Below are positions 1-64,000 of a DNA stretch of 64,000 nucleotides, one piece after another. Every line of letters begins with the position of its first letter. Within the stretch, counting starts at the first letter, position 1. Source of the stretch: Neobacillus thermocopriae (lineage in GTDB: Bacteria; Bacillota; Bacilli; Bacillales; Cytobacillaceae); the NCBI RefSeq assembly GCF_010975035.1, contig NZ_JAAIUV010000008.1:1-64000 (forward strand), in the 5' to 3' direction. The notes under the pieces are model-generated. The model saw nothing but the letters and a program-made list of their open reading frames with translations. It was not told the origin of the DNA and made no database searches. Made by a program: the position numbers and the translations under genes.

Positions 1-168
1 ACTTGGGCGACCACGTTCAGATGAATACATATTCTCAACTAATTTATATATAAATGAAAAATCAATAGCAGCTTCTATCTTACGAACCAAGTGATTTTCA
101 GGAACCAGCTGGTCTAAAGTAATCATTCCTAATTGATCTCGATTTACTTGTGTATTTTTAGTAAGCAT
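1..168 (-). CDS. IS1182-family transposase, N-terminal fragment (window edge)
   Basis: The reading frame opens at ATG 166-168 on the minus strand and runs out of the window after 56 codons. It begins MLTKNTQVNRDQLGMITLDQ and continues with LVPENHLVRKIEAAIDFSFIY, which is the usual start of IS1182-type DDE transposases (DUF772-like N-terminal domain). The catalytic DDE part lies outside the window, so intactness cannot be judged. It is transcribed away from ackA and sits just beyond the ackA terminator, so the insertion is intergenic. Family assignment rests on remembered N-terminal consensus, not on a search. Confidence 0.8.
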   Translation of the reverse strand, partial: MLTKNTQVNRDQLGMITLDQLVPENHLVRKIEAAIDFSFIYKLVENMYSSERGRPS

Positions 169-211
169 TTCAATATCACCTCGATATTCTATGACATAAT
201 TATACAAAAAA

Positions 212-248
212 TGTCGACAAAATCCTTTAAAAAAGGATTTTGTCGACA
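212..248. repeat. 37-bp near-perfect palindrome at the IS/ackA boundary
   Basis: Two 17-bp arms (212-228 and 232-248) are exact reverse complements and are separated by AAA. Each arm starts or ends in TGTCGACA. It lies 44 bp upstream of the transposase start and just outside the ackA terminator. It may mark the end of the insertion sequence or a terminal hairpin. There is no U-run, so it is not a typical terminator. Confidence 0.75.
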
Positions 249-253
249 GACTG

Positions 254-282
254 AAGCAAAAGCCCTCATTGGGCTTTTGCTT
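254..282 (-). terminator. ackA terminator
   Basis: Stem GCAAAAGCCC / GGGCTTTTGC (256-265, 271-280) with a 5-nt loop lies 11-39 bp after the ackA stop codon. Confidence 0.75.
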
Positions 283-292
283 ATGAAAGAAC

Positions 293-1486
293 TTATTTGA
301 TTTCTGCTAATCGCACGACATCGCGGGCAATCATAACTTCTTCATTTGTTGGTATTACAAGCACTTTAACAGGTGAATGTGGATAGTTAATAAACGCTTC
401 TTTGCCTCTAACTTTATTTAATGTTGGATCCCAATATACACCCATAAACTCTAGACCTTTTAATACATTCTCACGAATGACATCACTATTTTCTCCAATA
501 CCTGCAGTGAAAATAATCGCATCTACCCCGTACATACGAGCAGCATAGGAACCAATATATTTATGGATTCGGTTAGAGAAAACTTCTAATGCAAGCTTCG
601 CTCTTTCATTTCCTTGCTGTGCCTGCAATTCTATATCCCTTAAATCACTTGAAAAACCAGAAACAGCTAGCATTCCGCTTTTCTTATTTAAAACTTCTAA
701 AACCTCATCTGCCGTTTTACCTGTTTTCTCCATAATGAAAGGAATTAATGCAGGGTCAATGTTTCCAGAACGAGTACCCATCGTTACACCAGCAAGAGGT
801 GTAAAGCCCATGGAAGTATCGATTGATTTACCGCCTTGAATAGCCGCAATACTTGCACCATTTCCTAAATGACAGGAAATTAACCGTAGTTGTTCAATTG
901 GACGCCCTAAAAGCTCAGCGGCTCTTTGTGATACATATTTATGGCTTGTTCCATGGAAACCATATTTACGGATTCCATATTTTTCATAATACTCATAAGG
1001 AAGACTGTATAGATAAGAGCTCGCCGGCATTGTTTGGTGAAATGCCGTATCAAACACAGCAACTGCCGGAACATTCGGAAGAACTTGTTTAAATGCTCGA
1101 ATTCCTGTTACGTTTGCTGGATTATGTAATGGAGCCAGCTCTGATAATTCATCAATCTTTCTTAATACTTCGTCTGTAATTAGTACTGAGTCACTAAACT
1201 CTTCACCTCCGTGAACAACACGGTGGCCAATCCCTTCAATTTCAGACAGAGATTTAATAATTCCCAAAGTGGTCAGTTTATCTAATAATAGTTTTACTGC
1301 TACTTCATGATTAGGAATATCTAATGTTTCCTTTAACTTTTCACCATTGATTGTTATATTAAAAATGGAATCATTGAGTCCAATTCTCTCAATCAACCCT
1401 TTTGTAATAACTTCCTCAGAAGGCATATCAAATAATTGAAATTTTAATGAAGAACTACCTGCATTTATCGCGATGATTTTTGCCAT
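293..1486 (-). CDS. ackA: acetate kinase AckA
   Basis: Converts acetyl phosphate plus ADP to acetate plus ATP, the ATP-yielding last step of overflow acetate production in the cytoplasm. The 397-residue length is normal. It begins [20 protein letters not shown], the AckA signature with the Asn and Ser of the ASKHA phosphate loop. [40 protein letters not shown] and GIGENS follow in the expected order. The start is supported by AAAGGAG about 12 nt upstream. A cre site and promoter lie upstream at 1571-1626, so CcpA activation is likely. It is monocistronic here: ytxK, its neighbour in B. subtilis, is about 600 bp away across two dispersed repeats. Confidence 0.97.
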
Positions 1487-1570
1487 TTTGCTAAACGCTC
1501 CTTTATATCCATCATTTCCATTTACTCTTTTATTATTTTGTACAAACCGTCCAGGTTTTCTCCCTCAATC

Positions 1571-1599
1571 ATTTAATCATTGTAAAAAAAACATTTCAA
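1571..1599 (-). promoter_or_regulatory. ackA sigma-A promoter
   Basis: On the minus strand a -35 TTGAAA (1594-1599) and a -10 TTAAAT (1571-1576) are separated by 17 nt, putting transcription start near 1564. The -10 is weak (4 of 6), as expected of a promoter that needs an activator. Confidence 0.55.
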
Positions 1600-1612
1600 G
1601 GCATTAATAAAA

Positions 1613-1626
1613 TGGTAGCGCTTACA
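1613..1626 (-). promoter_or_regulatory. cre site (CcpA operator) upstream of ackA
   Basis: TGTAAGCGCTACCA on the minus strand differs from the cre consensus TGWNANCGNTNWCA at one position. Its centre is about 55 bp upstream of the predicted start. In B. subtilis CcpA activates ackA from a cre at about that distance, so activation rather than repression is inferred. Confidence 0.75.
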
Positions 1627-1674
1627 ATTAAAATATAAATGTATTCAAACTCTTTTTATTTTTGTAAAAATACG

Positions 1675-1840
1675 AAAAGCGCAAGCGCCCTCGGCAGCGA
1701 CGTAGGGCTTGGAAGTCTCCAACTGAGATAAAGGAAACACGAGGAGCCCAAAGCGAATCGATGTTGACTTATCGTAGGGCGGATACCGAAGGCGTCTCGA
1801 CGCTAAGGCGCTGGAGCTAGACAGTACTCAAAGTCAATAG
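1675..1840 (+). repeat. dispersed intergenic repeat, copy A
   Basis: A well-preserved but internally shortened copy of the family seen also near 12190, 15660, 15905, 40375 and 62385. It carries the conserved core CAACTGAGATAAAGGAAACA followed by CGAATCGATGTTGACTTATC and the tail GGCGCTGGAGCTAGACA. Its ends pair as AGCGCC (1684-1689) with GGCGCT (1807-1812), with a second AGCG/CGCT pairing inside. It has no open frame of useful length. I do not know a function for it. Confidence 0.85.
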
Positions 1841-1857
1841 ATATTTTTTATCTTATT

Positions 1858-1950
1858 GGAAAAGCGAAAGCCCACTGCTTAGCGGCGCATGACTTCCTCC
1901 CAAAAGCCACCGCTTTCGGTCGTGTGATGATTAGGCTAATGCCCTTTCAT
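1858..1950 (+). repeat. dispersed intergenic repeat, 5'-half copy A'
   Basis: Only the left half of the family is present: AAAAGCGAAAGCCCACTGCT, TTCCTCCCAAAAGCC, CGCTTTCGGTCGTGTGA. This is the segment that copy A lacks internally and that copies C and F carry. The rest of the 1487-2084 gap is AT-rich and shows nothing else beyond the ackA promoter and the ytxK terminator. Confidence 0.7.
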
Positions 1951-2053
1951 GAAAAAAACAAAAAGAGAGGATGGGGATTCAATAATGACTGATTATATGG
2001 CATAACACCACTATGGTAATTACTCCAAAATATTCCAGAAAAATATTCATTAT

Positions 2054-2088
2054 TACAAAAAAATAACACCGAAAGAATTCAGTGTTAT
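2054..2088 (-). terminator. ytxK terminator overlapping the stop codon
   Basis: ATAACAC (2082-2088) pairs with GTGTTAT (2063-2069), followed on the minus strand by a run of T. The 5' arm contains the ytxK TAA stop at 2085-2087. Confidence 0.85.
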
Positions 2089-3068
2089 CTTTTGTTCTCT
2101 GCAAACCATAGTTCCAATTTGTTTAAGATATTGTCCATCTCGGCTTTTTTTGACAGAGTTGGGAGACTGGCGAGCAATACTTGCTTTGGTGGCTTTACTC
2201 CTTCACCTTTTTTCTGCACGATTAAAATGCTTTTCGCTGCATTTTTATTTTTGAACATACTAATTGGCAGTTGAAGTAACCCTTGAATAATTACATTTTC
2301 TTTGAAATAATCATGTAACTGTTTTGCCTGTTCACTTTCAAAGAGTCCATTAGGAATGATGAAAAATAAGTAACCGCCTGGCTTCGTATGCCGTATACTT
2401 TGTTCCATAAATAAATGATGAGCATAGGAATGTCCACTGCTCGCTTTTAATTGATAAGCTGCTGCACGTAGGTCATTTGGATAATAACCCACTGGCAAAT
2501 CTGCAACAACCACATCTACAGGTTCAATAAATAGCGGCTCCAAACTGTCCTGATTAAAAAACTGAACCGGTTGCTCCTGTAAATTTGCATTGACATAAGC
2601 AAGTTTGATTAACAAATCATCAATCTCAACCCCAATGGCGGAAATATTTTTTTGCAAATGGTTGATTACTGTTAGCAATAGATTTCCTGTCCCAACAGCG
2701 GGGTCAAGTAGGCAAAAAGATGTTTCTTTCATGAATCGGTCAACCAGGTAGGCCACTAGCAAGCCCACTGAATCTGGGGTCATTTGATGATTGGGCTGAA
2801 CATTTTCCTTCATCCCTTTGAGGATAACGAGCTGATAAGCTTTGCGGATTTCTTCCTTTGAAAATTTTTCGATTTGAATCTCATTGTACTGCTTTTGTAG
2901 TCTTTTTACCGTTAGTTCACTTAATTCTTCCTGAAGAATGGTTCCTTGAAACAAATTCTCACCTGTTTCGGCTAATGCTTCTAGAAAAGAACAATTCAAT
3001 TCTTCCTGAAGAATAAGAGCTGTTTCATTAAATAAAGCAAATAATTTCTCAATAGGAGTAATATTCAT
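2085..3068 (-). CDS. ytxK: class I SAM-dependent methyltransferase YtxK (N6-adenine DNA methylase-like)
   Basis: A 327-residue protein of the YtxK family. The SAM-binding motif I appears as LLDPAVGTGNLLLTVI and the catalytic loop as VVADLPVGYYP, in place of the NPPY/DPPY of N6-adenine methylases. Residues of the N-terminal third form an alpha-helical domain. The region SSGHSYAHHLFMEQS and KPGGYLFFIIPNGLF are typical of the N6_Mtase fold. Upstream AGGAGGGGACG supports the start. No restriction or specificity partner is nearby, so a restriction system is unlikely and the substrate is unknown. It has its own terminator and follows tpx, whose terminator lies between them. Confidence 0.88.
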   Translation of the reverse strand: MNITPIEKLFALFNETALILQEELNCSFLEALAETGENLFQGTILQEELSELTVKRLQKQYNEIQIEKFSKEEIRKAYQLVILKGMKENVQPNHQMTPDSVGLLVAYLVDRFMKETSFCLLDPAVGTGNLLLTVINHLQKNISAIGVEIDDLLIKLAYVNANLQEQPVQFFNQDSLEPLFIEPVDVVVADLPVGYYPNDLRAAAYQLKASSGHSYAHHLFMEQSIRHTKPGGYLFFIIPNGLFESEQAKQLHDYFKENVIIQGLLQLPISMFKNKNAAKSILIVQKKGEGVKPPKQVLLASLPTLSKKAEMDNILNKLELWFAENKR

Positions 3069-3089
3069 ACGTCCCCTCCTTTTATGTCA

Positions 3090-3126
3090 TTGAAAAAAGA
3101 CCTCGCCATTGGAGAGGCCTTTTTAA
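3090..3126 (-). terminator. tpx terminator
   Basis: GC-rich stem AGGCCTC / GAGGTCT followed by six T on the minus strand, between the tpx stop and the ytxK ribosome binding site. Confidence 0.85.
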
Positions 3127-3135
3127 TATCAATTA

Positions 3136-3636
3136 TTACTTCGCGTTTTTGGCAGCTTCTAGAGCCGCTTCATAGTTAGGGTGTTCAGTTACTTCATTCA
3201 CATACTCAACATAAGTCACTGTATCAGAAGAATCAACAACAAACACCGCACGAGCCAATAACCGTAATTCCTTAATCGCTACACCATAGGCTTCACCGAA
3301 AGATAAATCACGGTGATCGGATAATGTTTGAACATTTTCAATACCTGCTGCAGCGCACCAGCGTTTTTGAGCAAATGGAAGATCAACGCTAACTGTTAAT
3401 ACCTTGACATTATCTAAACCACTTGCTTCTTCATTGAAACGGCGAATTTCAGCATCACAAACACCTGTATCAACAGAAGGTACAGAAATGATGATACGAA
3501 CTTGCCCCTTTGTATTTTCTAAAGTAACTTCAGATAAATCATTTGCTAGAACAGTAAAGTTTGAAGCTTTATCGCCTACTTTTACTTCGTTTCCCAGTAA
3601 GGTAACTGGCTTTCCCTTAAACGTAACATTTGCCAT
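3136..3636 (-). CDS. tpx: thiol peroxidase Tpx
   Basis: Atypical 2-Cys peroxiredoxin that reduces hydroperoxides using thioredoxin. The 166-residue protein starts MANVTFKGKPVTLLGNEVKV, the normal Tpx start, preceded by AAGGAGG. The peroxidatic cysteine is in PSVDTGVCDAEIRRF and the resolving cysteine in KRWCAAAGIENV. The frame stays open 56 codons further upstream to 3804, but that extension runs through the ytfJ terminator and lacks homology, so I rejected it. Single gene with its own terminator. Confidence 0.96.
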   Translation of the reverse strand: MANVTFKGKPVTLLGNEVKVGDKASNFTVLANDLSEVTLENTKGQVRIIISVPSVDTGVCDAEIRRFNEEASGLDNVKVLTVSVDLPFAQKRWCAAAGIENVQTLSDHRDLSFGEAYGVAIKELRLLARAVFVVDSSDTVTYVEYVNEVTEHPNYEAALEAAKNAK

Positions 3637-3785
3637 TTTTCCATCCTCCTTAGTCGTATCAAATATCACAAGTTTTTTAGGTAAATACCTACTCACTTGG
3701 ATATGTACAGTGTAAATATATCCTGCCAAGAATATTTTTGCAATGATTATGACTTGTGGGATAATCCTACGTTTAACCACATCAT

Positions 3786-3824
3786 GAAAAAAGTTAACCT
3801 TCATACCTTTTAGAAGGTTAACTT
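3786..3824 (-). terminator. ytfJ terminator
   Basis: Ten-bp stem GTTAACCTTC (3813-3822) / GAAGGTTAAC (3793-3802) followed by six T on the minus strand. Confidence 0.9.
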
Positions 3825-3830
3825 TCTTTC

Positions 3831-4313
3831 CTATAAATCTAAATCAAGTTTCGGTTTTTCATGGGATTCAGAACTGTTCTTCTGTTGGGATTGATCTTTT
3901 TTTGAGAACATTTGTTGAATCTTATCCACAGCTTGAGGAGCAAGCTCTAGTATTTTCTCATATAAATGAGTGCTTTCATCTAAATGCAGCATTTTAACCC
4001 CTTGACTATTCACAATTAAAAAGGCAATTGGAGTAATTGACACACCGGCCCCGCTACCACCGCCAAATGGATGCTTTGATTGCCCTTGGCTTTCTCCTTG
4101 CCCTTGTCCTTGGCTTTGCCCCTGATTTTTAGACCCGCTTATATTGAATTCGCTACCCCCAGCAGCAAATCCAAAACCAACCTTTGAAACTGTCAAAATT
4201 ACACTACCATCAGGGGTTTCCACTGGATCTCCGATGATCGTATTGACATCAATCATTTCCTTAAGGCTTTCCATCGCAGTTGTCATTAAACCTTGTATTG
4301 GATGCTCTGACAT
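3831..4313 (-). CDS. ytfJ: GerW-family spore protein YtfJ
   Basis: A 160-residue GerW/YtfJ family protein. It has the N-terminal block HPIQGLMTTAMESLKEMID, then VNTIIGDPVETPDGSVILTV and FGFAAGGSEF. A low-complexity Gln/Gly/Ser spacer (about residues 60-82) and GGGSGAGVSITPIAFLIVN come next. In B. subtilis, YtfJ (GerW) is made in the forespore and is needed for L-alanine germination. The charged C-terminus KKDQSQQKNSSESHEKPK is variable in the family. AGGAGGA precedes the ATG. The gene ends at a strong terminator, and ytfI lies upstream in the same direction as in B. subtilis. Confidence 0.92.
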   Translation of the reverse strand: MSEHPIQGLMTTAMESLKEMIDVNTIIGDPVETPDGSVILTVSKVGFGFAAGGSEFNISGSKNQGQSQGQGQGESQGQSKHPFGGGSGAGVSITPIAFLIVNSQGVKMLHLDESTHLYEKILELAPQAVDKIQQMFSKKDQSQQKNSSESHEKPKLDLDL

Positions 4314-4385
4314 TGCCGTATCCTCCTATTTCAATTATGATTTTCTTTTTTAGCTAATCAAACCACTGACCCGTTTTCCTATGAA

Positions 4386-5084
4386 TTAACCAGTGGATGA
4401 ATTCGCTTTGGTAGAAAAATGGGTTTTATTATTGAAGGTCTTTATACTTCCCTTCCAAAATTTAATCATTTTTAATCCTGCTAAAATAGCATGCCCGATT
4501 CGAAACTGAAAAATACATGACACCCTTGTCTGAATGACATTAGCTTGAAAATGAGGAGTAATAGAAATAACAGGCATCACCTTTAGTTTAAAATATTGAC
4601 TTAATAAACCAGTCATATTCCCTTTGATGGACCACAAAACACCCGTTACAATAGCCGTATGGGCTGCATCACCAACTCCGATCATGGTTTGCCACTCAAA
4701 CTTATTAATACTGATTTTTTGAAGAAATTTTCTAATAATCGTATGTAAATGAACGACTTTTTTAAGCAAAAAGTTTATCCTTCGATAGTTTTCTAAAAAA
4801 TCGTTTTTGGTAAATTGTTTAACATCGTATTCAGAATTCTCAACATGATCAACGTTTCCCATAGACGACGTGCTTTTTATAATGATACTAGGTGAATTCT
4901 CATCAATTTTTACAAGTGGGATTTTTTTCTTGTATCGAATTAATCCGAACCAGATACGAAATTCAATCTGTAAATCATCATTATCATTGTGATGATAATA
5001 ATTTAGATAAATGGTTAATTTTGTCATCAATAAAAGTAGTAATATAAGTGCAATAACTAAAATAAAAACCAACAACCAAACCAA
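4386..5084 (-). CDS. ytfI: DUF2953 membrane-anchored protein YtfI
   Basis: A 232-residue DUF2953 protein with one N-terminal membrane helix (about residues 2-24), followed by a mostly basic, beta-rich region with KLTIYLNYYHHND and IWFGLIRYKKKIP. The start codon is TTG at 5082-5084. The next upstream in-frame triplets contain TGA, so a longer protein is not possible. Only a weak AAAGG precedes it. Function is unknown. Constant pairing with GerW (72 bp downstream here) suggests a sporulation role, but that is inference. Confidence 0.82.
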   Translation of the reverse strand: MVWLLVFILVIALILLLLLMTKLTIYLNYYHHNDNDDLQIEFRIWFGLIRYKKKIPLVKIDENSPSIIIKSTSSMGNVDHVENSEYDVKQFTKNDFLENYRRINFLLKKVVHLHTIIRKFLQKISINKFEWQTMIGVGDAAHTAIVTGVLWSIKGNMTGLLSQYFKLKVMPVISITPHFQANVIQTRVSCIFQFRIGHAILAGLKMIKFWKGSIKTFNNKTHFSTKANSSTG

Positions 5085-5126
5085 ATTGATTCACAACCTT
5101 TCAACCTGCTAGTATGTCCTGTTCGT

Positions 5127-5164
5127 CAAAAAAATAAACCTATCAACTTATCGTTGATAGGTTT
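5127..5164 (-). terminator. yteJ terminator
   Basis: Twelve-bp stem AAACCTATCAAC / GTTGATAGGTTT with a 5-nt loop and seven T downstream on the minus strand. It ends the sppA-yteJ transcript. Confidence 0.92.
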
Positions 5165-5171
5165 TAATTCT

Positions 5172-5714
5172 TTATTCAACATGAACGACGGTTGTGTCTG
5201 TAAAAAGATCATGTAATCCCTGTTTCTTAGGCATAAAAGCTGTAATAACATATCCCAAAACAACTGTGGCTGAAATAAACCTTCCAATCCATTCTCGAAA
5301 CAAAACGGTTCCCCAAGTTAATTCCTCAGAATGAAAGTTTACAACCCTTAGTCCAAATACCATTTTCCCTAATGTCTGCTGGAAATATTTAGTCATTAAA
5401 ACAAAATACAAATAAAAGATGATCGCTGAAGTAATGGAAATAGGCGCAAACATATTATATTCGGTTAAGGAAATATCTAACCAGCGAAAAACTGGATTAA
5501 TCAACAGTCTTTCGATACTTCCAATTACTAATAAATCAAGTAAATAGGCCCAAAAACGCATCCAAAAGCCGGCATAACGAAATGATTTTTTGGATGAAGG
5601 AGATGGATCATGTTCCTGATCTTGACTATATGGTTGTTCAGTTATAGTTTCATGATTCATCTGTGAATCTTCCAAATGATCAAATTGTTCGTTCAATTGG
5701 TTATTATTTTCCAT
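5172..5714 (-). CDS. yteJ: RDD-family membrane protein YteJ
   Basis: A 180-residue protein with a soluble, acidic and Gln-rich N-terminus (about residues 1-45) followed by an RDD domain with three membrane helices. The domain begins YAGFWMRFWAYLLDLLVIGSI (Arg52 and two Asp of the RDD signature) and includes TLGKMVFGLRVVN and LFREWIGRF. It begins 10 bp after sppA ends, so the two are co-transcribed. B. subtilis YteJ forms a membrane complex with SppA and modulates its proteolysis, which fits the neighbourhood. Confidence 0.92.
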   Translation of the reverse strand: MENNNQLNEQFDHLEDSQMNHETITEQPYSQDQEHDPSPSSKKSFRYAGFWMRFWAYLLDLLVIGSIERLLINPVFRWLDISLTEYNMFAPISITSAIIFYLYFVLMTKYFQQTLGKMVFGLRVVNFHSEELTWGTVLFREWIGRFISATVVLGYVITAFMPKKQGLHDLFTDTTVVHVE

Positions 5715-5724
5715 GATTCACACC

Positions 5725-6735
5725 TCACTCCGCATAAAGATACATGAGACGTGGTGAATTTGGTTTAGAGAGAAGTTTCATTAAACCAGTCATTTCAATG
5801 TTTTCACCAATCAACTTTTTCGCTTGCATATGGAACAAAGAAGCAAACCCAAAATTTTCAGTATAACGGACAACTTGTGCATCGTTGAGTTTTTCATTTT
5901 TCTTCATTTCATCAATGACATCATCCAAATAGCCAAAACCATCAATAAGATTTAAGTCCTTTGCTTGTCGGCCATCATATACACGTCCATCGGCAATCTC
6001 TCTCACTTTTTCCTCGCTCATCCCACGACCCTCGGCTATCACTTTTACAAATCCATTGTACGAATTGTCAATCATTTGTTGTAAAATCTTTCGTTCTTCC
6101 TCTGTCATTTCTCTTGTAGGACTCATAATATCTTTGTATTCACCGCTTTTAATAGTCACAAATTCAACACCATACTTTTCTGCCAATTTCTCGTAGTTAA
6201 TACCCTGCATAATCACTCCAAGGCTTCCGGTCATGGTTTCCGGACTAGCATAAATTTTCTTAGCCGCTGTTGAAATATAGTACCCCCCTGAAGCTGCCAT
6301 AGATCCCATTGATATATAAATAGGTTTCTTCGTTTCCTTCTGGATTTCTTTTAGCTCCTTATGGATTTCAGCACTTTCAACTACTCCGCCTCCTGGTGAG
6401 TTTACCTGTATAATGACTCCTTTCACAGTGTTATCTTCTTTAATTTGTTTCAGTTTTTTCATAAACGAGCGATGATTGTAACTGGAATCAGAAAATAGCG
6501 CTTCTGTTCCCCCTGTATCTTCGATAACACCATTTATATCAAGGACCACAATTTTCTTTAATTCACTACCTTCTTCTATTACTTCCTCGGTAAATGGGTC
6601 CTCTGCAGTAGCCAGAAACTCACTAAAGTCCGTCTCTATGCCTTTAAATGCAAAAGAGGATAAAAAATTGACCAATACAGATACAAAAAATAATGCCGCT
6701 GCAATGCCAAGTGCAGCCCAACGTTTTCCACTCAT
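5725..6735 (-). CDS. sppA: signal peptide peptidase SppA
   Basis: Membrane-anchored serine protease (336 residues) that degrades leftover signal peptides. One N-terminal membrane helix (about residues 8-30) anchors an S49 domain. The nucleophile is Ser149 in MGSMAASGGYYIST. The general-base Lys is most likely Lys201 in KSGEYKDIMSP, which keeps the 52-residue spacing known for B. subtilis SppA. GVIIQVNSPGGGVVESAEI and ETMTGSLGVIM are also present. First gene of the sppA-yteJ operon. Confidence 0.96.
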   Translation of the reverse strand: MSGKRWAALGIAAALFFVSVLVNFLSSFAFKGIETDFSEFLATAEDPFTEEVIEEGSELKKIVVLDINGVIEDTGGTEALFSDSSYNHRSFMKKLKQIKEDNTVKGVIIQVNSPGGGVVESAEIHKELKEIQKETKKPIYISMGSMAASGGYYISTAAKKIYASPETMTGSLGVIMQGINYEKLAEKYGVEFVTIKSGEYKDIMSPTREMTEEERKILQQMIDNSYNGFVKVIAEGRGMSEEKVREIADGRVYDGRQAKDLNLIDGFGYLDDVIDEMKKNEKLNDAQVVRYTENFGFASLFHMQAKKLIGENIEMTGLMKLLSKPNSPRLMYLYAE

Positions 6736-6892
6736 TTGTTTCCCCCATTTCTACTTTTAATAATCAAATATTTCAAATTGTTTCAAAAAAATGATAAACT
6801 AAATGAAGACTACTATCATTTTATCAAAAAATTATTTTCCAATGAGTAAAACAAGATAGTTTTTTACATAAATATTACAGGAGGTACAATTT

Positions 6893-7693
6893 ATGCCAGA
6901 AAGAAAGAATGTATTTTATTATTATAAACAGGAACCAGAGATTCTCGCAAAGGTAACGCCTCTTTTTGAAGCGACCAAACGCTATGGTTTTACGATTGTA
7001 AACGATCACAAACAGGCAAATATTATTGCTAGTATTGGGGAGGACGGAACCTTTCTTCAAGCCGTTCGGAAGACGGGTTTTCGTGATGATTGTTTATATA
7101 TGGGGATCTCCACGAATAACAGCTTGAACATGTATTGTGACTTCCGAATTGAGGAAACATCCAATATGATTAATGCAATGTTAAATGAACAACTGGAAGT
7201 TCGTCGTTATCCTCTTATCGAGGTGTATGTAGAAGGGCAAGGAACTTTTACTTGTTTAAATGAATTCAGTATTCGTTCTTCCATCATCAAGACTCTTGTG
7301 ATTGATGTATTTGTTGACCAATTGCATTTTGAAACTTTCCGCGGAGATGGATTAGTGGTAGCCACTCCGACAGGCAGCACGGCTTACAATAAGTCCGTCA
7401 ATGGCGCGATTGTAGACCCTCTTCTTTCATGTATGCAGGTAAGTGAAGTAGCATCTGTCAATAATAACAACTATCGTACTCTCGGATCCTCATTTATTTT
7501 AGGTGCCGAGCGCAACCTGACACTTAAGGTCGTTTCAGAAGATAATGATTATCCGATCATGGGATTAGATAATGAAGCATTAAGTATTAAACATGCAAAT
7601 AAAATTACCATTCAGTTAAGTAATAAAAAATTAAAAACATTAAAGTTAAAAAATAATTCGTTCTGGGAAAAAGTAAAACGAACTTTCCTATAA
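6893..7693 (+). CDS. nadK2: NAD kinase 2 (YtdI type)
   Basis: Makes NADP from NAD and ATP. At 266 residues it matches the second NAD kinase of Bacillus. Conserved blocks are CLNEFSIRSS, LVVATPTGSTAYNKSVNGA, and MGLDNEALSI near the end. The nucleotide motif usually written GGDGT reads GEDGT here (Glu50, codon GAG 7040-7042); the Asp, Gly and Thr are kept. The start is well supported by AGGAGGTACAATTT before the ATG. It is divergent from sppA and stands alone, ending in a bidirectional terminator shared with ytcI. Confidence 0.92.
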   Translation: MPERKNVFYYYKQEPEILAKVTPLFEATKRYGFTIVNDHKQANIIASIGEDGTFLQAVRKTGFRDDCLYMGISTNNSLNMYCDFRIEETSNMINAMLNEQLEVRRYPLIEVYVEGQGTFTCLNEFSIRSSIIKTLVIDVFVDQLHFETFRGDGLVVATPTGSTAYNKSVNGAIVDPLLSCMQVSEVASVNNNNYRTLGSSFILGAERNLTLKVVSEDNDYPIMGLDNEALSIKHANKITIQLSNKKLKTLKLKNNSFWEKVKRTFL

Positions 7694-7694
7694 A

Positions 7695-7755
7695 GAAAAA
7701 AGGGACCATCCAGAAAGTCGAATTTTCGACATCTGGATGCCCTTTTTTATTTTTT
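7695..7755. terminator. bidirectional terminator nadK2 / ytcI
   Basis: A long stem pairs GGGACCATCCAGA with TCTGGATGCCC around an inner GTCGAA/TTCGAC hairpin, with A-runs on the left and T-runs on the right. It can act for both converging genes. Confidence 0.9.
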
Positions 7756-7774
7756 AGACTGTATTATGATGGTA

Positions 7775-9358
7775 TTATTTTTTTAGTGCTTGCATTTCTT
7801 TTTGACGTAATTCAACGCGGCGGATTTTTCCTGAAGTCGTTTTCGGAAGCTCAGTGACATATTCAATCTTTCTTGGATATTTATAAGGTGCTGTTAAGGC
7901 TTTGACATGATCCTGTAGGATTTTTGTTAGGTCTGTTTCTGATTCTGTAACCCCTTCACGCAAGACGACAAAAGCTTTAACAACAAAACCGCGAATCTCA
8001 TCTGGACTGGCAACAACTGCACATTCCTTTACATATGGATGCTTCACTAAAGCATCTTCCACTTCGAAAGGGCCGATTGTATACCCTGAACTGATGATAA
8101 TGTCATCGCCCCTGCCCTCAAACCAGAAATAACCATCCTCGTCCATTTTTGCTTTATCGCCCGTTACATAATAATCACCACGGAATTGCATGGCAGTTCT
8201 TTCTGGATCCTTATAATAATTTTTAAATAATGCTGGTGTTTCTACATGGACAGCAATATCTCCAACTACTCCAACCGGACAAGGTTTTCCGTTTTCATCA
8301 ATAATTTCAACCCTATTTCCTGGTGTCGGCTTGCCCATAGAACCCGGTTTTAGTTCCATCCCTTTCGTTACGCCGACAAGAAGTGTATTTTCCGTTTGGC
8401 CATATCCATCTCGAACATCGATATTAAAATATTTTCTAAACGTGTCAATGACTTCCCGATTTAACGGCTCTCCAGCAGATAACGCACTATGAAGTTTTGG
8501 CAGCTTAAATTCAGCCAAATTATCAACTTTAGCCATTAAGCGATATTCAGTTGGGGTACAGCATAGTACATTCACATCATATTTTTGTAGAAGACTTAAG
8601 TATTTCTTTGGCTCAAATTTCCCATGATAAACTAATCCGGTGGCACCAGATCCTAAAACGGAAAGGAACGGGCTCCAAATCCACTTCTGCCAGCCTGGTC
8701 CGGCTGTTGCCCAAACCATATCCCCCTCTTCAATACAGAGCCATTTAGCTGCTGCTGTCCGCAAATGTGCATATGCCCATCCGTGAGTATGCACTACTCC
8801 CTTTGGATTTCCGGTTGTCCCAGAAGTATAGGATAAAAAGGCCATATCATCTCTTAACGTATCAGCCATTGCGAATTCTTCTGAAGACGCTTTCATTTCT
8901 TCATCTAATTGAATCCAGCCGTCTTCCTTTCCGCCGATTGTAAACTTAACCAATTCTTGCTGGGAAGTAATATTTTTAAATTGCTCCACATAAGGATAAT
9001 AACTAATAACAGCCTTTACGTCCCCGTGAGTAATGCGGTATTGTAGATCTTTCTCCCTTAGCATTTCCGAGCTTGGAATGACCACCAATCCTGCTTTTAG
9101 GGCAGCCAAATAAATAACATATGCATCAATTAAGCGCGGTACAATTACTAGGACTATATCTCCCTTTGTTAAACCACTTTGAACAAACACATTTCCCGCT
9201 TGATTTACTTGTTTCATTAACTGTTCATATGTAATCTCTTTTGTTTCACCAGCTTCATTTTCCCAAATTAAAGCTTTTTTGTTCGGGTTTTTAGCAAATT
9301 TCTCCACCTCTGAAACAAGGTTATACTTTTCAGGTGCAATTAAGTCTTCCCGTTTCAT
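7775..9358 (-). CDS. ytcI: AMP-forming acyl-CoA synthetase YtcI
   Basis: A 527-residue ANL-family enzyme that activates a carboxylic acid to its acyl-CoA through an acyl-AMP. The P-loop is FLSYTSGTTGNPKGVVHTHG. Further motifs are WATAGPGWQKW, DGYGQTENTLL, YYVTGDKAKMDEDGYFWFEG and ELPKTTSGKIRRVELR, with the acylation Lys near the C-terminus. The closest match by pattern is the AcsA-like, medium or short-chain group. I start at ATG 9356-9358 (MKREDLIAPEKYN), which has AGGGGGAAT in front, rather than 11 codons earlier. The exact substrate cannot be told from sequence. Confidence 0.9.
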   Translation of the reverse strand: MKREDLIAPEKYNLVSEVEKFAKNPNKKALIWENEAGETKEITYEQLMKQVNQAGNVFVQSGLTKGDIVLVIVPRLIDAYVIYLAALKAGLVVIPSSEMLREKDLQYRITHGDVKAVISYYPYVEQFKNITSQQELVKFTIGGKEDGWIQLDEEMKASSEEFAMADTLRDDMAFLSYTSGTTGNPKGVVHTHGWAYAHLRTAAAKWLCIEEGDMVWATAGPGWQKWIWSPFLSVLGSGATGLVYHGKFEPKKYLSLLQKYDVNVLCCTPTEYRLMAKVDNLAEFKLPKLHSALSAGEPLNREVIDTFRKYFNIDVRDGYGQTENTLLVGVTKGMELKPGSMGKPTPGNRVEIIDENGKPCPVGVVGDIAVHVETPALFKNYYKDPERTAMQFRGDYYVTGDKAKMDEDGYFWFEGRGDDIIISSGYTIGPFEVEDALVKHPYVKECAVVASPDEIRGFVVKAFVVLREGVTESETDLTKILQDHVKALTAPYKYPRKIEYVTELPKTTSGKIRRVELRQKEMQALKK

Positions 9359-9445
9359 TTTCCGATTCCCCCTAAAATATTTTGTAAACATTATTATTAT
9401 ACAAAATTATTAAAAAATTTTAAATTATTATTCTGAAAAGTACTA

Positions 9446-9487
9446 ATAAAAAATAAAAGAGAGCAGGAATGACAATTCCTACTCTCT
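9446..9487 (-). terminator. SASP gene terminator
   Basis: Stem AGAGAGTAGGAAT / ATTCCTGCTCTCT followed on the minus strand by TTTTATTTTTT. Confidence 0.9.
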
Positions 9488-9512
9488 GTAGCCATTATTA
9501 TTCACTTTTTGC

Positions 9513-9719
9513 TTAACGAGCAAATCCGCCGCCTAATTGTTGTTCAGCCATAGCTACTAGACGCTTAGTAATTTCACCACCAACAGAACCGTTAGCACGT
9601 GAAGTTGTGTCAGCGCCAAGGTTTACACCAAACTCTTGAGCAATTTCATATTTCATTTGGTCAAGAGCTTGTTGAGCACCACTAACTAGTAATTGGTTAG
9701 AGCTGTTGTTGTTAGCCAT
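9513..9719 (-). CDS. sspA: alpha/beta-type small acid-soluble spore protein
   Basis: A 68-residue DNA-binding spore protein. It has the family signatures [19 protein letters not shown] (containing the GPR cleavage region EIAQEFGV) and [20 protein letters not shown]. It coats forespore DNA, protects against UV and supplies amino acids in germination. A sigma-G promoter lies just upstream. The SD AAGGAGGTGAG sits between the arms of a 10-bp inverted repeat. Neighbouring thiI matches the position of sspA in B. subtilis; paralogues are common, so the letter is by synteny. Confidence 0.95.
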
Positions 9720-9745
9720 CTATACTCACCTCCTTGTGAGTATAG
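9720..9745. repeat. inverted repeat around the SASP start region
   Basis: CTATACTCAC and GTGAGTATAG (10 bp, perfect) flank six bases that include the SD sequence. The left arm on the minus strand overlaps the -10 element, so most of it precedes the predicted transcription start. Confidence 0.7.
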
Positions 9746-9772
9746 AATGTGTAGAAGCCTCCTGCTTCATTC
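9743..9772 (-). promoter_or_regulatory. sigma-G (forespore) promoter of the SASP gene
   Basis: On the minus strand -35 GAATG (9768-9772) and -10 CATTCTA (9743-9749) are separated by 18 nt. Both match the sigma-G consensus GHATR / CATNHTA fully. Predicted start is near 9736, about 17 nt before the ATG. Confidence 0.8.
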
Positions 9773-9818
9773 TTATATAAAAATGGTAATTTTTCGCAAT
9801 TATTCCGAAAATATACAT

Positions 9819-11027
9819 TTAAAATAAGTCATTTATTTCTTGTCGGATATCACGGTCAGGTCTGATGGTAAGAGTTTCAACTTCCTGCACCGCTTCTTGA
9901 ATTAACGGTTCAAAATCAAAATAACTCTCGAACTGATTTACCTTATCTCTTCTCGGTTTTGTTTTTGGAGATGAAGGGACAAAAATAGTACAACAATCTT
10001 CATATGGACGATTTGAAATGTCTAATGTATTAATTTTATCAGCAATTTTTATAATATCTGTTTTGTCCATTGAAATCAAGGGACGCAGTATTGGAGTATT
10101 TGTTACTTCATTAATCGCATACATACTTTCCAAGGTTTGGCTAGCAACCTGTCCAAGACTTTCCCCGGTAACAATAGCTAGGCCGTCTTGTTTTTTCCGA
10201 ATTTCATCTGTAATGCGCAACATCATTCTTCTTGTGGATGTCATTGAATAATTTTCTGGCACTTGTTCACGAATGGCTTGTTGAACATCTGTGAATGGTA
10301 CGATATGTAGCTTTATCACACAACCACTAATTTCCGCCAGTTTTTTGGATAAATCAATGACTTTCTCTTTCGCTCTTTCGCTTGTAAAAGGAGGACTAAA
10401 GAAATGAACAGCTTCAATTTCCAGTCCCCTTCTCATGGCCAGATACCCGGCAACAGGGCTGTCAATACCACCGGAAAGCATTAGCATTGCTTTCCCACTT
10501 GTTCCAAGTGGGAGGCCACCTGCTCCCGGAATGATTTCACATGATAAATATACCGCTTCTTTTCTTACTTCCACTTGCAAATTAATATCAGGATTTTTTA
10601 CATCTACTCTTAAACCTGCAATATTCTTTAATAAATGGCCTCCAATGGCATGATTCAATTCATCTGTATTTAGTTCAAATGTTTTATCAGATCGTTTAGC
10701 TGTGACTTTAAACGTTTTCCCTTGTTTAAACAGAGATCGCACTAATTCAAGGGAAGCATTTTTAATCTCCTCTAATTCCCTTTCAACTTTTATAGCCGGG
10801 CTAAAGGACTGAATTCCGAATATATGCTTCAGTTTTTCGATTATTTCTAACCCATTCTCTCCATTTAATAGGACATACATCCGATCACGGCTTGCTTCGA
10901 TTTTTATGTTTGGAAAAGAGCTTAGTGCCAATCGGACATTTTTTCTGAGCTTATCAATGAACTTATTACGATTTCTACCCTTTAATGATATTTCTCCATA
11001 GCGTATTAATATCCGGTCGTAATTCAT
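9819..11027 (-). CDS. thiI: tRNA 4-thiouridine synthase ThiI
   Basis: Transfers sulfur to U8 of tRNA. The 402-residue protein has the N-terminal ferredoxin-like/THUMP region (about 1-165; GEISLKGRNRNKF) and the PP-loop ATPase domain with MLMLSGGIDSPVAGYLAMRRG. FFSPPFTSERAKEKV and ESLGQVASQTLESM follow. The C-terminal rhodanese domain of E. coli ThiI is absent, as in other Bacillus. The start overlaps the nifZ stop by 4 bp (ATGA), so translation is coupled, and NifZ is the known sulfur donor of this shorter ThiI. Confidence 0.96.
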   Translation of the reverse strand: MNYDRILIRYGEISLKGRNRNKFIDKLRKNVRLALSSFPNIKIEASRDRMYVLLNGENGLEIIEKLKHIFGIQSFSPAIKVERELEEIKNASLELVRSLFKQGKTFKVTAKRSDKTFELNTDELNHAIGGHLLKNIAGLRVDVKNPDINLQVEVRKEAVYLSCEIIPGAGGLPLGTSGKAMLMLSGGIDSPVAGYLAMRRGLEIEAVHFFSPPFTSERAKEKVIDLSKKLAEISGCVIKLHIVPFTDVQQAIREQVPENYSMTSTRRMMLRITDEIRKKQDGLAIVTGESLGQVASQTLESMYAINEVTNTPILRPLISMDKTDIIKIADKINTLDISNRPYEDCCTIFVPSSPKTKPRRDKVNQFESYFDFEPLIQEAVQEVETLTIRPDRDIRQEINDLF

Positions 11028-12169
11028 CTTTTCATTACCTTTCCTAATTGATTTACTGTTTTTTCAATCACTTGAATAACTGTCCTTGCTTCTTCTTCTG
11101 TATTTTCAAAAGACAAGCTAATTCTTATTGCACTTTCTGCCAATTCCTCTGCAACACCTAAAGCAAGAAGGGTTTTACTTGGTGATTTCTTTTTGGAGGA
11201 ACAAGCGCTTGTAGTGGAAACAAAAATATCTTCTTGTTCCAACGCATGAATAAATACTTCTGACTTAATCCCTTTTAACGAAAAGTTGAGGATATGGGGT
11301 GCCGAATACTGAATAGGAGTATGAATCTTCAAACCCTCGATTTTATTTAAACCATCTCTTAATAAAGTCTGGATTTTCCTTAATTGTTCTATGCCTTCTT
11401 TGCCATTTTCCATTGTTAATCTTAGAGCTTTTGCCATGGCAACAGCACCTGCTACATTTTCTGTCCCGCTCCTTAGTGTTCGCTCCTGATTTCCACCGGA
11501 AAATAGCGGATCAATTTTTACCCCTTCACGAATATAGAGAGCTCCCGTTCCCTTTAAGCCATGAAATTTATGTGAAGAAATAGAGCATAAGTCAATCCGG
11601 TTATTTTTGAATGATAAAGGAACTTTTCCAATTCCTTGTACCGCGTCTACATGGAAAAGGATATCCGGATAAGCTATTAGCAGTTGACCAATTTCCTCAA
11701 TTGGTTGAATCGTCCCTATTTCATTGTTTACATGCATGATGGAAATCAATATAGTATCTTTGCGGATCGCCCGTTCAATTTCATCTACTGAAACCCTTCC
11801 AGTGTCATCGACAGAAATATAGGTAATTTCGAATCCTTCTTGTTCGAGCTGTTCCATCGCTTTAGCTACAGAAGGATGTTCAATACTTGAGGTAATAAGA
11901 TGTTTACCCTTATTTCGATTTCTTAAAGCAGCACCTTTAATCGCTAAATTATTACTCTCTGTACCACCAGAAGTAAAATAGATTTCACTCATTTTTACAC
12001 CTAAAAGCTTTGCCGTCTGCTCCCTTGCCTGAGTCAAAAGCTTCTCTGCTTGTCCGCCAAAGCTATGGAGTGAGGACGGGTTCCCAAAAAACTTACTTGA
12101 AACAGTAATAAAGGAATCCAAAACTTCTTTATATGGTTTTGTCGTTGCACTATTATCAAAGTAAATCAT
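11024..12169 (-). CDS. nifZ: cysteine desulfurase NifZ (sulfur donor to ThiI)
   Basis: PLP-dependent NifS/IscS-class enzyme, 381 residues, taking sulfur from cysteine. It begins MIYFDNSATTKPYKEVLDSF. FTSGGTESNNLAIKG, HVDAVQGIGK, CSISSHKFHGLKGTGALYIR (PLP lysine in SSHK) and STTSACSSKKK (catalytic cysteine loop) are in order. AAAGGTGACGAAG precedes the chosen ATG at 12167-12169, ten codons inside the longest frame. Operon with thiI (4-bp overlap), dedicated to s4U in B. subtilis. Between it and ezrA lies a degraded dispersed repeat. Confidence 0.95.
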   Translation of the reverse strand: MIYFDNSATTKPYKEVLDSFITVSSKFFGNPSSLHSFGGQAEKLLTQAREQTAKLLGVKMSEIYFTSGGTESNNLAIKGAALRNRNKGKHLITSSIEHPSVAKAMEQLEQEGFEITYISVDDTGRVSVDEIERAIRKDTILISIMHVNNEIGTIQPIEEIGQLLIAYPDILFHVDAVQGIGKVPLSFKNNRIDLCSISSHKFHGLKGTGALYIREGVKIDPLFSGGNQERTLRSGTENVAGAVAMAKALRLTMENGKEGIEQLRKIQTLLRDGLNKIEGLKIHTPIQYSAPHILNFSLKGIKSEVFIHALEQEDIFVSTTSACSSKKKSPSKTLLALGVAEELAESAIRISLSFENTEEEARTVIQVIEKTVNQLGKVMKR

Positions 12170-12189
12170 CTTCGTCACCTTTCTTATAA

Positions 12190-12335
12190 GAAAAAGCAAG
12201 CTCCCTAGTCGCGGCGTATAGCTCCTACCAAACTCTATCGCTTTTAATTGTACGATTCCTATACCGAAGCCTTAAAAGGTATTTTGCCGTTAAAAGAATA
12301 GAGCTGGACAATTCTCAAAATAAAACTAAAAAAGG
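12190..12335 (+). repeat. dispersed intergenic repeat, degraded copy B
   Basis: Recognisable by AGCAAGCTCCCTAGTCGCGG, CGTATAGCTCCTACCA, ATCGCTTTTAATTGTACGA at the left and AGAGCTGGACAATTCTCAAA at the right. The central core with GATAAAGGAAACACG is missing. The ends still pair, AGCTC (12199-12203) with GAGCT (12301-12305), although the bases differ from copies A and C. Confidence 0.65.
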
Positions 12336-12385
12336 ATCATGTGTGCCGCAATACATCTTACCATAAATTTTATATTTTTTTAAAA

Positions 12386-12421
12386 AGAAAAGAAAAAACC
12401 GATCAAACACCGGTTTTTTCA
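12386..12421 (-). terminator. ezrA terminator
   Basis: AAAACCGGTG ... CGGTTTTTTC stem-loop with T-run on the minus strand, 9-40 bp after the ezrA stop. Confidence 0.85.
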
Positions 12422-12429
12422 TTATACCT

Positions 12430-14109
12430 CTACACAATTGTTTTTATTTTCTTTAATACTTCTGGATCGATGCTCTCCAAAGCAGCAGCAGCCTGTTCAA
12501 TTGCCTCTTGGTATTCATAGCGTCTGAATGCATTTTCTGCCTCTGCCAAACCTTTGGCAACAGTAGGGTATTGACTGCGATAACGATTTCCATATTGAAT
12601 GGCTCTTTCTGCCAGTACCACATTTTCAATCAATTCATTTGTTGTCTGAACGAGTTTATCTACCGTTAGAACAGCAATTTCCAAGTATTGATTAAGAGCA
12701 GAAACATTTAGAGGCTTTTCTTCCAGCTGATATTTCACATTTTGAATACTCTCTTTAGTGTCTTCTATTAAATACTTGTAATCTTCAGGCAATCCCGGTA
12801 CATTGCTCTTTTTCACAAGGCGAATAGCCTCACTCATTTTTTTAGTTAGTTCAGCTATTTTATCTCTTGCCTCTAGCTCGTCCTTCCTAAGCGCTTGTAG
12901 TTTCATGGCAAATGACTGTTGTCCCTCACGGATTAAATCGAGTTGTGCCCTAATCTCGTTTAATTCTTCGCCTATAATGGATTGAGCGATATTATTTTGC
13001 TTTACTTTTTCCATTAATATTTCATACCGTTTATAAATAGTCACTAGTTCTTTTTCTAAGTTTTTTAATGTTTCAAGATCATCATCTGTTATTTGATAGC
13101 TTTCCTGAATATCCCGTACTTCCATGAAGAGTTTCTTATTTTCCCTTTCGGCTGAAAAAAGCAGGTCTTCTGCCATTTTTTCATTTTTCATCACAAAGTG
13201 CTTAGCATGAACCTCTTTTTCTAACAGGTCAAATAAAATATCAATTCTTTGTTTAACCTCTATGATTCCCTCTTCTGCTTGATCAATATCAGACTTTTCA
13301 ATAAGAAGAAGAATTTCTGCAAGTTTCTCTTCTAAGCGTTTAATTTCAGTTTCGACATGAATGTGCTCTAAATAATACCCTTGTTCCAACATTTCCTTAT
13401 ATCCTTCAAGCACTTCTGTCAATTGATTTGGAATTAGTGACTGACACTCAATTAAAAACTGGGGTATCAAATCCATATGTTTCTTAATGGTTGTGAGTTT
13501 ACTTTGAATGAAAAGGACTACTTCACGGGCCTCGAGGTAATTACCTTGCTCTGTTTTTTCCTCATATTCATGAAATTTCTGGCTGACCATATCCAATTCA
13601 ACTTCCAATGCTTTTTCGGATTGGCCAAAGCTATGGCGATGAGCAAGTAATGTTTTCTTCGCTTCCCGATATAATTCTTTTAACCCATCGATTTCAAGCC
13701 TGTTTTTCTCCTCGCTGCCAATAAGCTCATGGAGTTCTTCCAGAATTTTATTTATTTGAGTTTCAGTTTCCTGTAATTTATCCGCAATCTTTCTCTGGGC
13801 TTCTTTTGCCTTTTTAAATTTATATTTATCTATGTACTCTTCAGCATCAAAAAGCATTTCTTCCAAGTCCGGTAGCTTAACTGTTACCACGTCATCCCAT
13901 TGATTCCGCCATTTCTCAAATAGCTCTTCCGTTTGTCCGGTCATATTCAGCTGCTTTACCTTGGACATCTCATCCGGAATCGGTCGGCTAAATAAATCAA
14001 TTTTCCAAGCTTCAAGCCGGTCCATTTCCTTAAAGTATTTTTTCTTTATAAAATATCCTATTACAAATAAAGCAAATAAAAGGATGAATAATCCAATGAT
14101 ATAGATCAC
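12430..14109 (-). CDS. ezrA: septation ring regulator EzrA
   Basis: A 559-residue division protein, close to the usual 562-565. One N-terminal membrane helix (about residues 2-20, MIYIIGLFILLFALFVIGYF) is followed by a long spectrin-like coiled-coil cytoplasmic region. The family block SRPIPDEMSKVKQLNMTGQTEELFEKW is present. The C-terminal region RYRSQYPTVAKGLAEAENAF with FRRYEYQEAIEQAAAALESI is also typical. It restrains FtsZ ring assembly and shuttles PBP1. The start is GTG 14107-14109 with AAGGGGGC upstream. Confidence 0.96.
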   Translation of the reverse strand: MIYIIGLFILLFALFVIGYFIKKKYFKEMDRLEAWKIDLFSRPIPDEMSKVKQLNMTGQTEELFEKWRNQWDDVVTVKLPDLEEMLFDAEEYIDKYKFKKAKEAQRKIADKLQETETQINKILEELHELIGSEEKNRLEIDGLKELYREAKKTLLAHRHSFGQSEKALEVELDMVSQKFHEYEEKTEQGNYLEAREVVLFIQSKLTTIKKHMDLIPQFLIECQSLIPNQLTEVLEGYKEMLEQGYYLEHIHVETEIKRLEEKLAEILLLIEKSDIDQAEEGIIEVKQRIDILFDLLEKEVHAKHFVMKNEKMAEDLLFSAERENKKLFMEVRDIQESYQITDDDLETLKNLEKELVTIYKRYEILMEKVKQNNIAQSIIGEELNEIRAQLDLIREGQQSFAMKLQALRKDELEARDKIAELTKKMSEAIRLVKKSNVPGLPEDYKYLIEDTKESIQNVKYQLEEKPLNVSALNQYLEIAVLTVDKLVQTTNELIENVVLAERAIQYGNRYRSQYPTVAKGLAEAENAFRRYEYQEAIEQAAAALESIDPEVLKKIKTIV

Positions 14110-14283
14110 GTGAAAGCCCCCTTATGCCGAACAGCAAAATTTGAATCACTATATTTTAACAAATCTATTAGAATCTTTTTCAATGCCTTAATGATACCAT
14201 GTTAACGACATTTTTTGACTATTAATTTCAATTTTTTTGTCTTTGAAAGTTAAAAATATCATTTTCATCACAATCTTTCCAGC

Positions 14284-14333
14284 AAAAAAGCACTTCACTC
14301 CCAGGATTTAAGGATTCCTGACAGCAAGTGCTT
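14284..14333 (-). terminator. refZ terminator
   Basis: Long stem AAGCACTT / AAGTGCTT with an inner TCAGGAAT / ATCCTGG pairing, followed by six T on the minus strand. Confidence 0.85.
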
Positions 14334-14390
14334 AATTATTTGCTCCTTTTTATTAAGGGGTTGCTGTAACGACGGGGATATTCATCATTC

Positions 14391-15023
14391 CTATTTAAGG
14401 ACCGCTTCTCTCTTCCTAGTTATATCTGTACAAAGCATTTTATCAATCCACAAATGAAGATCCTTTAAATATTTTTGTTCGAAAAACTGCTCATTTGGAA
14501 ACACATATAATACTTCTCTCATATAATGAGTGTTCATAAACGGCATCATCAATAGTCCTTTGAGCTGCGTAATTAAATAGGGTATGGAATGCGGGCGAAA
14601 CTCATTCCATTCAAATCCTCTTTCAAAAACCTTCTGAAGATAATATTTCTCTTTTAATAAATAAGTAGACATAATTTCCCTTACCATTTGTGAATCCAGC
14701 GACATTTCCCTATAGATAAAGCTGGCAAGCTGACTATTCTCACAATGAAAATGCAGCAAATCAGCCGTCATTCGTTTTAAACAAACCATAGCTCCCTTTT
14801 CAATAGAAGAATAGGCTTCTTCCATTTTCTTTATATATTGTTCAAAAAAATAAGTAAAACAATATTCCAATAATCCTGCTTTGTTCTCAAAATGATAAGC
14901 AATGGTCGCTGAGTTAACTTTTGCCGCACTTGCAATATCTCTTATGGACGTTCCTGTATAACCTTTAGAATTAAATAACAAAATTGCCGCTTTTAATATC
15001 GCTTCTTTAGAGTTTTTCTTCAT
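14391..15023 (-). CDS. refZ: TetR-family FtsZ regulator RefZ
   Basis: A 210-residue TetR/AcrR protein. The N-terminal HTH reads AILKAAILLFNSKGYTGTSI, then RDIASAAKVNSATIAYHFENK. The ligand-domain half resembles YttP/RefZ (FIYREMSLDSQMVREIMSTY). In B. subtilis RefZ binds near-origin RBM sites and helps shift FtsZ to the pole at sporulation. Start ATG 15021-15023 chosen for AAAAGGGGGAAAACCG; the frame runs 9 codons further. Neighbouring ezrA and ytsP match the B. subtilis order, which supports the identification. Confidence 0.88.
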   Translation of the reverse strand: MKKNSKEAILKAAILLFNSKGYTGTSIRDIASAAKVNSATIAYHFENKAGLLEYCFTYFFEQYIKKMEEAYSSIEKGAMVCLKRMTADLLHFHCENSQLASFIYREMSLDSQMVREIMSTYLLKEKYYLQKVFERGFEWNEFRPHSIPYLITQLKGLLMMPFMNTHYMREVLYVFPNEQFFEQKYLKDLHLWIDKMLCTDITRKREAVLK

Positions 15024-15180
15024 CGGTTTTCCCCCTTTTGAAACACCCATGATCCCCGTAATTAAAAGATTCTTGATTCAATTATTGGAATCCTTTATAA
15101 AAATATCGACAAAGTCTGCTCTTTTCCTGCCAATTCTGATAAAATAAACAATAATGATGATGAGAAAAAGGTGAAATATC

Positions 15181-15660
15181 ATGTTTAAAGTCGAAAAATA
15201 TACTGGTAGTCGTGAAGATGGGTACTCTCTTGTAAAAAAGCAACTTATCGCCCTAATCGAAGATGAAAAAAATCAGATTGCTAACTTAAGTAATGCTTCT
15301 GCCTTGTTAAACCAATTTTTAGATCGGATTAACTGGGTTGGCTTTTATCTTATGGAGGAAGAAGATTTAGTACTAGGACCATTCCAAGGGCTTCCAGCCT
15401 GCGTGCGGATCCCCATTGGTAAAGGCGTATGCGGAAATGCCGCTTTAAAAAAAGAAACCATTCTTGTTCCAGATGTTCATCAATTCCCTGGCCATATTGC
15501 CTGCGATGCCGCAACACAATCAGAAATTGTCATTCCGATGATTAAAAACGGTCAATTAATTGGTGTTTTAGACATTGATTCACCTGAAAAAGACCGTTTT
15601 GATCAACTAGACCAAAAATATTTGGAAGAATTTGTTTCTATTTTAGTGGAACATCTATAA
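15181..15660 (+). CDS. ytsP: free methionine-R-sulfoxide reductase (GAF domain, YtsP)
   Basis: A 159-residue single GAF-domain enzyme that reduces free L-Met-R-sulfoxide. The three family cysteines are present at 74, 84 and 108 (LPACVRIPIGKGVCGNA and FPGHIACDAAT). Their spacing of 10 and 24 residues is the same as in the characterised E. coli enzyme. INWVGFYL and GVLDIDSPEKDRFDQ are also typical. An SD AAAAAGGTG precedes the ATG. Single gene; its stop directly adjoins dispersed repeat C. Confidence 0.93.
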   Translation: MFKVEKYTGSREDGYSLVKKQLIALIEDEKNQIANLSNASALLNQFLDRINWVGFYLMEEEDLVLGPFQGLPACVRIPIGKGVCGNAALKKETILVPDVHQFPGHIACDAATQSEIVIPMIKNGQLIGVLDIDSPEKDRFDQLDQKYLEEFVSILVEHL

Positions 15661-15885
15661 GAAGTGCAAAAGCCCCCTGTTCAGTGACGTATAGCCTCCT
15701 CCCAAAAGCTATCAGTTTCGGTCGTGCGACGCGGACACTGCCGTAGCCTTCCTTTTGGTGCTCTCCAACTGAGATAAAGGAAACACGAAAAGCCAATGGC
15801 GATTCGATGTTAACTCAATCAAAGGGAGGAGACTGAATGCGTCTCGCTGCTAGGGGGCTGGGGCTAGACATTTCTCGAAGTCAAA
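15660..15885 (+). repeat. dispersed intergenic repeat, full-length copy C
   Basis: The best full copy, about 225 bp. Left end GCAAAAGCCCCCTGTTCAG, then CTCCTCCCAAAAGCT, TTTCGGTCGTGCGAC, CCTTCCTTTTGGTGC, core CAACTGAGATAAAGGAAACA, GATTCGATGTTAACTC, and tail GGGGCTGGGGCTAGACATTT. Two perfect 8-bp long-range pairings are visible: AGCCCCCT (15671-15678) with AGGGGGCT (15852-15859), and CTCCTCCC (15696-15703) with GGGAGGAG (15824-15831). A small inner hairpin pairs CGAA (15786-15789) with TTCG (15803-15806). Confidence 0.88.
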
Positions 15886-15904
15886 TAAATAGCTTTTTAC
15901 TCTT

Positions 15905-16085
15905 ATAGAAAAATCATAAGCGCCCTGCTTGTGACGTAGACCTCCTTCCTTGGTCGTGCAATGCTCATGATGCAGTAACCTTCCTTTTGGTGCTTTCCAA
16001 CTAAGATAAAAAACGAAGAACTAAAGGTGACTCGATGTTGACTTACTTATCGTGTAGTGGAGATCGAAGACCATTTTCATCTCAT
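15905..16085 (+). repeat. dispersed intergenic repeat, copy D (tandem to C)
   Basis: Begins AATCATAAGCGCCCTGCTT about 20 bp after copy C. Keeps CTTCCTTTTGGTGCTTTCCA, AACTAAGATAAA, ACTCGATGTTGACTTACTTA and a variant of GGAGATCGAAGACC. The right end has decayed and no longer pairs with the left. Together C and D fill most of the 470-bp gap between ytsP and megL. Confidence 0.75.
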
Positions 16086-16102
16086 CAAATACACTTTAAT
16101 AT

Positions 16103-16133
16103 CTATTAAAAACCTCTCTACAGTCGAGGTTTA
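16103..16133 (-). terminator. megL terminator overlapping the stop codon
   Basis: AAACCTC / GAGGTTT hairpin (16126-16132 with 16110-16116). The 5' arm on the minus strand includes bases of the TAA at 16131-16133. The downstream T-run is short. Confidence 0.65.
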
Positions 16134-17315
16134 TATTTTTTCAAGCGCTTGTTCCAGATCATCCTTTAAATCCTCCCATGCTTCGAGCCCAACAGAAAGC
16201 CGAAGCAACGTATCGTCAAATCCCATATTCCTACGTTCTTCCTCTGGAACGACTGCATGGGTCATCGTGGCTGGATGCTGGATTAACGTTTCTGCATCAC
16301 CCAAACTTACTGCAACTTTAATCAGCTTTAACTGATTCATAAATCGTTGGGCTGTTTGTTTTGTCCCTTTTATTGAAAAAGAAAGTAGACCACCCGGTTG
16401 TTTCATTTGTTTTTTCATAATCTGATAATCCGCATGGTCAGGATCCCCAGGATAGTATATGGAATCAACTTTTGGATGTTTTTTTAAGAACTGAAATAGT
16501 TGGCTAGCATTTTCTGAGTGACGGTCCATTCGGACGGGGAGTGTCTTTAGCCCCCTTAAAAGTAGCCAAGCATCAAACGGAGAAATAATTCCACCGATAT
16601 CCTTTTGAGTGGTACGTGCCACCCTGTTAATAAATTCTTTATTCCCAACCACAAGTCCAGCGATCACGTCACCATGACCGCCAATATATTTTGTCGCGCT
16701 ATGAATAACGATATCACAGCCAAAGGAAATAGGATTTTGCAGGTAGGGTGAACAAAACGTATTATCAACGACAACAGGGATTCCTTTTTCTTTTGCTACC
16801 TTGGCAACCATTTGCAAATCAACGAGTTTCATCGTTGGATTAATCGGTGTTTCAATATAAATACAAGCCGTATTAGGAAGTATCTCTTTTTCTAATGTCT
16901 CAACTGAGTCCATCTGGCTAAAATCATGACTGATTTCATATTTTTCTTTTAAAAGCTGCAAGAAACCAAAAGTACAGCCATAAACCCCTGGTGAACATAG
17001 AATATGGTCTCCTGTTTTTGTTAAGGTAAATAATACAGCACTAACTGCAGCCATACCTGATGAAAAAGCAAGTGCTGCTTCTCCATTTTCAAGAGCTGCA
17101 ACCCTTTCTTCCAATATTTTAACAGTCGGGTTTCCAAGTCTTGAATAAATATACCCATCCTCCAGACCCGCAAATCTTTTTTCCCCCTGTTCAGCAGTGG
17201 TAAATGTAAAGGTTGAGGTTTGATACAATGGAGGAACTAAACTTCCTTGATGAAAGGATGAATCATATCCGGCATGGATAACCTCAGTTTCAAACCGTAC
17301 ACTTTTCTTCTTCAA
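16131..17315 (-). CDS. megL: methionine gamma-lyase (Cys/Met PLP family)
   Basis: A 394-residue trans-sulfuration family enzyme. The PLP lysine is in DIVIHSATKYIGGHGDVIAG. YSRLGNPTVKILE and SSGMAAVSAVL are family blocks. The sequence SPGVYGCTFGFLQLL carries the YGCTF cysteine that is characteristic of methionine gamma-lyase (Cys116 in P. putida) rather than cystathionine synthases. Predicted reaction: L-methionine to methanethiol, 2-oxobutyrate and ammonia. Start is TTG 17313-17315 preceded by GGGGGAGTGAG. Monocistronic. A cystathionine gamma-synthase or lyase activity cannot be excluded. Confidence 0.85.
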   Translation of the reverse strand: MKKKSVRFETEVIHAGYDSSFHQGSLVPPLYQTSTFTFTTAEQGEKRFAGLEDGYIYSRLGNPTVKILEERVAALENGEAALAFSSGMAAVSAVLFTLTKTGDHILCSPGVYGCTFGFLQLLKEKYEISHDFSQMDSVETLEKEILPNTACIYIETPINPTMKLVDLQMVAKVAKEKGIPVVVDNTFCSPYLQNPISFGCDIVIHSATKYIGGHGDVIAGLVVGNKEFINRVARTTQKDIGGIISPFDAWLLLRGLKTLPVRMDRHSENASQLFQFLKKHPKVDSIYYPGDPDHADYQIMKKQMKQPGGLLSFSIKGTKQTAQRFMNQLKLIKVAVSLGDAETLIQHPATMTHAVVPEEERRNMGFDDTLLRLSVGLEAWEDLKDDLEQALEKI

Positions 17316-17385
17316 TGAAACTCACTCCCCCTTTTTTTGATAACGTTTTCATATCTATAGTATATAAAATTTTATCTATTCTTGT

Positions 17386-17412
17386 ATCAGGCACTCCTAA
17401 TCTGAGTGCCTA
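17386..17412 (-). terminator. possible weak terminator after dgcP
   Basis: Hairpin GGCACTC / GAGTGCC (8-bp class stem) lies 23 bp after the dgcP stop. There is no U-run, so termination may be inefficient. Confidence 0.4.
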
Positions 17413-17434
17413 TAAAACTAATTTAATTTCATCT

Positions 17435-18850
17435 TTAGCCAGCCTTTATGTTGCCTGATTGGGCAACAACTTTATTTTTCCCGCTACGTTTCGCAAGGTA
17501 AAGAGCTTCGTCCGCTCGCTTAAATAGTGATTGATAAGAATCCTTATAGTCCTTATGCCAATGAGAAACGCCACAAGAGATGGTAACATGTGGCTTGGAT
17601 GCTTGTGCTACCTTTTCAACCAGCCTTTGAGCAACAGCTACTGCTTCTTCAAGTGACACCTTCGGAAGATAAATGGCAAGCTCTTCTCCTCCCCATCTTG
17701 CACCCACATCTTGATTTCGAATGCAGGATTTAATTAATCTTGCTACTTGAATAAGGATCTCATCTCCAATTTGGTGGCCATACTTATCATTGATTCCTTT
17801 AAAATCGTCAATATCAATAATAATAAAAGCACCTTGTTCATCTTCCATCATTGACTTTTCTATTTTTTCATCGAGAAATTTCCTAGAGTTAAGTTTTGTT
17901 AGGTGGTCCGTGATTACTATTCTTTTTAATTCCTCCCGAAGCATCGAATTAATGATGGCTAACGAGGAATGCTGCACAAGTGTTTGAAATAACTTAAACG
18001 AATCAAAAGGAAAGAAAAACGGTTTTTGATGCATCACTACGGCAAAGCCGCGGACAGCTCCCCTATAAATGACCGGGACAGCCATAATCGATTGAAAACT
18101 TTTACTGCTTATTGTATGAAGATTTAAATCACCTATAAATAGTGACTCATTTTCCCGTAGAATCTCCTTCTTTATATAATCAATATAGATTGGCGCCTGT
18201 TTAGTAAAAAAGAACGAAGTTGTACCCGGGAGTATTTTCACAGTCCTTTGATCCTCAGGGAGCAGGAAAAAACCAATTTCTTGTCCATCAAAAGCCGTTT
18301 TTAGTTGGTTTGAAAGATATGGCAAAGCCTCTGCCAATTGCAAATTAGAATTTAACATTTTGGATGTTTCATTCAGAAGTTTTAAGTTTAAAATAATTTG
18401 CTGTGAGTGACGAAAAAGAAGGGCATTTTCAATGGCATTTCCCGCACTACCGGCAAATAATGATATGTATTCGATTTCATATCTTTTGAAATTGTCTGTA
18501 ATGGGTGCAATCATTTGCAGTACCCCATATACCGCTTGTTTTCCTTTTAGTGGAACGTATAAAACTGTATGATCATCCAAATGCTCCAATTCCATTATGC
18601 CTGTTCCATACACCTTTACTGCAGCAATATTTTCACTGTCATAATCAATTTCTGTTATTGGGAGATCATTGTGGCAATAAGTTACCTGCGATAAAAACAA
18701 GTTATACGAAAAATTAGGAAATTCCTCTCGGAGAAAAACGAATAATTCACTCAAAAGGGCTTCCATATCCAAAAATGAATGGAGCTTTTCCGTTACAAAA
18801 TATAATTTTTTATATACCTCAACTTGTAAATCCTTATCAAGCGTATCCAT
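17435..18850 (-). CDS. dgcP: diguanylate cyclase DgcP (GAF-GGDEF)
   Basis: A 471-residue soluble protein with tandem GAF-like regions (about residues 1-290; no membrane helix) and a C-terminal GGDEF domain. The active loop is RWGGEELAIYL, an intact GGEEL. The sequence RNQD five residues before it is a product-inhibition I-site (RxxD). It should synthesise c-di-GMP. B. subtilis YtrP/DgcP has the same architecture and location next to rpsD. The start ATG 18848-18850 follows GGTGGAGAT; the frame extends 14 codons further without an SD. Confidence 0.9.
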   Translation of the reverse strand: MDTLDKDLQVEVYKKLYFVTEKLHSFLDMEALLSELFVFLREEFPNFSYNLFLSQVTYCHNDLPITEIDYDSENIAAVKVYGTGIMELEHLDDHTVLYVPLKGKQAVYGVLQMIAPITDNFKRYEIEYISLFAGSAGNAIENALLFRHSQQIILNLKLLNETSKMLNSNLQLAEALPYLSNQLKTAFDGQEIGFFLLPEDQRTVKILPGTTSFFFTKQAPIYIDYIKKEILRENESLFIGDLNLHTISSKSFQSIMAVPVIYRGAVRGFAVVMHQKPFFFPFDSFKLFQTLVQHSSLAIINSMLREELKRIVITDHLTKLNSRKFLDEKIEKSMMEDEQGAFIIIDIDDFKGINDKYGHQIGDEILIQVARLIKSCIRNQDVGARWGGEELAIYLPKVSLEEAVAVAQRLVEKVAQASKPHVTISCGVSHWHKDYKDSYQSLFKRADEALYLAKRSGKNKVVAQSGNIKAG

Positions 18851-19012
18851 ACCATCTCCACCTAAGTATTTATAGCAAACAGTTAGTTCCAAATATATAC
18901 ATCATAACTAATTATAGTTAATTAATAGTACTTTTGAAATATATATTTATACAAATTTTCATTTTTTTCTAATAGTCATTTCAAATACCATAGAAATCTT
19001 TTTCAAAAAAAC

Positions 19013-19042
19013 TTGACGATTCATGAATAAAAATCATATAAT
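19013..19042 (+). promoter_or_regulatory. rpsD sigma-A promoter
   Basis: TTGACG (19013-19018), 18-nt spacer, TATAAT (19037-19042). The expected start near 19049 leaves a 200-nt leader. Upstream, 18893-19012 is AT-rich and holds nothing recognisable. Confidence 0.8.
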
Positions 19043-19048
19043 ATTCTT

Positions 19049-19250
19049 TGTGTAAAATATTGCAGCCTATTGAAACAACTTTAATACGTACATTTTGTTC
19101 CTCATGAGAAATTTGAATATATTTCTTATGATGGTGCATCGCGTAACCCTCAGCTGCTAGGGCGAAGGTGCATGAAAACAAAATGGCTATTATCGATGTT
19201 TCAGAGCGGTTTTTATTTTACCAAAATAAAAACACGAAGGAGGAGTCTTC
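19049..19250 (+). promoter_or_regulatory. rpsD 5' leader, probable S4 autoregulatory RNA
   Basis: Two hundred transcribed bases precede rpsD. The last 110 contain GC-rich, pairable stretches (CCCTCAGCTGCTAGGGCGAA, GGTGCATGAAAAC, TTTTTATTTTACCAAAATAAA, a hairpin just before the SD GGAGGAG). B. subtilis S4 represses rpsD through a leader of this size. Folding was judged by eye; a covariance-model hit is needed. Confidence 0.55.
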
Positions 19251-19853
19251 ATGGCTCGTTATACCGGCCCAAGCTGGAAATTATCTCGTCGTCTTGGAAT
19301 TTCTCTAAGCGGCACAGGTAAAGAATTAGAAAAGCGTCCTTACGCTCCTGGACAACATGGTCCAAACCAACGCAAAAAGCTTTCTGAATACGGATTGCAA
19401 TTGCAAGAAAAGCAAAAACTTCGTCATATGTACGGAGTAAATGAGCGTCAATTCCGCAACCTATTTGAAAAAGCAGGTAAATTAGGCGGCGTTCATGGCG
19501 AAAACTTCATGATCCTTCTTGAATCTCGCCTTGATAACCTAGTTTATCGTCTAGGTCTTGCACGTACTCGCCGTGCTGCTCGTCAGTTAGTAAACCACGG
19601 TCATATTTTAGTTGATGGTTCTCGCGTTGACATTCCATCATACCGTGTTACTCCTGGCCAAACAATTAGTGTACGTGAAAAATCACGCAACCTTGCAGTA
19701 ATTAAGGAAGCAATTGAAGCTAATAACTTCGTTCCTGATTACTTAACATTTGACGCAGATAAATTAGAAGGTACTTTCACTCGCTTACCAGAGCGTTCTG
19801 AATTGCCTGCTGAAATCAACGAAACATTAATCGTTGAGTTCTACTCTCGTTAA
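19251..19853 (+). CDS. rpsD: 30S ribosomal protein S4
   Basis: A 200-residue primary 16S rRNA-binding protein. It starts [20 protein letters not shown] and contains the S4 RNA-binding domain (about residues 90-155, [40 protein letters not shown]). The basic linker [20 protein letters not shown] has the Bacillus form without a zinc cysteine cluster. The SD GAAGGAGGAGTC is strong. S4 probably represses its own gene via the leader. The 3' end (TTGAGTTCTACTCTCGTTAA) served as an integration site: a near copy lies at 22266-22288. Confidence 0.99.
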
Positions 19854-19880
19854 TATTTGTACTCATCGAAGCGTGACATT

Positions 19881-19928
19881 AAAAGCCCTAAAAACCTTGT
19901 TGCATCAAGGTTTTGGGGCTTTTTATTT
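19881..19928 (+). terminator. rpsD terminator
   Basis: Stem AAGCCCTAAAAACCTTG / CAAGGTTTTGGGGCTT with a 6-nt loop and T-run. Near-duplicate of the terminator at 22320-22360. Confidence 0.93.
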
Positions 19929-20103
19929 TGCTCACCATACAAAAAAAGCATAAAATGGAATTGGGGCAAGTATCAAAACGATAAAAAATAATTATGGCGG
20001 CGTGTGTATACAAATAGGTAAGTAACAATTTTCCACGATTAAAAAAAGGACCCTCTTATTAAACAAACGCACTCCGTTACTTTAAGTGTATTTTTTTACA
20101 ATT

Positions 20104-20427
20104 TTAAAACAAGAACCTAACAGTAGCCATACACACTATGCCCACTATAACTGTAACGGACAAACTCTTCGACCATATGGCTACAATAAGAGTTGGTATA
20201 ATTGCAGCAAGAACACTCCAATCAATCGATAGTAATGATTCATTTTCGATGATAAAGCTATCAACGATTAGTGCAGCAAAAATACAAATAGGGATAAATG
20301 AAAGCCATTTGACCACAATTTTCGGGAGCTCAATATTTCTTATAACTATAAATGGAATAATTCTTGGAATAAAGGTTACAATAGCACACCCTAAAATGAC
20401 TAATAAAACGGATAAATTAATACTCAT
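20104..20427 (-). CDS. azlD: AzlD-family branched-chain amino-acid exporter subunit
   Basis: A 107-residue protein with four predicted membrane helices, starting MSINLSVLLVILGCAIVTFI with PRIIPFIVIRNIELPKIVVK after it, the AzlD signature region. It is the small partner of AzlC in exporting branched-chain or related amino acids. The ATG 20425-20427 overlaps the azlC TGA by 4 bp (ATGA), so translation is coupled. The frame stays open 26 codons upstream inside azlC, which I do not accept as part of the protein. Part of the rpsD island. Confidence 0.9.
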   Translation of the reverse strand: MSINLSVLLVILGCAIVTFIPRIIPFIVIRNIELPKIVVKWLSFIPICIFAALIVDSFIIENESLLSIDWSVLAAIIPTLIVAIWSKSLSVTVIVGIVCMATVRFLF

Positions 20428-21149
20428 TTGTCTTTTACCACTCCAATGGTTGCAACGATTATTGTCGATAAGATAATTGCTACATAAGATGGAACAAGCA
20501 TACATAGGACCAGCATCAATAAAACTACATAAACAATTAATGATAAATAAAACTTCAATCTACCTTGATCAATATTTTGTAATTGTAAAACAAGCAATGC
20601 CAAAAACATAGCTGTTAAAGAGAAATCTAATCCAAATGCTTCTGGATTTGAAATCCATTTACCAAAGATAGCACCCAACATACAAGATAAAATCCAGAAT
20701 ATATAAGCTGTTACATTCAGTCCATTCATCCATTGAGCACTCATCCCTTCTTTTTTTGCAATTTTATTAATGGCTACACCAAATGACTCATCTGTTACAA
20801 GAGCTCCGATACCAATATTTTTCATTAAAGAATATTTTGTAAAGTGGGGAGCCAATGTCATACTTAATAAAAGATTCCGCAAATTCACTATAAAAGTTGT
20901 AAATAAAATGACTGAAATAGGACTTCCTGATACTAACAGTGCACAAATAATAAATTGAGATGCACCAGCATAAACTAATGCCGATAAAAGAGTAACTTCT
21001 AAAATACTTAGATTTGATGAAGCTCCAACAATCCCCGCAGCAATTCCAATGCTGATATAACCAATTAAAGTAGGAATACAATCTTTTACTCCTTGTAAAT
21101 ATGTAGGAAGAGTTTCTTCGCTATTTATTTCGTTTGCTAATTCATTCAT
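20424..21149 (-). CDS. azlC: AzlC-family branched-chain amino-acid exporter subunit
   Basis: A 241-residue membrane protein with about six helices. The family blocks GVKDCIPTLIGYISIGIAAGI, LLSALVYAGASQFIICALL, FTTFIVNLRNLLLSMTLAPH and ALVTDESFGVA are clear. It works with AzlD as a two-component exporter. It is transcribed divergently from the XRE-cupin gene, and two identical 12-bp sites lie in the shared promoter region, so that regulator probably controls it. Its spacing and codons give no sign of decay. Confidence 0.93.
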   Translation of the reverse strand: MNELANEINSEETLPTYLQGVKDCIPTLIGYISIGIAAGIVGASSNLSILEVTLLSALVYAGASQFIICALLVSGSPISVILFTTFIVNLRNLLLSMTLAPHFTKYSLMKNIGIGALVTDESFGVAINKIAKKEGMSAQWMNGLNVTAYIFWILSCMLGAIFGKWISNPEAFGLDFSLTAMFLALLVLQLQNIDQGRLKFYLSLIVYVVLLMLVLCMLVPSYVAIILSTIIVATIGVVKDK

Positions 21150-21180
21150 ATTTGCACCACCTTTTAATCTGTTATATTAA

Positions 21181-21220
21181 ACGTATGTATGTTATATTGT
21201 ATGCATGTATGTTATAATAA
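21181..21220. promoter_or_regulatory. paired operator-like direct repeats between azlC and its regulator
   Basis: ATGTATGTTATA occurs at 21185-21196 and again at 21205-21216, exactly 20 bp (about two helical turns) apart, in the promoter zone of the divergent pair. Likely binding sites of the XRE-cupin protein; inference. Confidence 0.6.
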
Positions 21221-21248
21221 CCATAAAAAAGAGTCAAGGAGATTTTTT

Positions 21249-21800
21249 ATGGAGTTCATTCAAGAGGTTATAGCTAATAATCTTGCCCAAATAAGAAAAA
21301 CGCGAGGATTGAGCTTAGATAAGGTAGCAGAACTGACTGGAGTAAGTAAAGCAATGTTAGCTCAAATTGAAAATGGAAAATCAAATCCGACTGTCACTAC
21401 TCTCTGGAAAATTGCAAATGGGTTACAAGTATCTTTTTCTGCTTTTTTAAAGGAAACGGAAAAGCCACAAATTGAAAAAATAAACATCAATCAACTGAAC
21501 CCATTGATAGATGATGATGGAAATTATCTTGTATATTCCGTTTTCCCATTTCATCCAGAAAAAAAGTTTGAAATTTTCACTGTAGACCTAAAACCTGGTT
21601 TTAGTCATAAATCCGAAAAGCATTTAGGTGAGGAATATGTACTTATACAACGAGGTACACTTACACTCGATGTTCAAGGTGAGAAGTTTGAATTAAACAC
21701 TGATGAGACTATTAAATTTAACGCAAATACTGAACACATTTATATAAACTCTTCTGATGAACTGGTTAGATTCTATTTAATTATCTCTTATCCCGACTAA
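21249..21800 (+). CDS. XRE-family regulator with C-terminal cupin domain
   Basis: A 183-residue protein. Residues about 10-65 form an HTH (NNLAQIRKTRGLSLDKVAEL then TGVSKAMLAQIENGKSNPT). Residues about 105-180 form a cupin (GFSHKSEKHLGEEYVLIQRG, LNTDETIKFNANTEHIY). Such regulators commonly sense a small ligand and sit beside AzlCD-type exporters. Start ATG 21249 follows CAAGGAG; the longer frame from 21189 would begin inside the operator repeats. Ends in its own terminator. Confidence 0.88.
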   Translation: MEFIQEVIANNLAQIRKTRGLSLDKVAELTGVSKAMLAQIENGKSNPTVTTLWKIANGLQVSFSAFLKETEKPQIEKININQLNPLIDDDGNYLVYSVFPFHPEKKFEIFTVDLKPGFSHKSEKHLGEEYVLIQRGTLTLDVQGEKFELNTDETIKFNANTEHIYINSSDELVRFYLIISYPD

Positions 21801-21828
21801 TATCTATGTCTATTTTCTAGATTAAATT

Positions 21829-21864
21829 AATAAAAGTTGCGTGAACAATACGCAACTTTTATTA
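21829..21864 (+). terminator. terminator of the XRE-cupin gene
   Basis: AAAAGTTGCGT / ACGCAACTTTT, 7-nt loop, followed by ATT. Eleven-bp stem. Confidence 0.85.
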
Positions 21865-21881
21865 AACTAACCTGCCCGTTA

Positions 21882-21909
21882 GCCCAATAAGTGACTGTTC
21901 TTATTGGGC
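21882..21909. repeat. perfect hairpin inside the island
   Basis: GCCCAATAAG (21882-21891) and CTTATTGGGC (21900-21909), 8-nt loop. It follows the previous terminator directly, may be a second terminator or an end of lost DNA. Confidence 0.5.
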
Positions 21910-22021
21910 AATCGCATCCATCATTAGTTTAAGTACAATACTTCACTATTTTATTTTACACCATCATAAACTTAATACTTTTTTGTTATCGGATTCAAAT
22001 AGAGCATTCCTTATTGAAGTG

Positions 22022-22246
22022 TCGCTTGATGGTGTTACCATGCATAGATTACGTCACACCCATTGTACGATTTTATGAATATAGTGGTTAAAATGTGAAA
22101 GTCATTGCCGAACGGTTAGGACATACACCACAAGAGAATTTAAAACTTACGGTCACGTACTTAAAGAAGCTGAATCAAAATCTGTAGCCCTTTTTAATCA
22201 AGTTTTAGAGGCAAATGGGGCAAACTTTGGGGCAAGTAATTTATAA
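22022..22246 (+). pseudogene. tyrosine integrase, C-terminal remnant
   Basis: Frames must be shifted to read it. DGVTMHRLRHTHCTIL stops at a TGA (22076 region). The next piece NVKVIAERLGHTPQE is in another frame. TYGHVLKEAESKSVALFNQ then LEANGANFGASNL runs to TAA 22244-22246. This order (RLRHTH with catalytic Arg and His, then LGH, then Tyr in TYGH) is the catalytic C-terminus of phage-type integrases. At least one stop and one frameshift have killed it, and the N-terminal two thirds are gone. It lies beside the right att copy. Confidence 0.85.
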
Positions 22247-22265
22247 ATAAGGGCTTTTAATGTCA

Positions 22266-22288
22266 TTGAGTTCTATACTCTCGTTAAT
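22266..22288 (+). repeat. attR-like copy of the rpsD 3' end
   Basis: TTGAGTTCTATACTCTCGTT continues to TAAT and matches rpsD 19835-19855 apart from an inserted TA. Direct repeat of the same orientation. Confidence 0.75.
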
Positions 22289-22319
22289 AAAATTGGATTG
22301 TATAGTCCAACATGTAATT

Positions 22320-22360
22320 GCCCTAAAACCTTGATAAACAAGGTTTTAGGGCTTTTTCTT
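22320..22360 (+). terminator. rpsD-like terminator after attR
   Basis: GCCCTAAAACCTTG / CAAGGTTTTAGGGC followed by TTTTTCTTTT. No gene now uses it from the left. Probably the original rpsD terminator displaced by the island. Confidence 0.85.
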
Positions 22361-22752
22361 TTATTATGAAATTATACTAGGACAAAATATAAAAATGTAT
22401 ATTCAAAAATAAATAATTAGAAAAAAATAATGAAATAAAACAACTTTAGATACACCGAAAAACAATTTGTTTATATCGTATTTTAATAAGACGGTCGAAA
22501 AAAATAATAGATAATATAGGTAAAAAGAGAAAGATAGAACAACAAGAGAGACTTGTAGTAAACACTCTCTCTTGTTTATACTATCTATTCATTAATAGAA
22601 GGAGCTCCCATCAAAGGGATTGGTTTTATAAATTTTTTTAATGTGATCTCAAATTATTCTTCTATATCTTCTATATCCTGTTTTAGATTTTGCTCCAACT
22701 GAATGAACTCTCTTACGATATAAATTTTGTAGAACTCTTATAAAAATTTATA
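22361..22752. other. AT-rich gene-free stretch after the island
   Basis: No supported gene. A hairpin CAAGAGAG (22543-22550) / CTCTCTTG (22567-22574) is present. A 27-codon minus-strand stretch (22654-22734, reading EFYKIYIVREFIQLEQNLKQ and ending in TAA) looks coding-like but is preceded by a stop and has no start. It could be one more relic of inserted DNA. Confidence 0.5.
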
Positions 22753-22789
22753 TCTGCAAAAGACCCTCACCATTTAGTGAGGGTCTTTC
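22753..22789 (-). terminator. PBP gene terminator
   Basis: AAAGACCCTCAC / GTGAGGGTCTTT, 6-nt loop, 12-bp stem, followed by TTTT on the minus strand. Confidence 0.9.
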
Positions 22790-22814
22790 TTTTAACTATA
22801 AATCAGACTTTGGT

Positions 22815-25565
22815 TCATGTATCATTTTCAGCCCGAATTTCAACATAATTAGATGGAGCAGATTCATTTCCAGCAATATCAACAGCGGTCACATAATAAA
22901 TACCATTTCCTGCTTGATAAGATAAGCTCTCACCACTCTTAATGCTAGCAATTTTATTCACTGATTCGCTTACTTGATATACACGATATCCAACAACATC
23001 CTTATCCGACACCGCAGTCCACTTCAACGTATTATTTGCCACACTTACAATCACACTATCCGGTTTCTTTCCGTTATCGGACATCTTGTTGGCACTAGAA
23101 GGAAGAACTTTTTCCCACTTATCTGTATTTGGAATTAACTGGTTCATTTGATTGAAATCCTTACCAACCATCCGTTCAATAAAATCAGGATTTAAAATAA
23201 CACCCGCTTGAACAAATTCATCCGGAGTAGAGTCCATTGCTAAATACTTTTTGTCCCCTATTGTGACGAATTTTCCTTCAATAAGGCTGTCATCAACTTT
23301 TGTTGGAACAGCGTTCACATGAAAATAATCACTTTCAACTAATCCAGCTTTTGAACAAGCCTCAGAAGGCAGTAAGCCTGAAACCGCACAATAATTTCGT
23401 TTTACAATACCTTCAGGCATTTCAAAAGACTCTTTTGGCGCAATTAAGTCAGGTCTTATTTTATATGCCGCATTGATTAATGCCGCCCAAAGATTATTTG
23501 TCCTCTGATTATAGGCCATTCCTGAGCTTTTCAACGATTTTGGCGTATCATATCCAGTCCAAATCCCAAATGTAACGTTAGGATTTGTTGCCACAAACCA
23601 GGAATCGTGAAAATCATTACCTGTTCCTGTTTTTCCTGCCCAATCTGCCTTGAAGGCCAATTTGCTTTTTACTCCGGCGGCTGTCCCATTTTGAATGACA
23701 TCACGCATCATATCAATAGTTAAATAAGCAGTCTGTGGTTTAAACACATCCACCGGCTTAACTTGGTGCTGATAAATTGTTTTTCCATTTTTATCAACAA
23801 TTTTCTCAATTAGATAGGCATCAATAAATTTTCCACCATTAGCAAAGGTACTAAAAGCATTTGTGTTTTCTTCTACTGTTACCCCCGCCTCCATTGCTCC
23901 AAGCGCGGTAGATAGATTGGTATAATCCGGCTTTTTCAAGGACGTGAAGCCCATTTTTTCTAAATATTTTGCTGGCTGCTGCTCAATAATTTGCGTATAT
24001 AATTTTACTGCTGGCACATTATAGGATTTTGCCAAGGCATCCCTTGCTGAAACTAAGCCCCTGTACCGTCGATCATAGTTATATGGCCATGGAGTGCTCC
24101 TGCTTCGATCCAATCGTAATTGAACATCTGGCAGTACGGTTCCTGGTGATGCTATACCAAGTTCAATCGCTGGAGCATACACAAGGAGCGGCTTCATCGT
24201 CGAACCGTTCGGGCGAATGGAACTTGTGGCATGATTTAGTTCTTGTCTGTTATGGTCTCTCCCTGCCACAAAGCTAATAATTTTTCCCGTTTTATTTTCA
24301 ATTAAAGTGGCACCAACCTCAACAGGCTCCATAACATTCATCTTTTCCCCAGTTTCTGGATCGATTTTCTCTTGAAGTTTATCCGGACCGTAATGTTTAT
24401 ACTGATCTTTGACCTGTTGCATCACATCAAATATTTCTTTGTCAATGGTCGTATGAATTTGGTACCCGTTTTGCCGTAAATCATTTCGTGCCATTGCCTT
24501 ATATTTGTAATAAAGGTTTTCATTCTTCCTTACATCCTGTTCAGAAATGCCGTCTTTTTTCGCTAGTACCGTTATTAGAGCATCAATGGCTCGCTTCTCA
24601 ATTTCAACTGTCAGCCAAGGATACTTATCCGTCGAGCTCGGCTGTGGCGCAATAAAATCTTTTGTAATATCATACTGAAGTGCCTCTTGATACTCCTTTT
24701 GATTGATATAGCCACTGGCATACATTCTGTTTAAAACTGTTTTCATTCTTGTTAGCCCTGGTTTTAAATTTGATTTTAGATCCCCTTTATTTGTAAAAGG
24801 TGTGTATCCAAATGGGCTTTGTGGCAATCCGGCAATAAATGCCGCTTGCGGAAGAGTCAATTCGCTTACATCTTTCCCAAATATCCCTTTTGCTGCTGCT
24901 TGAACTCCGGCAATATTCCTACCTGAAGAATTCCTTCCAAAGGCCGCCACATTTAAATACGCTTCCAATATTTCTTTTTTATCAAAAAATTTCTCTAGCC
25001 TTAGAGCAAGTAAGATTTCAATTGCCTTTCTCTGAAAAGAAACTTCGTTTGTTAATATTTGATTTTTGATTAACTGCTGTGTTAAAGTACTTCCCCCAGA
25101 TTGAACGGGAGAGTTCGTTACCTCCTGGTAGAGGGCTCGGAAAACAGCTTTTGGAACGACTCCATTATGCCTGTAAAAGTATTCATCCTCCGTAGCGATC
25201 ACCGCATTAATTAAGTAGTCAGAAACCTGGTCAATTTTAACCTCTTCTCGTTCCAAATCCGACTTAAGCTTTCCTAAATAAACATTATTAGAAAAATATA
25301 ATTCCGACGTTTCTGTATAATTATAAATATCCTTTTTCATACTGTCATAAGAACGGACTGGTTCATCTTTAACGAGAGATGCAAAATAGCCTGCACCGGC
25401 ACCGACCACAAAAGCTCCTCCTAAAATTACGACAGTAAGAAGGAGAAGGAACAAATTCCATAATACTTGATAGGTTATTCGGGCACCTTTTACCGTTTTT
25501 TTATTCGTTATCAAGCCAATCGCACTTTTAGCTTGCTCCAACCACTTCCTCCATTTTTTATTCAT
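22815..25565 (-). CDS. class A penicillin-binding protein (PBP1A family) with FN3 tail
   Basis: Bifunctional peptidoglycan synthase, 916 residues. One membrane helix (about 30-58). The glycosyltransferase 51 domain has ATEDEYFYRHNGV, SGGSTLTQQLIKN and AAFIAGLPQSPF. The transpeptidase motifs are GSTMKPLL (STMK), SYN in AKSYNVPAVK, and KTGTG. After about residue 830 a fibronectin type III domain follows (SVANNTLKWTAVSDKDVVGY through AGNESAPSNYVEIR). Start ATG 25563-25565 has GAGGTGATG before it. Monocistronic between the island and tyrS, where B. subtilis 168 has no PBP as far as I recall. Confidence 0.94.
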   Translation of the reverse strand: MNKKWRKWLEQAKSAIGLITNKKTVKGARITYQVLWNLFLLLLTVVILGGAFVVGAGAGYFASLVKDEPVRSYDSMKKDIYNYTETSELYFSNNVYLGKLKSDLEREEVKIDQVSDYLINAVIATEDEYFYRHNGVVPKAVFRALYQEVTNSPVQSGGSTLTQQLIKNQILTNEVSFQRKAIEILLALRLEKFFDKKEILEAYLNVAAFGRNSSGRNIAGVQAAAKGIFGKDVSELTLPQAAFIAGLPQSPFGYTPFTNKGDLKSNLKPGLTRMKTVLNRMYASGYINQKEYQEALQYDITKDFIAPQPSSTDKYPWLTVEIEKRAIDALITVLAKKDGISEQDVRKNENLYYKYKAMARNDLRQNGYQIHTTIDKEIFDVMQQVKDQYKHYGPDKLQEKIDPETGEKMNVMEPVEVGATLIENKTGKIISFVAGRDHNRQELNHATSSIRPNGSTMKPLLVYAPAIELGIASPGTVLPDVQLRLDRSRSTPWPYNYDRRYRGLVSARDALAKSYNVPAVKLYTQIIEQQPAKYLEKMGFTSLKKPDYTNLSTALGAMEAGVTVEENTNAFSTFANGGKFIDAYLIEKIVDKNGKTIYQHQVKPVDVFKPQTAYLTIDMMRDVIQNGTAAGVKSKLAFKADWAGKTGTGNDFHDSWFVATNPNVTFGIWTGYDTPKSLKSSGMAYNQRTNNLWAALINAAYKIRPDLIAPKESFEMPEGIVKRNYCAVSGLLPSEACSKAGLVESDYFHVNAVPTKVDDSLIEGKFVTIGDKKYLAMDSTPDEFVQAGVILNPDFIERMVGKDFNQMNQLIPNTDKWEKVLPSSANKMSDNGKKPDSVIVSVANNTLKWTAVSDKDVVGYRVYQVSESVNKIASIKSGESLSYQAGNGIYYVTAVDIAGNESAPSNYVEIRAENDT

Positions 25566-25699
25566 AGCATCACCTCTATTAAAATCATTCTCATTATAGC
25601 ATATGGTAGGAACAAAAAATGACAAGGTTCTACATTTCTAAAATTCCCATTTGACATAGGGGCCAATGTATGTTAAAAATGCTGTAAGTTGATATTATT

Positions 25700-25943
25700 A
25701 AAGTTAAAGGCTATGAAGGGAACCGATTTGTAGTTCTTCTATCCCTGTTTATTTAGAGAGGCAGCGGTCGGTGCAAGCTGCTACAAATAGAAGAATGAAT
25801 TACATCCCAGAGCTTTCTCTGTGAAAGGACTAGTAGCAGAGACCGGTTATAACCGTTATTTTGTTTGAGTTGGAGGATTCTATTCCTCAAGCTGGGTGGT
25901 ACCGCGATGATTCGTCCCTGCATGCTGCAGGGGCGTTTTTATT
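25700..25943 (+). promoter_or_regulatory. T-box riboswitch (tyrosine) upstream of tyrS
   Basis: A full T-box leader: stem I with AGAG-type and GGCAGCGGTCGGTGCAAGCT elements, specifier codon TAC (Tyr) at 25801-25803 in GAATTACATCC, the antiterminator T-box AAGCTGGGTGGTACCGCG at 25889-25906, and a terminator CCCTGCATGCTGCAGGGG with T-run (25915-25940). Uncharged tRNA-Tyr should favour the antiterminator and so raise tyrS expression. It fills most of the 398-bp gap between the PBP gene and tyrS. Confidence 0.95.
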
Positions 25944-25948
25944 TTTGA

Positions 25949-27217
<1,269 letters not shown>

Positions 27218-27219
27218 TG

Positions 27220-27262
27220 TAAAAGGATTTTGGGAACTGAATATCCCAAAATCCTTTTTTAT
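27220..27262 (+). terminator. tyrS terminator
   Basis: AAAAGGATTTTGGGA / TCCCAAAATCCTTTTTT stem-loop directly after the stop. Confidence 0.9.
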
Positions 27263-27369
27263 GGGTTATAAGAGAAAATTTTCTATAGGAATAATCAAAT
27301 AGGAAAATGACGAAATAAAATACCTTTTCATACGAATTCATTCATTTATTGTTATAAGCAATAAGAATA

Positions 27370-27407
27370 CAAAAAGGCCTTAACCCTATCGAAATAGAGT
27401 TAAAGCC
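27370..27407 (-). terminator. acsA terminator
   Basis: On the minus strand GGCTTTAACTCTA pairs with TAGGGTTAAGGCC, followed by TTTTT. It is 83 bp past the acsA stop. Confidence 0.8.
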
Positions 27408-27489
27408 GCCTAGATTATAGTTTATTTTCTTTCTAGTCTACAATAATCGTTTACCAAGAATGTGCGATGGTGTTTTCTTTACATTGCTA

Positions 27490-29208
27490 TTAATCTTCCA
27501 TCGTAGAAAGATCGCCGGTTGGCAAGTTCAGCTCCCATGCTTTTAAAACACGTCTCATAATTTTACCGCTTCGGGTTTTTGGCAACTTATCACGGAAATC
27601 AATTTCACGTGGAGCTGCATGAGCGGCCAGACCTTTTTTCACAAATTGCCGAATATCCTCTTTGAGCTCTTCTGAAGGCTCATAACCTGCACGCAATGCA
27701 ACAAACGCTTTAATAATTTCCCCGCGGACCGGATCTGGCTTTCCAATAACACCTGCTTCTGCCACAGCCGGATGTTCAACGAGCTTGCTTTCTACTTCAA
27801 ACGGTCCTACCCGTTCACCCGATGTCATGATGACATCATCGACACGACCTTGGAACCAGAAATACCCATCTTCATCCATGTAGGCAGAATCTCCAGAAAC
27901 GTACCAGTCGCCTGGCATGAAGTAAGATTCATATTTCTCTGGATTGTTCCAGATCGTATGCATCATGGATGGCCAGCCTTTCTTAATAGCAAGATTCCCC
28001 ATTCGATACGGAGGAAGTTCATTTCCTTGATTATCAACGATTGCTGCAACTACACCCGGAATTGGTTTCCCCATCGAACCAGGCTTAATTTCCATACAAG
28101 GGTAGTTACTAATCAGCTGAGCACCCGTTTCTGTCATCCACCAGTTATCATGAATTCGCTTATTAAATACTTTCGCTCCCCATTTCACTACTTCAGGATT
28201 TAATGGTTCACCTACACTTAAAATATGACGAAGGCTGCTTAAATCAAATTGTTTAACCAGCTCATCTCCTGCTCCCATTAACATACGGAAGGCTGTCGGC
28301 GCACTGTACCACACTGTTACTCCGAAATCCTCAATCGTTTGGTACCAAGCTTCAGGGCTGAAACGTCCACCCACAATCACATTTGACGTTCCTGTCAGCC
28401 AAGGTCCGAAAATTCCATAAGATGTTCCAGTCACCCAGCCAGGGTCTGCCGTACACCAATAAACATCATCTTCTTTTAAGTCTAGTACCCATTTTGCCGT
28501 TTGATAATGTTGAATCATTGCATTATGTACATGCAGTACTCCTTTTGGCTTGCCGGTAGAACCAGAGGTATAATGGAGAATCAGTCCGTCCGTTCTTTCA
28601 ACCCACTCAATTTTAAGCTCTTTACTTGCTTTTTCAAATTTCTCCAGAAAGTCAATAATTTGGCCGTTTTCTTCTACGTTTTTTCCGACTACGAAAATAT
28701 GCTTTAATGCCGGTAAGTCTTGTACTGGAACACGCTCTAATAACTCTGGTGTTGTCACTAATACTTTTGCTTCACTGTCTTGCAAACGGTCTCTGACTGC
28801 CCCTTCCATAAACGCCTCAAACAAAGGACCAACTATAGCTCCAAGTTTAATTGCACCCAGTACTGTAAAGTAAAGTTCTGGAGAACGGGGCATGAAAATA
28901 AATACACGATCTCCCTTTTCTACATCCCCATAATTTTTTAATACATTTCCCGCTTTGTTCGAAAGTTCTTTCATTTCCTTGAAGGTATACTTTTCATTTC
29001 TCGAAGCGTCACGATAATATAGGGCTACCTTGTTTTTTCGGAACGTGCTTGCATGTCGGTCAATCGCTTCATAAGCCATATTCATTAGACCGGTTTCACT
29101 CCAAGTGAATGCTTTTTCAGCCTCTTTCCAGTCAAAGTTCTTATAGGTTTCTTCATAATTTTTTAAATTATAATCACCTTGAACAACTGGTAACGCTTCC
29201 ACTTTCAT
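27490..29208 (-). CDS. acsA: acetyl-CoA synthetase AcsA
   Basis: AMP-forming acetate activating enzyme, 572 residues. LILHYTSGSTGKPKGVLHVH is the P-loop. WCTADPGWVTGTSYGIFGPW, DNWWMTETGAQLI, YVSGDSAYMDEDGYFWFQGR and LPKTRSGKIMRRVLKAWE follow. The Lys in SGKIMRR is the residue that AcuA acetylates in B. subtilis to switch the enzyme off. Start ATG 29206-29208 with AAAGGGGGAGA. Divergent from acuABC with a cre site in the gap. Confidence 0.97.
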   Translation of the reverse strand: MKVEALPVVQGDYNLKNYEETYKNFDWKEAEKAFTWSETGLMNMAYEAIDRHASTFRKNKVALYYRDASRNEKYTFKEMKELSNKAGNVLKNYGDVEKGDRVFIFMPRSPELYFTVLGAIKLGAIVGPLFEAFMEGAVRDRLQDSEAKVLVTTPELLERVPVQDLPALKHIFVVGKNVEENGQIIDFLEKFEKASKELKIEWVERTDGLILHYTSGSTGKPKGVLHVHNAMIQHYQTAKWVLDLKEDDVYWCTADPGWVTGTSYGIFGPWLTGTSNVIVGGRFSPEAWYQTIEDFGVTVWYSAPTAFRMLMGAGDELVKQFDLSSLRHILSVGEPLNPEVVKWGAKVFNKRIHDNWWMTETGAQLISNYPCMEIKPGSMGKPIPGVVAAIVDNQGNELPPYRMGNLAIKKGWPSMMHTIWNNPEKYESYFMPGDWYVSGDSAYMDEDGYFWFQGRVDDVIMTSGERVGPFEVESKLVEHPAVAEAGVIGKPDPVRGEIIKAFVALRAGYEPSEELKEDIRQFVKKGLAAHAAPREIDFRDKLPKTRSGKIMRRVLKAWELNLPTGDLSTMED

Positions 29209-29350
29209 TAAATCTCCCCCTTTGTTGTATTTGAGAATATTATAGTACAAACTTACACTATTCACAATTTTTAAAAAATATTTTTTCTAAAAATTACTAT
29301 TTTCCTATTTACAGTAAAACATACAGCCTGTTCATTTTAAGAAAATTTTG

Positions 29351-29364
29351 TGAAAACGCTTTAA
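29351..29364. promoter_or_regulatory. cre site between acsA and acuA
   Basis: TGAAAACGCTTTAA matches 13 of 14 positions of the cre consensus (last-but-one base differs). It overlaps the likely -35 zone of acuA and lies 143 bp from acsA, so CcpA should repress acu, and probably acs, on good carbon sources as in B. subtilis. Confidence 0.75.
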
Positions 29365-29380
29365 AAAAATAAACTTTATG

Positions 29381-29386
29381 TATAAT
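29381..29386 (+). promoter_or_regulatory. acuA promoter -10
   Basis: TATAAT at 29381-29386 with a poor -35 overlapped by cre. Start of transcription near 29393 rules out the longer acuA frame beginning at 29391. Confidence 0.6.
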
Positions 29387-29426
29387 AGAATTGAAATGTA
29401 ATAGATTTTTTCCAGGCGGTGACCAA

Positions 29427-30059
29427 ATGGAGCATAAAAAAACTTATAATGCGAAGGAATTAAAAACTCCCTATGGAACATTAATTATAGAAGGTCCTAT
29501 TTCTTCTGATAAAATTGCGAGCTATGAATTTCATAAAGACTTGGTAGCCTTTCGACCACCAGATCAGCAACATAAGGCATTAATTGAAATTGCTAATCTT
29601 AACGAAGGAAGAATTATTATTGCTCGTCATCAGAATACAATTGTGGGCTATGTCACATTTTTATACCCTGACCCACTAGAACGATGGTCGGAAGGAAAAA
29701 TGGATAATTTAATCGAATTAGGTGCAATTGAAGTCATTCCACAATTTAGAGGTTGTTCGGTCGGTAAAAACCTTCTCATTGTATCCATGATGGACGATGC
29801 TATGGAGGATTACATTATAATCACAACGGAATATTATTGGCATTGGGACCTAAAAGGAACTGGATTAAATGTGTGGGAATATCGAAAAGTCATGGAAAAA
29901 ATGATGAATGCCGGAGGGCTAGAATGGTTTGCAACGGATGACCCAGAAATATGTTCCCATCCAGCCAATTGCTTAATGGCTAAAATCGGAAAACGTGTGG
30001 ATACTGAGTCCATTCAAAAATTCGACCGCCTACGGTTTATGAACCGTTTCATGTATTAA
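29427..30059 (+). CDS. acuA: protein acetyltransferase AcuA
   Basis: GNAT-family enzyme of 210 residues that acetylates and inactivates AcsA. The acetyl-CoA-binding segment is LIELGAIEVIPQFRGCSVGKNL, with the usual R/Q-x-x-G-x-G/A variant R-G-C-S-V-G-K. Starts MEHKKTYNAKELKTPYG after GGCGGTGACC. First gene of acuABC; 27 bp to acuB. Under cre/CcpA control. Confidence 0.95.
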   Translation: MEHKKTYNAKELKTPYGTLIIEGPISSDKIASYEFHKDLVAFRPPDQQHKALIEIANLNEGRIIIARHQNTIVGYVTFLYPDPLERWSEGKMDNLIELGAIEVIPQFRGCSVGKNLLIVSMMDDAMEDYIIITTEYYWHWDLKGTGLNVWEYRKVMEKMMNAGGLEWFATDDPEICSHPANCLMAKIGKRVDTESIQKFDRLRFMNRFMY

Positions 30060-30086
30060 GGCGACCTGAACGCGAGGTGATATAAA

Positions 30087-30734
30087 ATGATAGTGGAAGA
30101 AATTATGAAGTCGGATGTAGCTACACTTTCTCCAACTGATACCATTGCAGATGCGATGGCGTTAATGGAGTTAAGAAAAATCCGTCACATTCCCATTATT
30201 AACAATGAGCAACATTTGGTGGGGCTTGTAACAATTGCAAAAATTAGAGAAGCCACCCCATCCATTTTTCACGCGAATGAACATCCAGAAATATTAAAAA
30301 AGCCGTTGGAAACAATTATGGAAAAAAACGTTATTACCGGCCATCCTCTCGATTTCGTAGAAGAAACTGCTGCCCTTTTCTATGAGCATAAAATTAGCTG
30401 TATACCCATTATTAATAATAGAAAGCTAGTCGGAATTGTAACGGAAACGGATTTATTGCGGACGATGATCGAGTTAACGGGTGTCCATCAACCTAGTTCA
30501 CAAATTGAAATCCGAGTTCCAAATATTTCAGGTGTCCTATGTGAAATTGCCGGAATAATCCGGAATCGACATGCCAATATTTTAAGTGTCCTAGTTTATC
30601 CGGATAAAAAGGATGATCAATACAAAATTCTCGTCATCAGGCTACAAATGATGAATCCAACAGGCCTAATACAAGAATTGAAGGATGCGGGTTATCAAGT
30701 TTTATGGCCGAATCTTCCGGGGATTTCTCAATGA
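30087..30734 (+). CDS. acuB: acetoin/AcsA-control protein AcuB (two CBS + ACT)
   Basis: A 215-residue protein with paired CBS domains (about 1-130; [40 protein letters not shown]) and an ACT domain (about 138-215; [20 protein letters not shown]). CBS pairs bind adenosyl nucleotides. Its exact role is not established, but the gene is always between acuA and acuC. The TGA overlaps the acuC ATG by 4 bp. SD is GAGGTGATA. Confidence 0.93.
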
Positions 30735-31903
30735 AAGACCGTTGCTGCTTTATTTTTTCAGAGGATTTGCTGAACTATAAATTCAGCAACCATCATCCTT
30801 TTAACCAACTCCGGCTTAAACTAACTGTAGACTTACTAAAGAAAATGAGCGCGTTAGATACAGATCATATCATCCCTCCTAGAATGGCAACAGATGAAGA
30901 GTTAACCCTCATCCATGATCCAAGCTATATTGAAGCAGTCAAAAAAGCTGGCCGAGGACAACTTCCAAAAGAAATTGCGGAAAACTATGGACTAGGGACT
31001 GAAGATACCCCCATATTTCCGAACATGCATGAAGCTAGTGCCCTTCTCGTTGGAGGCACACTTACTGCTGTTGATCAGGTTATGACAGGAAAAGCACTTC
31101 ATGCTCTTCATTTAGGGGGAGGTCTCCATCATGGATTTCGTGGAAAAGCCTCAGGATTTTGCATATATAATGATAGTTCCGTAGCCATTAAATATTTACA
31201 AGAAAAATATAATGCCCGTGTATTATATGTGGATACCGATGCGCACCACGGAGATGGTGTTCAATGGTCTTTTTATGATGACCCAAATGTATGCACTTTA
31301 TCAATTCACGAAACTGGGCGCTATTTATTTCCTGGGACCGGGAACATTAATGAAAGAGGTCAAGGAGCCGGTTATGGCTTTTCATTTAACATTCCTGTCG
31401 ATGCGTTTACGGAAGATGAATCATGGCTTTATGTCTACACACATGCACTCCAAGAAGTTGCTGATTTTTTTAAACCAGATGTCATTCTCACCCAAAATGG
31501 TGCAGATTCTCATTATTACGATCCCTTATCTCATTTATCTGCCACTATGAAAATCTACCGTGAAATTCCTAAGCTGGCACATCAAATCGCCCATCAATAT
31601 TGCGGTGGCAAATGGATTGCCGTTGGAGGAGGAGGCTATGATATTTGGCGAGTGGTTCCTCGGGCATGGTCACTTATTTGGTTAGAGATGACTGAAAACT
31701 CAGGATGTTTCGGCGATTTACCGAAAGCTTGGATCAACCAATGGCAAAATGCTGCACCAGTGGAATTACCAAAACAATGGGACGATCCTGATGGGATTTA
31801 TCCTCCAATTCCACGGAAGGCTGAAATAACAGAGAAAAACTTACTCACACTTGAAAAAGCATTATATCCGATTCGACAACATCAAAAAAACAAAATGTTA
31901 TAA
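30731..31903 (+). CDS. acuC: histone-deacetylase-family protein deacetylase AcuC
   Basis: A 390-residue zinc deacetylase that removes the acetyl group from AcsA and restores activity. The catalytic region is [20 protein letters not shown] with Asp-His zinc ligands; [20 protein letters not shown] and [15 protein letters not shown] follow. It starts [14 protein letters not shown] at the ATGA overlap with acuB, so translation is coupled. It ends in a bidirectional terminator facing ccpA. Confidence 0.96.
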
Positions 31904-31909
31904 ATAGAA

Positions 31910-31942
31910 ACAGGTCGGCGCCATAGCCGACCTGAATTTTTA
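31910..31942. terminator. bidirectional terminator acuC / ccpA
   Basis: AGGTCGGC / GCCGACCT with 5-nt loop, followed by TTTTTATT on the plus strand and CTATTTATAAC on the other. It touches the ccpA stop. Confidence 0.85.
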
Positions 31943-32944
31943 TTCTTTTGTTGATTGGCGGTGTTCAATACGATGTGGTAACACTACAATATGATCTGTA
32001 ACTTTTTCTTTATTCATGAGCTTTGTCAAAAGACGCATCGCAACTGCACCAATATCATATAACGGTTGGACAATGGTAGTCAGTTGTGGACGAACCATCA
32101 AAGAAAGTCTTGTGTTATCAGAGGTGATAACTTCAAAATCATCTGGTATACGATAACCTTTATCTTCAGCACCATGGACAACACCAAGTGCCATTTCATC
32201 AGCACCGACAAGAATGGCAGTTGGCCTGTTAGGAAGCTCTAACAGCTTTTCAAAAGCTTCGATTCCAGAATCATACGAATAATCCCCTTCAATGATGAAT
32301 TCTTCATTAAATGGAATATTGGCTTCTGCTAGTGCTTTTTTATATCCATTTAACTTTTTACTGGTTATATCAGGTTCATAAAGCGGCCCGATTACAAAGG
32401 CAATATGCTTATGACCACGATCGATAAATTCCTTTACTGAGTCATATGTTGCCTGTTCATAATCAATATTTACGGATGGAATTTTTTCTGATTCTTCAAT
32501 GGACCCTGCTAGAACAATTGGAACAGGAGATTTTTCAAATTCTGCTACATGATCAGGAGTGATATTTCCACTCATGAAGACAATTCCGTCTACCTGCTTA
32601 CCTAGCATGGTATTGAATAAATGCAATTCCTTATCCTTGTTTTGATCAGAATTGCTTAAAATGATATTGTATTTATACATCGTTGCAATATCTTCAATTC
32701 CTCGAGCCAATTCTGCAAAAAAGATATTAGAAATATCTGGTATTATCACACCAACTGTTGTTGTTTTTTTACTTGCTAATCCTCTAGCTACTGCATTTGG
32801 GCGATACCCTAATCTTTCAATAACTTCTAATACCTTTTTACGGGTAACCGGCTTTACATTGGGATTCCCATTCACTACACGGGAAACCGTTGCCATTGAA
32901 ACATTCGCTTCACGGGCAACATCATAAATTGTAATATTATTCAC
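31940..32944 (-). CDS. ccpA: catabolite control protein CcpA
   Basis: LacI-family master regulator of carbon catabolite control, 334 residues. The N-terminal HTH and hinge [58 protein letters not shown] are near-identical to B. subtilis CcpA as I recall it. The periplasmic-binding-like core ends with [21 protein letters not shown] take GTG 32942-32944 as start: AGGAG is 10 nt upstream, whereas a GTG three codons earlier is only 1 nt from it. Binds the cre sites at ackA and acsA/acuA in this same window. Confidence 0.97.
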
Positions 32945-33134
32945 TTGTAACACTCTCCTAAATACGAACCTTATTTTTCTTTATTTTGCAGCAGTAATGA
33001 AAAATTACTCATGTCCAAAATTAATTTTATTTCGATTTATTTGTGAGATTTTATTCCATCTAAATCATGTATTTAATGATACGACAATAAGGGAAAAGCC
33101 GCAATTATCTTGAGCAATAAAATTCATTGAACCT

Positions 33135-33170
33135 GAAAAAACCCTCTGCATATAAATTGCAGAAGGTTTT
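33135..33170 (-). terminator. aroA terminator
   Basis: AAAACCTTCTGCA / TGCAGAGGGTTTTTTC hairpin, T-run on the minus strand. The 236-bp gap down to ccpA is otherwise plain AT-rich sequence with ccpA's promoter presumably within. Confidence 0.85.
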
Positions 33171-33180
33171 CTCATTTAGT

Positions 33181-34257
33181 TTACACCCGTACGAAATTGG
33201 ATGCAAGAAGCTCATTATAAAAATGGTCGAATTGTTCAAGGTTCATTTGCTGTTGTGCATCGGATAAAGCAACACGCGGTTCTGGATGAACCTCTGCCAT
33301 CACTCCATCTGCACCAATGGCGATTGCTGCTTTGGCAGCAGGTAATAGTAAATCTCTTCTACCTGTTGAATGAGTCACATCAACCATAACAGGTAAATGC
33401 GTTTCTTGTTTTAAAATTGGCACTGCTGAAATATCAAGTGTATTTCTTGTGGCTCTTTCATACGTTCTAATACCACGCTCACACAAGATGATTTGTCCAT
33501 TGCCTTGAGCCATAATATATTCAGCCGCATTGATAAATTCTTCGATCGTTGCTGCAAGACCGCGTTTTAATAAGACAGGTTTATTTACTGCCCCTGCAGC
33601 TTTTAGTAATTCGAAGTTCTGCATATTTCGAGCACCAATTTGAATCACATCAATATAATCAATGGCCATCTCGATATCAGCTGGGTTAACAATTTCACTT
33701 ATGACAGCCATATCAAACTCATCTGCCACACGTTTTAATATTTTTAACCCTTCTACTCCTAAACCTTGGAAGTCGTATGGGGAAGTTCTTGGCTTATAAG
33801 CTCCGCCTCGTAATAGTTTTAATCCCTTTTCCTTCATGGCTTTCGCCACAGTAGCGACTTGCTCATAGGATTCCACCGCACATGGACCGAAAACAAAGTG
33901 CTGTTTGCCGTCCCCGATCAGCTCGCCCTTTACGTTTACAATGGTATTTTCTTTCTTCTTTTTCCTAGAAACTAATAATGCCTTCTCATGATCATCTTTT
34001 TGTAAGTTTAAGCTTGCTTTAAAAATCTCTTTAAAGATGTGATCGATGGTTGAGTTTTCAAATGGTCCATCATTATGTTCCTTAATTTTATCAAGCATAA
34101 TTCGCTCACGGACTGGATCGTAGCGGTAAACTCCTTGGCTTTCTTTTACACGCCCAATCTCTTGGACGAGTCGAGCTCTTTCATTGATTAACCTCAACAG
34201 TTCCAAGTTTAGTTCATCTACGCGGTCTCTTAATTGATCTAATTCACTTTTGCTCAT
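33181..34257 (-). CDS. aroA: bifunctional DAHP synthase / chorismate mutase (Bacillus AroA)
   Basis: First step of the shikimate pathway. The 358-residue protein has an N-terminal AroQ chorismate mutase domain (about 1-90; [31 protein letters not shown]) that senses chorismate/prephenate, fused to a type I-beta DAHP synthase. The latter contains [48 protein letters not shown] and [19 protein letters not shown]. The name follows B. subtilis; in E. coli aroA means EPSP synthase. Single gene. Confidence 0.96.
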
Positions 34258-34486
34258 CTTTTTCCCCGTCCTTCCATCTTAGTAAAATTAAGTTAGCTCT
34301 CTTACATACAAAATTTATAAAAATAAAAATATTTTATAATTAGGGACTATTATAACTGAAAACACAACCCTCTTCAATAATTAAACGCTTTTAAGCACTA
34401 AAGTATTTTCCTGTTTATTTGGTTACTTTATTCACATCTAAGCCATATTGTGTGTATTTTGCAAAAATTTCTCCTGTATGTTTTAA

Positions 34487-34819
34487 TTAATGTTCACCAT
34501 TAATAGCTTGTTCTAAAGACTTCTTCGTTATTTTCCAATGAGACGCATTCCATTCAGCTTTTCCAGTTGAAAATAAAATTGCCTGAGGAGATTCATGTTT
34601 AATCGCAAATTTTTCTGCAATTTCATTTGATAATGGTCGTGCCTCCTGTACAGCCAAATAATAAGCTGGAATGGATGGATTTTCCTTAGAAAATTTTTCA
34701 TATTCATTATAGGCTTCTTGGCTAATTGGACATGTTAAACTGTGCTTTAGAAGATAAAATGTTTCTTCTTTTGTTAATACTTCCTCAAATTGTTCAATCG
34801 TATCAATTTTTTTAATCAT
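34487..34819 (-). CDS. ytxJ: bacilliredoxin-like protein YtxJ (BrxC)
   Basis: A 110-residue thioredoxin-fold protein with a single-cysteine active site LLKHSLTCPISQEAYNEYEK (motif TCPIS). Family proteins de-bacillithiolate partner proteins. It also has SPQAILFSTGKAEWNASHWK, the conserved C-terminal end. It is the third gene of ytxG-ytxH-ytxJ, but a hairpin terminator sits between ytxH and ytxJ, so some transcripts may stop early. 34258-34486 holds nothing recognisable. Confidence 0.9.
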   Translation of the reverse strand: MIKKIDTIEQFEEVLTKEETFYLLKHSLTCPISQEAYNEYEKFSKENPSIPAYYLAVQEARPLSNEIAEKFAIKHESPQAILFSTGKAEWNASHWKITKKSLEQAINGEH

Positions 34820-34833
34820 CTTATAAGCCCTCC

Positions 34834-34872
34834 CAAAAAAATAAATGGTGAAGTCATTTTATCACTTCACCT
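34834..34872 (-). terminator. internal terminator between ytxH and ytxJ
   Basis: GGTGAAGT / ACTTCACC with a 9-nt loop, then ATTTATTTTTTT on the minus strand. Confidence 0.75.
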
Positions 34873-34911
34873 GTTTTTTTAACAAATAAACTGTTTTCGT
34901 TCTGTAGAACA

Positions 34912-35376
34912 TTAAATCTTAACTTTATTCTCTTCCTCTTCGAAGGCTTTTTGAGTTTCAGCTAATTTTTTTCTAATTACTTCGCTGTCAATGGTTCCTT
35001 TATCTTTTTTAGATTTCTTTCCAGAACGTTCCTGCGGATGTTGAAGAGGGATATAAGGAATTTCTGATCCTTCCAGAATTTCCTCCTCATTAGCTTGTTT
35101 TCCTGTAACCTTTTTGAATAAATCAGTAGACTGCTGAGCAATTCCTTGTGTAAGGGAAATGGTTTTTGATTTCACATTATCCCGTAATGGAGCTGATTTT
35201 TCGATAATTGTATCTGCTTGTCCAGTTATACTTTTACGTATTTCCTTTCCTGATTTCGGTGCTAACAACAGTGCAGCTGCTGCTCCTACCACACCACCAA
35301 TAATTGCTCCCAGTAAAAAACTGCTTGAAGTAACTTCTTTTCGGGTTTCACGAGCTTCAATTTCCCTTTTTGACAT
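34912..35376 (-). CDS. ytxH: general stress protein YtxH
   Basis: A 154-residue YtxH-domain protein. The one membrane helix with small residues is SSFLLGAIIGGVVGAAAALL (about residues 14-33), followed by LAPKSGKEIRKSI, the family signature. The rest is a charged, coiled soluble tail. Start ATG 35374-35376 follows AGGAGGCG; the frame extends 21 codons upstream into ytxG, which is not used. 16 bp after ytxG. Induced by sigma-B in B. subtilis; function unknown. Confidence 0.92.
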   Translation of the reverse strand: MSKREIEARETRKEVTSSSFLLGAIIGGVVGAAAALLLAPKSGKEIRKSITGQADTIIEKSAPLRDNVKSKTISLTQGIAQQSTDLFKKVTGKQANEEEILEGSEIPYIPLQHPQERSGKKSKKDKGTIDSEVIRKKLAETQKAFEEEENKVKI

Positions 35377-35392
35377 TTTACTTCGCCTCCTA

Positions 35393-35857
35393 TTAATGGG
35401 ATCGAACCCTTTGTTTTTCTTTATAGACTGTTTGTTCATTTGCTGCTTGCTTTCTTTCCTTCCATTTATCCTTTAATTCAAAGAAAACATTTGTCCATTG
35501 AATAATTTGAGAAACTTTTTCCTTACTTTCTTTCACTTGTTCATCGATTGATTCAGTAATATGTTTTAAGGAACCGTTAAACTTTCGAACAGAAGTGCCA
35601 ACTTCTTTTACCGCGTCTACTACACTATTTAATTGTTCAGATTTTTGCTGAATATCATCAGCAAGTTCGTTAGTTTTCTTTAGCAATATAGTAGTTTCCG
35701 TTGTCACTCCCTCCAACTGTTTTTCCAGTCCCTTTATTGTATCTGAAACACTGTTAAGAGTTACCTTTAGTGATTTAAGGGTTGCTGATAAATAAATGAC
35801 AAGCACAAAAAACGCGATCGCTATCAAAGCGATACTTAAATATAAAATGATTTCCAT
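35393..35857 (-). CDS. ytxG: DUF948 general stress protein YtxG
   Basis: A 154-residue protein with a single N-terminal membrane helix (MEIILYLSIALIAIAFFVLV) and a long coiled coil (LKVTLNSVSDTIKGLEKQLE) reminiscent of methyl-accepting-type helices, the DUF948 pattern. First gene of ytxGHJ with a sigma-B-type promoter 26 bp upstream. SD is ACGGAGG. Confidence 0.92.
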   Translation of the reverse strand: MEIILYLSIALIAIAFFVLVIYLSATLKSLKVTLNSVSDTIKGLEKQLEGVTTETTILLKKTNELADDIQQKSEQLNSVVDAVKEVGTSVRKFNGSLKHITESIDEQVKESKEKVSQIIQWTNVFFELKDKWKERKQAANEQTVYKEKQRVRSH

Positions 35858-35882
35858 GACAAAACCTCCGTATTATCTATGT

Positions 35883-35908
35883 ATAACCTAACCAGTCCGG
35901 ATATAAAC
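35883..35908 (-). promoter_or_regulatory. sigma-B promoter of ytxGHJ
   Basis: On the minus strand -35 GTTTAT (35903-35908), 14-nt spacer, -10 GGTTAT (35883-35888); consensus GTTTWW / GGGWAW with one mismatch. In B. subtilis ytxGHJ is sigma-B and sigma-H dependent. Confidence 0.72.
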
Positions 35909-35983
35909 ATGCACACTATCTTATACTACTTCCATCTTAGTACCTTATTTTCCTGCTTCCGTTTTTAAATTTTTTGCCTAAAT

Positions 35984-36012
35984 AAAAAGGGATCGCACAC
36001 CGGCATCCCTTT
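35984..36012 (-). terminator. murC terminator
   Basis: AAAGGGATGCC / GATCCCTTTTTATTT hairpin on the minus strand, 4 bp after the stop. Confidence 0.88.
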
Positions 36013-36015
36013 ACA

Positions 36016-37317
36016 TTACTCTACTAATTGTTTTTCATAGGATTCCTGAAATTTTTGAATATCTCCTGCTCCCATGAAAATAATCACACTATTTTTGTAT
36101 TCTTTCAATACAGATGTATTTTCCTCTGTAAGGATTTCTGCGTTTGGAATTTTTTCCTGTAGATCGTGGATAGAAAGCTTTCCATGCTTTTCACGAGCTG
36201 AGCCAAAAATCTCACACAAATAAGTTTTATCCGCCTGACGCAAACTTTCAGCAAAATCTTCCAGAAAAGCTTGCGTGCGTGTGAAAGTATGCGGTTGGAA
36301 TACAGCCACAATTTGACGATCAGGGTATTTTTGCTTGGCAGCATTAATCGTTGCTCTTATTTCTGTCGGATGATGAGCATAATCATCGATTAATATTTGG
36401 TCGTCCATTCTTTTTTCCGTAAATCTTCGTTTTACACCCTGGAATGTCTTTAATCGTTCTTTCACAATCTCTACATCAATATCTTCATAATGACATACAC
36501 CGATAACAGCGAGTGCATTTAATACACTGTGATCGCCATAGGTCGGGATGAAAAATGTATCATAATACGTATTACGGATAAATACATCAAAACTTGTTCC
36601 CTCTGTTGTTTTTACAACATTCGTTGCCTGATAATCATTTTCTTCCTCAAATCCATAGAAAAGAACTGGTACCTTAGCTTGAATTTTTTGAAGCATTTCA
36701 TCATCACCATAAGCAAAGATACCTTTCTTCACCTGTACAGCGAGCTCTTGAAACGCAGAGAATACATCATCAATATTGGCAAAATAATCAGGATGATCAA
36801 AGTCAATATTTGTCATGATTGCATAGTCAGGAAAATAGGAGAGAAAATGTCTTCGATATTCACAAGCTTCAAAGACAAAATACTCAGCGCCCTCCTGCCC
36901 TTTTCCTGTACCGTCGCCAATGAGAAACGAAGTAGGCTTAGCACCTGCAATGACATGGGAAAGCAAACCGGTCGTTGAAGTTTTCCCATGTGCACCTGTA
37001 ACAGCAATGCTTGTAAAATTTTGCATGAAATCGCCTAAAAAGCGATGATAACGTACAACAGGAAGACCAAGCCTCATCGCTTCTTGAATTTCCTCATGGG
37101 TATCAGGAAAAGCATTACCTGCAATAATAGTCATTCCTGGTTGAATATTTTCCTTTTGGAATGGGAGGATCTTAATCCCCGATTCTTCAAGGGCAGCCTG
37201 GGTAAAAAAGCGTTTTTCGACATCAGATCCTTGCACTTGAAATTTCATATCGTGTAACACTTGGGCAAGCGCACTCATCCCAGACCCCTTTATACCTACA
37301 AAATGGTAAATAGTCAT
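36016..37317 (-). CDS. murC: UDP-N-acetylmuramate:L-alanine ligase MurC
   Basis: Adds the first amino acid to the peptidoglycan precursor, with ATP. The 433-residue protein starts [20 protein letters not shown] (Rossmann-like UDP-binding loop). The ATP motif is [20 protein letters not shown], followed by [26 protein letters not shown] and [12 protein letters not shown]. Start ATG 37315-37317 follows GGAGG; six more in-frame codons lie upstream without support. Between murC and sftA (37318-37540) nothing is recognisable. Confidence 0.97.
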
Positions 37318-37540
37318 AAAAGAACCTCCAACCAACGTCTTTCTGTAAAACAGTATATGACATCTGTCTGTATTTGCTCATCAGAAAAGTAGTGACGAAC
37401 ATCTTGTTTAATACAAAATCATATTTCAATATTATAGCACTTTTCATCTATAAAAACTATTTTTGTCTGATGACACTTTGATTTCAGTTATGTTATTCCA
37501 TTATATTATTTTAACCATTGTGTTCATAGAATACTATAGA

Positions 37541-40312
37541 TTATGAATGTACACCAGATTCGAGGAGCTGTTCTAATTCCGCTTCTGTAATTAAAACTTC
37601 CCGTGGCTTGCTTCCATTAGCACCTGAAATAAACCCGTGTTGTTCAAGCATATCCATCAATCTTGCCGCACGGTTATAACCAATTTTGAAGCGCCTCTGC
37701 AAGCTAGAAGTAGAAGCCCCACCCTGTTCGATAATGAATTCACAAACACTATAAAACAGCTCATCCTCTTCTTCTGTTATTTGAGCCTTTTTAATCAGTT
37801 CCTCTTGAACAAACAAATAGTCTGGTTCCTGTTCCCTTCTCACATGATCCACAACAGCATCAATTTCTTCATCCGTTACAAATGTTCCTTGAAGCCGGAC
37901 TGGCTTGGAAGTACCATTTTCAAGAAAGAGCATATCCCCGCGGCCTAATAATTTCTCTGCTCCACTTATATCTATGATCGTCCGAGAATCTACTTGGGAG
38001 GAAACAGAAAAGGCAATACGTGTCGGAATATTTGCCTTAATTAAACCTGTAATGACATCCACAGATGGTCGTTGGGTTGCAATGATTAGATGAATGCCAC
38101 AGGCTCTTGCCTTTTGAGCAATTCGGCAGATGGCCTCTTCCACATCAGCCGGTGACATCATCATTAAATCTGCTAATTCGTCAATGACAATCACGATATA
38201 CGGGAGTTTATCTGAATAGCGCTTTTGCTCTATGGCTAGTTCATTATAACGATTAATTTCTCGTACACCCGTATGGGCAAATAACTCATAGCGCCTCTCC
38301 ATCTCTTCAACTGCCCATTTTAAAGCTGCCGTTGCTGCTTTCACATCCGTAATAACCGGGCTAACAAGATGAGGAATCCGGTTATATGGTGCAAGTTCGA
38401 CCATTTTAGGGTCAATCAGCAACAATTTTAAATCTTGAGGAGCAGCTTTAAATAACAGACTGACCAAAATAGAATTGATACATACACTTTTTCCTGAACC
38501 CGTTGCACCAGCTATAAGTCCGTGAGGCATTTTTTTCAAATCTGTAACAATCGGTTTCCCTTCAATATCAAGTCCAAGGACGGTTGTGAGCGGAGATGCT
38601 GATTGTTGAAATACATCACTAAGAATAAGTTCACTAATTCTTACCGGACGGGAATGTTGATTCGGTACCTCAATTCCGATCGTATGCTTCCCTGGTATCG
38701 GCGCCTCGATCCGAATATCTCTGGCCGCCAAACTCAACTTTATATCATCACTTAAATTGGTAATTTTATTTACTTTTACACCCGGTTCCGGCTGTACCTC
38801 AAACCTTGTGACCGATGGCCCCTGTGTTACATTAACCACCCTTGCACCAACATTAAAGTTTTGAAGAGTACGATTTAACAATTCCTCCTGTTGAAGCAAC
38901 CACTCGGTATCTATTACATCAGATACTGGAGGGTGCAATAAGTTCGAATTTGGGAACATATAATGGGATATTTCAATAGTGTCTTTGTCCACTTGTCCAC
39001 TGCTTTCATTTATTTGCTCGTGTCTTGGCTGAGCAAGTGACTCCTTTTTTTCATTGTCTTCATCAATGAAAGGGGGCTTAGTCTCGATGTATGGTTCTGC
39101 TTGCTTCTCCTCTTTACCTTGTAATAAAAGCTCCCTCTTCGATTCCTCCCGATTTCTTTTCTGTCGTGCCTCCCATTTCACCCGATCTTGTTTTAACATG
39201 AGTACATTAAATGGCAGGCGTGAACGCTTTGGTTTTGGGGTTGGTGGTTGTTCACTTGGTACAATCTCCCCATCAGCCCGGTTTACAGTACCCTCTCTCT
39301 GTTGTTTTCTCACAATGGCTGGAACCTCATCTACCAATTTTCGTTCTGTATGATCAGCTTCCTCCTTAATTGGCTGTTCCATTTTTATTTCTTTTACTGA
39401 TTCATCTGTAACAATTGAAGCAGAATCTATCTTTCTACTATGTGGTTGTTCCGTTTCTTCCTGCACGATTTCAGAATCATTTGAGTTTGTTTCAGAATAA
39501 TATGTATGTACTTGTACCACATCATTCGATTCTAATGGTAGGCTCGAATGCTTTGCTATTGGGTTTGGTGGTTGTTCACTTGATACAACCTCCTCATTTT
39601 CTCGGTTTACATTTCTTTCTGCCTGTTGTTTCCTCACGATGGCTGGAACCTCATCCACTAATTTTGGTTTTGTTGTATCAATATCCTCTCTAATTGATGG
39701 TTCCCTTTTTACATCTTTCATTGATTCATTCGAAACATTTGAGATAAAATCTATCTTTCTAATATTTGGTTGTTCTGTTTCTTCCTGTACGATTTCAGAA
39801 TCATTTAAGTTTGTTTCAGGGTGATATGCAAATACTTGATCCACATCATTCGACTCTAAAGGGGCATTTTCCTTCGGTTGTAAGTAGTCTTGTTCCTCTT
39901 CCTTAAGAAACTGGGTTAACTCATGTTCTACTACCATTTCAGATTTTTTCGGCCGATTAAATCCATAGATGGGGGATGGGATTTCTGTTGGATGAAATGG
40001 ACCGCTTTTTTTTAGGGTTTTTACCTTTAAAGTTTTTGGAACGGTTTTTTCCTTGGTTTTGACTTCTGTCGACTCCATTTTGTCTTGTTCCATATTTCTT
40101 TCCCGTCTATTTCTTGAGACTTTTTTTACGGGGTTGGATTTTTCAAATAAAGGTCGGTAATCCGATTTTGGATATTGATAGGAAATCCTAGCTTCGACAT
40201 CTTTTGTACTTTCCCTTTGATAACTTGGGAAATCATTTTCCGTATAATCATCTTCGTAAGTAAATTCTTCCTCTTTCTTAAATTTTTGAAAAAAGGTTTG
40301 GAACCAACTCAA
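37541..40312 (-). CDS. sftA: FtsK/SpoIIIE-family DNA translocase SftA
   Basis: Soluble DNA pump, 923 residues, that clears DNA from the closing septum. There is no membrane helix in the N-terminus, which separates SftA from SpoIIIE. A long acidic, disordered linker (about 20-460) contains a 108-residue tandem duplication. The motor follows: beta region, Walker A LIAGATGSGKSVCINSILVS, LLLIDPKMVELAPYN, IVIVIDELADLMMM (Walker B), QRPSVDVITGLIK. A C-terminal gamma winged helix ends it (GGASTSSLQRRFKIGYNRAA). I take TTG 40310-40312 (MSWFQTFFQKF, matching known SftA starts) with AAAGAGTGAT upstream; GTG 40321 is the alternative. Confidence 0.94.
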   Translation of the reverse strand: MSWFQTFFQKFKKEEEFTYEDDYTENDFPSYQRESTKDVEARISYQYPKSDYRPLFEKSNPVKKVSRNRRERNMEQDKMESTEVKTKEKTVPKTLKVKTLKKSGPFHPTEIPSPIYGFNRPKKSEMVVEHELTQFLKEEEQDYLQPKENAPLESNDVDQVFAYHPETNLNDSEIVQEETEQPNIRKIDFISNVSNESMKDVKREPSIREDIDTTKPKLVDEVPAIVRKQQAERNVNRENEEVVSSEQPPNPIAKHSSLPLESNDVVQVHTYYSETNSNDSEIVQEETEQPHSRKIDSASIVTDESVKEIKMEQPIKEEADHTERKLVDEVPAIVRKQQREGTVNRADGEIVPSEQPPTPKPKRSRLPFNVLMLKQDRVKWEARQKRNREESKRELLLQGKEEKQAEPYIETKPPFIDEDNEKKESLAQPRHEQINESSGQVDKDTIEISHYMFPNSNLLHPPVSDVIDTEWLLQQEELLNRTLQNFNVGARVVNVTQGPSVTRFEVQPEPGVKVNKITNLSDDIKLSLAARDIRIEAPIPGKHTIGIEVPNQHSRPVRISELILSDVFQQSASPLTTVLGLDIEGKPIVTDLKKMPHGLIAGATGSGKSVCINSILVSLLFKAAPQDLKLLLIDPKMVELAPYNRIPHLVSPVITDVKAATAALKWAVEEMERRYELFAHTGVREINRYNELAIEQKRYSDKLPYIVIVIDELADLMMMSPADVEEAICRIAQKARACGIHLIIATQRPSVDVITGLIKANIPTRIAFSVSSQVDSRTIIDISGAEKLLGRGDMLFLENGTSKPVRLQGTFVTDEEIDAVVDHVRREQEPDYLFVQEELIKKAQITEEEDELFYSVCEFIIEQGGASTSSLQRRFKIGYNRAARLMDMLEQHGFISGANGSKPREVLITEAELEQLLESGVHS
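39212..39859 (-). repeat. 324-bp in-frame tandem duplication inside sftA
   Basis: Unit 1 is 39536-39859 and unit 2 is 39212-39535, each 108 codons. Both encode LESNDV, then ETNxNDSEIVQEETEQP, then KLVDEVPAIVRKQQ, xVNR and SEQPP. The two units have diverged at roughly 40 percent of residues, mostly between the conserved blocks. Confidence 0.9.
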
Positions 40313-40374
40313 AACAATCACTCTTTCTACACTCTTCTATCATTCTATTTTATCAGTATTTCTTAGTTTTTCGA

Positions 40375-40560
40375 CAAGATTCTAAGGAATCATTAAAGGG
40401 TAAATGCTCTGCTGCATAGTGGTATGGGTAGATTCTCTGCGTCTGGAATAAATGAAACACGAATTGCTTGAAGCAATTCGATGTTGATTGATCCATGGCG
40501 AGAAGAGCGGTGCCATACGCCACTAGAAATATTACGCTCAAAAGTTCTCAAGGTTAAAAA
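40375..40560 (+). repeat. dispersed intergenic repeat, diverged copy E
   Basis: Recognised by GGAATAAATGAAACACGAA, AATTCGATGTTGATTGATCC and ACGCTCAAAAGTTCTCAAGG. Its ends pair over 11 bp: TAGTGG (40417-40422) with CCACTA (40520-40525), and TATGG (40423-40427) with CCATA (40513-40517). An inner 9-bp hairpin is CGAATTGCT (40460-40468) / AGCAATTCG (40472-40480). It fills the 310-bp gap between sftA and ytpQ. Confidence 0.7.
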
Positions 40561-40577
40561 AATACTTCCTTATCTTA

Positions 40578-40610
40578 CGAAAAAAGATCACTAATGAAAA
40601 GTGATCTTCT
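40578..40610 (-). terminator. ytpQ terminator
   Basis: AGATCACTTTTCATTAGTGATCT-type hairpin (8-bp AGATCACT / AGTGATCT stem) with T-run on the minus strand. Confidence 0.88.
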
Positions 40611-40622
40611 CCTGTATCCCCA

Positions 40623-41417
40623 TTATTTATTTTTTCCTAAAATAAAAATAGGTTCTAATTCCCCATTTTCATATAAAAAGGATAAAGCGGTAATTGGAAC
40701 TCTGCCGCTAGCAAAAAAACTCATTGCCATTTGCGCCATTACATCATAGCCTCTGTTATTTCGGACATCTGCTATGATTAAAACATCTTGATGGGGAACG
40801 GCAACTACCATTGTACCAGAAATCTTCTTCTCCATTTCATTGAGAAAGCCCTTGTTTAGAATTCGGCTAGCATCATAACCATCATTTGTATTAAGAAAAT
40901 AGAAGATATTTCCTGCAACATGATCTTCTTTTACCATTGTCGAAAGCGATCTAACATTAAATAACGCAATTTCCCTAATCCTTTCAGGTTTCCATCCTTC
41001 TTTTTCTATTATTTTCTTATCAATAAGCCGATAAGTTGTTCCCATATCATAGGCATAATATATTTTTGTTTCAGCTGTATGATCATCAATTAAAAAAGGA
41101 ACCCCTTCCTCTGCTTCTTTTGGGAATGAAGAAGAACGGATGACCGGAAATATCTTTTTCTCATGATCCGTCAGCTGGACATTATCTTCCATGGCCCGCA
41201 AACCTTCTTCAACATAATATACAATTTCATCAATGGCCTTTTCTTTTTCATTATGCCATTTGGAAACAACTCCGCCGATGGAGAGGGTAATTCCCTTTCC
41301 AGTCAATTTGCTTTCGATTCGAAGTTTGTCTTTTTTTCGATCATAGGTGAGAACCCGGTCTTCTCTTGTAAGACGGGACTTTAGTTCCCGCACCATTTTA
41401 TTACTATCCATTTTCAT
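40623..41417 (-). CDS. ytpQ: DUF1444 protein YtpQ
   Basis: A 264-residue DUF1444 family protein of unknown function. Conserved blocks: [96 protein letters not shown]. No membrane segment. SD GGAGGGATAATC before ATG 41415-41417. In B. subtilis it lies between ytpP and ytpR; the ytpR gene is not found here. Confidence 0.9.
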
Positions 41418-41460
41418 GATTATCCCTCCGTGAATATGGAGTTTCGTTCTATTTTACATG

Positions 41461-41495
41461 AAATTACCTCCACTTCAAAAGGTGTGGAGGTATTC
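41461..41495 (-). terminator. ytpP terminator (weak)
   Basis: AATACCTCCACACC / GGTGGAGG-type stem just after the ytpP stop; the following T-run is short. Confidence 0.65.
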
Positions 41496-41498
41496 CTA

Positions 41499-41813
41499 TT
41501 ATTTTAGCCCTGAAATAAATGCTTCAATTTCTTCTTGTGTTTTACGGTCTTTGCTAACAAAGCGCCCCAACTCTTTGCCATTTTCAAAAGCAATGAAGCT
41601 TGGGATGCCAAAAACATCAAGTTGTTGACATAAATCAATAAATTGATCACGATCAACATGAATAAATGTATACTCACTAAATTTTCCCTCAATTTCTGGA
41701 AGCACTGGTTCAATTACCCGGCAGTCCGGACACCAATTGGCTGAGAACATAAAAATTGTTTTACCATTATCTCGTAATTGTTCAAATTGTTCCATCGATT
41801 CAAGATGCTTCAA
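41499..41813 (-). CDS. ytpP: thioredoxin-like protein YtpP
   Basis: A 104-residue thioredoxin-fold protein with the dithiol motif FMFSANWCPDCRVIEPVLPE (CPDC) and the cis-Pro loop VFGIPSFIAFENG. No signal peptide. The start is TTG 41811-41813 (reads MKHLESMEQFEQL). GGAGGG lies just upstream, and the apparent five-codon extension is that SD being translated. YtpP is in the thiol-redox group with thioredoxin in B. subtilis, partner unknown. Confidence 0.9.
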   Translation of the reverse strand: MKHLESMEQFEQLRDNGKTIFMFSANWCPDCRVIEPVLPEIEGKFSEYTFIHVDRDQFIDLCQQLDVFGIPSFIAFENGKELGRFVSKDRKTQEEIEAFISGLK

Positions 41814-41897
41814 TTTAAATCCCTCCAATTATTCATCTATTTTAACGAAATTAACGATTTGCGTCATCACTTTTGCTTCTATTATAAACAGTTTGTT

Positions 41898-42425
41898 TTA
41901 CTTGTGTTTATCTAAATGTTGTTGTTTGTATAAATATTGTCCGACTAAAAGGTTTGTCACATGGGTAAACATGTCTCGGCGGTTAATCATACCATTTGTA
42001 AAAATACCAATGGCTCCTTCTTTTGTTCTAACATTTTTCTTATTTGCATAGTCATCCATGATCGGCCCAAGTTCTTCGCCCGCTTTTAGTCTTTCCGCCA
42101 CTTCCTCTGGGAGTAGTAAACGGGCACCTCCTGCGATAATCGGTTGAATACCTTTCACAGCAAGAGCTCCCCAATTGCAAAGGAATAGCCCTTGGCTTGT
42201 CTCGTGTACCCCTCCTTCAAGACCAATGCCAATATCACCATTTCCTTGCTGTAATGCTCGGGTAGCCCGATTAATGGCCCCTTGAATGGTTTCTTCATCC
42301 GAAAATGGTTGTCTACTTACTCCAGATGGGACATCAATAGAAATAAATTCTATATCATCTCTCTGAAAGCTATTTTTTACAGCATCAATTTTTGCAGGAT
42401 TTTTGGAACCAATGATAATTTTCAT
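41898..42425 (-). CDS. DUF84 inosine/xanthosine triphosphatase-like protein
   Basis: A 175-residue DUF84 (YjjX-like) protein. It starts MKIIIGSKNPAKIDAVKNSF, and continues with VPSGVSRQPFSDEETIQGAI, RATRALQQGNGDIGIGLEGG and the terminal FTNGMINRRDMFTHVTNLLV. Family members hydrolyse ITP and XTP, sanitising the nucleotide pool. It precedes ytpP and follows ytoP. A short leader-like stretch of 84 bp lies between it and ytpP. Confidence 0.85.
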   Translation of the reverse strand: MKIIIGSKNPAKIDAVKNSFQRDDIEFISIDVPSGVSRQPFSDEETIQGAINRATRALQQGNGDIGIGLEGGVHETSQGLFLCNWGALAVKGIQPIIAGGARLLLPEEVAERLKAGEELGPIMDDYANKKNVRTKEGAIGIFTNGMINRRDMFTHVTNLLVGQYLYKQQHLDKHK

Positions 42426-42502
42426 GATGTAACTCCTAAATACGTTCTTTGTTTATGTTTTGTTGTCCTTTCTCTAAATGTATCTCTAACAAGATTTTTA
42501 TA

Positions 42503-42535
42503 TACGAAAAGAGGCATAATCACCACATGCCTCCT
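42503..42535 (-). terminator. ytoP terminator
   Basis: GGAGGCATGTGG / ATGCCTCTTTTC hairpin on the minus strand, 8 bp after the stop. Confidence 0.7.
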
Positions 42536-42542
42536 AAATAAT

Positions 42543-43616
42543 TCAGCTGTTTGCTTTAATGTTTTCAACCGTTGATTTATCACAAGCTTTCACTAATTTA
42601 ATCAACAATTCTTTAGCTGCTGCATAGTCATCTACGTGAATGATTGAAGCATGAGTATGGATATAACGAGAACAAATACCAATGACGGCACTTGGAACAC
42701 CCTCGTTCGCTATATGAACACGACCAGCATCTGTTCCACCTTGGGAAACGAAATACTGATAAGGAATACCATGAGTTTCAGCCATATCAAGGACGAACTC
42801 CCGCATTCCTCTATGGGTAACCATTGACCTATCAAGAATTCTTAGTAGCGCCCCTTTTCCTAAGTGGCCAAACTCCAACTTTTCTCCTGTCATATCATTA
42901 GCAGGACTGGCATCAAGGGCAAAAAAGATATCTGGTTGGATCAGATTAGCTGCTGTCTGTGCGCCACGTAAACCAACTTCTTCTTGAACGGTGGCACCAG
43001 AATATAGGATATTTGGTAAGGTTTCGTCCTTTAACTCTTGAAGTAATTCAATGGCTAATCCACAGCCATAGCGATTATCCCACGCCTTAGCTAAAATTTT
43101 CTTTTCATTTGCCATCGGTGTAAATGGACAAATTGGCAAAATTGCCTGACCAGGCTTAATTCCCATTCTTTCTGCATCCGCTCGGTCATCTGCGCCAATA
43201 TCAATGAGCATATTTTTGATTTCCATCGGCTTATTTTTCTTCTTTTCATCTAAAAGATGCGGCGGAATGGATCCTACTACTCCAATTACCGGCCCGTTAT
43301 TTGTTATTACTTGAACACGTTGAGCGAGCAATACCTGACTCCACCATCCGCCAAGTGGCTGAAAACGAAGCATACCATTATCGGTAATGGCAGTAACCAT
43401 AAATCCGACTTCATCCATATGACCAGCTACCATAACTGTTGGACCATCCGGATTCCCTTTTTTCACACCAAAAATACTGCCTAATCGATCTTGAACAATC
43501 TCGTCCGCATAAAGAGACAACTGTTCCTTCATAAATTTACGGACTTGATGTTCATTGCCAGGTGCACCAGGTAACTCTGTCAATGTCTGAAAAAGCTTTA
43601 ATGTTTGTTCGTTCAT
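42543..43616 (-). CDS. ytoP: M42-family aminopeptidase YtoP
   Basis: A 357-residue dinuclear-metal aminopeptidase (glutamyl/cellulase-M type). [20 protein letters not shown] supplies the first metal histidine and aspartate. [37 protein letters not shown] (catalytic Glu), [11 protein letters not shown] and [15 protein letters not shown] are in order. Start ATG 43614-43616; SD AAAGGAG. Single gene. Confidence 0.93.
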
Positions 43617-43788
43617 TGTTTACTCCTTTATTATTTTCGCAATTTTATGTATAACTTTATTTTACAGAAACTTATTGCCGGTTACCATTATATCGTTTAA
43701 CTATATGTAATATTACCTATTTAGAAAGAAATAAGATATACTATAAGAAGATTTGTAATTGTCATTTTTTTCAAAGGGGGTTCGTGAG

Positions 43789-44112
43789 ATGAACTGGAAA
43801 TCGTTTTTTATTGGCCTAACAGTCGGAATTGCTGGTGGATTTGCTGCTAAAAAACTTATTTCTCAAAATACAAAGATCTCACCTGAGAAAGTATTGAAGC
43901 ATGTAAAAGAGCAATTTAAACAAAATGGACCAATTAGTGGTTCTTGGATACATATGAAGACAGAACCATTTGAAAGACATGATGTGCAATATCATGTCTA
44001 TAAAGGCGGAATTTCAAAAAATATCAATGGAAAGACGGAACAATTTGAATTTATTGCAGACGCCTTAACAGGAACCCTGTTAGATATTAAACGCCTTTCG
44101 GAAGTATCATAA
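43789..44112 (+). CDS. ytzB: small PepSY-like protein YtzB
   Basis: A 107-residue protein starting MNWKSFFIGLTVGIAGGFAA, a hydrophobic helix that could anchor it or be a signal, then a PepSY-like module (EKVLKHVKEQFKQNGPISGS, VQYHVYKGGISKNINGKTEQ, EFIADALTGTLLDIKRL). Start chosen at ATG 43789 after AAAGGGGGTTCGTGAG. Function unknown; PepSY modules often inhibit proteases. Confidence 0.85.
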   Translation: MNWKSFFIGLTVGIAGGFAAKKLISQNTKISPEKVLKHVKEQFKQNGPISGSWIHMKTEPFERHDVQYHVYKGGISKNINGKTEQFEFIADALTGTLLDIKRLSEVS

Positions 44113-44148
44113 TAAGCCGAATCAATTTTATTTTGATCCGGCTTTGAA
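44112..44148. terminator. bidirectional terminator ytzB / ytnP
   Basis: AAGCCGAATCAA / TTGATCCGGCTT stem (one bulge) overlapping the ytzB stop and 4 bp from the ytnP stop. Confidence 0.8.
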
Positions 44149-44151
44149 TTC

Positions 44152-44994
44152 TTATTTCTGTCTTTTAAGACTTTCTGTAATTTCCTTCCCATCTTGCCCC
44201 CATTTAACCGCACGATAAAAAGCATCATGATAAAACGTAAACCAAGCATTTCTTTCTAATGCATAAGGAAGCCATTTTTGCTTGGCGCGTATTGAGTCCA
44301 TCGGATAATCATCATAAGCCATTACCCAAAGGACATTTTGGTGGGCATGTGTCCCCATAAGATCACCAAAATGAATAGCCATTTCTCCCCCATCTTCAAT
44401 AATAATAATTGAATGACCATTACTATGACCGCCAGTATGAATCATTTGAATCGGGCCAAAAGACCATGATTGTTCAAACGGTGTTACCTGTGATTCAACA
44501 GCTTCCCAATTTTCTCTAAAGTATGTAGCTTTGGAGCGGATATTCGGATTTCTCATTTCCTCCCATTCAATGCTGGATGTAACGATTTTCGCATTTGGGA
44601 AAGTAGTTTGAAAAGTTCCATTAACAATCTTTGTTAATCCACCTGCATGATCATTATGCATGTGAGTCATAAGGACATAGTCAATATCATTTGTTGTTAA
44701 ACCTAATTCCTGCAATGAGCCCTCAATATTTGATTCAGCGGTTACACCAAAATTTCGCAACTGTTTTTCAGATAGCTTTCCTTTACCAAGACCAGCTTCA
44801 ATTAAAATGTTTTTATTTCCGGTTTGGACAAGTATGGGATCTGTCGGTAATTCAATTTGATTTTTTTCATTTGCAGGATACTTTTTAGACCATAATGCCT
44901 TGGGAACCACTCCAAACATGGCTCCACCATCCAAATTCGTTACCCCTCCTGATAACCAAGTAAGTGTCACATTGCCAACCTTTAATGTTTCCAT
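44152..44994 (-). CDS. ytnP: metallo-beta-lactamase-fold lactonase YtnP
   Basis: A 280-residue MBL-fold hydrolase. The zinc motif is [14 protein letters not shown] (HxHxDH), with distal histidine in [12 protein letters not shown] and the Asp in [15 protein letters not shown]. subtilis YtnP is a quorum-quenching lactonase that acts on a Streptomyces signal. No signal peptide. Start ATG 44992-44994 after GGGAGGTTG. Substrate here is inferred from family only. Confidence 0.9.
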
Positions 44995-45049
44995 TCTTCA
45001 ACCTCCCATCCTTTTCTTTAGTTTACCATTGAGAGATATTTCTGGAAAA

Positions 45050-45096
45050 CAAAAAGAGAGTGCCCAAAAAATATAACTTTTTAAGAACACTCCCCT
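45050..45096 (-). terminator. possible second terminator after trmB
   Basis: GAGTG / CACTC hairpin with a long AT-rich loop followed by CTTTTTG on the minus strand. Weak stem. Confidence 0.4.
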
Positions 45097-45135
45097 TTTG
45101 TATATTCTTTTAATTCTATTTTATATCAATCTTAT

Positions 45136-45187
45136 CAAAAAGGCTGACCAAGAAAGTCGCTTTTAACAACCTCTTTTTGGGTCAGCT
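45136..45187 (-). terminator. trmB terminator
   Basis: GCTGACC / GGTCAGC stem with a 30-nt loop that contains an inner pairing, followed by TTTTTG. Confidence 0.7.
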
Positions 45188-45197
45188 CACGTAAAAC

Positions 45198-45839
45198 TTA
45201 ATTTTGAAATTTCACTTCACAACGATAAATACGGTTTCCTTTTTCGGAAAATTTCTGCTCATATTCTGTCATGATATTGCCTTCAAAATCACTATTATGC
45301 AGATCAAGGCTAATATATTTCAACAACATTCCATAAGCAGAAAAACTCATTAACGAATATTCAAAAAGTCCCTGATTGTCTGTTTTGAAGTGGATTTCAC
45401 CACCATCAACAAGAATGGACTCGTAAAGTTTAAGAAAATCCTTGTAAGTTAATCTTCTTTTTTCATGACGTTTTTTAGGCCATGGATCGGAGAAATTTAA
45501 ATATACACGTTCTACATCATTCTTTGCAAAATATTTGTCCAAATCAGCTGCATTAACATTTAACAATCTTAAATTTGGCAAATCAGCTTCAATCAAACGA
45601 TCTAAAGCCGTCACTATGACACTGTCGTATAATTCGATTCCAATATAATTAATATGGGGATTGGCTTTTGCCATTTCTGTGATAAACCGTCCCTTACCTG
45701 TCCCAACCTCAATATGAAGTGGTTGATTATTATGAAATACTTCATGCCATTTTCCTTTAAAATTTTCAGGATTAGGGACAATATATTGCGGATAACTTTC
45801 AATTTTTTCTTTGGCCCAAGGTTTATTTCTCAGTCTCAT
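45198..45839 (-). CDS. trmB: tRNA (guanine-46-N7)-methyltransferase TrmB
   Basis: A 213-residue SAM-dependent enzyme that makes m7G46 in t[23 protein letters not shown] binds [14 protein letters not shown] and [20 protein letters not shown] are the TrmB-specific blocks; [13 protein letters not shown] follows. Starts [22 protein letters not shown] is AATAGGAGTG. Single gene in the usual ytnP-trmB-ytzH order. Confidence 0.97.
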
Positions 45840-45974
45840 TTTGACACTCCTATTACAATAATTGTTATTAGTATTCGTTAGAATGGATGGTTACATAAAT
45901 GTATAAACAAAAAAAGAATCCACAACCTAACTGTGAATTCCTTTTTAAATTCCAACTTGAAAGGGTGTGCTCTC

Positions 45975-46253
45975 ATGCCGTTAAGTTATAATCACCAAGT
46001 GACATTGCTTAAGGACATATTAAATAATCATCAAACTGATTGCTGTGGAACCGTTGCCGAGTGTGAACAATTGGAACGTCTTGTCAAATCGCTTATGGTT
46101 AATACACAAGTCAGTCAAAATATGAAAAACATTTTGCAGGAGATTTATCAATATAGTCAAACAGGTGCCGGAACGGCGGACTTGGATCAGCATATTATCA
46201 GTCATCAAGGGAACCTGTCACAATGGGTAAATGAAATCGACCAGTTTTCTTAA
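45975..46253 (+). CDS. ytzH: YtzH-like protein
   Basis: A 92-residue soluble protein of the YtzH family, function unknown. It begins MPLSYNHQVTLLKDILNNHQ and is helical with a hydrophobic heptad pattern. Start ATG 45975 has AAAGGGTGTG in front; fourteen in-frame codons precede it without an SD. It ends at 46253 and ytmP ends at 46254 on the other strand, so the two stop codons abut with no terminator between. Confidence 0.8.
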   Translation: MPLSYNHQVTLLKDILNNHQTDCCGTVAECEQLERLVKSLMVNTQVSQNMKNILQEIYQYSQTGAGTADLDQHIISHQGNLSQWVNEIDQFS

Positions 46254-47027
46254 TTACATGATTTCATTTAAAAATGCAATCCACTTATTCATTTCATCCA
46301 ATCGATTTTTATTTTTATGCCATTGAATGGAAGAAAGGGTTTGAAGCGCCACATACCATTTCATTCTTAACTTTAAATGGTCGGTCAGCTTTTCACCATA
46401 CATCATGAGCCATTCTTGCCATTTTTCTTCAGGGATGTACAGATATAGAAGCATTCCCAAGTCAATCGCTGGATCCGCAATCATAGCCCCGTCCCAATCA
46501 ATTAAGTACAACTGGTTGTCTTCTGTCAGCAGCCAGTTGTTATGATTTACATCACCATGGCAAACCACTTTTTCCTCACTATATATATTCTTCACTTCTT
46601 TTTTTAAAAAATGGATTGTTTTCTGAACTTCCGGTAGGTTGAGCAATTCCTCATCTAATTCGTTTAATACCGTTTGAAAAATCGTTTCAGGGTCCAACGG
46701 TGATTTTTCCAGCCTACTCAACATTCCCACCATAGGTTCTGAACGGTGAATTTTTTTTAAAAGTTTAGCAACCTGCTCTTTGTTCATTTCAGACGGTTTT
46801 AGTTCCCGGCCTTCAAGCCATTGCTGCGCGGTAATCACATCGCCGTTTTCCAACCGTTTCGTCCAAACAAGCTTTGGGACGATGCCCTCAGCCGAAAGCA
46901 CCGCAAGAAACGGCGAAGAATTCCGCTTTAAAAAAAGCCTTTGGTCTTCATATCGTGCATAAAAGGCTTCTCCTGTGGCGCCTCCAGCAGGGATAATTTC
47001 CCATTCTTGTCCTAATATATGTTCCAA
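46254..47027 (-). CDS. ytmP: APH/choline-kinase-family phosphotransferase YtmP
   Basis: A 257-residue kinase-fold protein. The catalytic loop is VVCHGDVNHNNWLL (HGDxxxxN) and the metal site LIDWDGAMIADPAIDLGMLL. N-terminal lobe reads GQEWEIIPAGGATGEAFYAR. Substrate is unknown, with choline or thiamine-like possible. Start is TTG 47025-47027 after GAAGGTGAACA. Same gene order as in B. subtilis. Confidence 0.88.
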   Translation of the reverse strand: MEHILGQEWEIIPAGGATGEAFYARYEDQRLFLKRNSSPFLAVLSAEGIVPKLVWTKRLENGDVITAQQWLEGRELKPSEMNKEQVAKLLKKIHRSEPMVGMLSRLEKSPLDPETIFQTVLNELDEELLNLPEVQKTIHFLKKEVKNIYSEEKVVCHGDVNHNNWLLTEDNQLYLIDWDGAMIADPAIDLGMLLYLYIPEEKWQEWLMMYGEKLTDHLKLRMKWYVALQTLSSIQWHKNKNRLDEMNKWIAFLNEIM

Positions 47028-47133
47028 AACTGTTCACCTTCAACTTATGCCGTTCTAATGGTGCCTATTATGAGGGCCCATTCATATTTGAAGTAAAACC
47101 TTAATAGAGAAGGTTTTACAAATGATTTGTAAA

Positions 47134-47169
47134 CAAAAAAAAGCTATTGAAACTTTTTCTACAATAGCC
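47134..47169 (-). terminator. amyX operon terminator
   Basis: GCTATTG / CAATAGC with a 12-nt loop followed by eight T on the minus strand. Confidence 0.88.
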
Positions 47170-47223
47170 ATCTTTATAAATTTTATCTCGGGTAGACATT
47201 TTTCGTCAAGTAATCTTCAACAA

Positions 47224-49359
47224 CTATTTTTTTAATAATACATTTAAAGATATAGGCTCCATTTGTATCCCGCCACCTTGAATCATTCTCGTAGGAACGG
47301 TTGATGCTTGATCTGAATCAGCTAACACTAACCATTCTCCCTTTGGGATTGAAATATAATGGTGGTTGGCCGTGGGATTTATTAATAAGATTATTTCCTC
47401 CTGTTCCCCGAGATATAGGGCTCCCAATAGGGGTTCCACTAAAGGTAATTGGCGGATTTTATTATGGATTTCCACTGCCTTCCTCATTCGAAAGCAAGAA
47501 TAAGCCTTTCGGATTTGTATCAATCCTTTAATATAGTCCACATTTCCTTTATATTTACTTTTTCGATCCCAGTCAAGCTGGTTTATGGAATCTGGTGATT
47601 GGTAGCTATTGCTATCTCCTTTTTTTGTTCTAAAAAATTCCTGACCGCTGTGAAGAAATGGGATTCCCTGAGACAGCAAGACGATACCAGTAGCAAGCCG
47701 GTGAATTTTCATGCGAATCTCTTCGTCCACATTTGGAAGACAAGCCTCAATTTTATCCCATAAAGTATGATTATCATGACACTCAATATAATTCACAGAT
47801 TGAAAGGGTTCATTAAACATTCTTTTGAATCGTTTGTGAAAACCGACACTGCCCATTATAGACTCGAGAGCTACTTCGAAATAATGTTTATTCCCAAAGG
47901 CATAGCCCTTATCGTGCAAATTAAAAGTACTACCCTTAATAGAATCTCGAAATTGATCATTGAATTGACCAATGGAAGGAAGTTTCGCTTGATTTGCGAG
48001 ATTCGCTTTTTTTTGTAAAGGAAGCGGAGTATTCAAGTTCCAACCTTCTCCAATAATTAGGATATCATTACCTAGTCGATCACAAACTTTGCGGACTTCA
48101 TTCATCGTTTCTACATCTAAAATTCCCATTAGATCAAAACGGAACCCGTCAACATGGTATTCCCTTAGCCAAAACTCAACCGAGTCCACAATAAATTTCC
48201 TCACCATCCTCCTCTCTGAAGCAATATCATTTCCTACTCCTGTACCATTTGATGGTAAACCCATCTCATTATGACGAAAATAATAGCCAGGGAGTATTTT
48301 TTCAAAAGAAGATTCCTCACGAATATAGACATGGTTATAAACTACATCCATGATAACCCGAAGCCCAGCTTTGTGAATCTGATGAATCATTTCTTTTAAT
48401 TCAAGAATACGAGCATACGGATCGGAGGGATCAGTTGAATAACTGCCTTCAGGTGCATTAAAGTGAATGGGGTTATATCCCCAATTGTATTTACTTAGAG
48501 GGTTTAGTTCATCCACACCGGCAAAATCATTAAACGGAAGGAATTCAATATGGGTCACCCCCAAATCCTTTACATAAGATAACCCAGTAAGTTCTCCATT
48601 TGCCGATCTTGTACCACGTTCTGCAACACCTAAATAAAGACCTTTATGTCTAACACCGCTATTTGGATGAATAGTAAAATCTCGAATATGTGTTTCATAA
48701 ATAATAGCATCAACTGGATTTTCTATGGGAGGAAGAACAGGCTTTTCTCTTCGTGTTTTATTAAGATCTACAATCACTCCCATATCTCCATTGGCAGATA
48801 CCGCTTTCACATACGGATCCACCACTTCGCGCCACTCCTGATTTACTTGAACAAGATAACTATAATGATAGTACTCCAAATTTTTCCGAACAGCTACAGA
48901 CCATATCCCCACCTCTTCACGCTTCATCTTGATAATCTCGGAATATTTCGTCTTTGGATGCCGCAGTTTCAGTTTCACTTGAGTGGCTGTGGGGGCCCAA
49001 AGCTTAAAACCTGATTCAATGGGCGAATAAATAACACCTAGGTCATTTCCTTCATAATAAAATTTTTTATCAAATTCCTCCGTTCTAATGACAGCTCCAA
49101 TTTGAAGGTCAGTTTGTCCTCCATGTTCATCTAACACCCAATATTGCGTACCAAAACAAAATTCTTCGTTCAACTTACAAGTATATTTTTGATAGTTTTC
49201 AATTTGAACCTGATTTACAATGGTTAATGGACTCTTCAAACTTCCCTGTGTGATGGTAAACGAGGATGACAATCCATGATGATAGGTCAGGGGCATTAAT
49301 ATTGTAATAGTAGCCATCTCATCCAAATAGGCGAAAAACAACCTTTCAGTGGATATCAT
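47224..49359 (-). CDS. amyX: type I pullulanase AmyX
   Basis: Debranches alpha-1,6 links of pullulan and limit dextrins. The 711-residue protein lacks a signal peptide and so acts in the cytoplasm. CBM48-like N-terminal region, then a GH13_14 barrel. Signature YNWGYNPIHFNAPEGSYSTD, VIMDVVYNHVY (region I), DGFRFDLMGILDVETMNEV (nucleophile Asp), IIGEGWNL (acid/base Glu) and NYIECHDNHTLWDKIE (region IV). Its start overlaps the ytlR end by 14 bp. Last gene of ytlP-ytlR-amyX. Confidence 0.95.
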   Translation of the reverse strand: MISTERLFFAYLDEMATITILMPLTYHHGLSSSFTITQGSLKSPLTIVNQVQIENYQKYTCKLNEEFCFGTQYWVLDEHGGQTDLQIGAVIRTEEFDKKFYYEGNDLGVIYSPIESGFKLWAPTATQVKLKLRHPKTKYSEIIKMKREEVGIWSVAVRKNLEYYHYSYLVQVNQEWREVVDPYVKAVSANGDMGVIVDLNKTRREKPVLPPIENPVDAIIYETHIRDFTIHPNSGVRHKGLYLGVAERGTRSANGELTGLSYVKDLGVTHIEFLPFNDFAGVDELNPLSKYNWGYNPIHFNAPEGSYSTDPSDPYARILELKEMIHQIHKAGLRVIMDVVYNHVYIREESSFEKILPGYYFRHNEMGLPSNGTGVGNDIASERRMVRKFIVDSVEFWLREYHVDGFRFDLMGILDVETMNEVRKVCDRLGNDILIIGEGWNLNTPLPLQKKANLANQAKLPSIGQFNDQFRDSIKGSTFNLHDKGYAFGNKHYFEVALESIMGSVGFHKRFKRMFNEPFQSVNYIECHDNHTLWDKIEACLPNVDEEIRMKIHRLATGIVLLSQGIPFLHSGQEFFRTKKGDSNSYQSPDSINQLDWDRKSKYKGNVDYIKGLIQIRKAYSCFRMRKAVEIHNKIRQLPLVEPLLGALYLGEQEEIILLINPTANHHYISIPKGEWLVLADSDQASTVPTRMIQGGGIQMEPISLNVLLKK

Positions 49360-50329
49360 ACGTGTCCCTCGCTTTCCAGTCTGCTTCTTCTTTTGGTTGC
49401 CTTCTCGTTAATATCTGTATCCCTTTGCATTGAATATCAACATGTAAAGGTGTGTAGCCAATAAATTCTCCATCTCCATGAACAAACATGGTCGATCTGG
49501 ATTGGATCGTGATGGTTTTTCCTCTAAAGGTTTTCACTTCCTTAAAGTGTATATGCTTCCCCCAAAAAACGGTCATAAAAACTAGTAGCAGCTTTAATCG
49601 TGATAACTGATAAACAACAGTAATATCCAACAGACCATCATCTGGTGCTGCATCTGGAGCAATCTTCATGCCACCGCCATAATAAGGTTGATTTGAAACG
49701 GTAACAAACCAAGTTTGTTTAAAGGTAGACTTAGTACCATCTATCATTAAATCGATCGTATTAGTTTTATACAGAAATAATTCTTTTAGTAAAAAGTATA
49801 CATAAACCAAGCGTCCAAATCCTAGTTTATTAAGTATGGATTTAACTTTTGAATGATTGACCTTATAAGCAACGAGCACATCAAATCCCGCACCCATATT
49901 ATTTATAAAATAATGCTCAGTACCATCCTGAAACATTATTTTACCTATATCGATAAAAGCAGGCCTATCTTTTCTTAACCGAAGGAGTACTTTTAAAGCG
50001 TCTAATGGATCTTGTGGTATTTGAAACTCCCGCGAAAAATCATTTCCAGAACCCCCAGGGATTAATCCTATCTTTATATTTTTATGATTTTTAATCCCAT
50101 TCAATACTTCATGCAGTGTTCCATCCCCGCCAACTGCAATGATAAGCTTTGGATGATCATGAATGACAGCAATTTGACTAGCTATTTTTGTTGCATGGCC
50201 CCGATATTCTGTAAAAAATGCGTGAAAGTGTATATTCTCTTGTATTAGAGTTTGTTCTATTTTTTTCCATATGTTCAAACACCGTCCGTTTCCTGCACTA
50301 GGATTGATAATAAAGTATATTTCCTGCAT
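49346..50329 (-). CDS. ytlR: diacylglycerol kinase-like lipid kinase YtlR
   Basis: A 327-residue DAGK-catalytic family protein. AVGGDGTLHEVLNGIKNHKN holds the GGDGT nucleotide motif, GLIPGGSGNDFSREFQIPQD the second, and APDAAPDDGLLDITVV the C-terminal signature. It phosphorylates an unspecified lipid (diacylglycerol or sphingosine-like). I start at ATG 50327-50329 (MQEIYFIINPSAG) because AAGGTTGA precedes it. The alternative is the ATG at 50342-50344, overlapping the ytlP stop by 4 bp. Confidence 0.87.
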   Translation of the reverse strand: MQEIYFIINPSAGNGRCLNIWKKIEQTLIQENIHFHAFFTEYRGHATKIASQIAVIHDHPKLIIAVGGDGTLHEVLNGIKNHKNIKIGLIPGGSGNDFSREFQIPQDPLDALKVLLRLRKDRPAFIDIGKIMFQDGTEHYFINNMGAGFDVLVAYKVNHSKVKSILNKLGFGRLVYVYFLLKELFLYKTNTIDLMIDGTKSTFKQTWFVTVSNQPYYGGGMKIAPDAAPDDGLLDITVVYQLSRLKLLLVFMTVFWGKHIHFKEVKTFRGKTITIQSRSTMFVHGDGEFIGYTPLHVDIQCKGIQILTRRQPKEEADWKARDTYDIH

Positions 50330-50340
50330 AAAATCAACCT

Positions 50341-50913
50341 TCATTCCGTTTTTAATGGAAACGCTTGAATAACTTCATATTTAGGCGTTTGATGGAGGTG
50401 TGTTTGGTATAACACCACTTCTTCAGCCTGAAATGGTAATGGCTCCGGTTGCAGTTTTCCCCAGATTTCAAGCAAATCTTTCTGGAACGGCATTTCCTTT
50501 CTCCATTTTCTTGCTAATGTTATGTGCGGGCGGAATGGGCGAGTTTCCAATTGAAATCCTGCCTTTTCACATGCTTCATACACTTTCTTTCTAATTACTA
50601 TAAGCTCCTTACTCTCCTCCGTATCTGCCCAAAAAATACGGGGGGCTGCTTCCATTCCAAAAATTCCTAACTGATTAATTTTTAATGGAAAGGCAGTTTG
50701 TCCTTGTAAAGCCGCCATTACATTGGATATGGCTCTTTTTAGTTTCTCTTCAGGAGCCGCACCCAAGAAAGCCAAAGTAATATGCAAATCCTGATAATGT
50801 ACCCACCGGCTGAAGGGAAGTTCAGCCTTTAATTTTTCCATATGATCTTTTATCTTTAATTTCGTTTCTTCAGGTATTTTTAGAGCGAAGAAAAAATGTG
50901 TCCTATGTTCCAT
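50341..50913 (-). CDS. thpR: RNA 2',3'-cyclic phosphodiesterase (LigT/ThpR family, YtlP)
   Basis: A 190-residue 2H phosphoesterase. The two HxTx motifs are DLHITLAFLGA and RPHITLARKW, both intact. Hydrolyses 2',3'-cyclic phosphates on RNA ends; earlier named 2'-5' RNA ligase. Starts MEHRTHFFFALKIPEETKLK, after AAAGGATGGATAAG. First gene of the ytlP-ytlR-amyX run; functional link to the others is not obvious. Confidence 0.9.
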   Translation of the reverse strand: MEHRTHFFFALKIPEETKLKIKDHMEKLKAELPFSRWVHYQDLHITLAFLGAAPEEKLKRAISNVMAALQGQTAFPLKINQLGIFGMEAAPRIFWADTEESKELIVIRKKVYEACEKAGFQLETRPFRPHITLARKWRKEMPFQKDLLEIWGKLQPEPLPFQAEEVVLYQTHLHQTPKYEVIQAFPLKTE

Positions 50914-51047
50914 TCTTATCCATCCTTTTCTCAATTTTATTCTATTTTCGCCTAATTGTATCTAGTTTCAGACGAAGAATATTTTTACTTTGTTTAAAAA
51001 TTTTTTTATCATAATAATTAACTAGGAAAGAAAGGACTGTGCCAAAC

Positions 51048-51980
51048 ATGAAAGTCGTCAACAATATGGCTGATTTAATCGGAGATACTCCTTTAGTAAA
51101 GTTAAATCGGATGGCTCCTCGAGATGGAGCTTCTGTTTATTTAAAGCTTGAATTTTTTAATCCAAGCAAAAGTGTAAAAGACCGTGCCGCCTTTAATATG
51201 ATTTTGGAAGCAGAAAAGAAAGGGCTATTGAAGAAAGGTTCAACAATTATTGAACCAACCAGTGGCAATACGGGCATCGGCCTAGCAATGAATGCAGCAG
51301 CTCGAGGGTATAAGGCAATTATTGTGATGCCTGATACAATGACTCAGGAACGGATTAATATATTGAAAGCATATGGTGCGGAAGTAGTGTTGACACCAGG
51401 TGATCAAAAAATGCCCGGTGCCATTAGGAAGGCAGAAGAATTAGCCAAAGAAATTCCAAATAGTTTTATTCCGATGCAATTTGAAAACCAAGCCAATCCG
51501 AATGCACACCGTCATACAACTGCCATTGAAATTATAGAAGCGATGAAAGAAATCGGAAAACCTTTAGCTGCTTTTGTAGCAACGGCCGGTACCGGCGGGA
51601 CTATTACCGGAACAGGCGAAAAATTAAAAGAACATTTTGAAGGATTAACCGTCCATGTCGTTGAGCCAAAAGGTTCACCTGTATTGTCTGGCGGTAAACC
51701 CGGAAAACATAAACTTGTTGGAACAAGCCCTGGCTTTATTCCAAAAATCTTAAATCAAAATATTTATGATGAGATTTTCCAAATTTCTGATGAGGATGCC
51801 TATGATATTTCCCGGAAATTAGCAAAAGAGGAAGGGATTCTTGTCGGTCCTTCATCGGGTGCTGCCTGCTATGCTGCACTTCAAGTGGCTAAAAGACTGA
51901 CCCCGGACGAGGTCGTTGTTTGCATCGCTTGCGACACCGGTGAAAGATATCTTTCTAGTGACTTATTTCAGTTTGAATAG
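51048..51980 (+). CDS. ytkP: cysteine synthase family protein (YtkP)
   Basis: A 310-residue PLP enzyme of the CysK class: O-acetylserine plus sulfide to cysteine. PLP lysine in EFFNPSKSVKDRAAFNMI, the Asn loop in IIEPTSGNTGIGLAMNA, and the phosphate loop ATAGTGGTITGTGEKLKEHF. KLVGTSPGFIPKIL is typical. Start ATG 51048 (MKVVNNMADL). SD AAAGGA is 11 nt upstream; a GTG three codons earlier is too close to it. No nearby cysE, so it may be a secondary cysteine synthase or related lyase. Confidence 0.9.
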   Translation: MKVVNNMADLIGDTPLVKLNRMAPRDGASVYLKLEFFNPSKSVKDRAAFNMILEAEKKGLLKKGSTIIEPTSGNTGIGLAMNAAARGYKAIIVMPDTMTQERINILKAYGAEVVLTPGDQKMPGAIRKAEELAKEIPNSFIPMQFENQANPNAHRHTTAIEIIEAMKEIGKPLAAFVATAGTGGTITGTGEKLKEHFEGLTVHVVEPKGSPVLSGGKPGKHKLVGTSPGFIPKILNQNIYDEIFQISDEDAYDISRKLAKEEGILVGPSSGAACYAALQVAKRLTPDEVVVCIACDTGERYLSSDLFQFE

Positions 51981-52097
51981 AAATTTGCTAACCGCATTCC
52001 TATCGGATGAGTAGTATTTCTGAGAAGTACGGGGCCAAAATACTTGTTATCTTCCAATTACGAGGTTCTTAGATCACATTTTTATCGCAAATGATAT

Positions 52098-52128
52098 AAA
52101 GACGTGGATCACTTCCACGTCTTTTTTC
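52098..52128. terminator. bidirectional terminator ytkP / dat
   Basis: AAGACGTGG / CCACGTCTTTTTTC perfect 9-bp stem, 6-nt loop. Confidence 0.9.
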
Positions 52129-52133
52129 TAATT

Positions 52134-52988
52134 TTATAAGGCTCCACATTGCTTTTCGATTTCGTTGACAAACAATTCCTGTATTTTTCTTGTTATTGGT
52201 CCTGGCTCGCCATTCCCAACTACCTTTCCTTCCACTTCAATAATTGGCATGACTTCTGCCACTGTACTAGATAAAAACACCTCATCGGCCTCTGCCAATT
52301 CTTTAAGTGTAAAGGCCCGTTCATTAACTGGAATACCACTTGCAGAACAAAGTCCAAGAATCACATCTTTTGTGATCCCTTTTAGAATCATATGATTGGA
52401 TTCATGTGTAATTACTATCCCATTTTTCACCATAAAAATATTGGATGAACTGCCTTCAGTAACATTCTGGCCCCTGTGCTGAATCGCTTCAAAACAGCCA
52501 TGCTCTACCGCTTTTTGCTTAGCTAAAATATTGCCAAGTAAATTCAAGCTCTTAATATCGCAGCGCAACCAGCGGATATCTTCGGTCAGAATGGTCTTCA
52601 CGCCGGTTTGTAGCTCGTCCTTTGGTCTTGGCATCTCCCTTGTATAGGCAACTAAGGTTGGTTCAACATTCTCTTCCGGAAAAGCATGATTTCTGGGTGC
52701 CACCCCTCTTGTAATTTGCATATAAATAATGCCAAGACGGAGGTTATTTTTTTCAACAAGCTCCAAAAGTAGGCTTTTTAATTGATCCATAGTATAAGGG
52801 AGTGACACGCCTATACTTTTTGTGCTTCTCTCGAAACGCTCCAAATGCTCTTGTAGTGTGAACATTTTTCCGTTATAAACTCGAATTACTTCATAAACCC
52901 CATCACCAAATTGATAACCGCGGTCCTCAATATCCATCTTGGCCTGATTTCGTTCTATCAATTTTCCATTTAAGATGGCAAATGTCAT
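52134..52988 (-). CDS. dat: D-amino-acid aminotransferase
   Basis: Class IV PLP aminotransferase, 284 residues, which makes D-glutamate from D-alanine for peptidoglycan. MTFAILNGKLIERNQAKMDI, EDRGYQFGDGVYEVIRVYNG (family signature), IRWLRCDIKSLNLLGNILAK (PLP lysine in IKSL), and VTEGSSSNIFMVKNGIVITH. Starts at ATG 52986-52988 with AAAGGGGATGGG. It sits 26 bp after pepV, probably an operon. Confidence 0.95.
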   Translation of the reverse strand: MTFAILNGKLIERNQAKMDIEDRGYQFGDGVYEVIRVYNGKMFTLQEHLERFERSTKSIGVSLPYTMDQLKSLLLELVEKNNLRLGIIYMQITRGVAPRNHAFPEENVEPTLVAYTREMPRPKDELQTGVKTILTEDIRWLRCDIKSLNLLGNILAKQKAVEHGCFEAIQHRGQNVTEGSSSNIFMVKNGIVITHESNHMILKGITKDVILGLCSASGIPVNERAFTLKELAEADEVFLSSTVAEVMPIIEVEGKVVGNGEPGPITRKIQELFVNEIEKQCGAL

Positions 52989-53014
52989 TTTCTCCCATCC
53001 CCTTTTAATGTCAT

Positions 53015-54430
53015 TTATTGAGCTAACTCATAAATAGCTTGAGCATAGATGGCCGTTGCTTTTAATAAATCTTCAATGAACATATATTCATCTTTTTGAT
53101 GGGCAATATCCGGACGACCAGGGAATAGCGGTCCAAATGCCACACCAGATTTAAGTGACCGTGCATAGGTACCTCCACCAATTGCAATCAATTCTGCTTT
53201 CTCACCTGTTTGTTCTTCATACACTTTTTTCAATGTTTGAATGAGAAATTCTTTTTCATCTACATGGTGAGGTTTCGAATCAGAAAAATGATCAATGTAA
53301 AATCCTTCTGTCTCTAAAAGCGCATCCAACTTTGCCTTTGTTTGATCCATATTGTTTGTTACCGGATAACGACAAGTCATTCCAATTCGGCCACCAGCTT
53401 CAGGTGTGTAAGAAAATTTTCCAGGATTGATTGTTAAGTCACCAGAAATATCATCAGAGTACGCTACTCCTAGGTTTACTCCCCTAGAGTCATCGTAAAA
53501 GTATCGAGAAACAAATTGAAAATAATGTGCTGCTTTTTTATCTAATGGTTGGTCTGCAAGAAATTTAGCCAGATAAAGACCAGCGTTCCTTCCATTTCTT
53601 GGCTCCATCCCATGTGCAGATACTCCGATCACTTCTAACGTTATTTGTTCGTCATTTTTAAAATAACTATATTCAAGTTCCTTCTGTTGCATGAACGTGA
53701 TGAACTGTTTGATGACGTCCTCTTCATTATCCTCTACCATGATAATAGCACGTGCATAATCTGGAACCATATTGTATCTCTTTCCGGAAACAAAGCTTAC
53801 GACCTTCACACTTGCATCAGATAAATCTTGCTCCATTTCCTTCTGGACCATATCCATATCGGCAATCCCTTTTTCCGCATTAATAATCGGGAAATCCGCA
53901 TCCGGTGCAAAACCTAATGATGGCATTTCTTCATGTTTGAAATAAGTATCCACACAGCGCCAACCACTTTCCTCATCAGTGCCAATAATCATTCGAACCC
54001 GTTTATTTAACGGCAGCCCCAGCTCCTTGACAATTTTCATTGCATAATAGGCTGCCATTGTCGGCCCCTTATCATCCAATGCGCCGCGAGCAAATATTTT
54101 TCCATCTCGGATTTCAGCAGCATATGGGTCACTAGACCAGCCATCCCCTTCTGGTACTACGTCTACGTGACAAAGTATGCCAAGTAATTCTTCCCCCTCA
54201 CCAAACTCGAGATGACCGGCTACGTTTTCTACATTTTTGGGCAAAAATCCATCTCTTTCCCCAAGCTGTAGCATATAATCCAAAGCCTCTTTTACTCCTT
54301 TACCAAGTGGGGCATCTTCTGTAGCATTTTCTTCATCCAGTACACTTTTAATATGTAACAATTCCTGAGTGTCCTTGATGAGTGCCTCCTTACGCTTTAA
54401 TACTTCCTGCATCCAATCAATTTTTTTCAA
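53015..54430 (-). CDS. pepV: dipeptidase PepV
   Basis: M20-family dizinc dipeptidase, 471 residues. LGILCHVDVVPEGDGWSSDP (first His/Asp), RGALDDKGPTMAAYYAMKIV (bridging Asp), IIGTDEESGWRCVDTYF (catalytic Glu) and FAPDADFPIINAEKG. Cleaves dipeptides for amino-acid supply. Best start is TTG 54428-54430 (MKKIDWMQEVL) after AGGAGG at 9 nt; ATG 54436 is only 3 nt from the SD. Confidence 0.93.
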   Translation of the reverse strand: MKKIDWMQEVLKRKEALIKDTQELLHIKSVLDEENATEDAPLGKGVKEALDYMLQLGERDGFLPKNVENVAGHLEFGEGEELLGILCHVDVVPEGDGWSSDPYAAEIRDGKIFARGALDDKGPTMAAYYAMKIVKELGLPLNKRVRMIIGTDEESGWRCVDTYFKHEEMPSLGFAPDADFPIINAEKGIADMDMVQKEMEQDLSDASVKVVSFVSGKRYNMVPDYARAIIMVEDNEEDVIKQFITFMQQKELEYSYFKNDEQITLEVIGVSAHGMEPRNGRNAGLYLAKFLADQPLDKKAAHYFQFVSRYFYDDSRGVNLGVAYSDDISGDLTINPGKFSYTPEAGGRIGMTCRYPVTNNMDQTKAKLDALLETEGFYIDHFSDSKPHHVDEKEFLIQTLKKVYEEQTGEKAELIAIGGGTYARSLKSGVAFGPLFPGRPDIAHQKDEYMFIEDLLKATAIYAQAIYELAQ

Positions 54431-54836
54431 TATCATTTCCCTCCTATTGAAGAACATATCTTAACAATAGCATTTCGTAAATTATTTTAGCAATTTTGCT
54501 CATTTGATTTTTTTACTAAAAATTCAAATAATTTATCATAAATTAAACTTGACCCACCATACTCATTAGTAAGAAATAATCAAAGGAGGAGATGTCCCGA
54601 ACCTAGTTAAAGTAAATCAAAGAAAGTTTTGGAAACTTTGTTATATTGGTAGAAATTTTAAAAAATTGTGGGTACAATAAAGTTAGATGTATGACATCTA
54701 GATTCCACTTCCAGATTGATGAAAAGGAGATGTCTGCGGGGAAAAGAAGCTACATATTCTTGAAGATGTTTCTTCAAAGAGACTGTCGGTAGAGGGATTA
54801 CGTCAAAGGTTTGAAAAAAGGATAGGGAGTGGTTTT
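54431..54836. other. 406-bp gene-free region upstream of ytzE
   Basis: Contains TTGACC and an SD-like AAAGGAGGAG (54582-54591) before a four-codon frame, a small hairpin AGATGT/ACATCT (54686-54700), and an AAAAGGAG before an 18-codon frame ending at TAG. None is convincing as a gene. It is unusually long and structured for a leader, so a regulatory RNA is possible. Confidence 0.4.
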
Positions 54837-55058
54837 TTGAAACCTTCAACTAACCGAATGTTAAACCGTATCAAATGTATCTACATGTTTATTCGTGATA
54901 ACGGTACAGTTACAACGCAAGAACTTGTAGAGGAATTTGGTATTACTCCTCGCACCATACAACGAGACTTAAATGTTTTAGCTTATAATGACTTGGTTTT
55001 TAGCCCAAGTCGTGGAAAATGGACAACAACAAGAAAGAAAGTAAAACTTTCCTCTTAA
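54837..55058 (+). CDS. ytzE: short DeoR-type HTH regulator YtzE
   Basis: A 73-residue winged HTH without the usual sugar-binding domain. RIKCIYMFIRDNGTVTTQEL, VEEFGITPRTIQRDLNVLAY and FSPSRGKWTTTRKKVKLSS cover the whole YtzE family length, so it is not a truncation. Start is TTG 54837-54839 with AGGGAGTGG before it. Partner and targets unknown. Confidence 0.88.
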   Translation: MKPSTNRMLNRIKCIYMFIRDNGTVTTQELVEEFGITPRTIQRDLNVLAYNDLVFSPSRGKWTTTRKKVKLSS

Positions 55059-55137
55059 AAATGAAAAATAGACACAAACAATCCTATGCAATTGATTTGT
55101 TCTGTCCTAAAAAGAACATGATATAAATTTAAAAAGT

Positions 55138-55172
55138 TAAAGGAAGCCAATGTTTCTAGGCTTCCTTTTTTT
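55138..55172. terminator. terminator ytzE / DUF2935 gene
   Basis: AAGGAAGCC / GGCTTCCTTTTTTTTC with 10-nt loop. T-run is on the plus strand; it abuts the DUF2935 stop. Confidence 0.85.
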
Positions 55173-55613
55173 CTATTGGGATTGTCCTTGATTACTATAT
55201 AACAGAGCTTGGGCAATGCCGGTAAAATATTCTGACTCCCTTATAATATGGTCTAACACAACCTTTGCCGTCGGATTATTACTGACAGCTACACTATTTG
55301 TTTTAATTTGCTGACACAATTGTATAAATGCAAGGCTTTCTTGAAGACAATAGGAAACTAACTGAAGAACATGCTGGTACAGTTGGTTCGGAATATAGTA
55401 TCCTGAGCGGACCACTGTTTCAATAAACCGGACCACCTGTTGATGTGTTTGGCTAAGGGCTGTTTCCCATTTTTTCAAAGCCTCCACAAATTCCTCCTCT
55501 AGTCCACTTACTAGTTCTCGGATGACTACTGTATGTTCCTCTTCCTGATGCTTCCAAAATTCTGCTTCATCTAGTATTCGTAACGGCATTTGATGGCCGT
55601 AATAAAATTGCAT
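55173..55613 (-). CDS. DUF2935-like helical protein
   Basis: A 146-residue helical protein with an HxxE-type ferritin-like pattern: ILDEAEFWKHQEEEHTVVIR and VVLDHIIRESEYFTGIAQAL. It matches one half of DUF2935, which usually contains two such four-helix repeats (about 270 residues), so this is a half-length member. Start ATG 55611-55613 is 7 nt from GGAGG. Function unknown. It stands alone; 55614-55800 shows only the promoters. Confidence 0.72.
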   Translation of the reverse strand: MQFYYGHQMPLRILDEAEFWKHQEEEHTVVIRELVSGLEEEFVEALKKWETALSQTHQQVVRFIETVVRSGYYIPNQLYQHVLQLVSYCLQESLAFIQLCQQIKTNSVAVSNNPTAKVVLDHIIRESEYFTGIAQALLYSNQGQSQ

Positions 55614-55800
55614 ACCCATCCCTCCTTGTGATTTCTCTAAAATCTATGGGATGGGTAGACAAAATATTCATTACAGACAATTAGTGTCTACCGGACCCGG
55701 CATGGTCTAATGTTCTCCATTTCGTTTTCACCTTACAGATAATGACCATTTCATTTTTTAAAAATGATACAATGATAGAAAATATTTTGGGGTTGGCTGT

Positions 55801-56559
55801 ATGGATTTATTTAGAAATCAATATCTCAGAAAAATTGAACTGAAAAGAAATGATATTTCTTCTTATAATCACTACCCATTTAATTTGCCATTTATAAAAA
55901 ATTTTGAAGACTTATCCTTTCATCCAAAAGTGACGTTTTTAATAGGTGAAAACGGAATGGGGAAATCAACATTACTGGAAGCGATCGCTATAGCATTAGG
56001 GTTCAATCCTGAAGGTGGATCGTTCAACTTCCATTTTTCAACCTATGATTCTCATTCTGTTCTAGGTGAATATTTAAGGGTAATCAAGGGGATCGATCGG
56101 CCCAAAGATGGGTTTTTCCTGAGGGCTGAAAGCTTTTACAATGTTGCTTCCAATATTGAGGAAATGGACCGTGAAGGCTTTGGACCCCGTGTCATTGATT
56201 CTTTTGGTGGGGTTTCTCTCCATGAGCAATCCCATGGGGAGTCGTTTTTGGCGACATTTATCAATCGTTTTCGTGGAAATGGGATCTATATTTTGGACGA
56301 GCCGGAAGCCGCGCTTTCGCCTTTACGGCAATTGTCCATGCTCACCCGAATTCACGACCTTGTTAACGAAAATTCACAATTTGTCATTGCTACTCACTCT
56401 CCAATTATTATGTCATATCCAGATGCTGTAATTTTTGAATTTACGGATGAAGGAATTAGAGAGAGCAAACTAGAAGAAACAAGCCATTATCGGATTATGA
56501 AGCAGTTTTTCGACGATAGAAGTCGAATGATTCATCATTTGTTGAATGATAAACCATGA
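55801..56559 (+). CDS. predicted AAA-type ATPase (COG3910)
   Basis: A 252-residue ABC/AAA-like ATPase of the COG3910 type. Walker A is FLIGENGMGKSTLLEAIAIA; the signature-like loop is LHEQSHGESFLATFINRF; Walker B is IYILDEPEAALSPLRQLSML, and the switch His is in VIATHSPIIMSYPDAVIFEF. There is no membrane partner nearby and the length fits the stand-alone family. Likely a DNA-repair or toxin-like SMC-related ATPase; role unknown. SD GGGGTTGG. Confidence 0.85.
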   Translation: MDLFRNQYLRKIELKRNDISSYNHYPFNLPFIKNFEDLSFHPKVTFLIGENGMGKSTLLEAIAIALGFNPEGGSFNFHFSTYDSHSVLGEYLRVIKGIDRPKDGFFLRAESFYNVASNIEEMDREGFGPRVIDSFGGVSLHEQSHGESFLATFINRFRGNGIYILDEPEAALSPLRQLSMLTRIHDLVNENSQFVIATHSPIIMSYPDAVIFEFTDEGIRESKLEETSHYRIMKQFFDDRSRMIHHLLNDKP

Positions 56560-56590
56560 AAAAAGCTCAGAAAATGACTGAGCTTTTTTA
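56557..56590. terminator. bidirectional terminator ATPase / speD
   Basis: AAAAAAGCTCAG / CTGAGCTTTTTT, 7-nt loop, perfect 12-bp stem. The speD stop lies in its right end. Confidence 0.93.
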
Positions 56591-57394
56591 GATAATATTT
56601 TTTCCATAAAAAATTTCATCCATTTCGAATTTAATTCTTTCCGTAATCTCAATCCGTTCTTCTGGAGACAGTTTGTCTATTGTATAACCGAATAAATAGT
56701 TATTCAAATCAAACTCGCGAAGTTTACATTTCGTATGAAAAATATTTTCTTGATACACATTTACATCAATCATATCGAACATTTCAATGACATCGTCTGG
56801 AATGTAATTTTGAATGGAGCTAATTTCATGATCAATAAACAGTTTATTGCCATCTTTATCCCTAGTAAAGCCACGTACGCGGTAATCGATTGTCATAACA
56901 TCCGTTTCAAATGAACGAATTAAATAATGCAGTGCCTTCAAAGGCGAAATTTCGCCACAGGTTGATACGTCGATATCAGCCCTGAACGTGCTAATCCCTT
57001 CATCTGGATGATATTCAGGGTATGTATGAACAGTTATATGGCTTTTATCTAGTTGCATGACCACCGATTCCATTAAAGGTCCTGGTGATTCCTCAAAAAT
57101 ATCTTTTGGGGCATTCTTGACAGGACCTTCCGATACAAGTAATGTCACACTCGCTCCAGCAGGTTCAAAATCTTGACTAGCAATATTTAATACATGTGCT
57201 CCAATAATATCTGCCACATTTTTTAAAATCTTTGTTAACCTTTCAGCACTATATTGCTCATCAATATATTTTAAATAGGCCTCCCGTTCTTCTCGTGTTT
57301 TCGTATAACAAATATCATACATATTAAAACTTAATGATTTCGTTAAGTTATTAAAGCCATGTAATTCGATCCGCTGCTCGTGTGTAAGCTTCAT
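56588..57394 (-). CDS. speD: S-adenosylmethionine decarboxylase, E. coli type (class 1A)
   Basis: Makes the aminopropyl donor for spermidine. It is 268 residues, the long E. coli SpeD form, not the 126-residue class 1B form of B. subtilis. The self-cleavage and pyruvoyl serine is in [60 protein letters not shown] and [20 protein letters not shown] complete the family. SD GGGGGAAGAGG. No speE adjacent. Confidence 0.95.
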
Positions 57395-57579
57395 TACCTC
57401 TTCCCCCTACTTGAGTTTTCCCATTTCAAATTACTTTCGTGAATATTAATAAGTTGCCCAGATTTCCATTTTTTATGGATCATTCAACACATTTCATCTC
57501 TTTACACGAATCAAAACATTCGAAAGACATGATGATGGAATATACCTTAACGAGGCTAAAAAATAAGAATTCGACTTTT

Positions 57580-57594
57580 TTATAATAATTATAA
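57580..57594 (+). promoter_or_regulatory. PerR box 1 upstream of dps (perfect consensus)
   Basis: TTATAATAATTATAA matches the PerR consensus TTATAATNATTATAA at every position. It lies just upstream of the dps -35 region (centre 74 bp before the ATG). Confidence 0.85.
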
Positions 57595-57601
57595 TTTAAT
57601 A

Positions 57602-57629
57602 TTGATTTTAAAATTATAAATGTTATAAT
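57602..57629 (+). promoter_or_regulatory. dps promoter with PerR box 2
   Basis: -35 TTGATT (57602-57607), 16-nt spacer, -10 TATAAT (57624-57629). A second PerR-like site TTATAAATGTTATAA (57614-57628) covers the -10, with two central mismatches. PerR bound here would block RNA polymerase. Confidence 0.75.
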
Positions 57630-57660
57630 AAAAACAGATGAAATAAGAGGAGGAAATAAC

Positions 57661-58095
57661 ATGACGCTTGAACAAGTACTAAATCAACAAATTGCAAACT
57701 GGAATGTATTATATACAAAATTACATCGCTATCACTGGTATGTGAAAGGACCTCAATTTTTTACATTACATGCTAAATTTGAAGAATTGTATGAAGAAGC
57801 AGCTGCTGTAATAGATGAATTGGCAGAACAATTACTAGTCATTGGAGGAAGCCCGATTTCAACATTAAAAGAATATATACAATATGCAACCATCGAGGAA
57901 TCTACTGAAATGTTAACAGCGGAAGGAATGGTCCAAGCTGTAGTAAATGATTTTTCACAAATTGTTGCAGAGTTACAAGTTGGTATGGAAGTTGCGAAGC
58001 AAAACAATGATGAAGTTACTAGTGACATGTTTTTAGAATTAATCGCCAAACTAAACAAACACAACTGGATGTTAAAATCCTTTTTGAATGCTTAA
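57661..58095 (+). CDS. dps: Dps-family DNA-protecting ferritin (MrgA-like)
   Basis: A 144-residue dodecameric mini-ferritin. The ferroxidase ligands are in LHRYHWYVKGPQFFTLHAKF then EELYEEAAAVIDELAEQLLV (His and Asp/Glu in place). It stores iron, using peroxide as oxidant, and protects DNA. Two PerR boxes upstream make it functionally equivalent to B. subtilis mrgA. SD AAGAGGAGGAAATAAC. Located beside speD; both affect DNA protection, but they are divergent and not an operon. Confidence 0.95.
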   Translation: MTLEQVLNQQIANWNVLYTKLHRYHWYVKGPQFFTLHAKFEELYEEAAAVIDELAEQLLVIGGSPISTLKEYIQYATIEESTEMLTAEGMVQAVVNDFSQIVAELQVGMEVAKQNNDEVTSDMFLELIAKLNKHNWMLKSFLNA

Positions 58096-58099
58096 TGAA

Positions 58100-58138
58100 T
58101 AAAAAAGGGACAAAGTCATTAAACTCTGTCCCTTTTTA
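58100..58138 (+). terminator. dps terminator
   Basis: AAAAAGGGACA / TGTCCCTTTTT stem after the stop. From here to 58345 I see AT-rich sequence without gene or clear site. Confidence 0.92.
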
Positions 58139-58345
58139 AATTAAAGATAAGCAAAAATAATTTCTAACGGTTTACAAAAGATAAAGACTAAAAAACAAAA
58201 CGAACACACTATTTAATTTCTTAAAATTACAAACAAAATGAAAAGACCTAAATCTAGCCAAAGACCAGACTTAAGTCTTGGAAGCTAACGAAACATTTGT
58301 CTAGTTTTATTAAGTTGGTAAGATTAGGTCAATTACAGGTCTTGT

Positions 58346-59065
58346 TTATTTCACCTGATAATTTTTTAACTGTTCAATTTCTTCCTCGGTCAGTTCCCGA
58401 TATTCCCCGAGCCCCAAAGATTCATCCAATTTCAATGGGCCCATGGAAATCCGCTGCAAATAGATAACCCTTTTGCCGACGGCTTGGAACATTCTTTTCA
58501 CCTGATGGAATTTCCCTTCGGTAATCGTCAACTCAATGTCAGAACGAAGACCAGATTTTAATATTTTTAATTCGCCGGGCTTTGTCAAATACCCATCATT
58601 TAACACCACGCCTTTAGAGAAAGCTTGAACATCCTCCTCGGTTACCACACCATCAATGACAGCAAAGTAAGTTTTTGGTACATGCTTTTTCGGCGATAGC
58701 AAGCGATGGGCCAGTTGCCCGTCATTGGTTAACAGCAACAATCCTTCTGTATCTTTATCCAACCGACCTACTGGAAATGGTTTATATACTTGATCTTCCA
58801 TTTCCAATAAATCAATGACTGTTTCCTCTTGATGATCCTCCGTTGCCGAGATGACTCCAGGAGGCTTGTTCATCATTAAATAAATCCATTCCTTATATTC
58901 AATTACTTCACCATATAAGGTGATAGTTTCTGTATTGGGGTCCACATGCTGTTTAGCATCTTTAACAATGGTGTCATTCACTTTGACAGCACCGTCTTTT
59001 AAAAGTTGTTTCACTTCCTTGCGGCTGCCGTAACCAAGATTGGAGAGCAATTTATCAATTCTCAC
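58346..59065 (-). CDS. RsuA-family 16S rRNA pseudouridine synthase
   Basis: A 239-residue enzyme with an N-terminal S4 RNA-binding domain (about 1-60; RIDKLLSNLGYGSRKEVKQL) and the catalytic domain with PVGRLDKDTEGLLLLTNDG (catalytic Asp). MMNKPPGVISATEDH and HQVKRMFQAVGKRVIYLQRI follow. Probably modifies U516-equivalent of 16S rRNA. Start GTG 59063-59065 with AAGGAGACG; overlaps the ytgP end by 11 bp, so an operon with ytgP. In B. subtilis the gene at this spot is ytzG. Confidence 0.92.
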   Translation of the reverse strand: MRIDKLLSNLGYGSRKEVKQLLKDGAVKVNDTIVKDAKQHVDPNTETITLYGEVIEYKEWIYLMMNKPPGVISATEDHQEETVIDLLEMEDQVYKPFPVGRLDKDTEGLLLLTNDGQLAHRLLSPKKHVPKTYFAVIDGVVTEEDVQAFSKGVVLNDGYLTKPGELKILKSGLRSDIELTITEGKFHQVKRMFQAVGKRVIYLQRISMGPLKLDESLGLGEYRELTEEEIEQLKNYQVK

Positions 59066-60686
59066 TGGCTCGTCTCCTTCCAAAAATCTGTAATTTTCTC
59101 AACAAACGGTCGACTCTGTCACCAAATAACTTGCGGGCTAGACCAGATTTTAAGCCTAAGTAAAAATAAATAGCTGCCCCCACACTAGCGCTGAGACCTA
59201 TAAGAATCACAGATTCAATCTTTGATTCAGGTGAGAGGAATAACAATAAGAGTTTATAAACAATGCCTGTGCCCGCCCACATAAAACCAACAAAAATGAC
59301 AATAAGTAGACTTCTTCTTAATACAAGTCGAAACGGATAGTGAGCAAATGACTTAATGACTAATAAATTGATTAATATCGCAGCAGCATATCCAAGCGTA
59401 GTAGCTAAAACCGCTCCTTTTGTTTCCATCATTTTAATGAGCGGAATGTTTAAAGAAAGTTTAATTAATAATCCGACTAATAAGCTTAAAATCGTAAAGC
59501 GCTGCTCATTAATCCCTTGCAAAATAGCTGCTGTAACTGAAAACAAAGAAAAGAGTATAGCAACTGGAGCATAGGCTCGCAACACTTCAGCCCCTATCAA
59601 ATCATGCTGATAGAACGCAGTATAGACAGGTTCCGCCAATAAGGATAATCCGATGGAAGCAGGCAAGGTTAAATATAACAGCACTTGAAACGTTTGGTTG
59701 AGCTGATGGTTTAAGCTCTTCCGATCCCCAGCAACAAATGCCTGTGTAATACTTGGGACAAGCGTTAATGAAAAGGCGGTGGCCAGTGACATAGGAATAA
59801 TTACAATTTTGTGAGACTCAAAATTTAAAATTGAAAAATAAGAATCTGCAACCTTCGCTTGGATTCCAATCTCAGCCATAGCCTTACTGAAAGTAATTTG
59901 GTCAACGGCTTGAAACAATGGATTAGCAATCCCAACTAACACAAATGGAGCGGAATAAAGCAGAATTTCCTTGTAAATTTCTTTAAGAGAAATTTCTACT
60001 GTTCCTTTATCTTTTCGCAAAAGCTCATCCAGATATGGCTTTCTTTTATACCAATACCAAAATAATACGAGTAAACCACCAATAGCTCCAACAAACGCTG
60101 CAAACGTCGCCACTGAAGCTGCCGTTACAATGTCACCTTTAAAAATTTTCAAGACAGCATACGCTCCGATGAGCAAGAAAGCAATCCGGACAATTTGTTC
60201 AACAACCTGGGAAACAGCGGTAGGTCCCATCGATTGATGGCCTTGAAAAAATCCTCTAATTAAACTCATAAATGGCACAATAATCAAAGCAAAACTTACC
60301 GCCCGCATTACTGTTGTTACATCTTTAATATTGGCGTCTTTATTTGTGCTCATTTCCGCAAAAACAGGTGCTGCGAAGTACATGATGAGAAATGAAATCA
60401 CACCAGTGGTAAGCATAACCAGTAAGCCGGATTTAAAAAGCTTTCGGCCAACAGCAAATTCCTCAAGAGCATTATATTTAGATATAAATTTTGAAACAGC
60501 AAGCGGAATTCCCGCCGTTGCAACACTGATAAAAATCGTATAGGGAACATAAGAGTATTGGTAAAGGACCGTCCCCTCTCTCCCTACAATTTGGAAAAAT
60601 GGAATGACGTAAATTAAACCAAGAATTTTGGATAGTATCGTTCCGAATGTAAGGATAAAAGTTCCTCTTAAAAGCTTAGACTGCAT
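59055..60686 (-). CDS. ytgP: MVF/MurJ-like lipid II flippase family protein YtgP
   Basis: A 543-residue polytopic protein of the MATE-like MVF family with about 14 membrane helices. Starts MQSKLLRGTFILTFGTILSK. YVPYTIFISVATAGIPLAVS, GPTAVSQVVEQIVRIAFLLI and ILFSLFSVTAAILQGINEQR are typical of YtgP/MurJ of Firmicutes. B. subtilis YtgP (MurJ) acts in lipid II export, partly redundant with Amj. Start ATG 60684-60686 after AGGAAGGG. Confidence 0.92.
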   Translation of the reverse strand: MQSKLLRGTFILTFGTILSKILGLIYVIPFFQIVGREGTVLYQYSYVPYTIFISVATAGIPLAVSKFISKYNALEEFAVGRKLFKSGLLVMLTTGVISFLIMYFAAPVFAEMSTNKDANIKDVTTVMRAVSFALIIVPFMSLIRGFFQGHQSMGPTAVSQVVEQIVRIAFLLIGAYAVLKIFKGDIVTAASVATFAAFVGAIGGLLVLFWYWYKRKPYLDELLRKDKGTVEISLKEIYKEILLYSAPFVLVGIANPLFQAVDQITFSKAMAEIGIQAKVADSYFSILNFESHKIVIIPMSLATAFSLTLVPSITQAFVAGDRKSLNHQLNQTFQVLLYLTLPASIGLSLLAEPVYTAFYQHDLIGAEVLRAYAPVAILFSLFSVTAAILQGINEQRFTILSLLVGLLIKLSLNIPLIKMMETKGAVLATTLGYAAAILINLLVIKSFAHYPFRLVLRRSLLIVIFVGFMWAGTGIVYKLLLLFLSPESKIESVILIGLSASVGAAIYFYLGLKSGLARKLFGDRVDRLLRKLQIFGRRRASEN

Positions 60687-60866
60687 AAAATCCCTTCCTG
60701 ACTGAAGAATCCGCAAAAACCATTACAGTTTTTTGCACACTATTGATAGTTTACAACTTCTTTTCTTGCTATGCTACTAACAACCAAATGAAATTTATGA
60801 AAAAATCGTTTATATTCGTCACAAAATGTTTATAATGAGGTGAATCTATTTAAAGTTGGTGGAAGT

Positions 60867-62141
60867 ATGAATTATGATGTCATTGTGATCGGCGGTGGCC
60901 CATCAGGATTAATGGCAGCTATTGCTGCAGGAGAAAAAGGAGCAAAAGTCTTATTAATAGATAAAGGGAACAAGCTTGGAAGAAAACTAGCCATTTCCGG
61001 TGGCGGCCGTTGCAATGTTACGAACAGGCTCCCTGTCGATGAATTAATTAAGCATATTCCCGGAAACGGTAAATTTTTGTATAGTGCATTTTCAATTTTT
61101 AATAATGAAGATATCATCCGATTTTTTGAGAAATTAGGTATACAACTGAAAGAAGAGGATCATGGTCGGATGTTTCCGGTAACCAATAAAGCACAATCGG
61201 TGGTTGATGCTTTACTAAATCAGCTGGATAAACTGCAGGTTATGGTTATGACCGATGCACCCGTAGTTGATGTTCTTTATGAAAATGGATCGGTTTCTGG
61301 CATTTTATTAAAGAATAAACAAATTTTCACTGCAAAATCCATTGTTATTGCTGTTGGTGGAAAATCGGTTCCCCACACAGGGTCAACCGGAGATGGTTAT
61401 GCTTGGGCAGAAAAAGCCGGACATACGATCACTGATTTATTTCCTACTGAAGTACCAGTTACCTCGGATGAATCTTTCATTAAAAATAAAGTTTTACAAG
61501 GGTTATCACTCCGGGATATCGAATTAAGTGTGTTAAATCCAAAAGGAAAACCGTTAATTACTCACCGCATGGACATGATTTTTACCCATTTCGGCATCAG
61601 CGGCCCTGCAGTACTCCGTTGCAGTCAGTTCGTTGTAAAAGCGCTAAAGAAATTTAATGTTACACATGTGTCTATGCTTATAGACGCCCTACCGGATCGA
61701 AAAGAAGAGGAATTATTCCAAGAAATCGTAAAATTAGTGAAAGCCGAACCGAAAAAAAATCTTAAGAACATCCTTAAAGGCTTGCTTCCGGAACGATACT
61801 TGTTATTTTTATTAGAAAAAAACGAGATCGACCCAACAGCCCAAGCGGGAACGATTTCAAAAGAAAAAATTCGTAGTTTTGTTCATAGTTGCAAAAACTT
61901 TCAATTCAAGGTGAATGGAACCCTCTCCATTGAAAAAGCGTTTGTAACTGGTGGCGGAGTTTCGGTAAAAGAAATTAATCCGAAAACAATGGAATCAAAA
62001 CTGATGAACGGTTTATATTTTGCTGGTGAAATTTTAGATATTCATGGATACACCGGTGGTTACAATATTACTGCTGCTCTTGTAACGGGAAGATTAGCCG
62101 GAACAAATGCAGCTTTAACTGCCAAAAATAATAGGGCCTGA
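60867..62141 (+). CDS. ytfP: HI0933-family flavoprotein YtfP
   Basis: A 424-residue NAD(P)/FAD-dependent oxidoreductase-like protein. FAD site [20 protein letters not shown], then [20 protein letters not shown] (family signature), [20 protein letters not shown]-like segment, [16 protein letters not shown] and [19 protein letters not shown]. Substrate unknown. Start ATG 60867 after GGTGGAAG. Its TGA falls in a hairpin shared with cse60. Confidence 0.93.
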
Positions 62142-62160
62142 CTTTGAGCGTTAGGCCCTG
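62133..62160. terminator. shared hairpin covering both stop codons of ytfP and cse60
   Basis: AGGGCCT (62133-62139) / AGGCCCT (62153-62159) with a 13-nt loop. The ytfP TGA is 62139-62141 and the cse60 TAA is 62151-62153. A T-rich run follows on the minus strand only. Confidence 0.65.
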
Positions 62161-62336
62161 TAAATAATCATAGCGGAAAAACAATAGACTTGTTCTTCCT
62201 CTTCATCCTCTTGAAATGCTGCTACATTGTATTTAATATCTAGCAAACTTTTTTCATCTAAGCCTCTCAACCAGCGATTCATTTCTATCTCTAAATCCTT
62301 TTCATGCTCACGATCAAATAACTTTACTTGAATCAT
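62151..62336 (-). CDS. small sporulation protein Cse60 family
   Basis: A 61-residue protein: MIQVKLFDREHEKDLEIEMN, then RWLRGLDEKSLLDIKYNVAA, FQEDEEEEQVYCFSAMIIYR. Pattern and length fit the Cse60 family, a sigma-E-dependent sporulation gene product of unknown role. SD AAAGGGAGAG. Upstream, 62362-62369 reads CATACTGT, close to the sigma-E -10 CATACANT. Confidence 0.78.
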   Translation of the reverse strand: MIQVKLFDREHEKDLEIEMNRWLRGLDEKSLLDIKYNVAAFQEDEEEEQVYCFSAMIIYRA

Positions 62337-62361
62337 CTGTCTCTCCCTTTCCTTTTTTCTT

Positions 62362-62369
62362 ACAGTATG
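62362..62369 (-). promoter_or_regulatory. possible sigma-E promoter -10 of cse60
   Basis: CATACTGT on the minus strand, 7 of 8 to the sigma-E consensus. No good -35 at 14-15 nt, so tentative. Confidence 0.35.
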
Positions 62370-62384
62370 GACAGTTTTTCAGAA

Positions 62385-62592
62385 ACTTAAAAGTGAAAGG
62401 CTCCCTGTTTAGCGTCCTCCTATCGCCTCCTCCCATAAGCTGTCGCATTCAGTCATGCGATATGGATGCTACCGGAGGCTTCCTTGTGTTAACCTCCAAC
62501 TGAGATGAAAGAGAATACACGAAGAGACGGAAAGACGAATAGATGTTGACTTAAACTTAAGTCATCTCACTGCTAGATTTTTTAAAGTCAAA
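62385..62592 (+). repeat. dispersed intergenic repeat, copy F
   Basis: Near full-length but diverged: AAGGCTCCCTGTTTAGCG, GCCTCCTCCCATAAGCTGTC, a clean hairpin TCGCAT/ATGCGA around TCAGTC, GGCTTCCTTGTGTTAACCTC, CAACTGAGATGAAAGAGA, ATAGATGTTGACTTAAACTT. The right end with GGCGCTGGAGCTAGACA is lost. It fills the gap between cse60 and the rhodanese gene. Confidence 0.78.
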
Positions 62593-62617
62593 AAAAAAGA
62601 CTCCCATTTGGAGTCTT
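62589..62617 (-). terminator. rhodanese gene terminator
   Basis: AGACTCC / GGAGTCT with a 5-nt loop and nine T on the minus strand, adjoining the stop. Confidence 0.88.
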
Positions 62618-62921
62618 ATACCGTTTCGCCTTCCCATTCAAGCATTCCGCCGACCATGTTACAAACTTTATAGCCTTTATCCTGTAGATACTGGCAGACA
62701 TTGCCGCTACGAGCACTGGAGCGACAAATAAAAATGTATTCTTTGTCTTTATCAAAATAGTCAAGGTTATCTGGAATATCACTCATGCGAATATGTTTGG
62801 CTCCAGGAATCATTCCCATTGCCACCTCGTGATCTTCCCTTACATCCACCATCTCAAGCTTTTCCCCAGCTTCAAGCTTCTTTTTTAATTCTGCTGGGGT
62901 TATTGTTTTAATTTCTTCCAT
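62616..62921 (-). CDS. ytwF: rhodanese-like protein YtwF
   Basis: A 101-residue single-domain rhodanese. EKLEMVDVREDHEVAMGMIP and the active-site loop YIFICRSSARSGNVCQYLQD with the persulfide cysteine in CRSSARS. Likely a sulfur carrier or thiosulfate sulfurtransferase. Starts MEEIKTITPAELKKKLEAGE, SD AAAGGGGACG. Located 60 bp after leuS on the same strand, separated by the leuS terminator. Confidence 0.92.
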   Translation of the reverse strand: MEEIKTITPAELKKKLEAGEKLEMVDVREDHEVAMGMIPGAKHIRMSDIPDNLDYFDKDKEYIFICRSSARSGNVCQYLQDKGYKVCNMVGGMLEWEGETV

Positions 62922-62940
62922 CTAAATCGTCCCCTTTTTA

Positions 62941-62975
62941 GAAAAACATCCCCTAAAAATTGGGGGATGTTTTCA
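62941..62975 (-). terminator. leuS terminator
   Basis: AAAACATCCCC / GGGGATGTTTTTC stem-loop on the minus strand, 6 bp after the stop. Confidence 0.88.
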
Positions 62976-62980
62976 AATAA

Positions 62981-64000
62981 TTAGTTAGCTACAATATTCA
63001 CCAATTTACCTGGAACAGTAATGACTTTACGGACCGTTTTTCCTTCGATTTGTTCTTTGATCCGCTCATCTTCCATTGCAATACCTTCTAATGTTTCTTT
63101 GTTGGCATCTTTTGAAACCAATAACTTAGCCTTTACTTTGCCATTAACTTGAACCACGATTTCAACTTCGTTATCAACTAACTTCGCTTCATCATAAGCA
63201 GGCCATGCTTCATAAGAAATTGTACCAGTATGACCTAGTTTTTCCCAAAGTTCTTCAGCAATATGTGGAGCAATTGGTGAAAGTAGTTTCACGAAACCTT
63301 CCATGAAATGCTTCGGAAGAACGGTTGCTTTATAGGCTTCATTAATGAATACCATCATTTGTGAAATGGCAGTATTGAAGCGCAACCCTTCATAGTCCTC
63401 CGTCACTTTCTTTACAGTTTGATGATATACTTTTTCAAGATTTGAACCATCTTCAACCGGTTGGATTTTCGGATTTAATTCTCCATTTTCCTCTACCATT
63501 AAACGCCAGATTCGGTCAAGGAATCGACGGGCTCCATCCAGTCCGTTCGTTGACCATGCAATGGATGCATCAAGAGGGCCCATGAACATTTCATATAGGC
63601 GCAAAGTATCGGCACCGTGAGATTTAATGATGTCATCAGGATTTACGACATTGCCTTTAGACTTACTCATTTTCTCGTTGTTTTCACCAAGAATCATTCC
63701 TTGGTTAAATAGTTTTTGGAATGGTTCTTTCGTTGGCACTACCCCGATATCATATAGGAATTTGTGCCAGAAGCGAGCGTATAGTAAATGAAGTACTGCA
63801 TGTTCGGCACCACCGATGTAAATATCAACTGGAAGCCAATGTTTTAATTTTTCCGGATCGGCTAATTGTTTATTATTTTTCGGATCAATATAACGTAAGT
63901 AGTACCAGCAACTACCTGCCCACTGCGGCATTGTATTTGTTTCGCGGCGCCCCTTTTTACCAGTAACAGGGTCAACTACATTTACCCAATCTTCGATATT
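62981..64000 (-). CDS. leuS: leucyl-tRNA synthetase, C-terminal part (window edge)
   Basis: Class I synthetase; 339 codons are visible and the frame stays open to base 64000 with no start. It contains [38 protein letters not shown], the KMSKS loop [20 protein letters not shown], the anticodon-binding region and the LeuS C-terminal domain ending [20 protein letters not shown]. The HIGH motif and editing domain lie outside the window. Confidence 0.98.

Follow-up and report, generated by a model that had tools for sequence, protein, structure and literature searches.

Positions 15,671 to 15,859 of the window, as we call the whole 64,000-nucleotide stretch of Neobacillus thermocopriae DNA analysed here, belong to a repeat whose ends can pair, and the question they raise is whether that pairing reflects a selected structure, in RNA or in single-stranded DNA, or simple inverted ends. 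The initial annotation had argued for the former, on the ground that the ends of four copies (A, B, C and E) pair with different bases. The 189-base stretch itself gave 56 blastn matches in its own 3.2-Mb genome, and an alignment of 39 full copies revealed a sharp 5' edge, (T)AGAAAAGCGNAAGCGCC, a conserved body ending in GGCGCTGGAGCTAGACA, and a conserved tail that fades out. Units are found singly or head to tail with a period near 245, and come in two lengths: the short form, such as copy A, has about 150 nt, and the long form, such as copy C, the unit under study, about 60 more. Unit C and its immediate surroundings comprise the following features:

15660..15906, + strand: unit C, long form plus tail (nhmmer match 15659-15900; boundaries from the 39-copy alignment; fold z about -4)
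15671..15678, + strand: 5' arm of terminal stem P1, AGCCCCCT (family consensus AGCGCCCT)
15696..15703, + strand: 5' arm of the second stem, CTCCTCCC, where the long form has its extra module (predicted fold)
15781..15817, + strand: conserved apical domain, AAACACGA..hairpin..TCGATGTTAACT (direct-repeat family D2; among the best-conserved alignment columns)
15824..15831, + strand: 3' arm of the second stem, GGGAGGAG (predicted fold)
15852..15859, + strand: 3' arm of P1, AGGGGGCT, pairing with 15671-15678 (one double change against the consensus)
15860..15906, + strand: 3' end motif GGGGCTAGACA and A/T-rich tail, reaching the next unit (tail conserved in the 39-copy alignment)
16108..16141, no strand assigned: downstream of the C-D array, an A-tract, a hairpin (AACCTC and GAGGTT around a 9-nt loop) and a T-rich tract (read in the sequence)

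The 5' edge of unit C is the stop codon of the open reading frame at 15181-15660, a GAF-domain gene, and the A-tract and hairpin at 16108-16141 are the type of site where the family inserts elsewhere; a terminator scan listed no terminator after the C-D array, the 9-nt hairpin loop exceeding the loop limit of that scan. More generally, the element consists of a rod of about 147-153 nt followed by a tail of about 50-60 nt, which empty-site comparisons at other loci assign to the inserted DNA. The rod starts with P1, interrupted by a GNAA/TGGA internal loop, and continues through P2 to P6, whose internal loops are conserved, as is the apex; a hairpin, GCGNAAGC, lies close to the left end of the element. 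Long forms hold an extra module, and in other genomes hairpin modules are inserted at more than one position. At L098, L142 and L170 these positions include the TGGA side of the P1 loop and the interval separating P1 from P2, and the inserts look like a second-level mobile module.

Besides unit C, the window holds six copies:

1673..1822, + strand: copy A, short form, best scorer in the window (covariance model R1, 132.6 bits, E=1.7e-32, a score that is not independent, A being among the 70 copies used to build the model)
1857..2002, + strand: long-form copy, 3'-truncated, head to tail with A (nhmmer; fold z=+0.4)
12187..12310, + strand: copy B, degenerate, partner of the terminal stem lost (nhmmer 12190-12273; fold z=+1.2)
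15907..16080, + strand: copy D, decayed, head to tail with C (nhmmer 15910-16075; partial model match 15986-16070)
40392..40542, + strand: copy E, divergent, P2/P3 and inner hairpin retained (model R1, 40.9 bits; fold z=-4.0)
62389..62590, + strand: copy F, decayed long form (nhmmer 62389-62553)

All the arm pairs listed by the initial annotation are present (A at 1684/1807, B at 12199/12301, C at 15671/15852, E at 40417/40520), and so are the second stem of C, CTCCTCCC/GGGAGGAG, at 15696/15824 and the inner hairpin of E at 40460/40472. The four pairs, however, are not one stem, as those of A and C are terminal and those of E and B are not. A compensatory change in the terminal stem is therefore seen only between A and C, whose homologous arms differ by one G-C to C-G double change (consensus AGCGCCCT/AGGGCGCT, unit C AGCCCCCT/AGGGGGCT). 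In E, the segments TAGTGG/CCACTA and TATGG/CCATA, taken to be its terminal stem, align instead to P2 and P3 of the family model, the next two inward. In B, set against the family consensus of the nhmmer stage, the homologous 3' arm is lost, and the GAGCT that pairs with AGCTC belongs to the next motif along, GGAGCTRGACA; being out of register, this pairing is best read as fortuitous, with no compensatory change involved. When the folding energy of each window copy was compared with 200 dinucleotide shuffles, no shuffle reached that of copy C (z=-4.1) or copy E (z=-4.0). Copies A, D and F gave weak signals (z=-1.3 each, equalled by 20, 22 and 20 of 200 shuffles, respectively), and the copies at 1857 (127/200) and B (179/200) gave none, so that two of the seven window copies are clearly more structured than chance.

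Covariation among the copies of the genome, the evidence to which the initial annotation had appealed, did not materialise. Across 37 distinct long copies, none of 61 structure pairs was significant, and the best of all column pairs had E=2.4; co-changes numbered 15, against 6-18 when partners were slid along the alignment. Single changes gained a G-U pair 87 times, an A-C mismatch 83 times and other mismatches 110 times, the near equality of the first two being what neutral decay would produce. Taken by themselves, these data amount to the outcome that the initial annotation had named as refuting its reading. They show nothing beyond simple inverted-repeat ends that pair by chance, with no structure under selection, and the fortuitous pairing of B agrees with such a view, which the comparison across genera nevertheless renders very improbable.

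The family extends well beyond this genome. Blastn finds the element in 21 of 24 genomes from this genus, our own included, and in none of 16 from other families. A motif scan that demanded the exact apical motif had, among the matches listed, at least Neobacillus, Lederbergia, Oceanobacillus, Pontibacillus, Halobacillus, Virgibacillus, Cytobacillus, Mesobacillus, Heyndrickxia and others, along with two records named Paenibacillus; due to that demand, the columns of the motif are invariant by construction in L067 onward. Covariance model R1, built from the short form in 70 diverse copies, matched 204 of 299 genomes of the order at E<=1e-6, the best match falling below 1e-20 in about 88 of the 299 (hand count, own genome included). 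Weak matches (E 1e-6 to 1e-13) were excluded from membership of the family; the genomes of the order with weak matches only might carry a distant class, or possibly terminator-like hairpins under a rough calibration. In a sample of the phylum, 2 of 249 genomes matched at E<=1e-18, both from the host's order, with no match from another order in that sample. The body had no Rfam match at the gathering score in the window and related loci, and chance-level matches only below it; plasmid and phage collections gave no blastn match; and the open-access literature, most subscription journals lying outside that search, yielded no description of the family. At L164:5278-5423 and L183:3760-3905, a copy directly follows what appears by eye to be the 3' end of a 23S rRNA gene.

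Across genera the picture is reversed. In 108 short copies we counted 99 co-changes, against 30.5 +- 4.8 expected (at most 45 in 1000 placements); sliding the partners gave 13-29. Since the structure comes from running RNAalifold on the same 108-copy alignment, the outer stem, proposed beforehand, is the sole independent test: its P1b portion shows 15 co-changes against 2.8 (maximum 8 of 300), a case made by the count, no single P1 pair being significant alone in these copies. Excesses were likewise seen in P2 (16 against 5.0, maximum 10), P3 (20 against 3.8, maximum 8) and P6 (21 against 3.8, maximum 10), with P4 (20 against 13.7, maximum 22) and P5 (5 against 1.8, maximum 7) remaining within their control maxima. 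A tree-based test limited to the structure, whose null was coded anew after the approach of R-scape and is not that of R-scape itself, found 10 of 45 pairs significant in the 108 copies; in an all-against-all test of the same copies two column pairs reached E<=0.05, both inside the structure. Similar results came from 70 diverse copies, in which 95.0% of cells pair and 291 cells carry double changes (89 when shuffled, 20-49 when slid), and from 141 copies, with 11 of 46 pairs significant and 107 co-changes against 20-38 for slid partners. In the latter set, G-U pairs outnumber A-C mismatches 99 to 53 (p=0.0002), with 23 pairs leaning to G-U and 9 to A-C (sign p=0.02), an excess expected if the + strand folds. 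Outer and inner stems thus covary beyond slid, shuffled and tree-based controls, which argues against chance pairing and, as several interior stems are involved, bears out the view that the structure exceeds simple inverted ends. A selected structure, then, is upheld, but by the comparison between genera and not by the copies of one genome. Read most simply, the data mean that selection acts on the structure in the spreading lineage, and that copies which have landed, such as those of the window, decay. The strand under selection may be RNA or single-stranded DNA, as the data fit both.

That the element moves can be seen in two genera, at sites that hold it in one genome and lack it in another. 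Eight pairs were counted, three between G162 and G284 (L208/L225, L207/L224, L206/L226) and five between G159 and either G099 or G281 (L192/L274, L185/L278, L184/L279, L191/L277, L186/L275), of which L208/L225 and L192/L274 are the cleanest and those with L186 and L191 less clean. The insert, tail included, measures from 208 nt (L192, L184) to 213 nt (L208); L207 holds two units, and L206 and L185 hold older remnants too. L184, compared with three genomes, was counted once among eleven comparisons involving G159 loci; L187, L189, L190 and L193 (other elements or filled sites) were left out, and divergence between the G284/G162 copies and G322 was too high for junctions to be read. No target duplication is evident at the eight pairs, with A-tracts leaving 2-3 A/T letters ambiguous. 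Seven of the eight sites lie just before an A-rich tract, and for five of these (L207, L185, L184, L191, L186) folding of the flank predicts a compact hairpin whether the site is filled or empty. At L206 a hairpin is predicted only when the site is filled, at L208 the stem closes a loop of 32 nt, and L192 lacks both A-tract and hairpin. Dispersed copies can be near-identical, the median identity to the nearest copy being 0.973 in G162 (n = 15), 0.966 in G159 (n = 7) and 0.993 in G284 (n = 3).

On the left side, the last two letters of the flank are AA or TA in 139 of 181 cases, and the last three are TAA in 54, with no fixed target word. A sense stop codon (frame of at least 70 codons) lies within 60 nt upstream in 64 of the 154 copies that have no upstream tandem unit, compared to 39 of 605 random positions, and 48 of those 64 stop codons fall between -2 and +4. 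Downstream, a terminator was detected within 130 nt in 42 of 124 copies; random positions have one in 20 of 605 cases, ordinary gene ends in 195 of 715. Because the figure for copies is little above that for gene ends, the site preference could partly be survival of harmless insertions.

The proximity of stop codons, together with the preference for G-U over A-C on the + strand, would also suit an RNA with a host function, such as a multiplied regulatory 3'-UTR or a small RNA that stabilises or regulates a transcript, or that titrates CsrA through a module known as the Bacillaceae-1 RNA (RF01690). This 67-nt module lies inside some copies, on the strand opposite to the element (L073:1992-2058, L078:532-598, L088:263-329 and 3326-3391, L146:297-363, L160:2565-2631), which suggests that the Rfam strand of RF01690 may need reversing. 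According to PMC4333381, its discoverers were unsure of the strand, and CsrA-site matches fall on the reverse complement, where binding of CsrA is proposed. That reverse complement is the sense strand of the element, the + strand here. The Bacillaceae-1 RNA is nonetheless only an insert of the element and not its body; it had no match at the gathering score in the window, and is present in only some relatives. Host function is further at odds with the lack of pair-keeping among the 37 copies of our genome and with empty sites that adjoin the same genes, and we consider it unlikely as the source of the structure, even though decay in one genome is compatible with a possible host function of a few copies.

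How the element moves is a separate matter. With dnaA taken as origin and exact left ends counted by hand (tandem units are not independent, and the G162 match at 3878001 was discarded as spurious), elements run counter to the replication fork in 30 of 38 cases in G162, 19 of 24 in G281, 7 of 7 in G059, 16 of 22 in G284 and 2 of 2 in G103. G239 is the exception of the six genomes, with none of seven against the fork and all seven exact left ends pointing with it. Such a skew in five of six genomes, the lack of evident target duplication, the AA, TA or TAA of the left flank and the hairpin GCGNAAGC near the left end would all be in keeping with a remnant of the IS200/IS605 kind, moved as single-stranded DNA by a Y1 transposase and inserted on the 3' side of a short target, for instance TAA. 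We hold this route to be rather unlikely. The hand-counted orientation in the five genomes places the bottom strand, and not the top, on the lagging-strand template (G239 is the opposite), and a Y1_Tnp match is found in 18 of 20 carrier genomes and in neither G000 nor G257, both drafts. REP/BIME and IS200/IS605-derived elements are structured and oriented and make no target duplication, and ours, structured, skewed in orientation and with no evident duplication, may be like them in these respects; it differs in having no firm link to a Y1 transposase.

The same skew, and the remnants left in G162, could instead point to RNA-templated insertion, a bacterial analogue of SINEs, carried out by a reverse transcriptase, for instance one from a group IIC intron. 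Five remnants in G162 retain only the left end (L245, L247, L258, L264 and the second of L260), four of which run directly into an A-rich stretch and hairpin, and at most one only the right end (L269); one-ended remnants suit reverse transcription, but this asymmetry was noticed post hoc among 40 fetched regions of one genome. Outside the tally are some left ends with one mismatch and four right ends with two; L249, L255, L257, L259, L263 and L265 were dropped as chance matches to the left-end pattern, and L244, L261 (which may keep a right-end motif) and the second ones of L240 and of L250 were left out as ambiguous. Group IIC introns insert beside intrinsic terminators according to the available portion of one source (PMC8919778), and on its bottom strand our element does come after a hairpin and T-tract, as in the geometry given there. 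Terminator adjacency is thus common to both, but the element is about 200 nt long with no reverse transcriptase inside, and none of 4227 Rfam families for which the window was scanned gave a group II intron RNA match there, nor did the related loci scanned. The route would moreover need a bottom-strand RNA, in spite of the G-U preference that favours the + strand, and TIGR04416 has no match in 5 of 20 carrier genomes and only a weak one in G159; we regard it as decidedly unlikely. As necessary mobilisers, the group II reverse transcriptase and the Y1 transposase are both unsupported, with no match in 5 and 2 of 20 carrier genomes, respectively, the latter two being drafts. A bolder picture, in which the family would be a counterpart of SINEs, made of short structured RNAs with shared ends and exchangeable interiors that are copied to DNA in trans beside terminators throughout the order, and in which modules such as Bacillaceae-1 would hop in and out of loops, appears to us equally doubtful.

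G162 offers a further view of which parts of the element matter, as the same ends and terminal stem there enclose different interiors. The class described so far has 153 nt; a second, of 123 nt (CAGCCCCGACAAGC...GACCTCGAGGGGCT; L234:118-240 on the minus strand, L235, L236, L237, L252, L253), shares the ends and terminal stem around an unrelated interior. Several copies of the first class lack the apex and measure 106-107 nt (L238, L239, L240), and there are also one of 130 nt and minimal ones of 32-35 nt. Since several copies are devoid of the whole apical domain, the most conserved part of the element seems dispensable for spread. Different interiors within the same ends and terminal stem are as expected if ends and stem are what is recognised.

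MITEs are short, mobile, present in many copies and free of open reading frames, and our element is like them in being non-autonomous, short and multicopy (56 matches), with no ORF-bearing pair of ends in G162, the sole genome surveyed, where end pairs span about 32 to 154 nt. It departs from them in having neither clear terminal inverted repeats nor evident target duplication, and in its conserved interior structure. The ends contain AGC/GCT, and in some clades the end of the tail bears a weak likeness to TAAGAAA (by eye); no parent transposon with matching terminal inverted repeats was found. The closest published kind are the bcr1-bcr18 repeats, reportedly defined by Okstad (2004) and Kristoffersen (2011), which we compared by their descriptions; bcr1 may be a relative. 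In the accessible parts of three sources (PMC3446304, PMC2267715, PMC6542083), these repeats of the Bacillus cereus group are intergenic, present in many copies, foldable, endowed with mobile features and often placed in UTRs, bcr1 being about 150-170 bp long, with a mobility tied to a repeated TTTAT motif and a range described as restricted to that group. The likeness lies in intergenic position, size, copy number, foldability and mobility; the range differs, as our element reaches many genera, compared to the restriction of bcr1 given in those parts of the sources. TTTAT does occur inside several tails, in some of them 10-15 nt from the tail end, and is not repeated on both sides of the insertion.

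Because neither the reverse transcriptase nor the Y1 route fully fits, we commit only to an element that is moved in trans and recognised by its fold. The stretch under study is probably a decayed copy of such a non-autonomous mobile element of the host's order, that of Bacillales-type bacteria, whose source copies would need the fold to move. The mobile form would be a single strand folded as a long rod, P1 to P6, with the tail of about 50-60 nt behind; an enzyme supplied in trans would recognise the fold and the shared ends, and would join the element with no evident target duplication, mostly immediately upstream of an A-rich tract followed by a hairpin, usually a terminator, and often directly after a stop codon. 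If only folding copies move, the spreading lineage would keep its pairs while the letters drift, and each landed copy would then decay. We infer that it is movement, and not host function, that selects the fold; a mobilising protein was not found, nor was a gene-bearing relative in the one genome surveyed, G162. Two kinds of selection on the structure are separated in this way, strong in the moving lineage and none seen in the landed copies here. The family is numerous and mobile, its structure is under constraint, it occupies gene ends in many Bacillus-like genomes, and its body matched no Rfam family; it also gives the orphan Bacillaceae-1 RNA a context, and shows which of its strands belongs to the element. 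What it brings up in turn is what moves an element that has no gene and no target duplication, and mostly a terminator for its address.

Elsewhere in the window, positions 25704-25922 hold an ordinary T-box leader, and two 300-nt direct repeats, 80% alike, lie at 39210-39833 within the long open reading frame 37541-40321.
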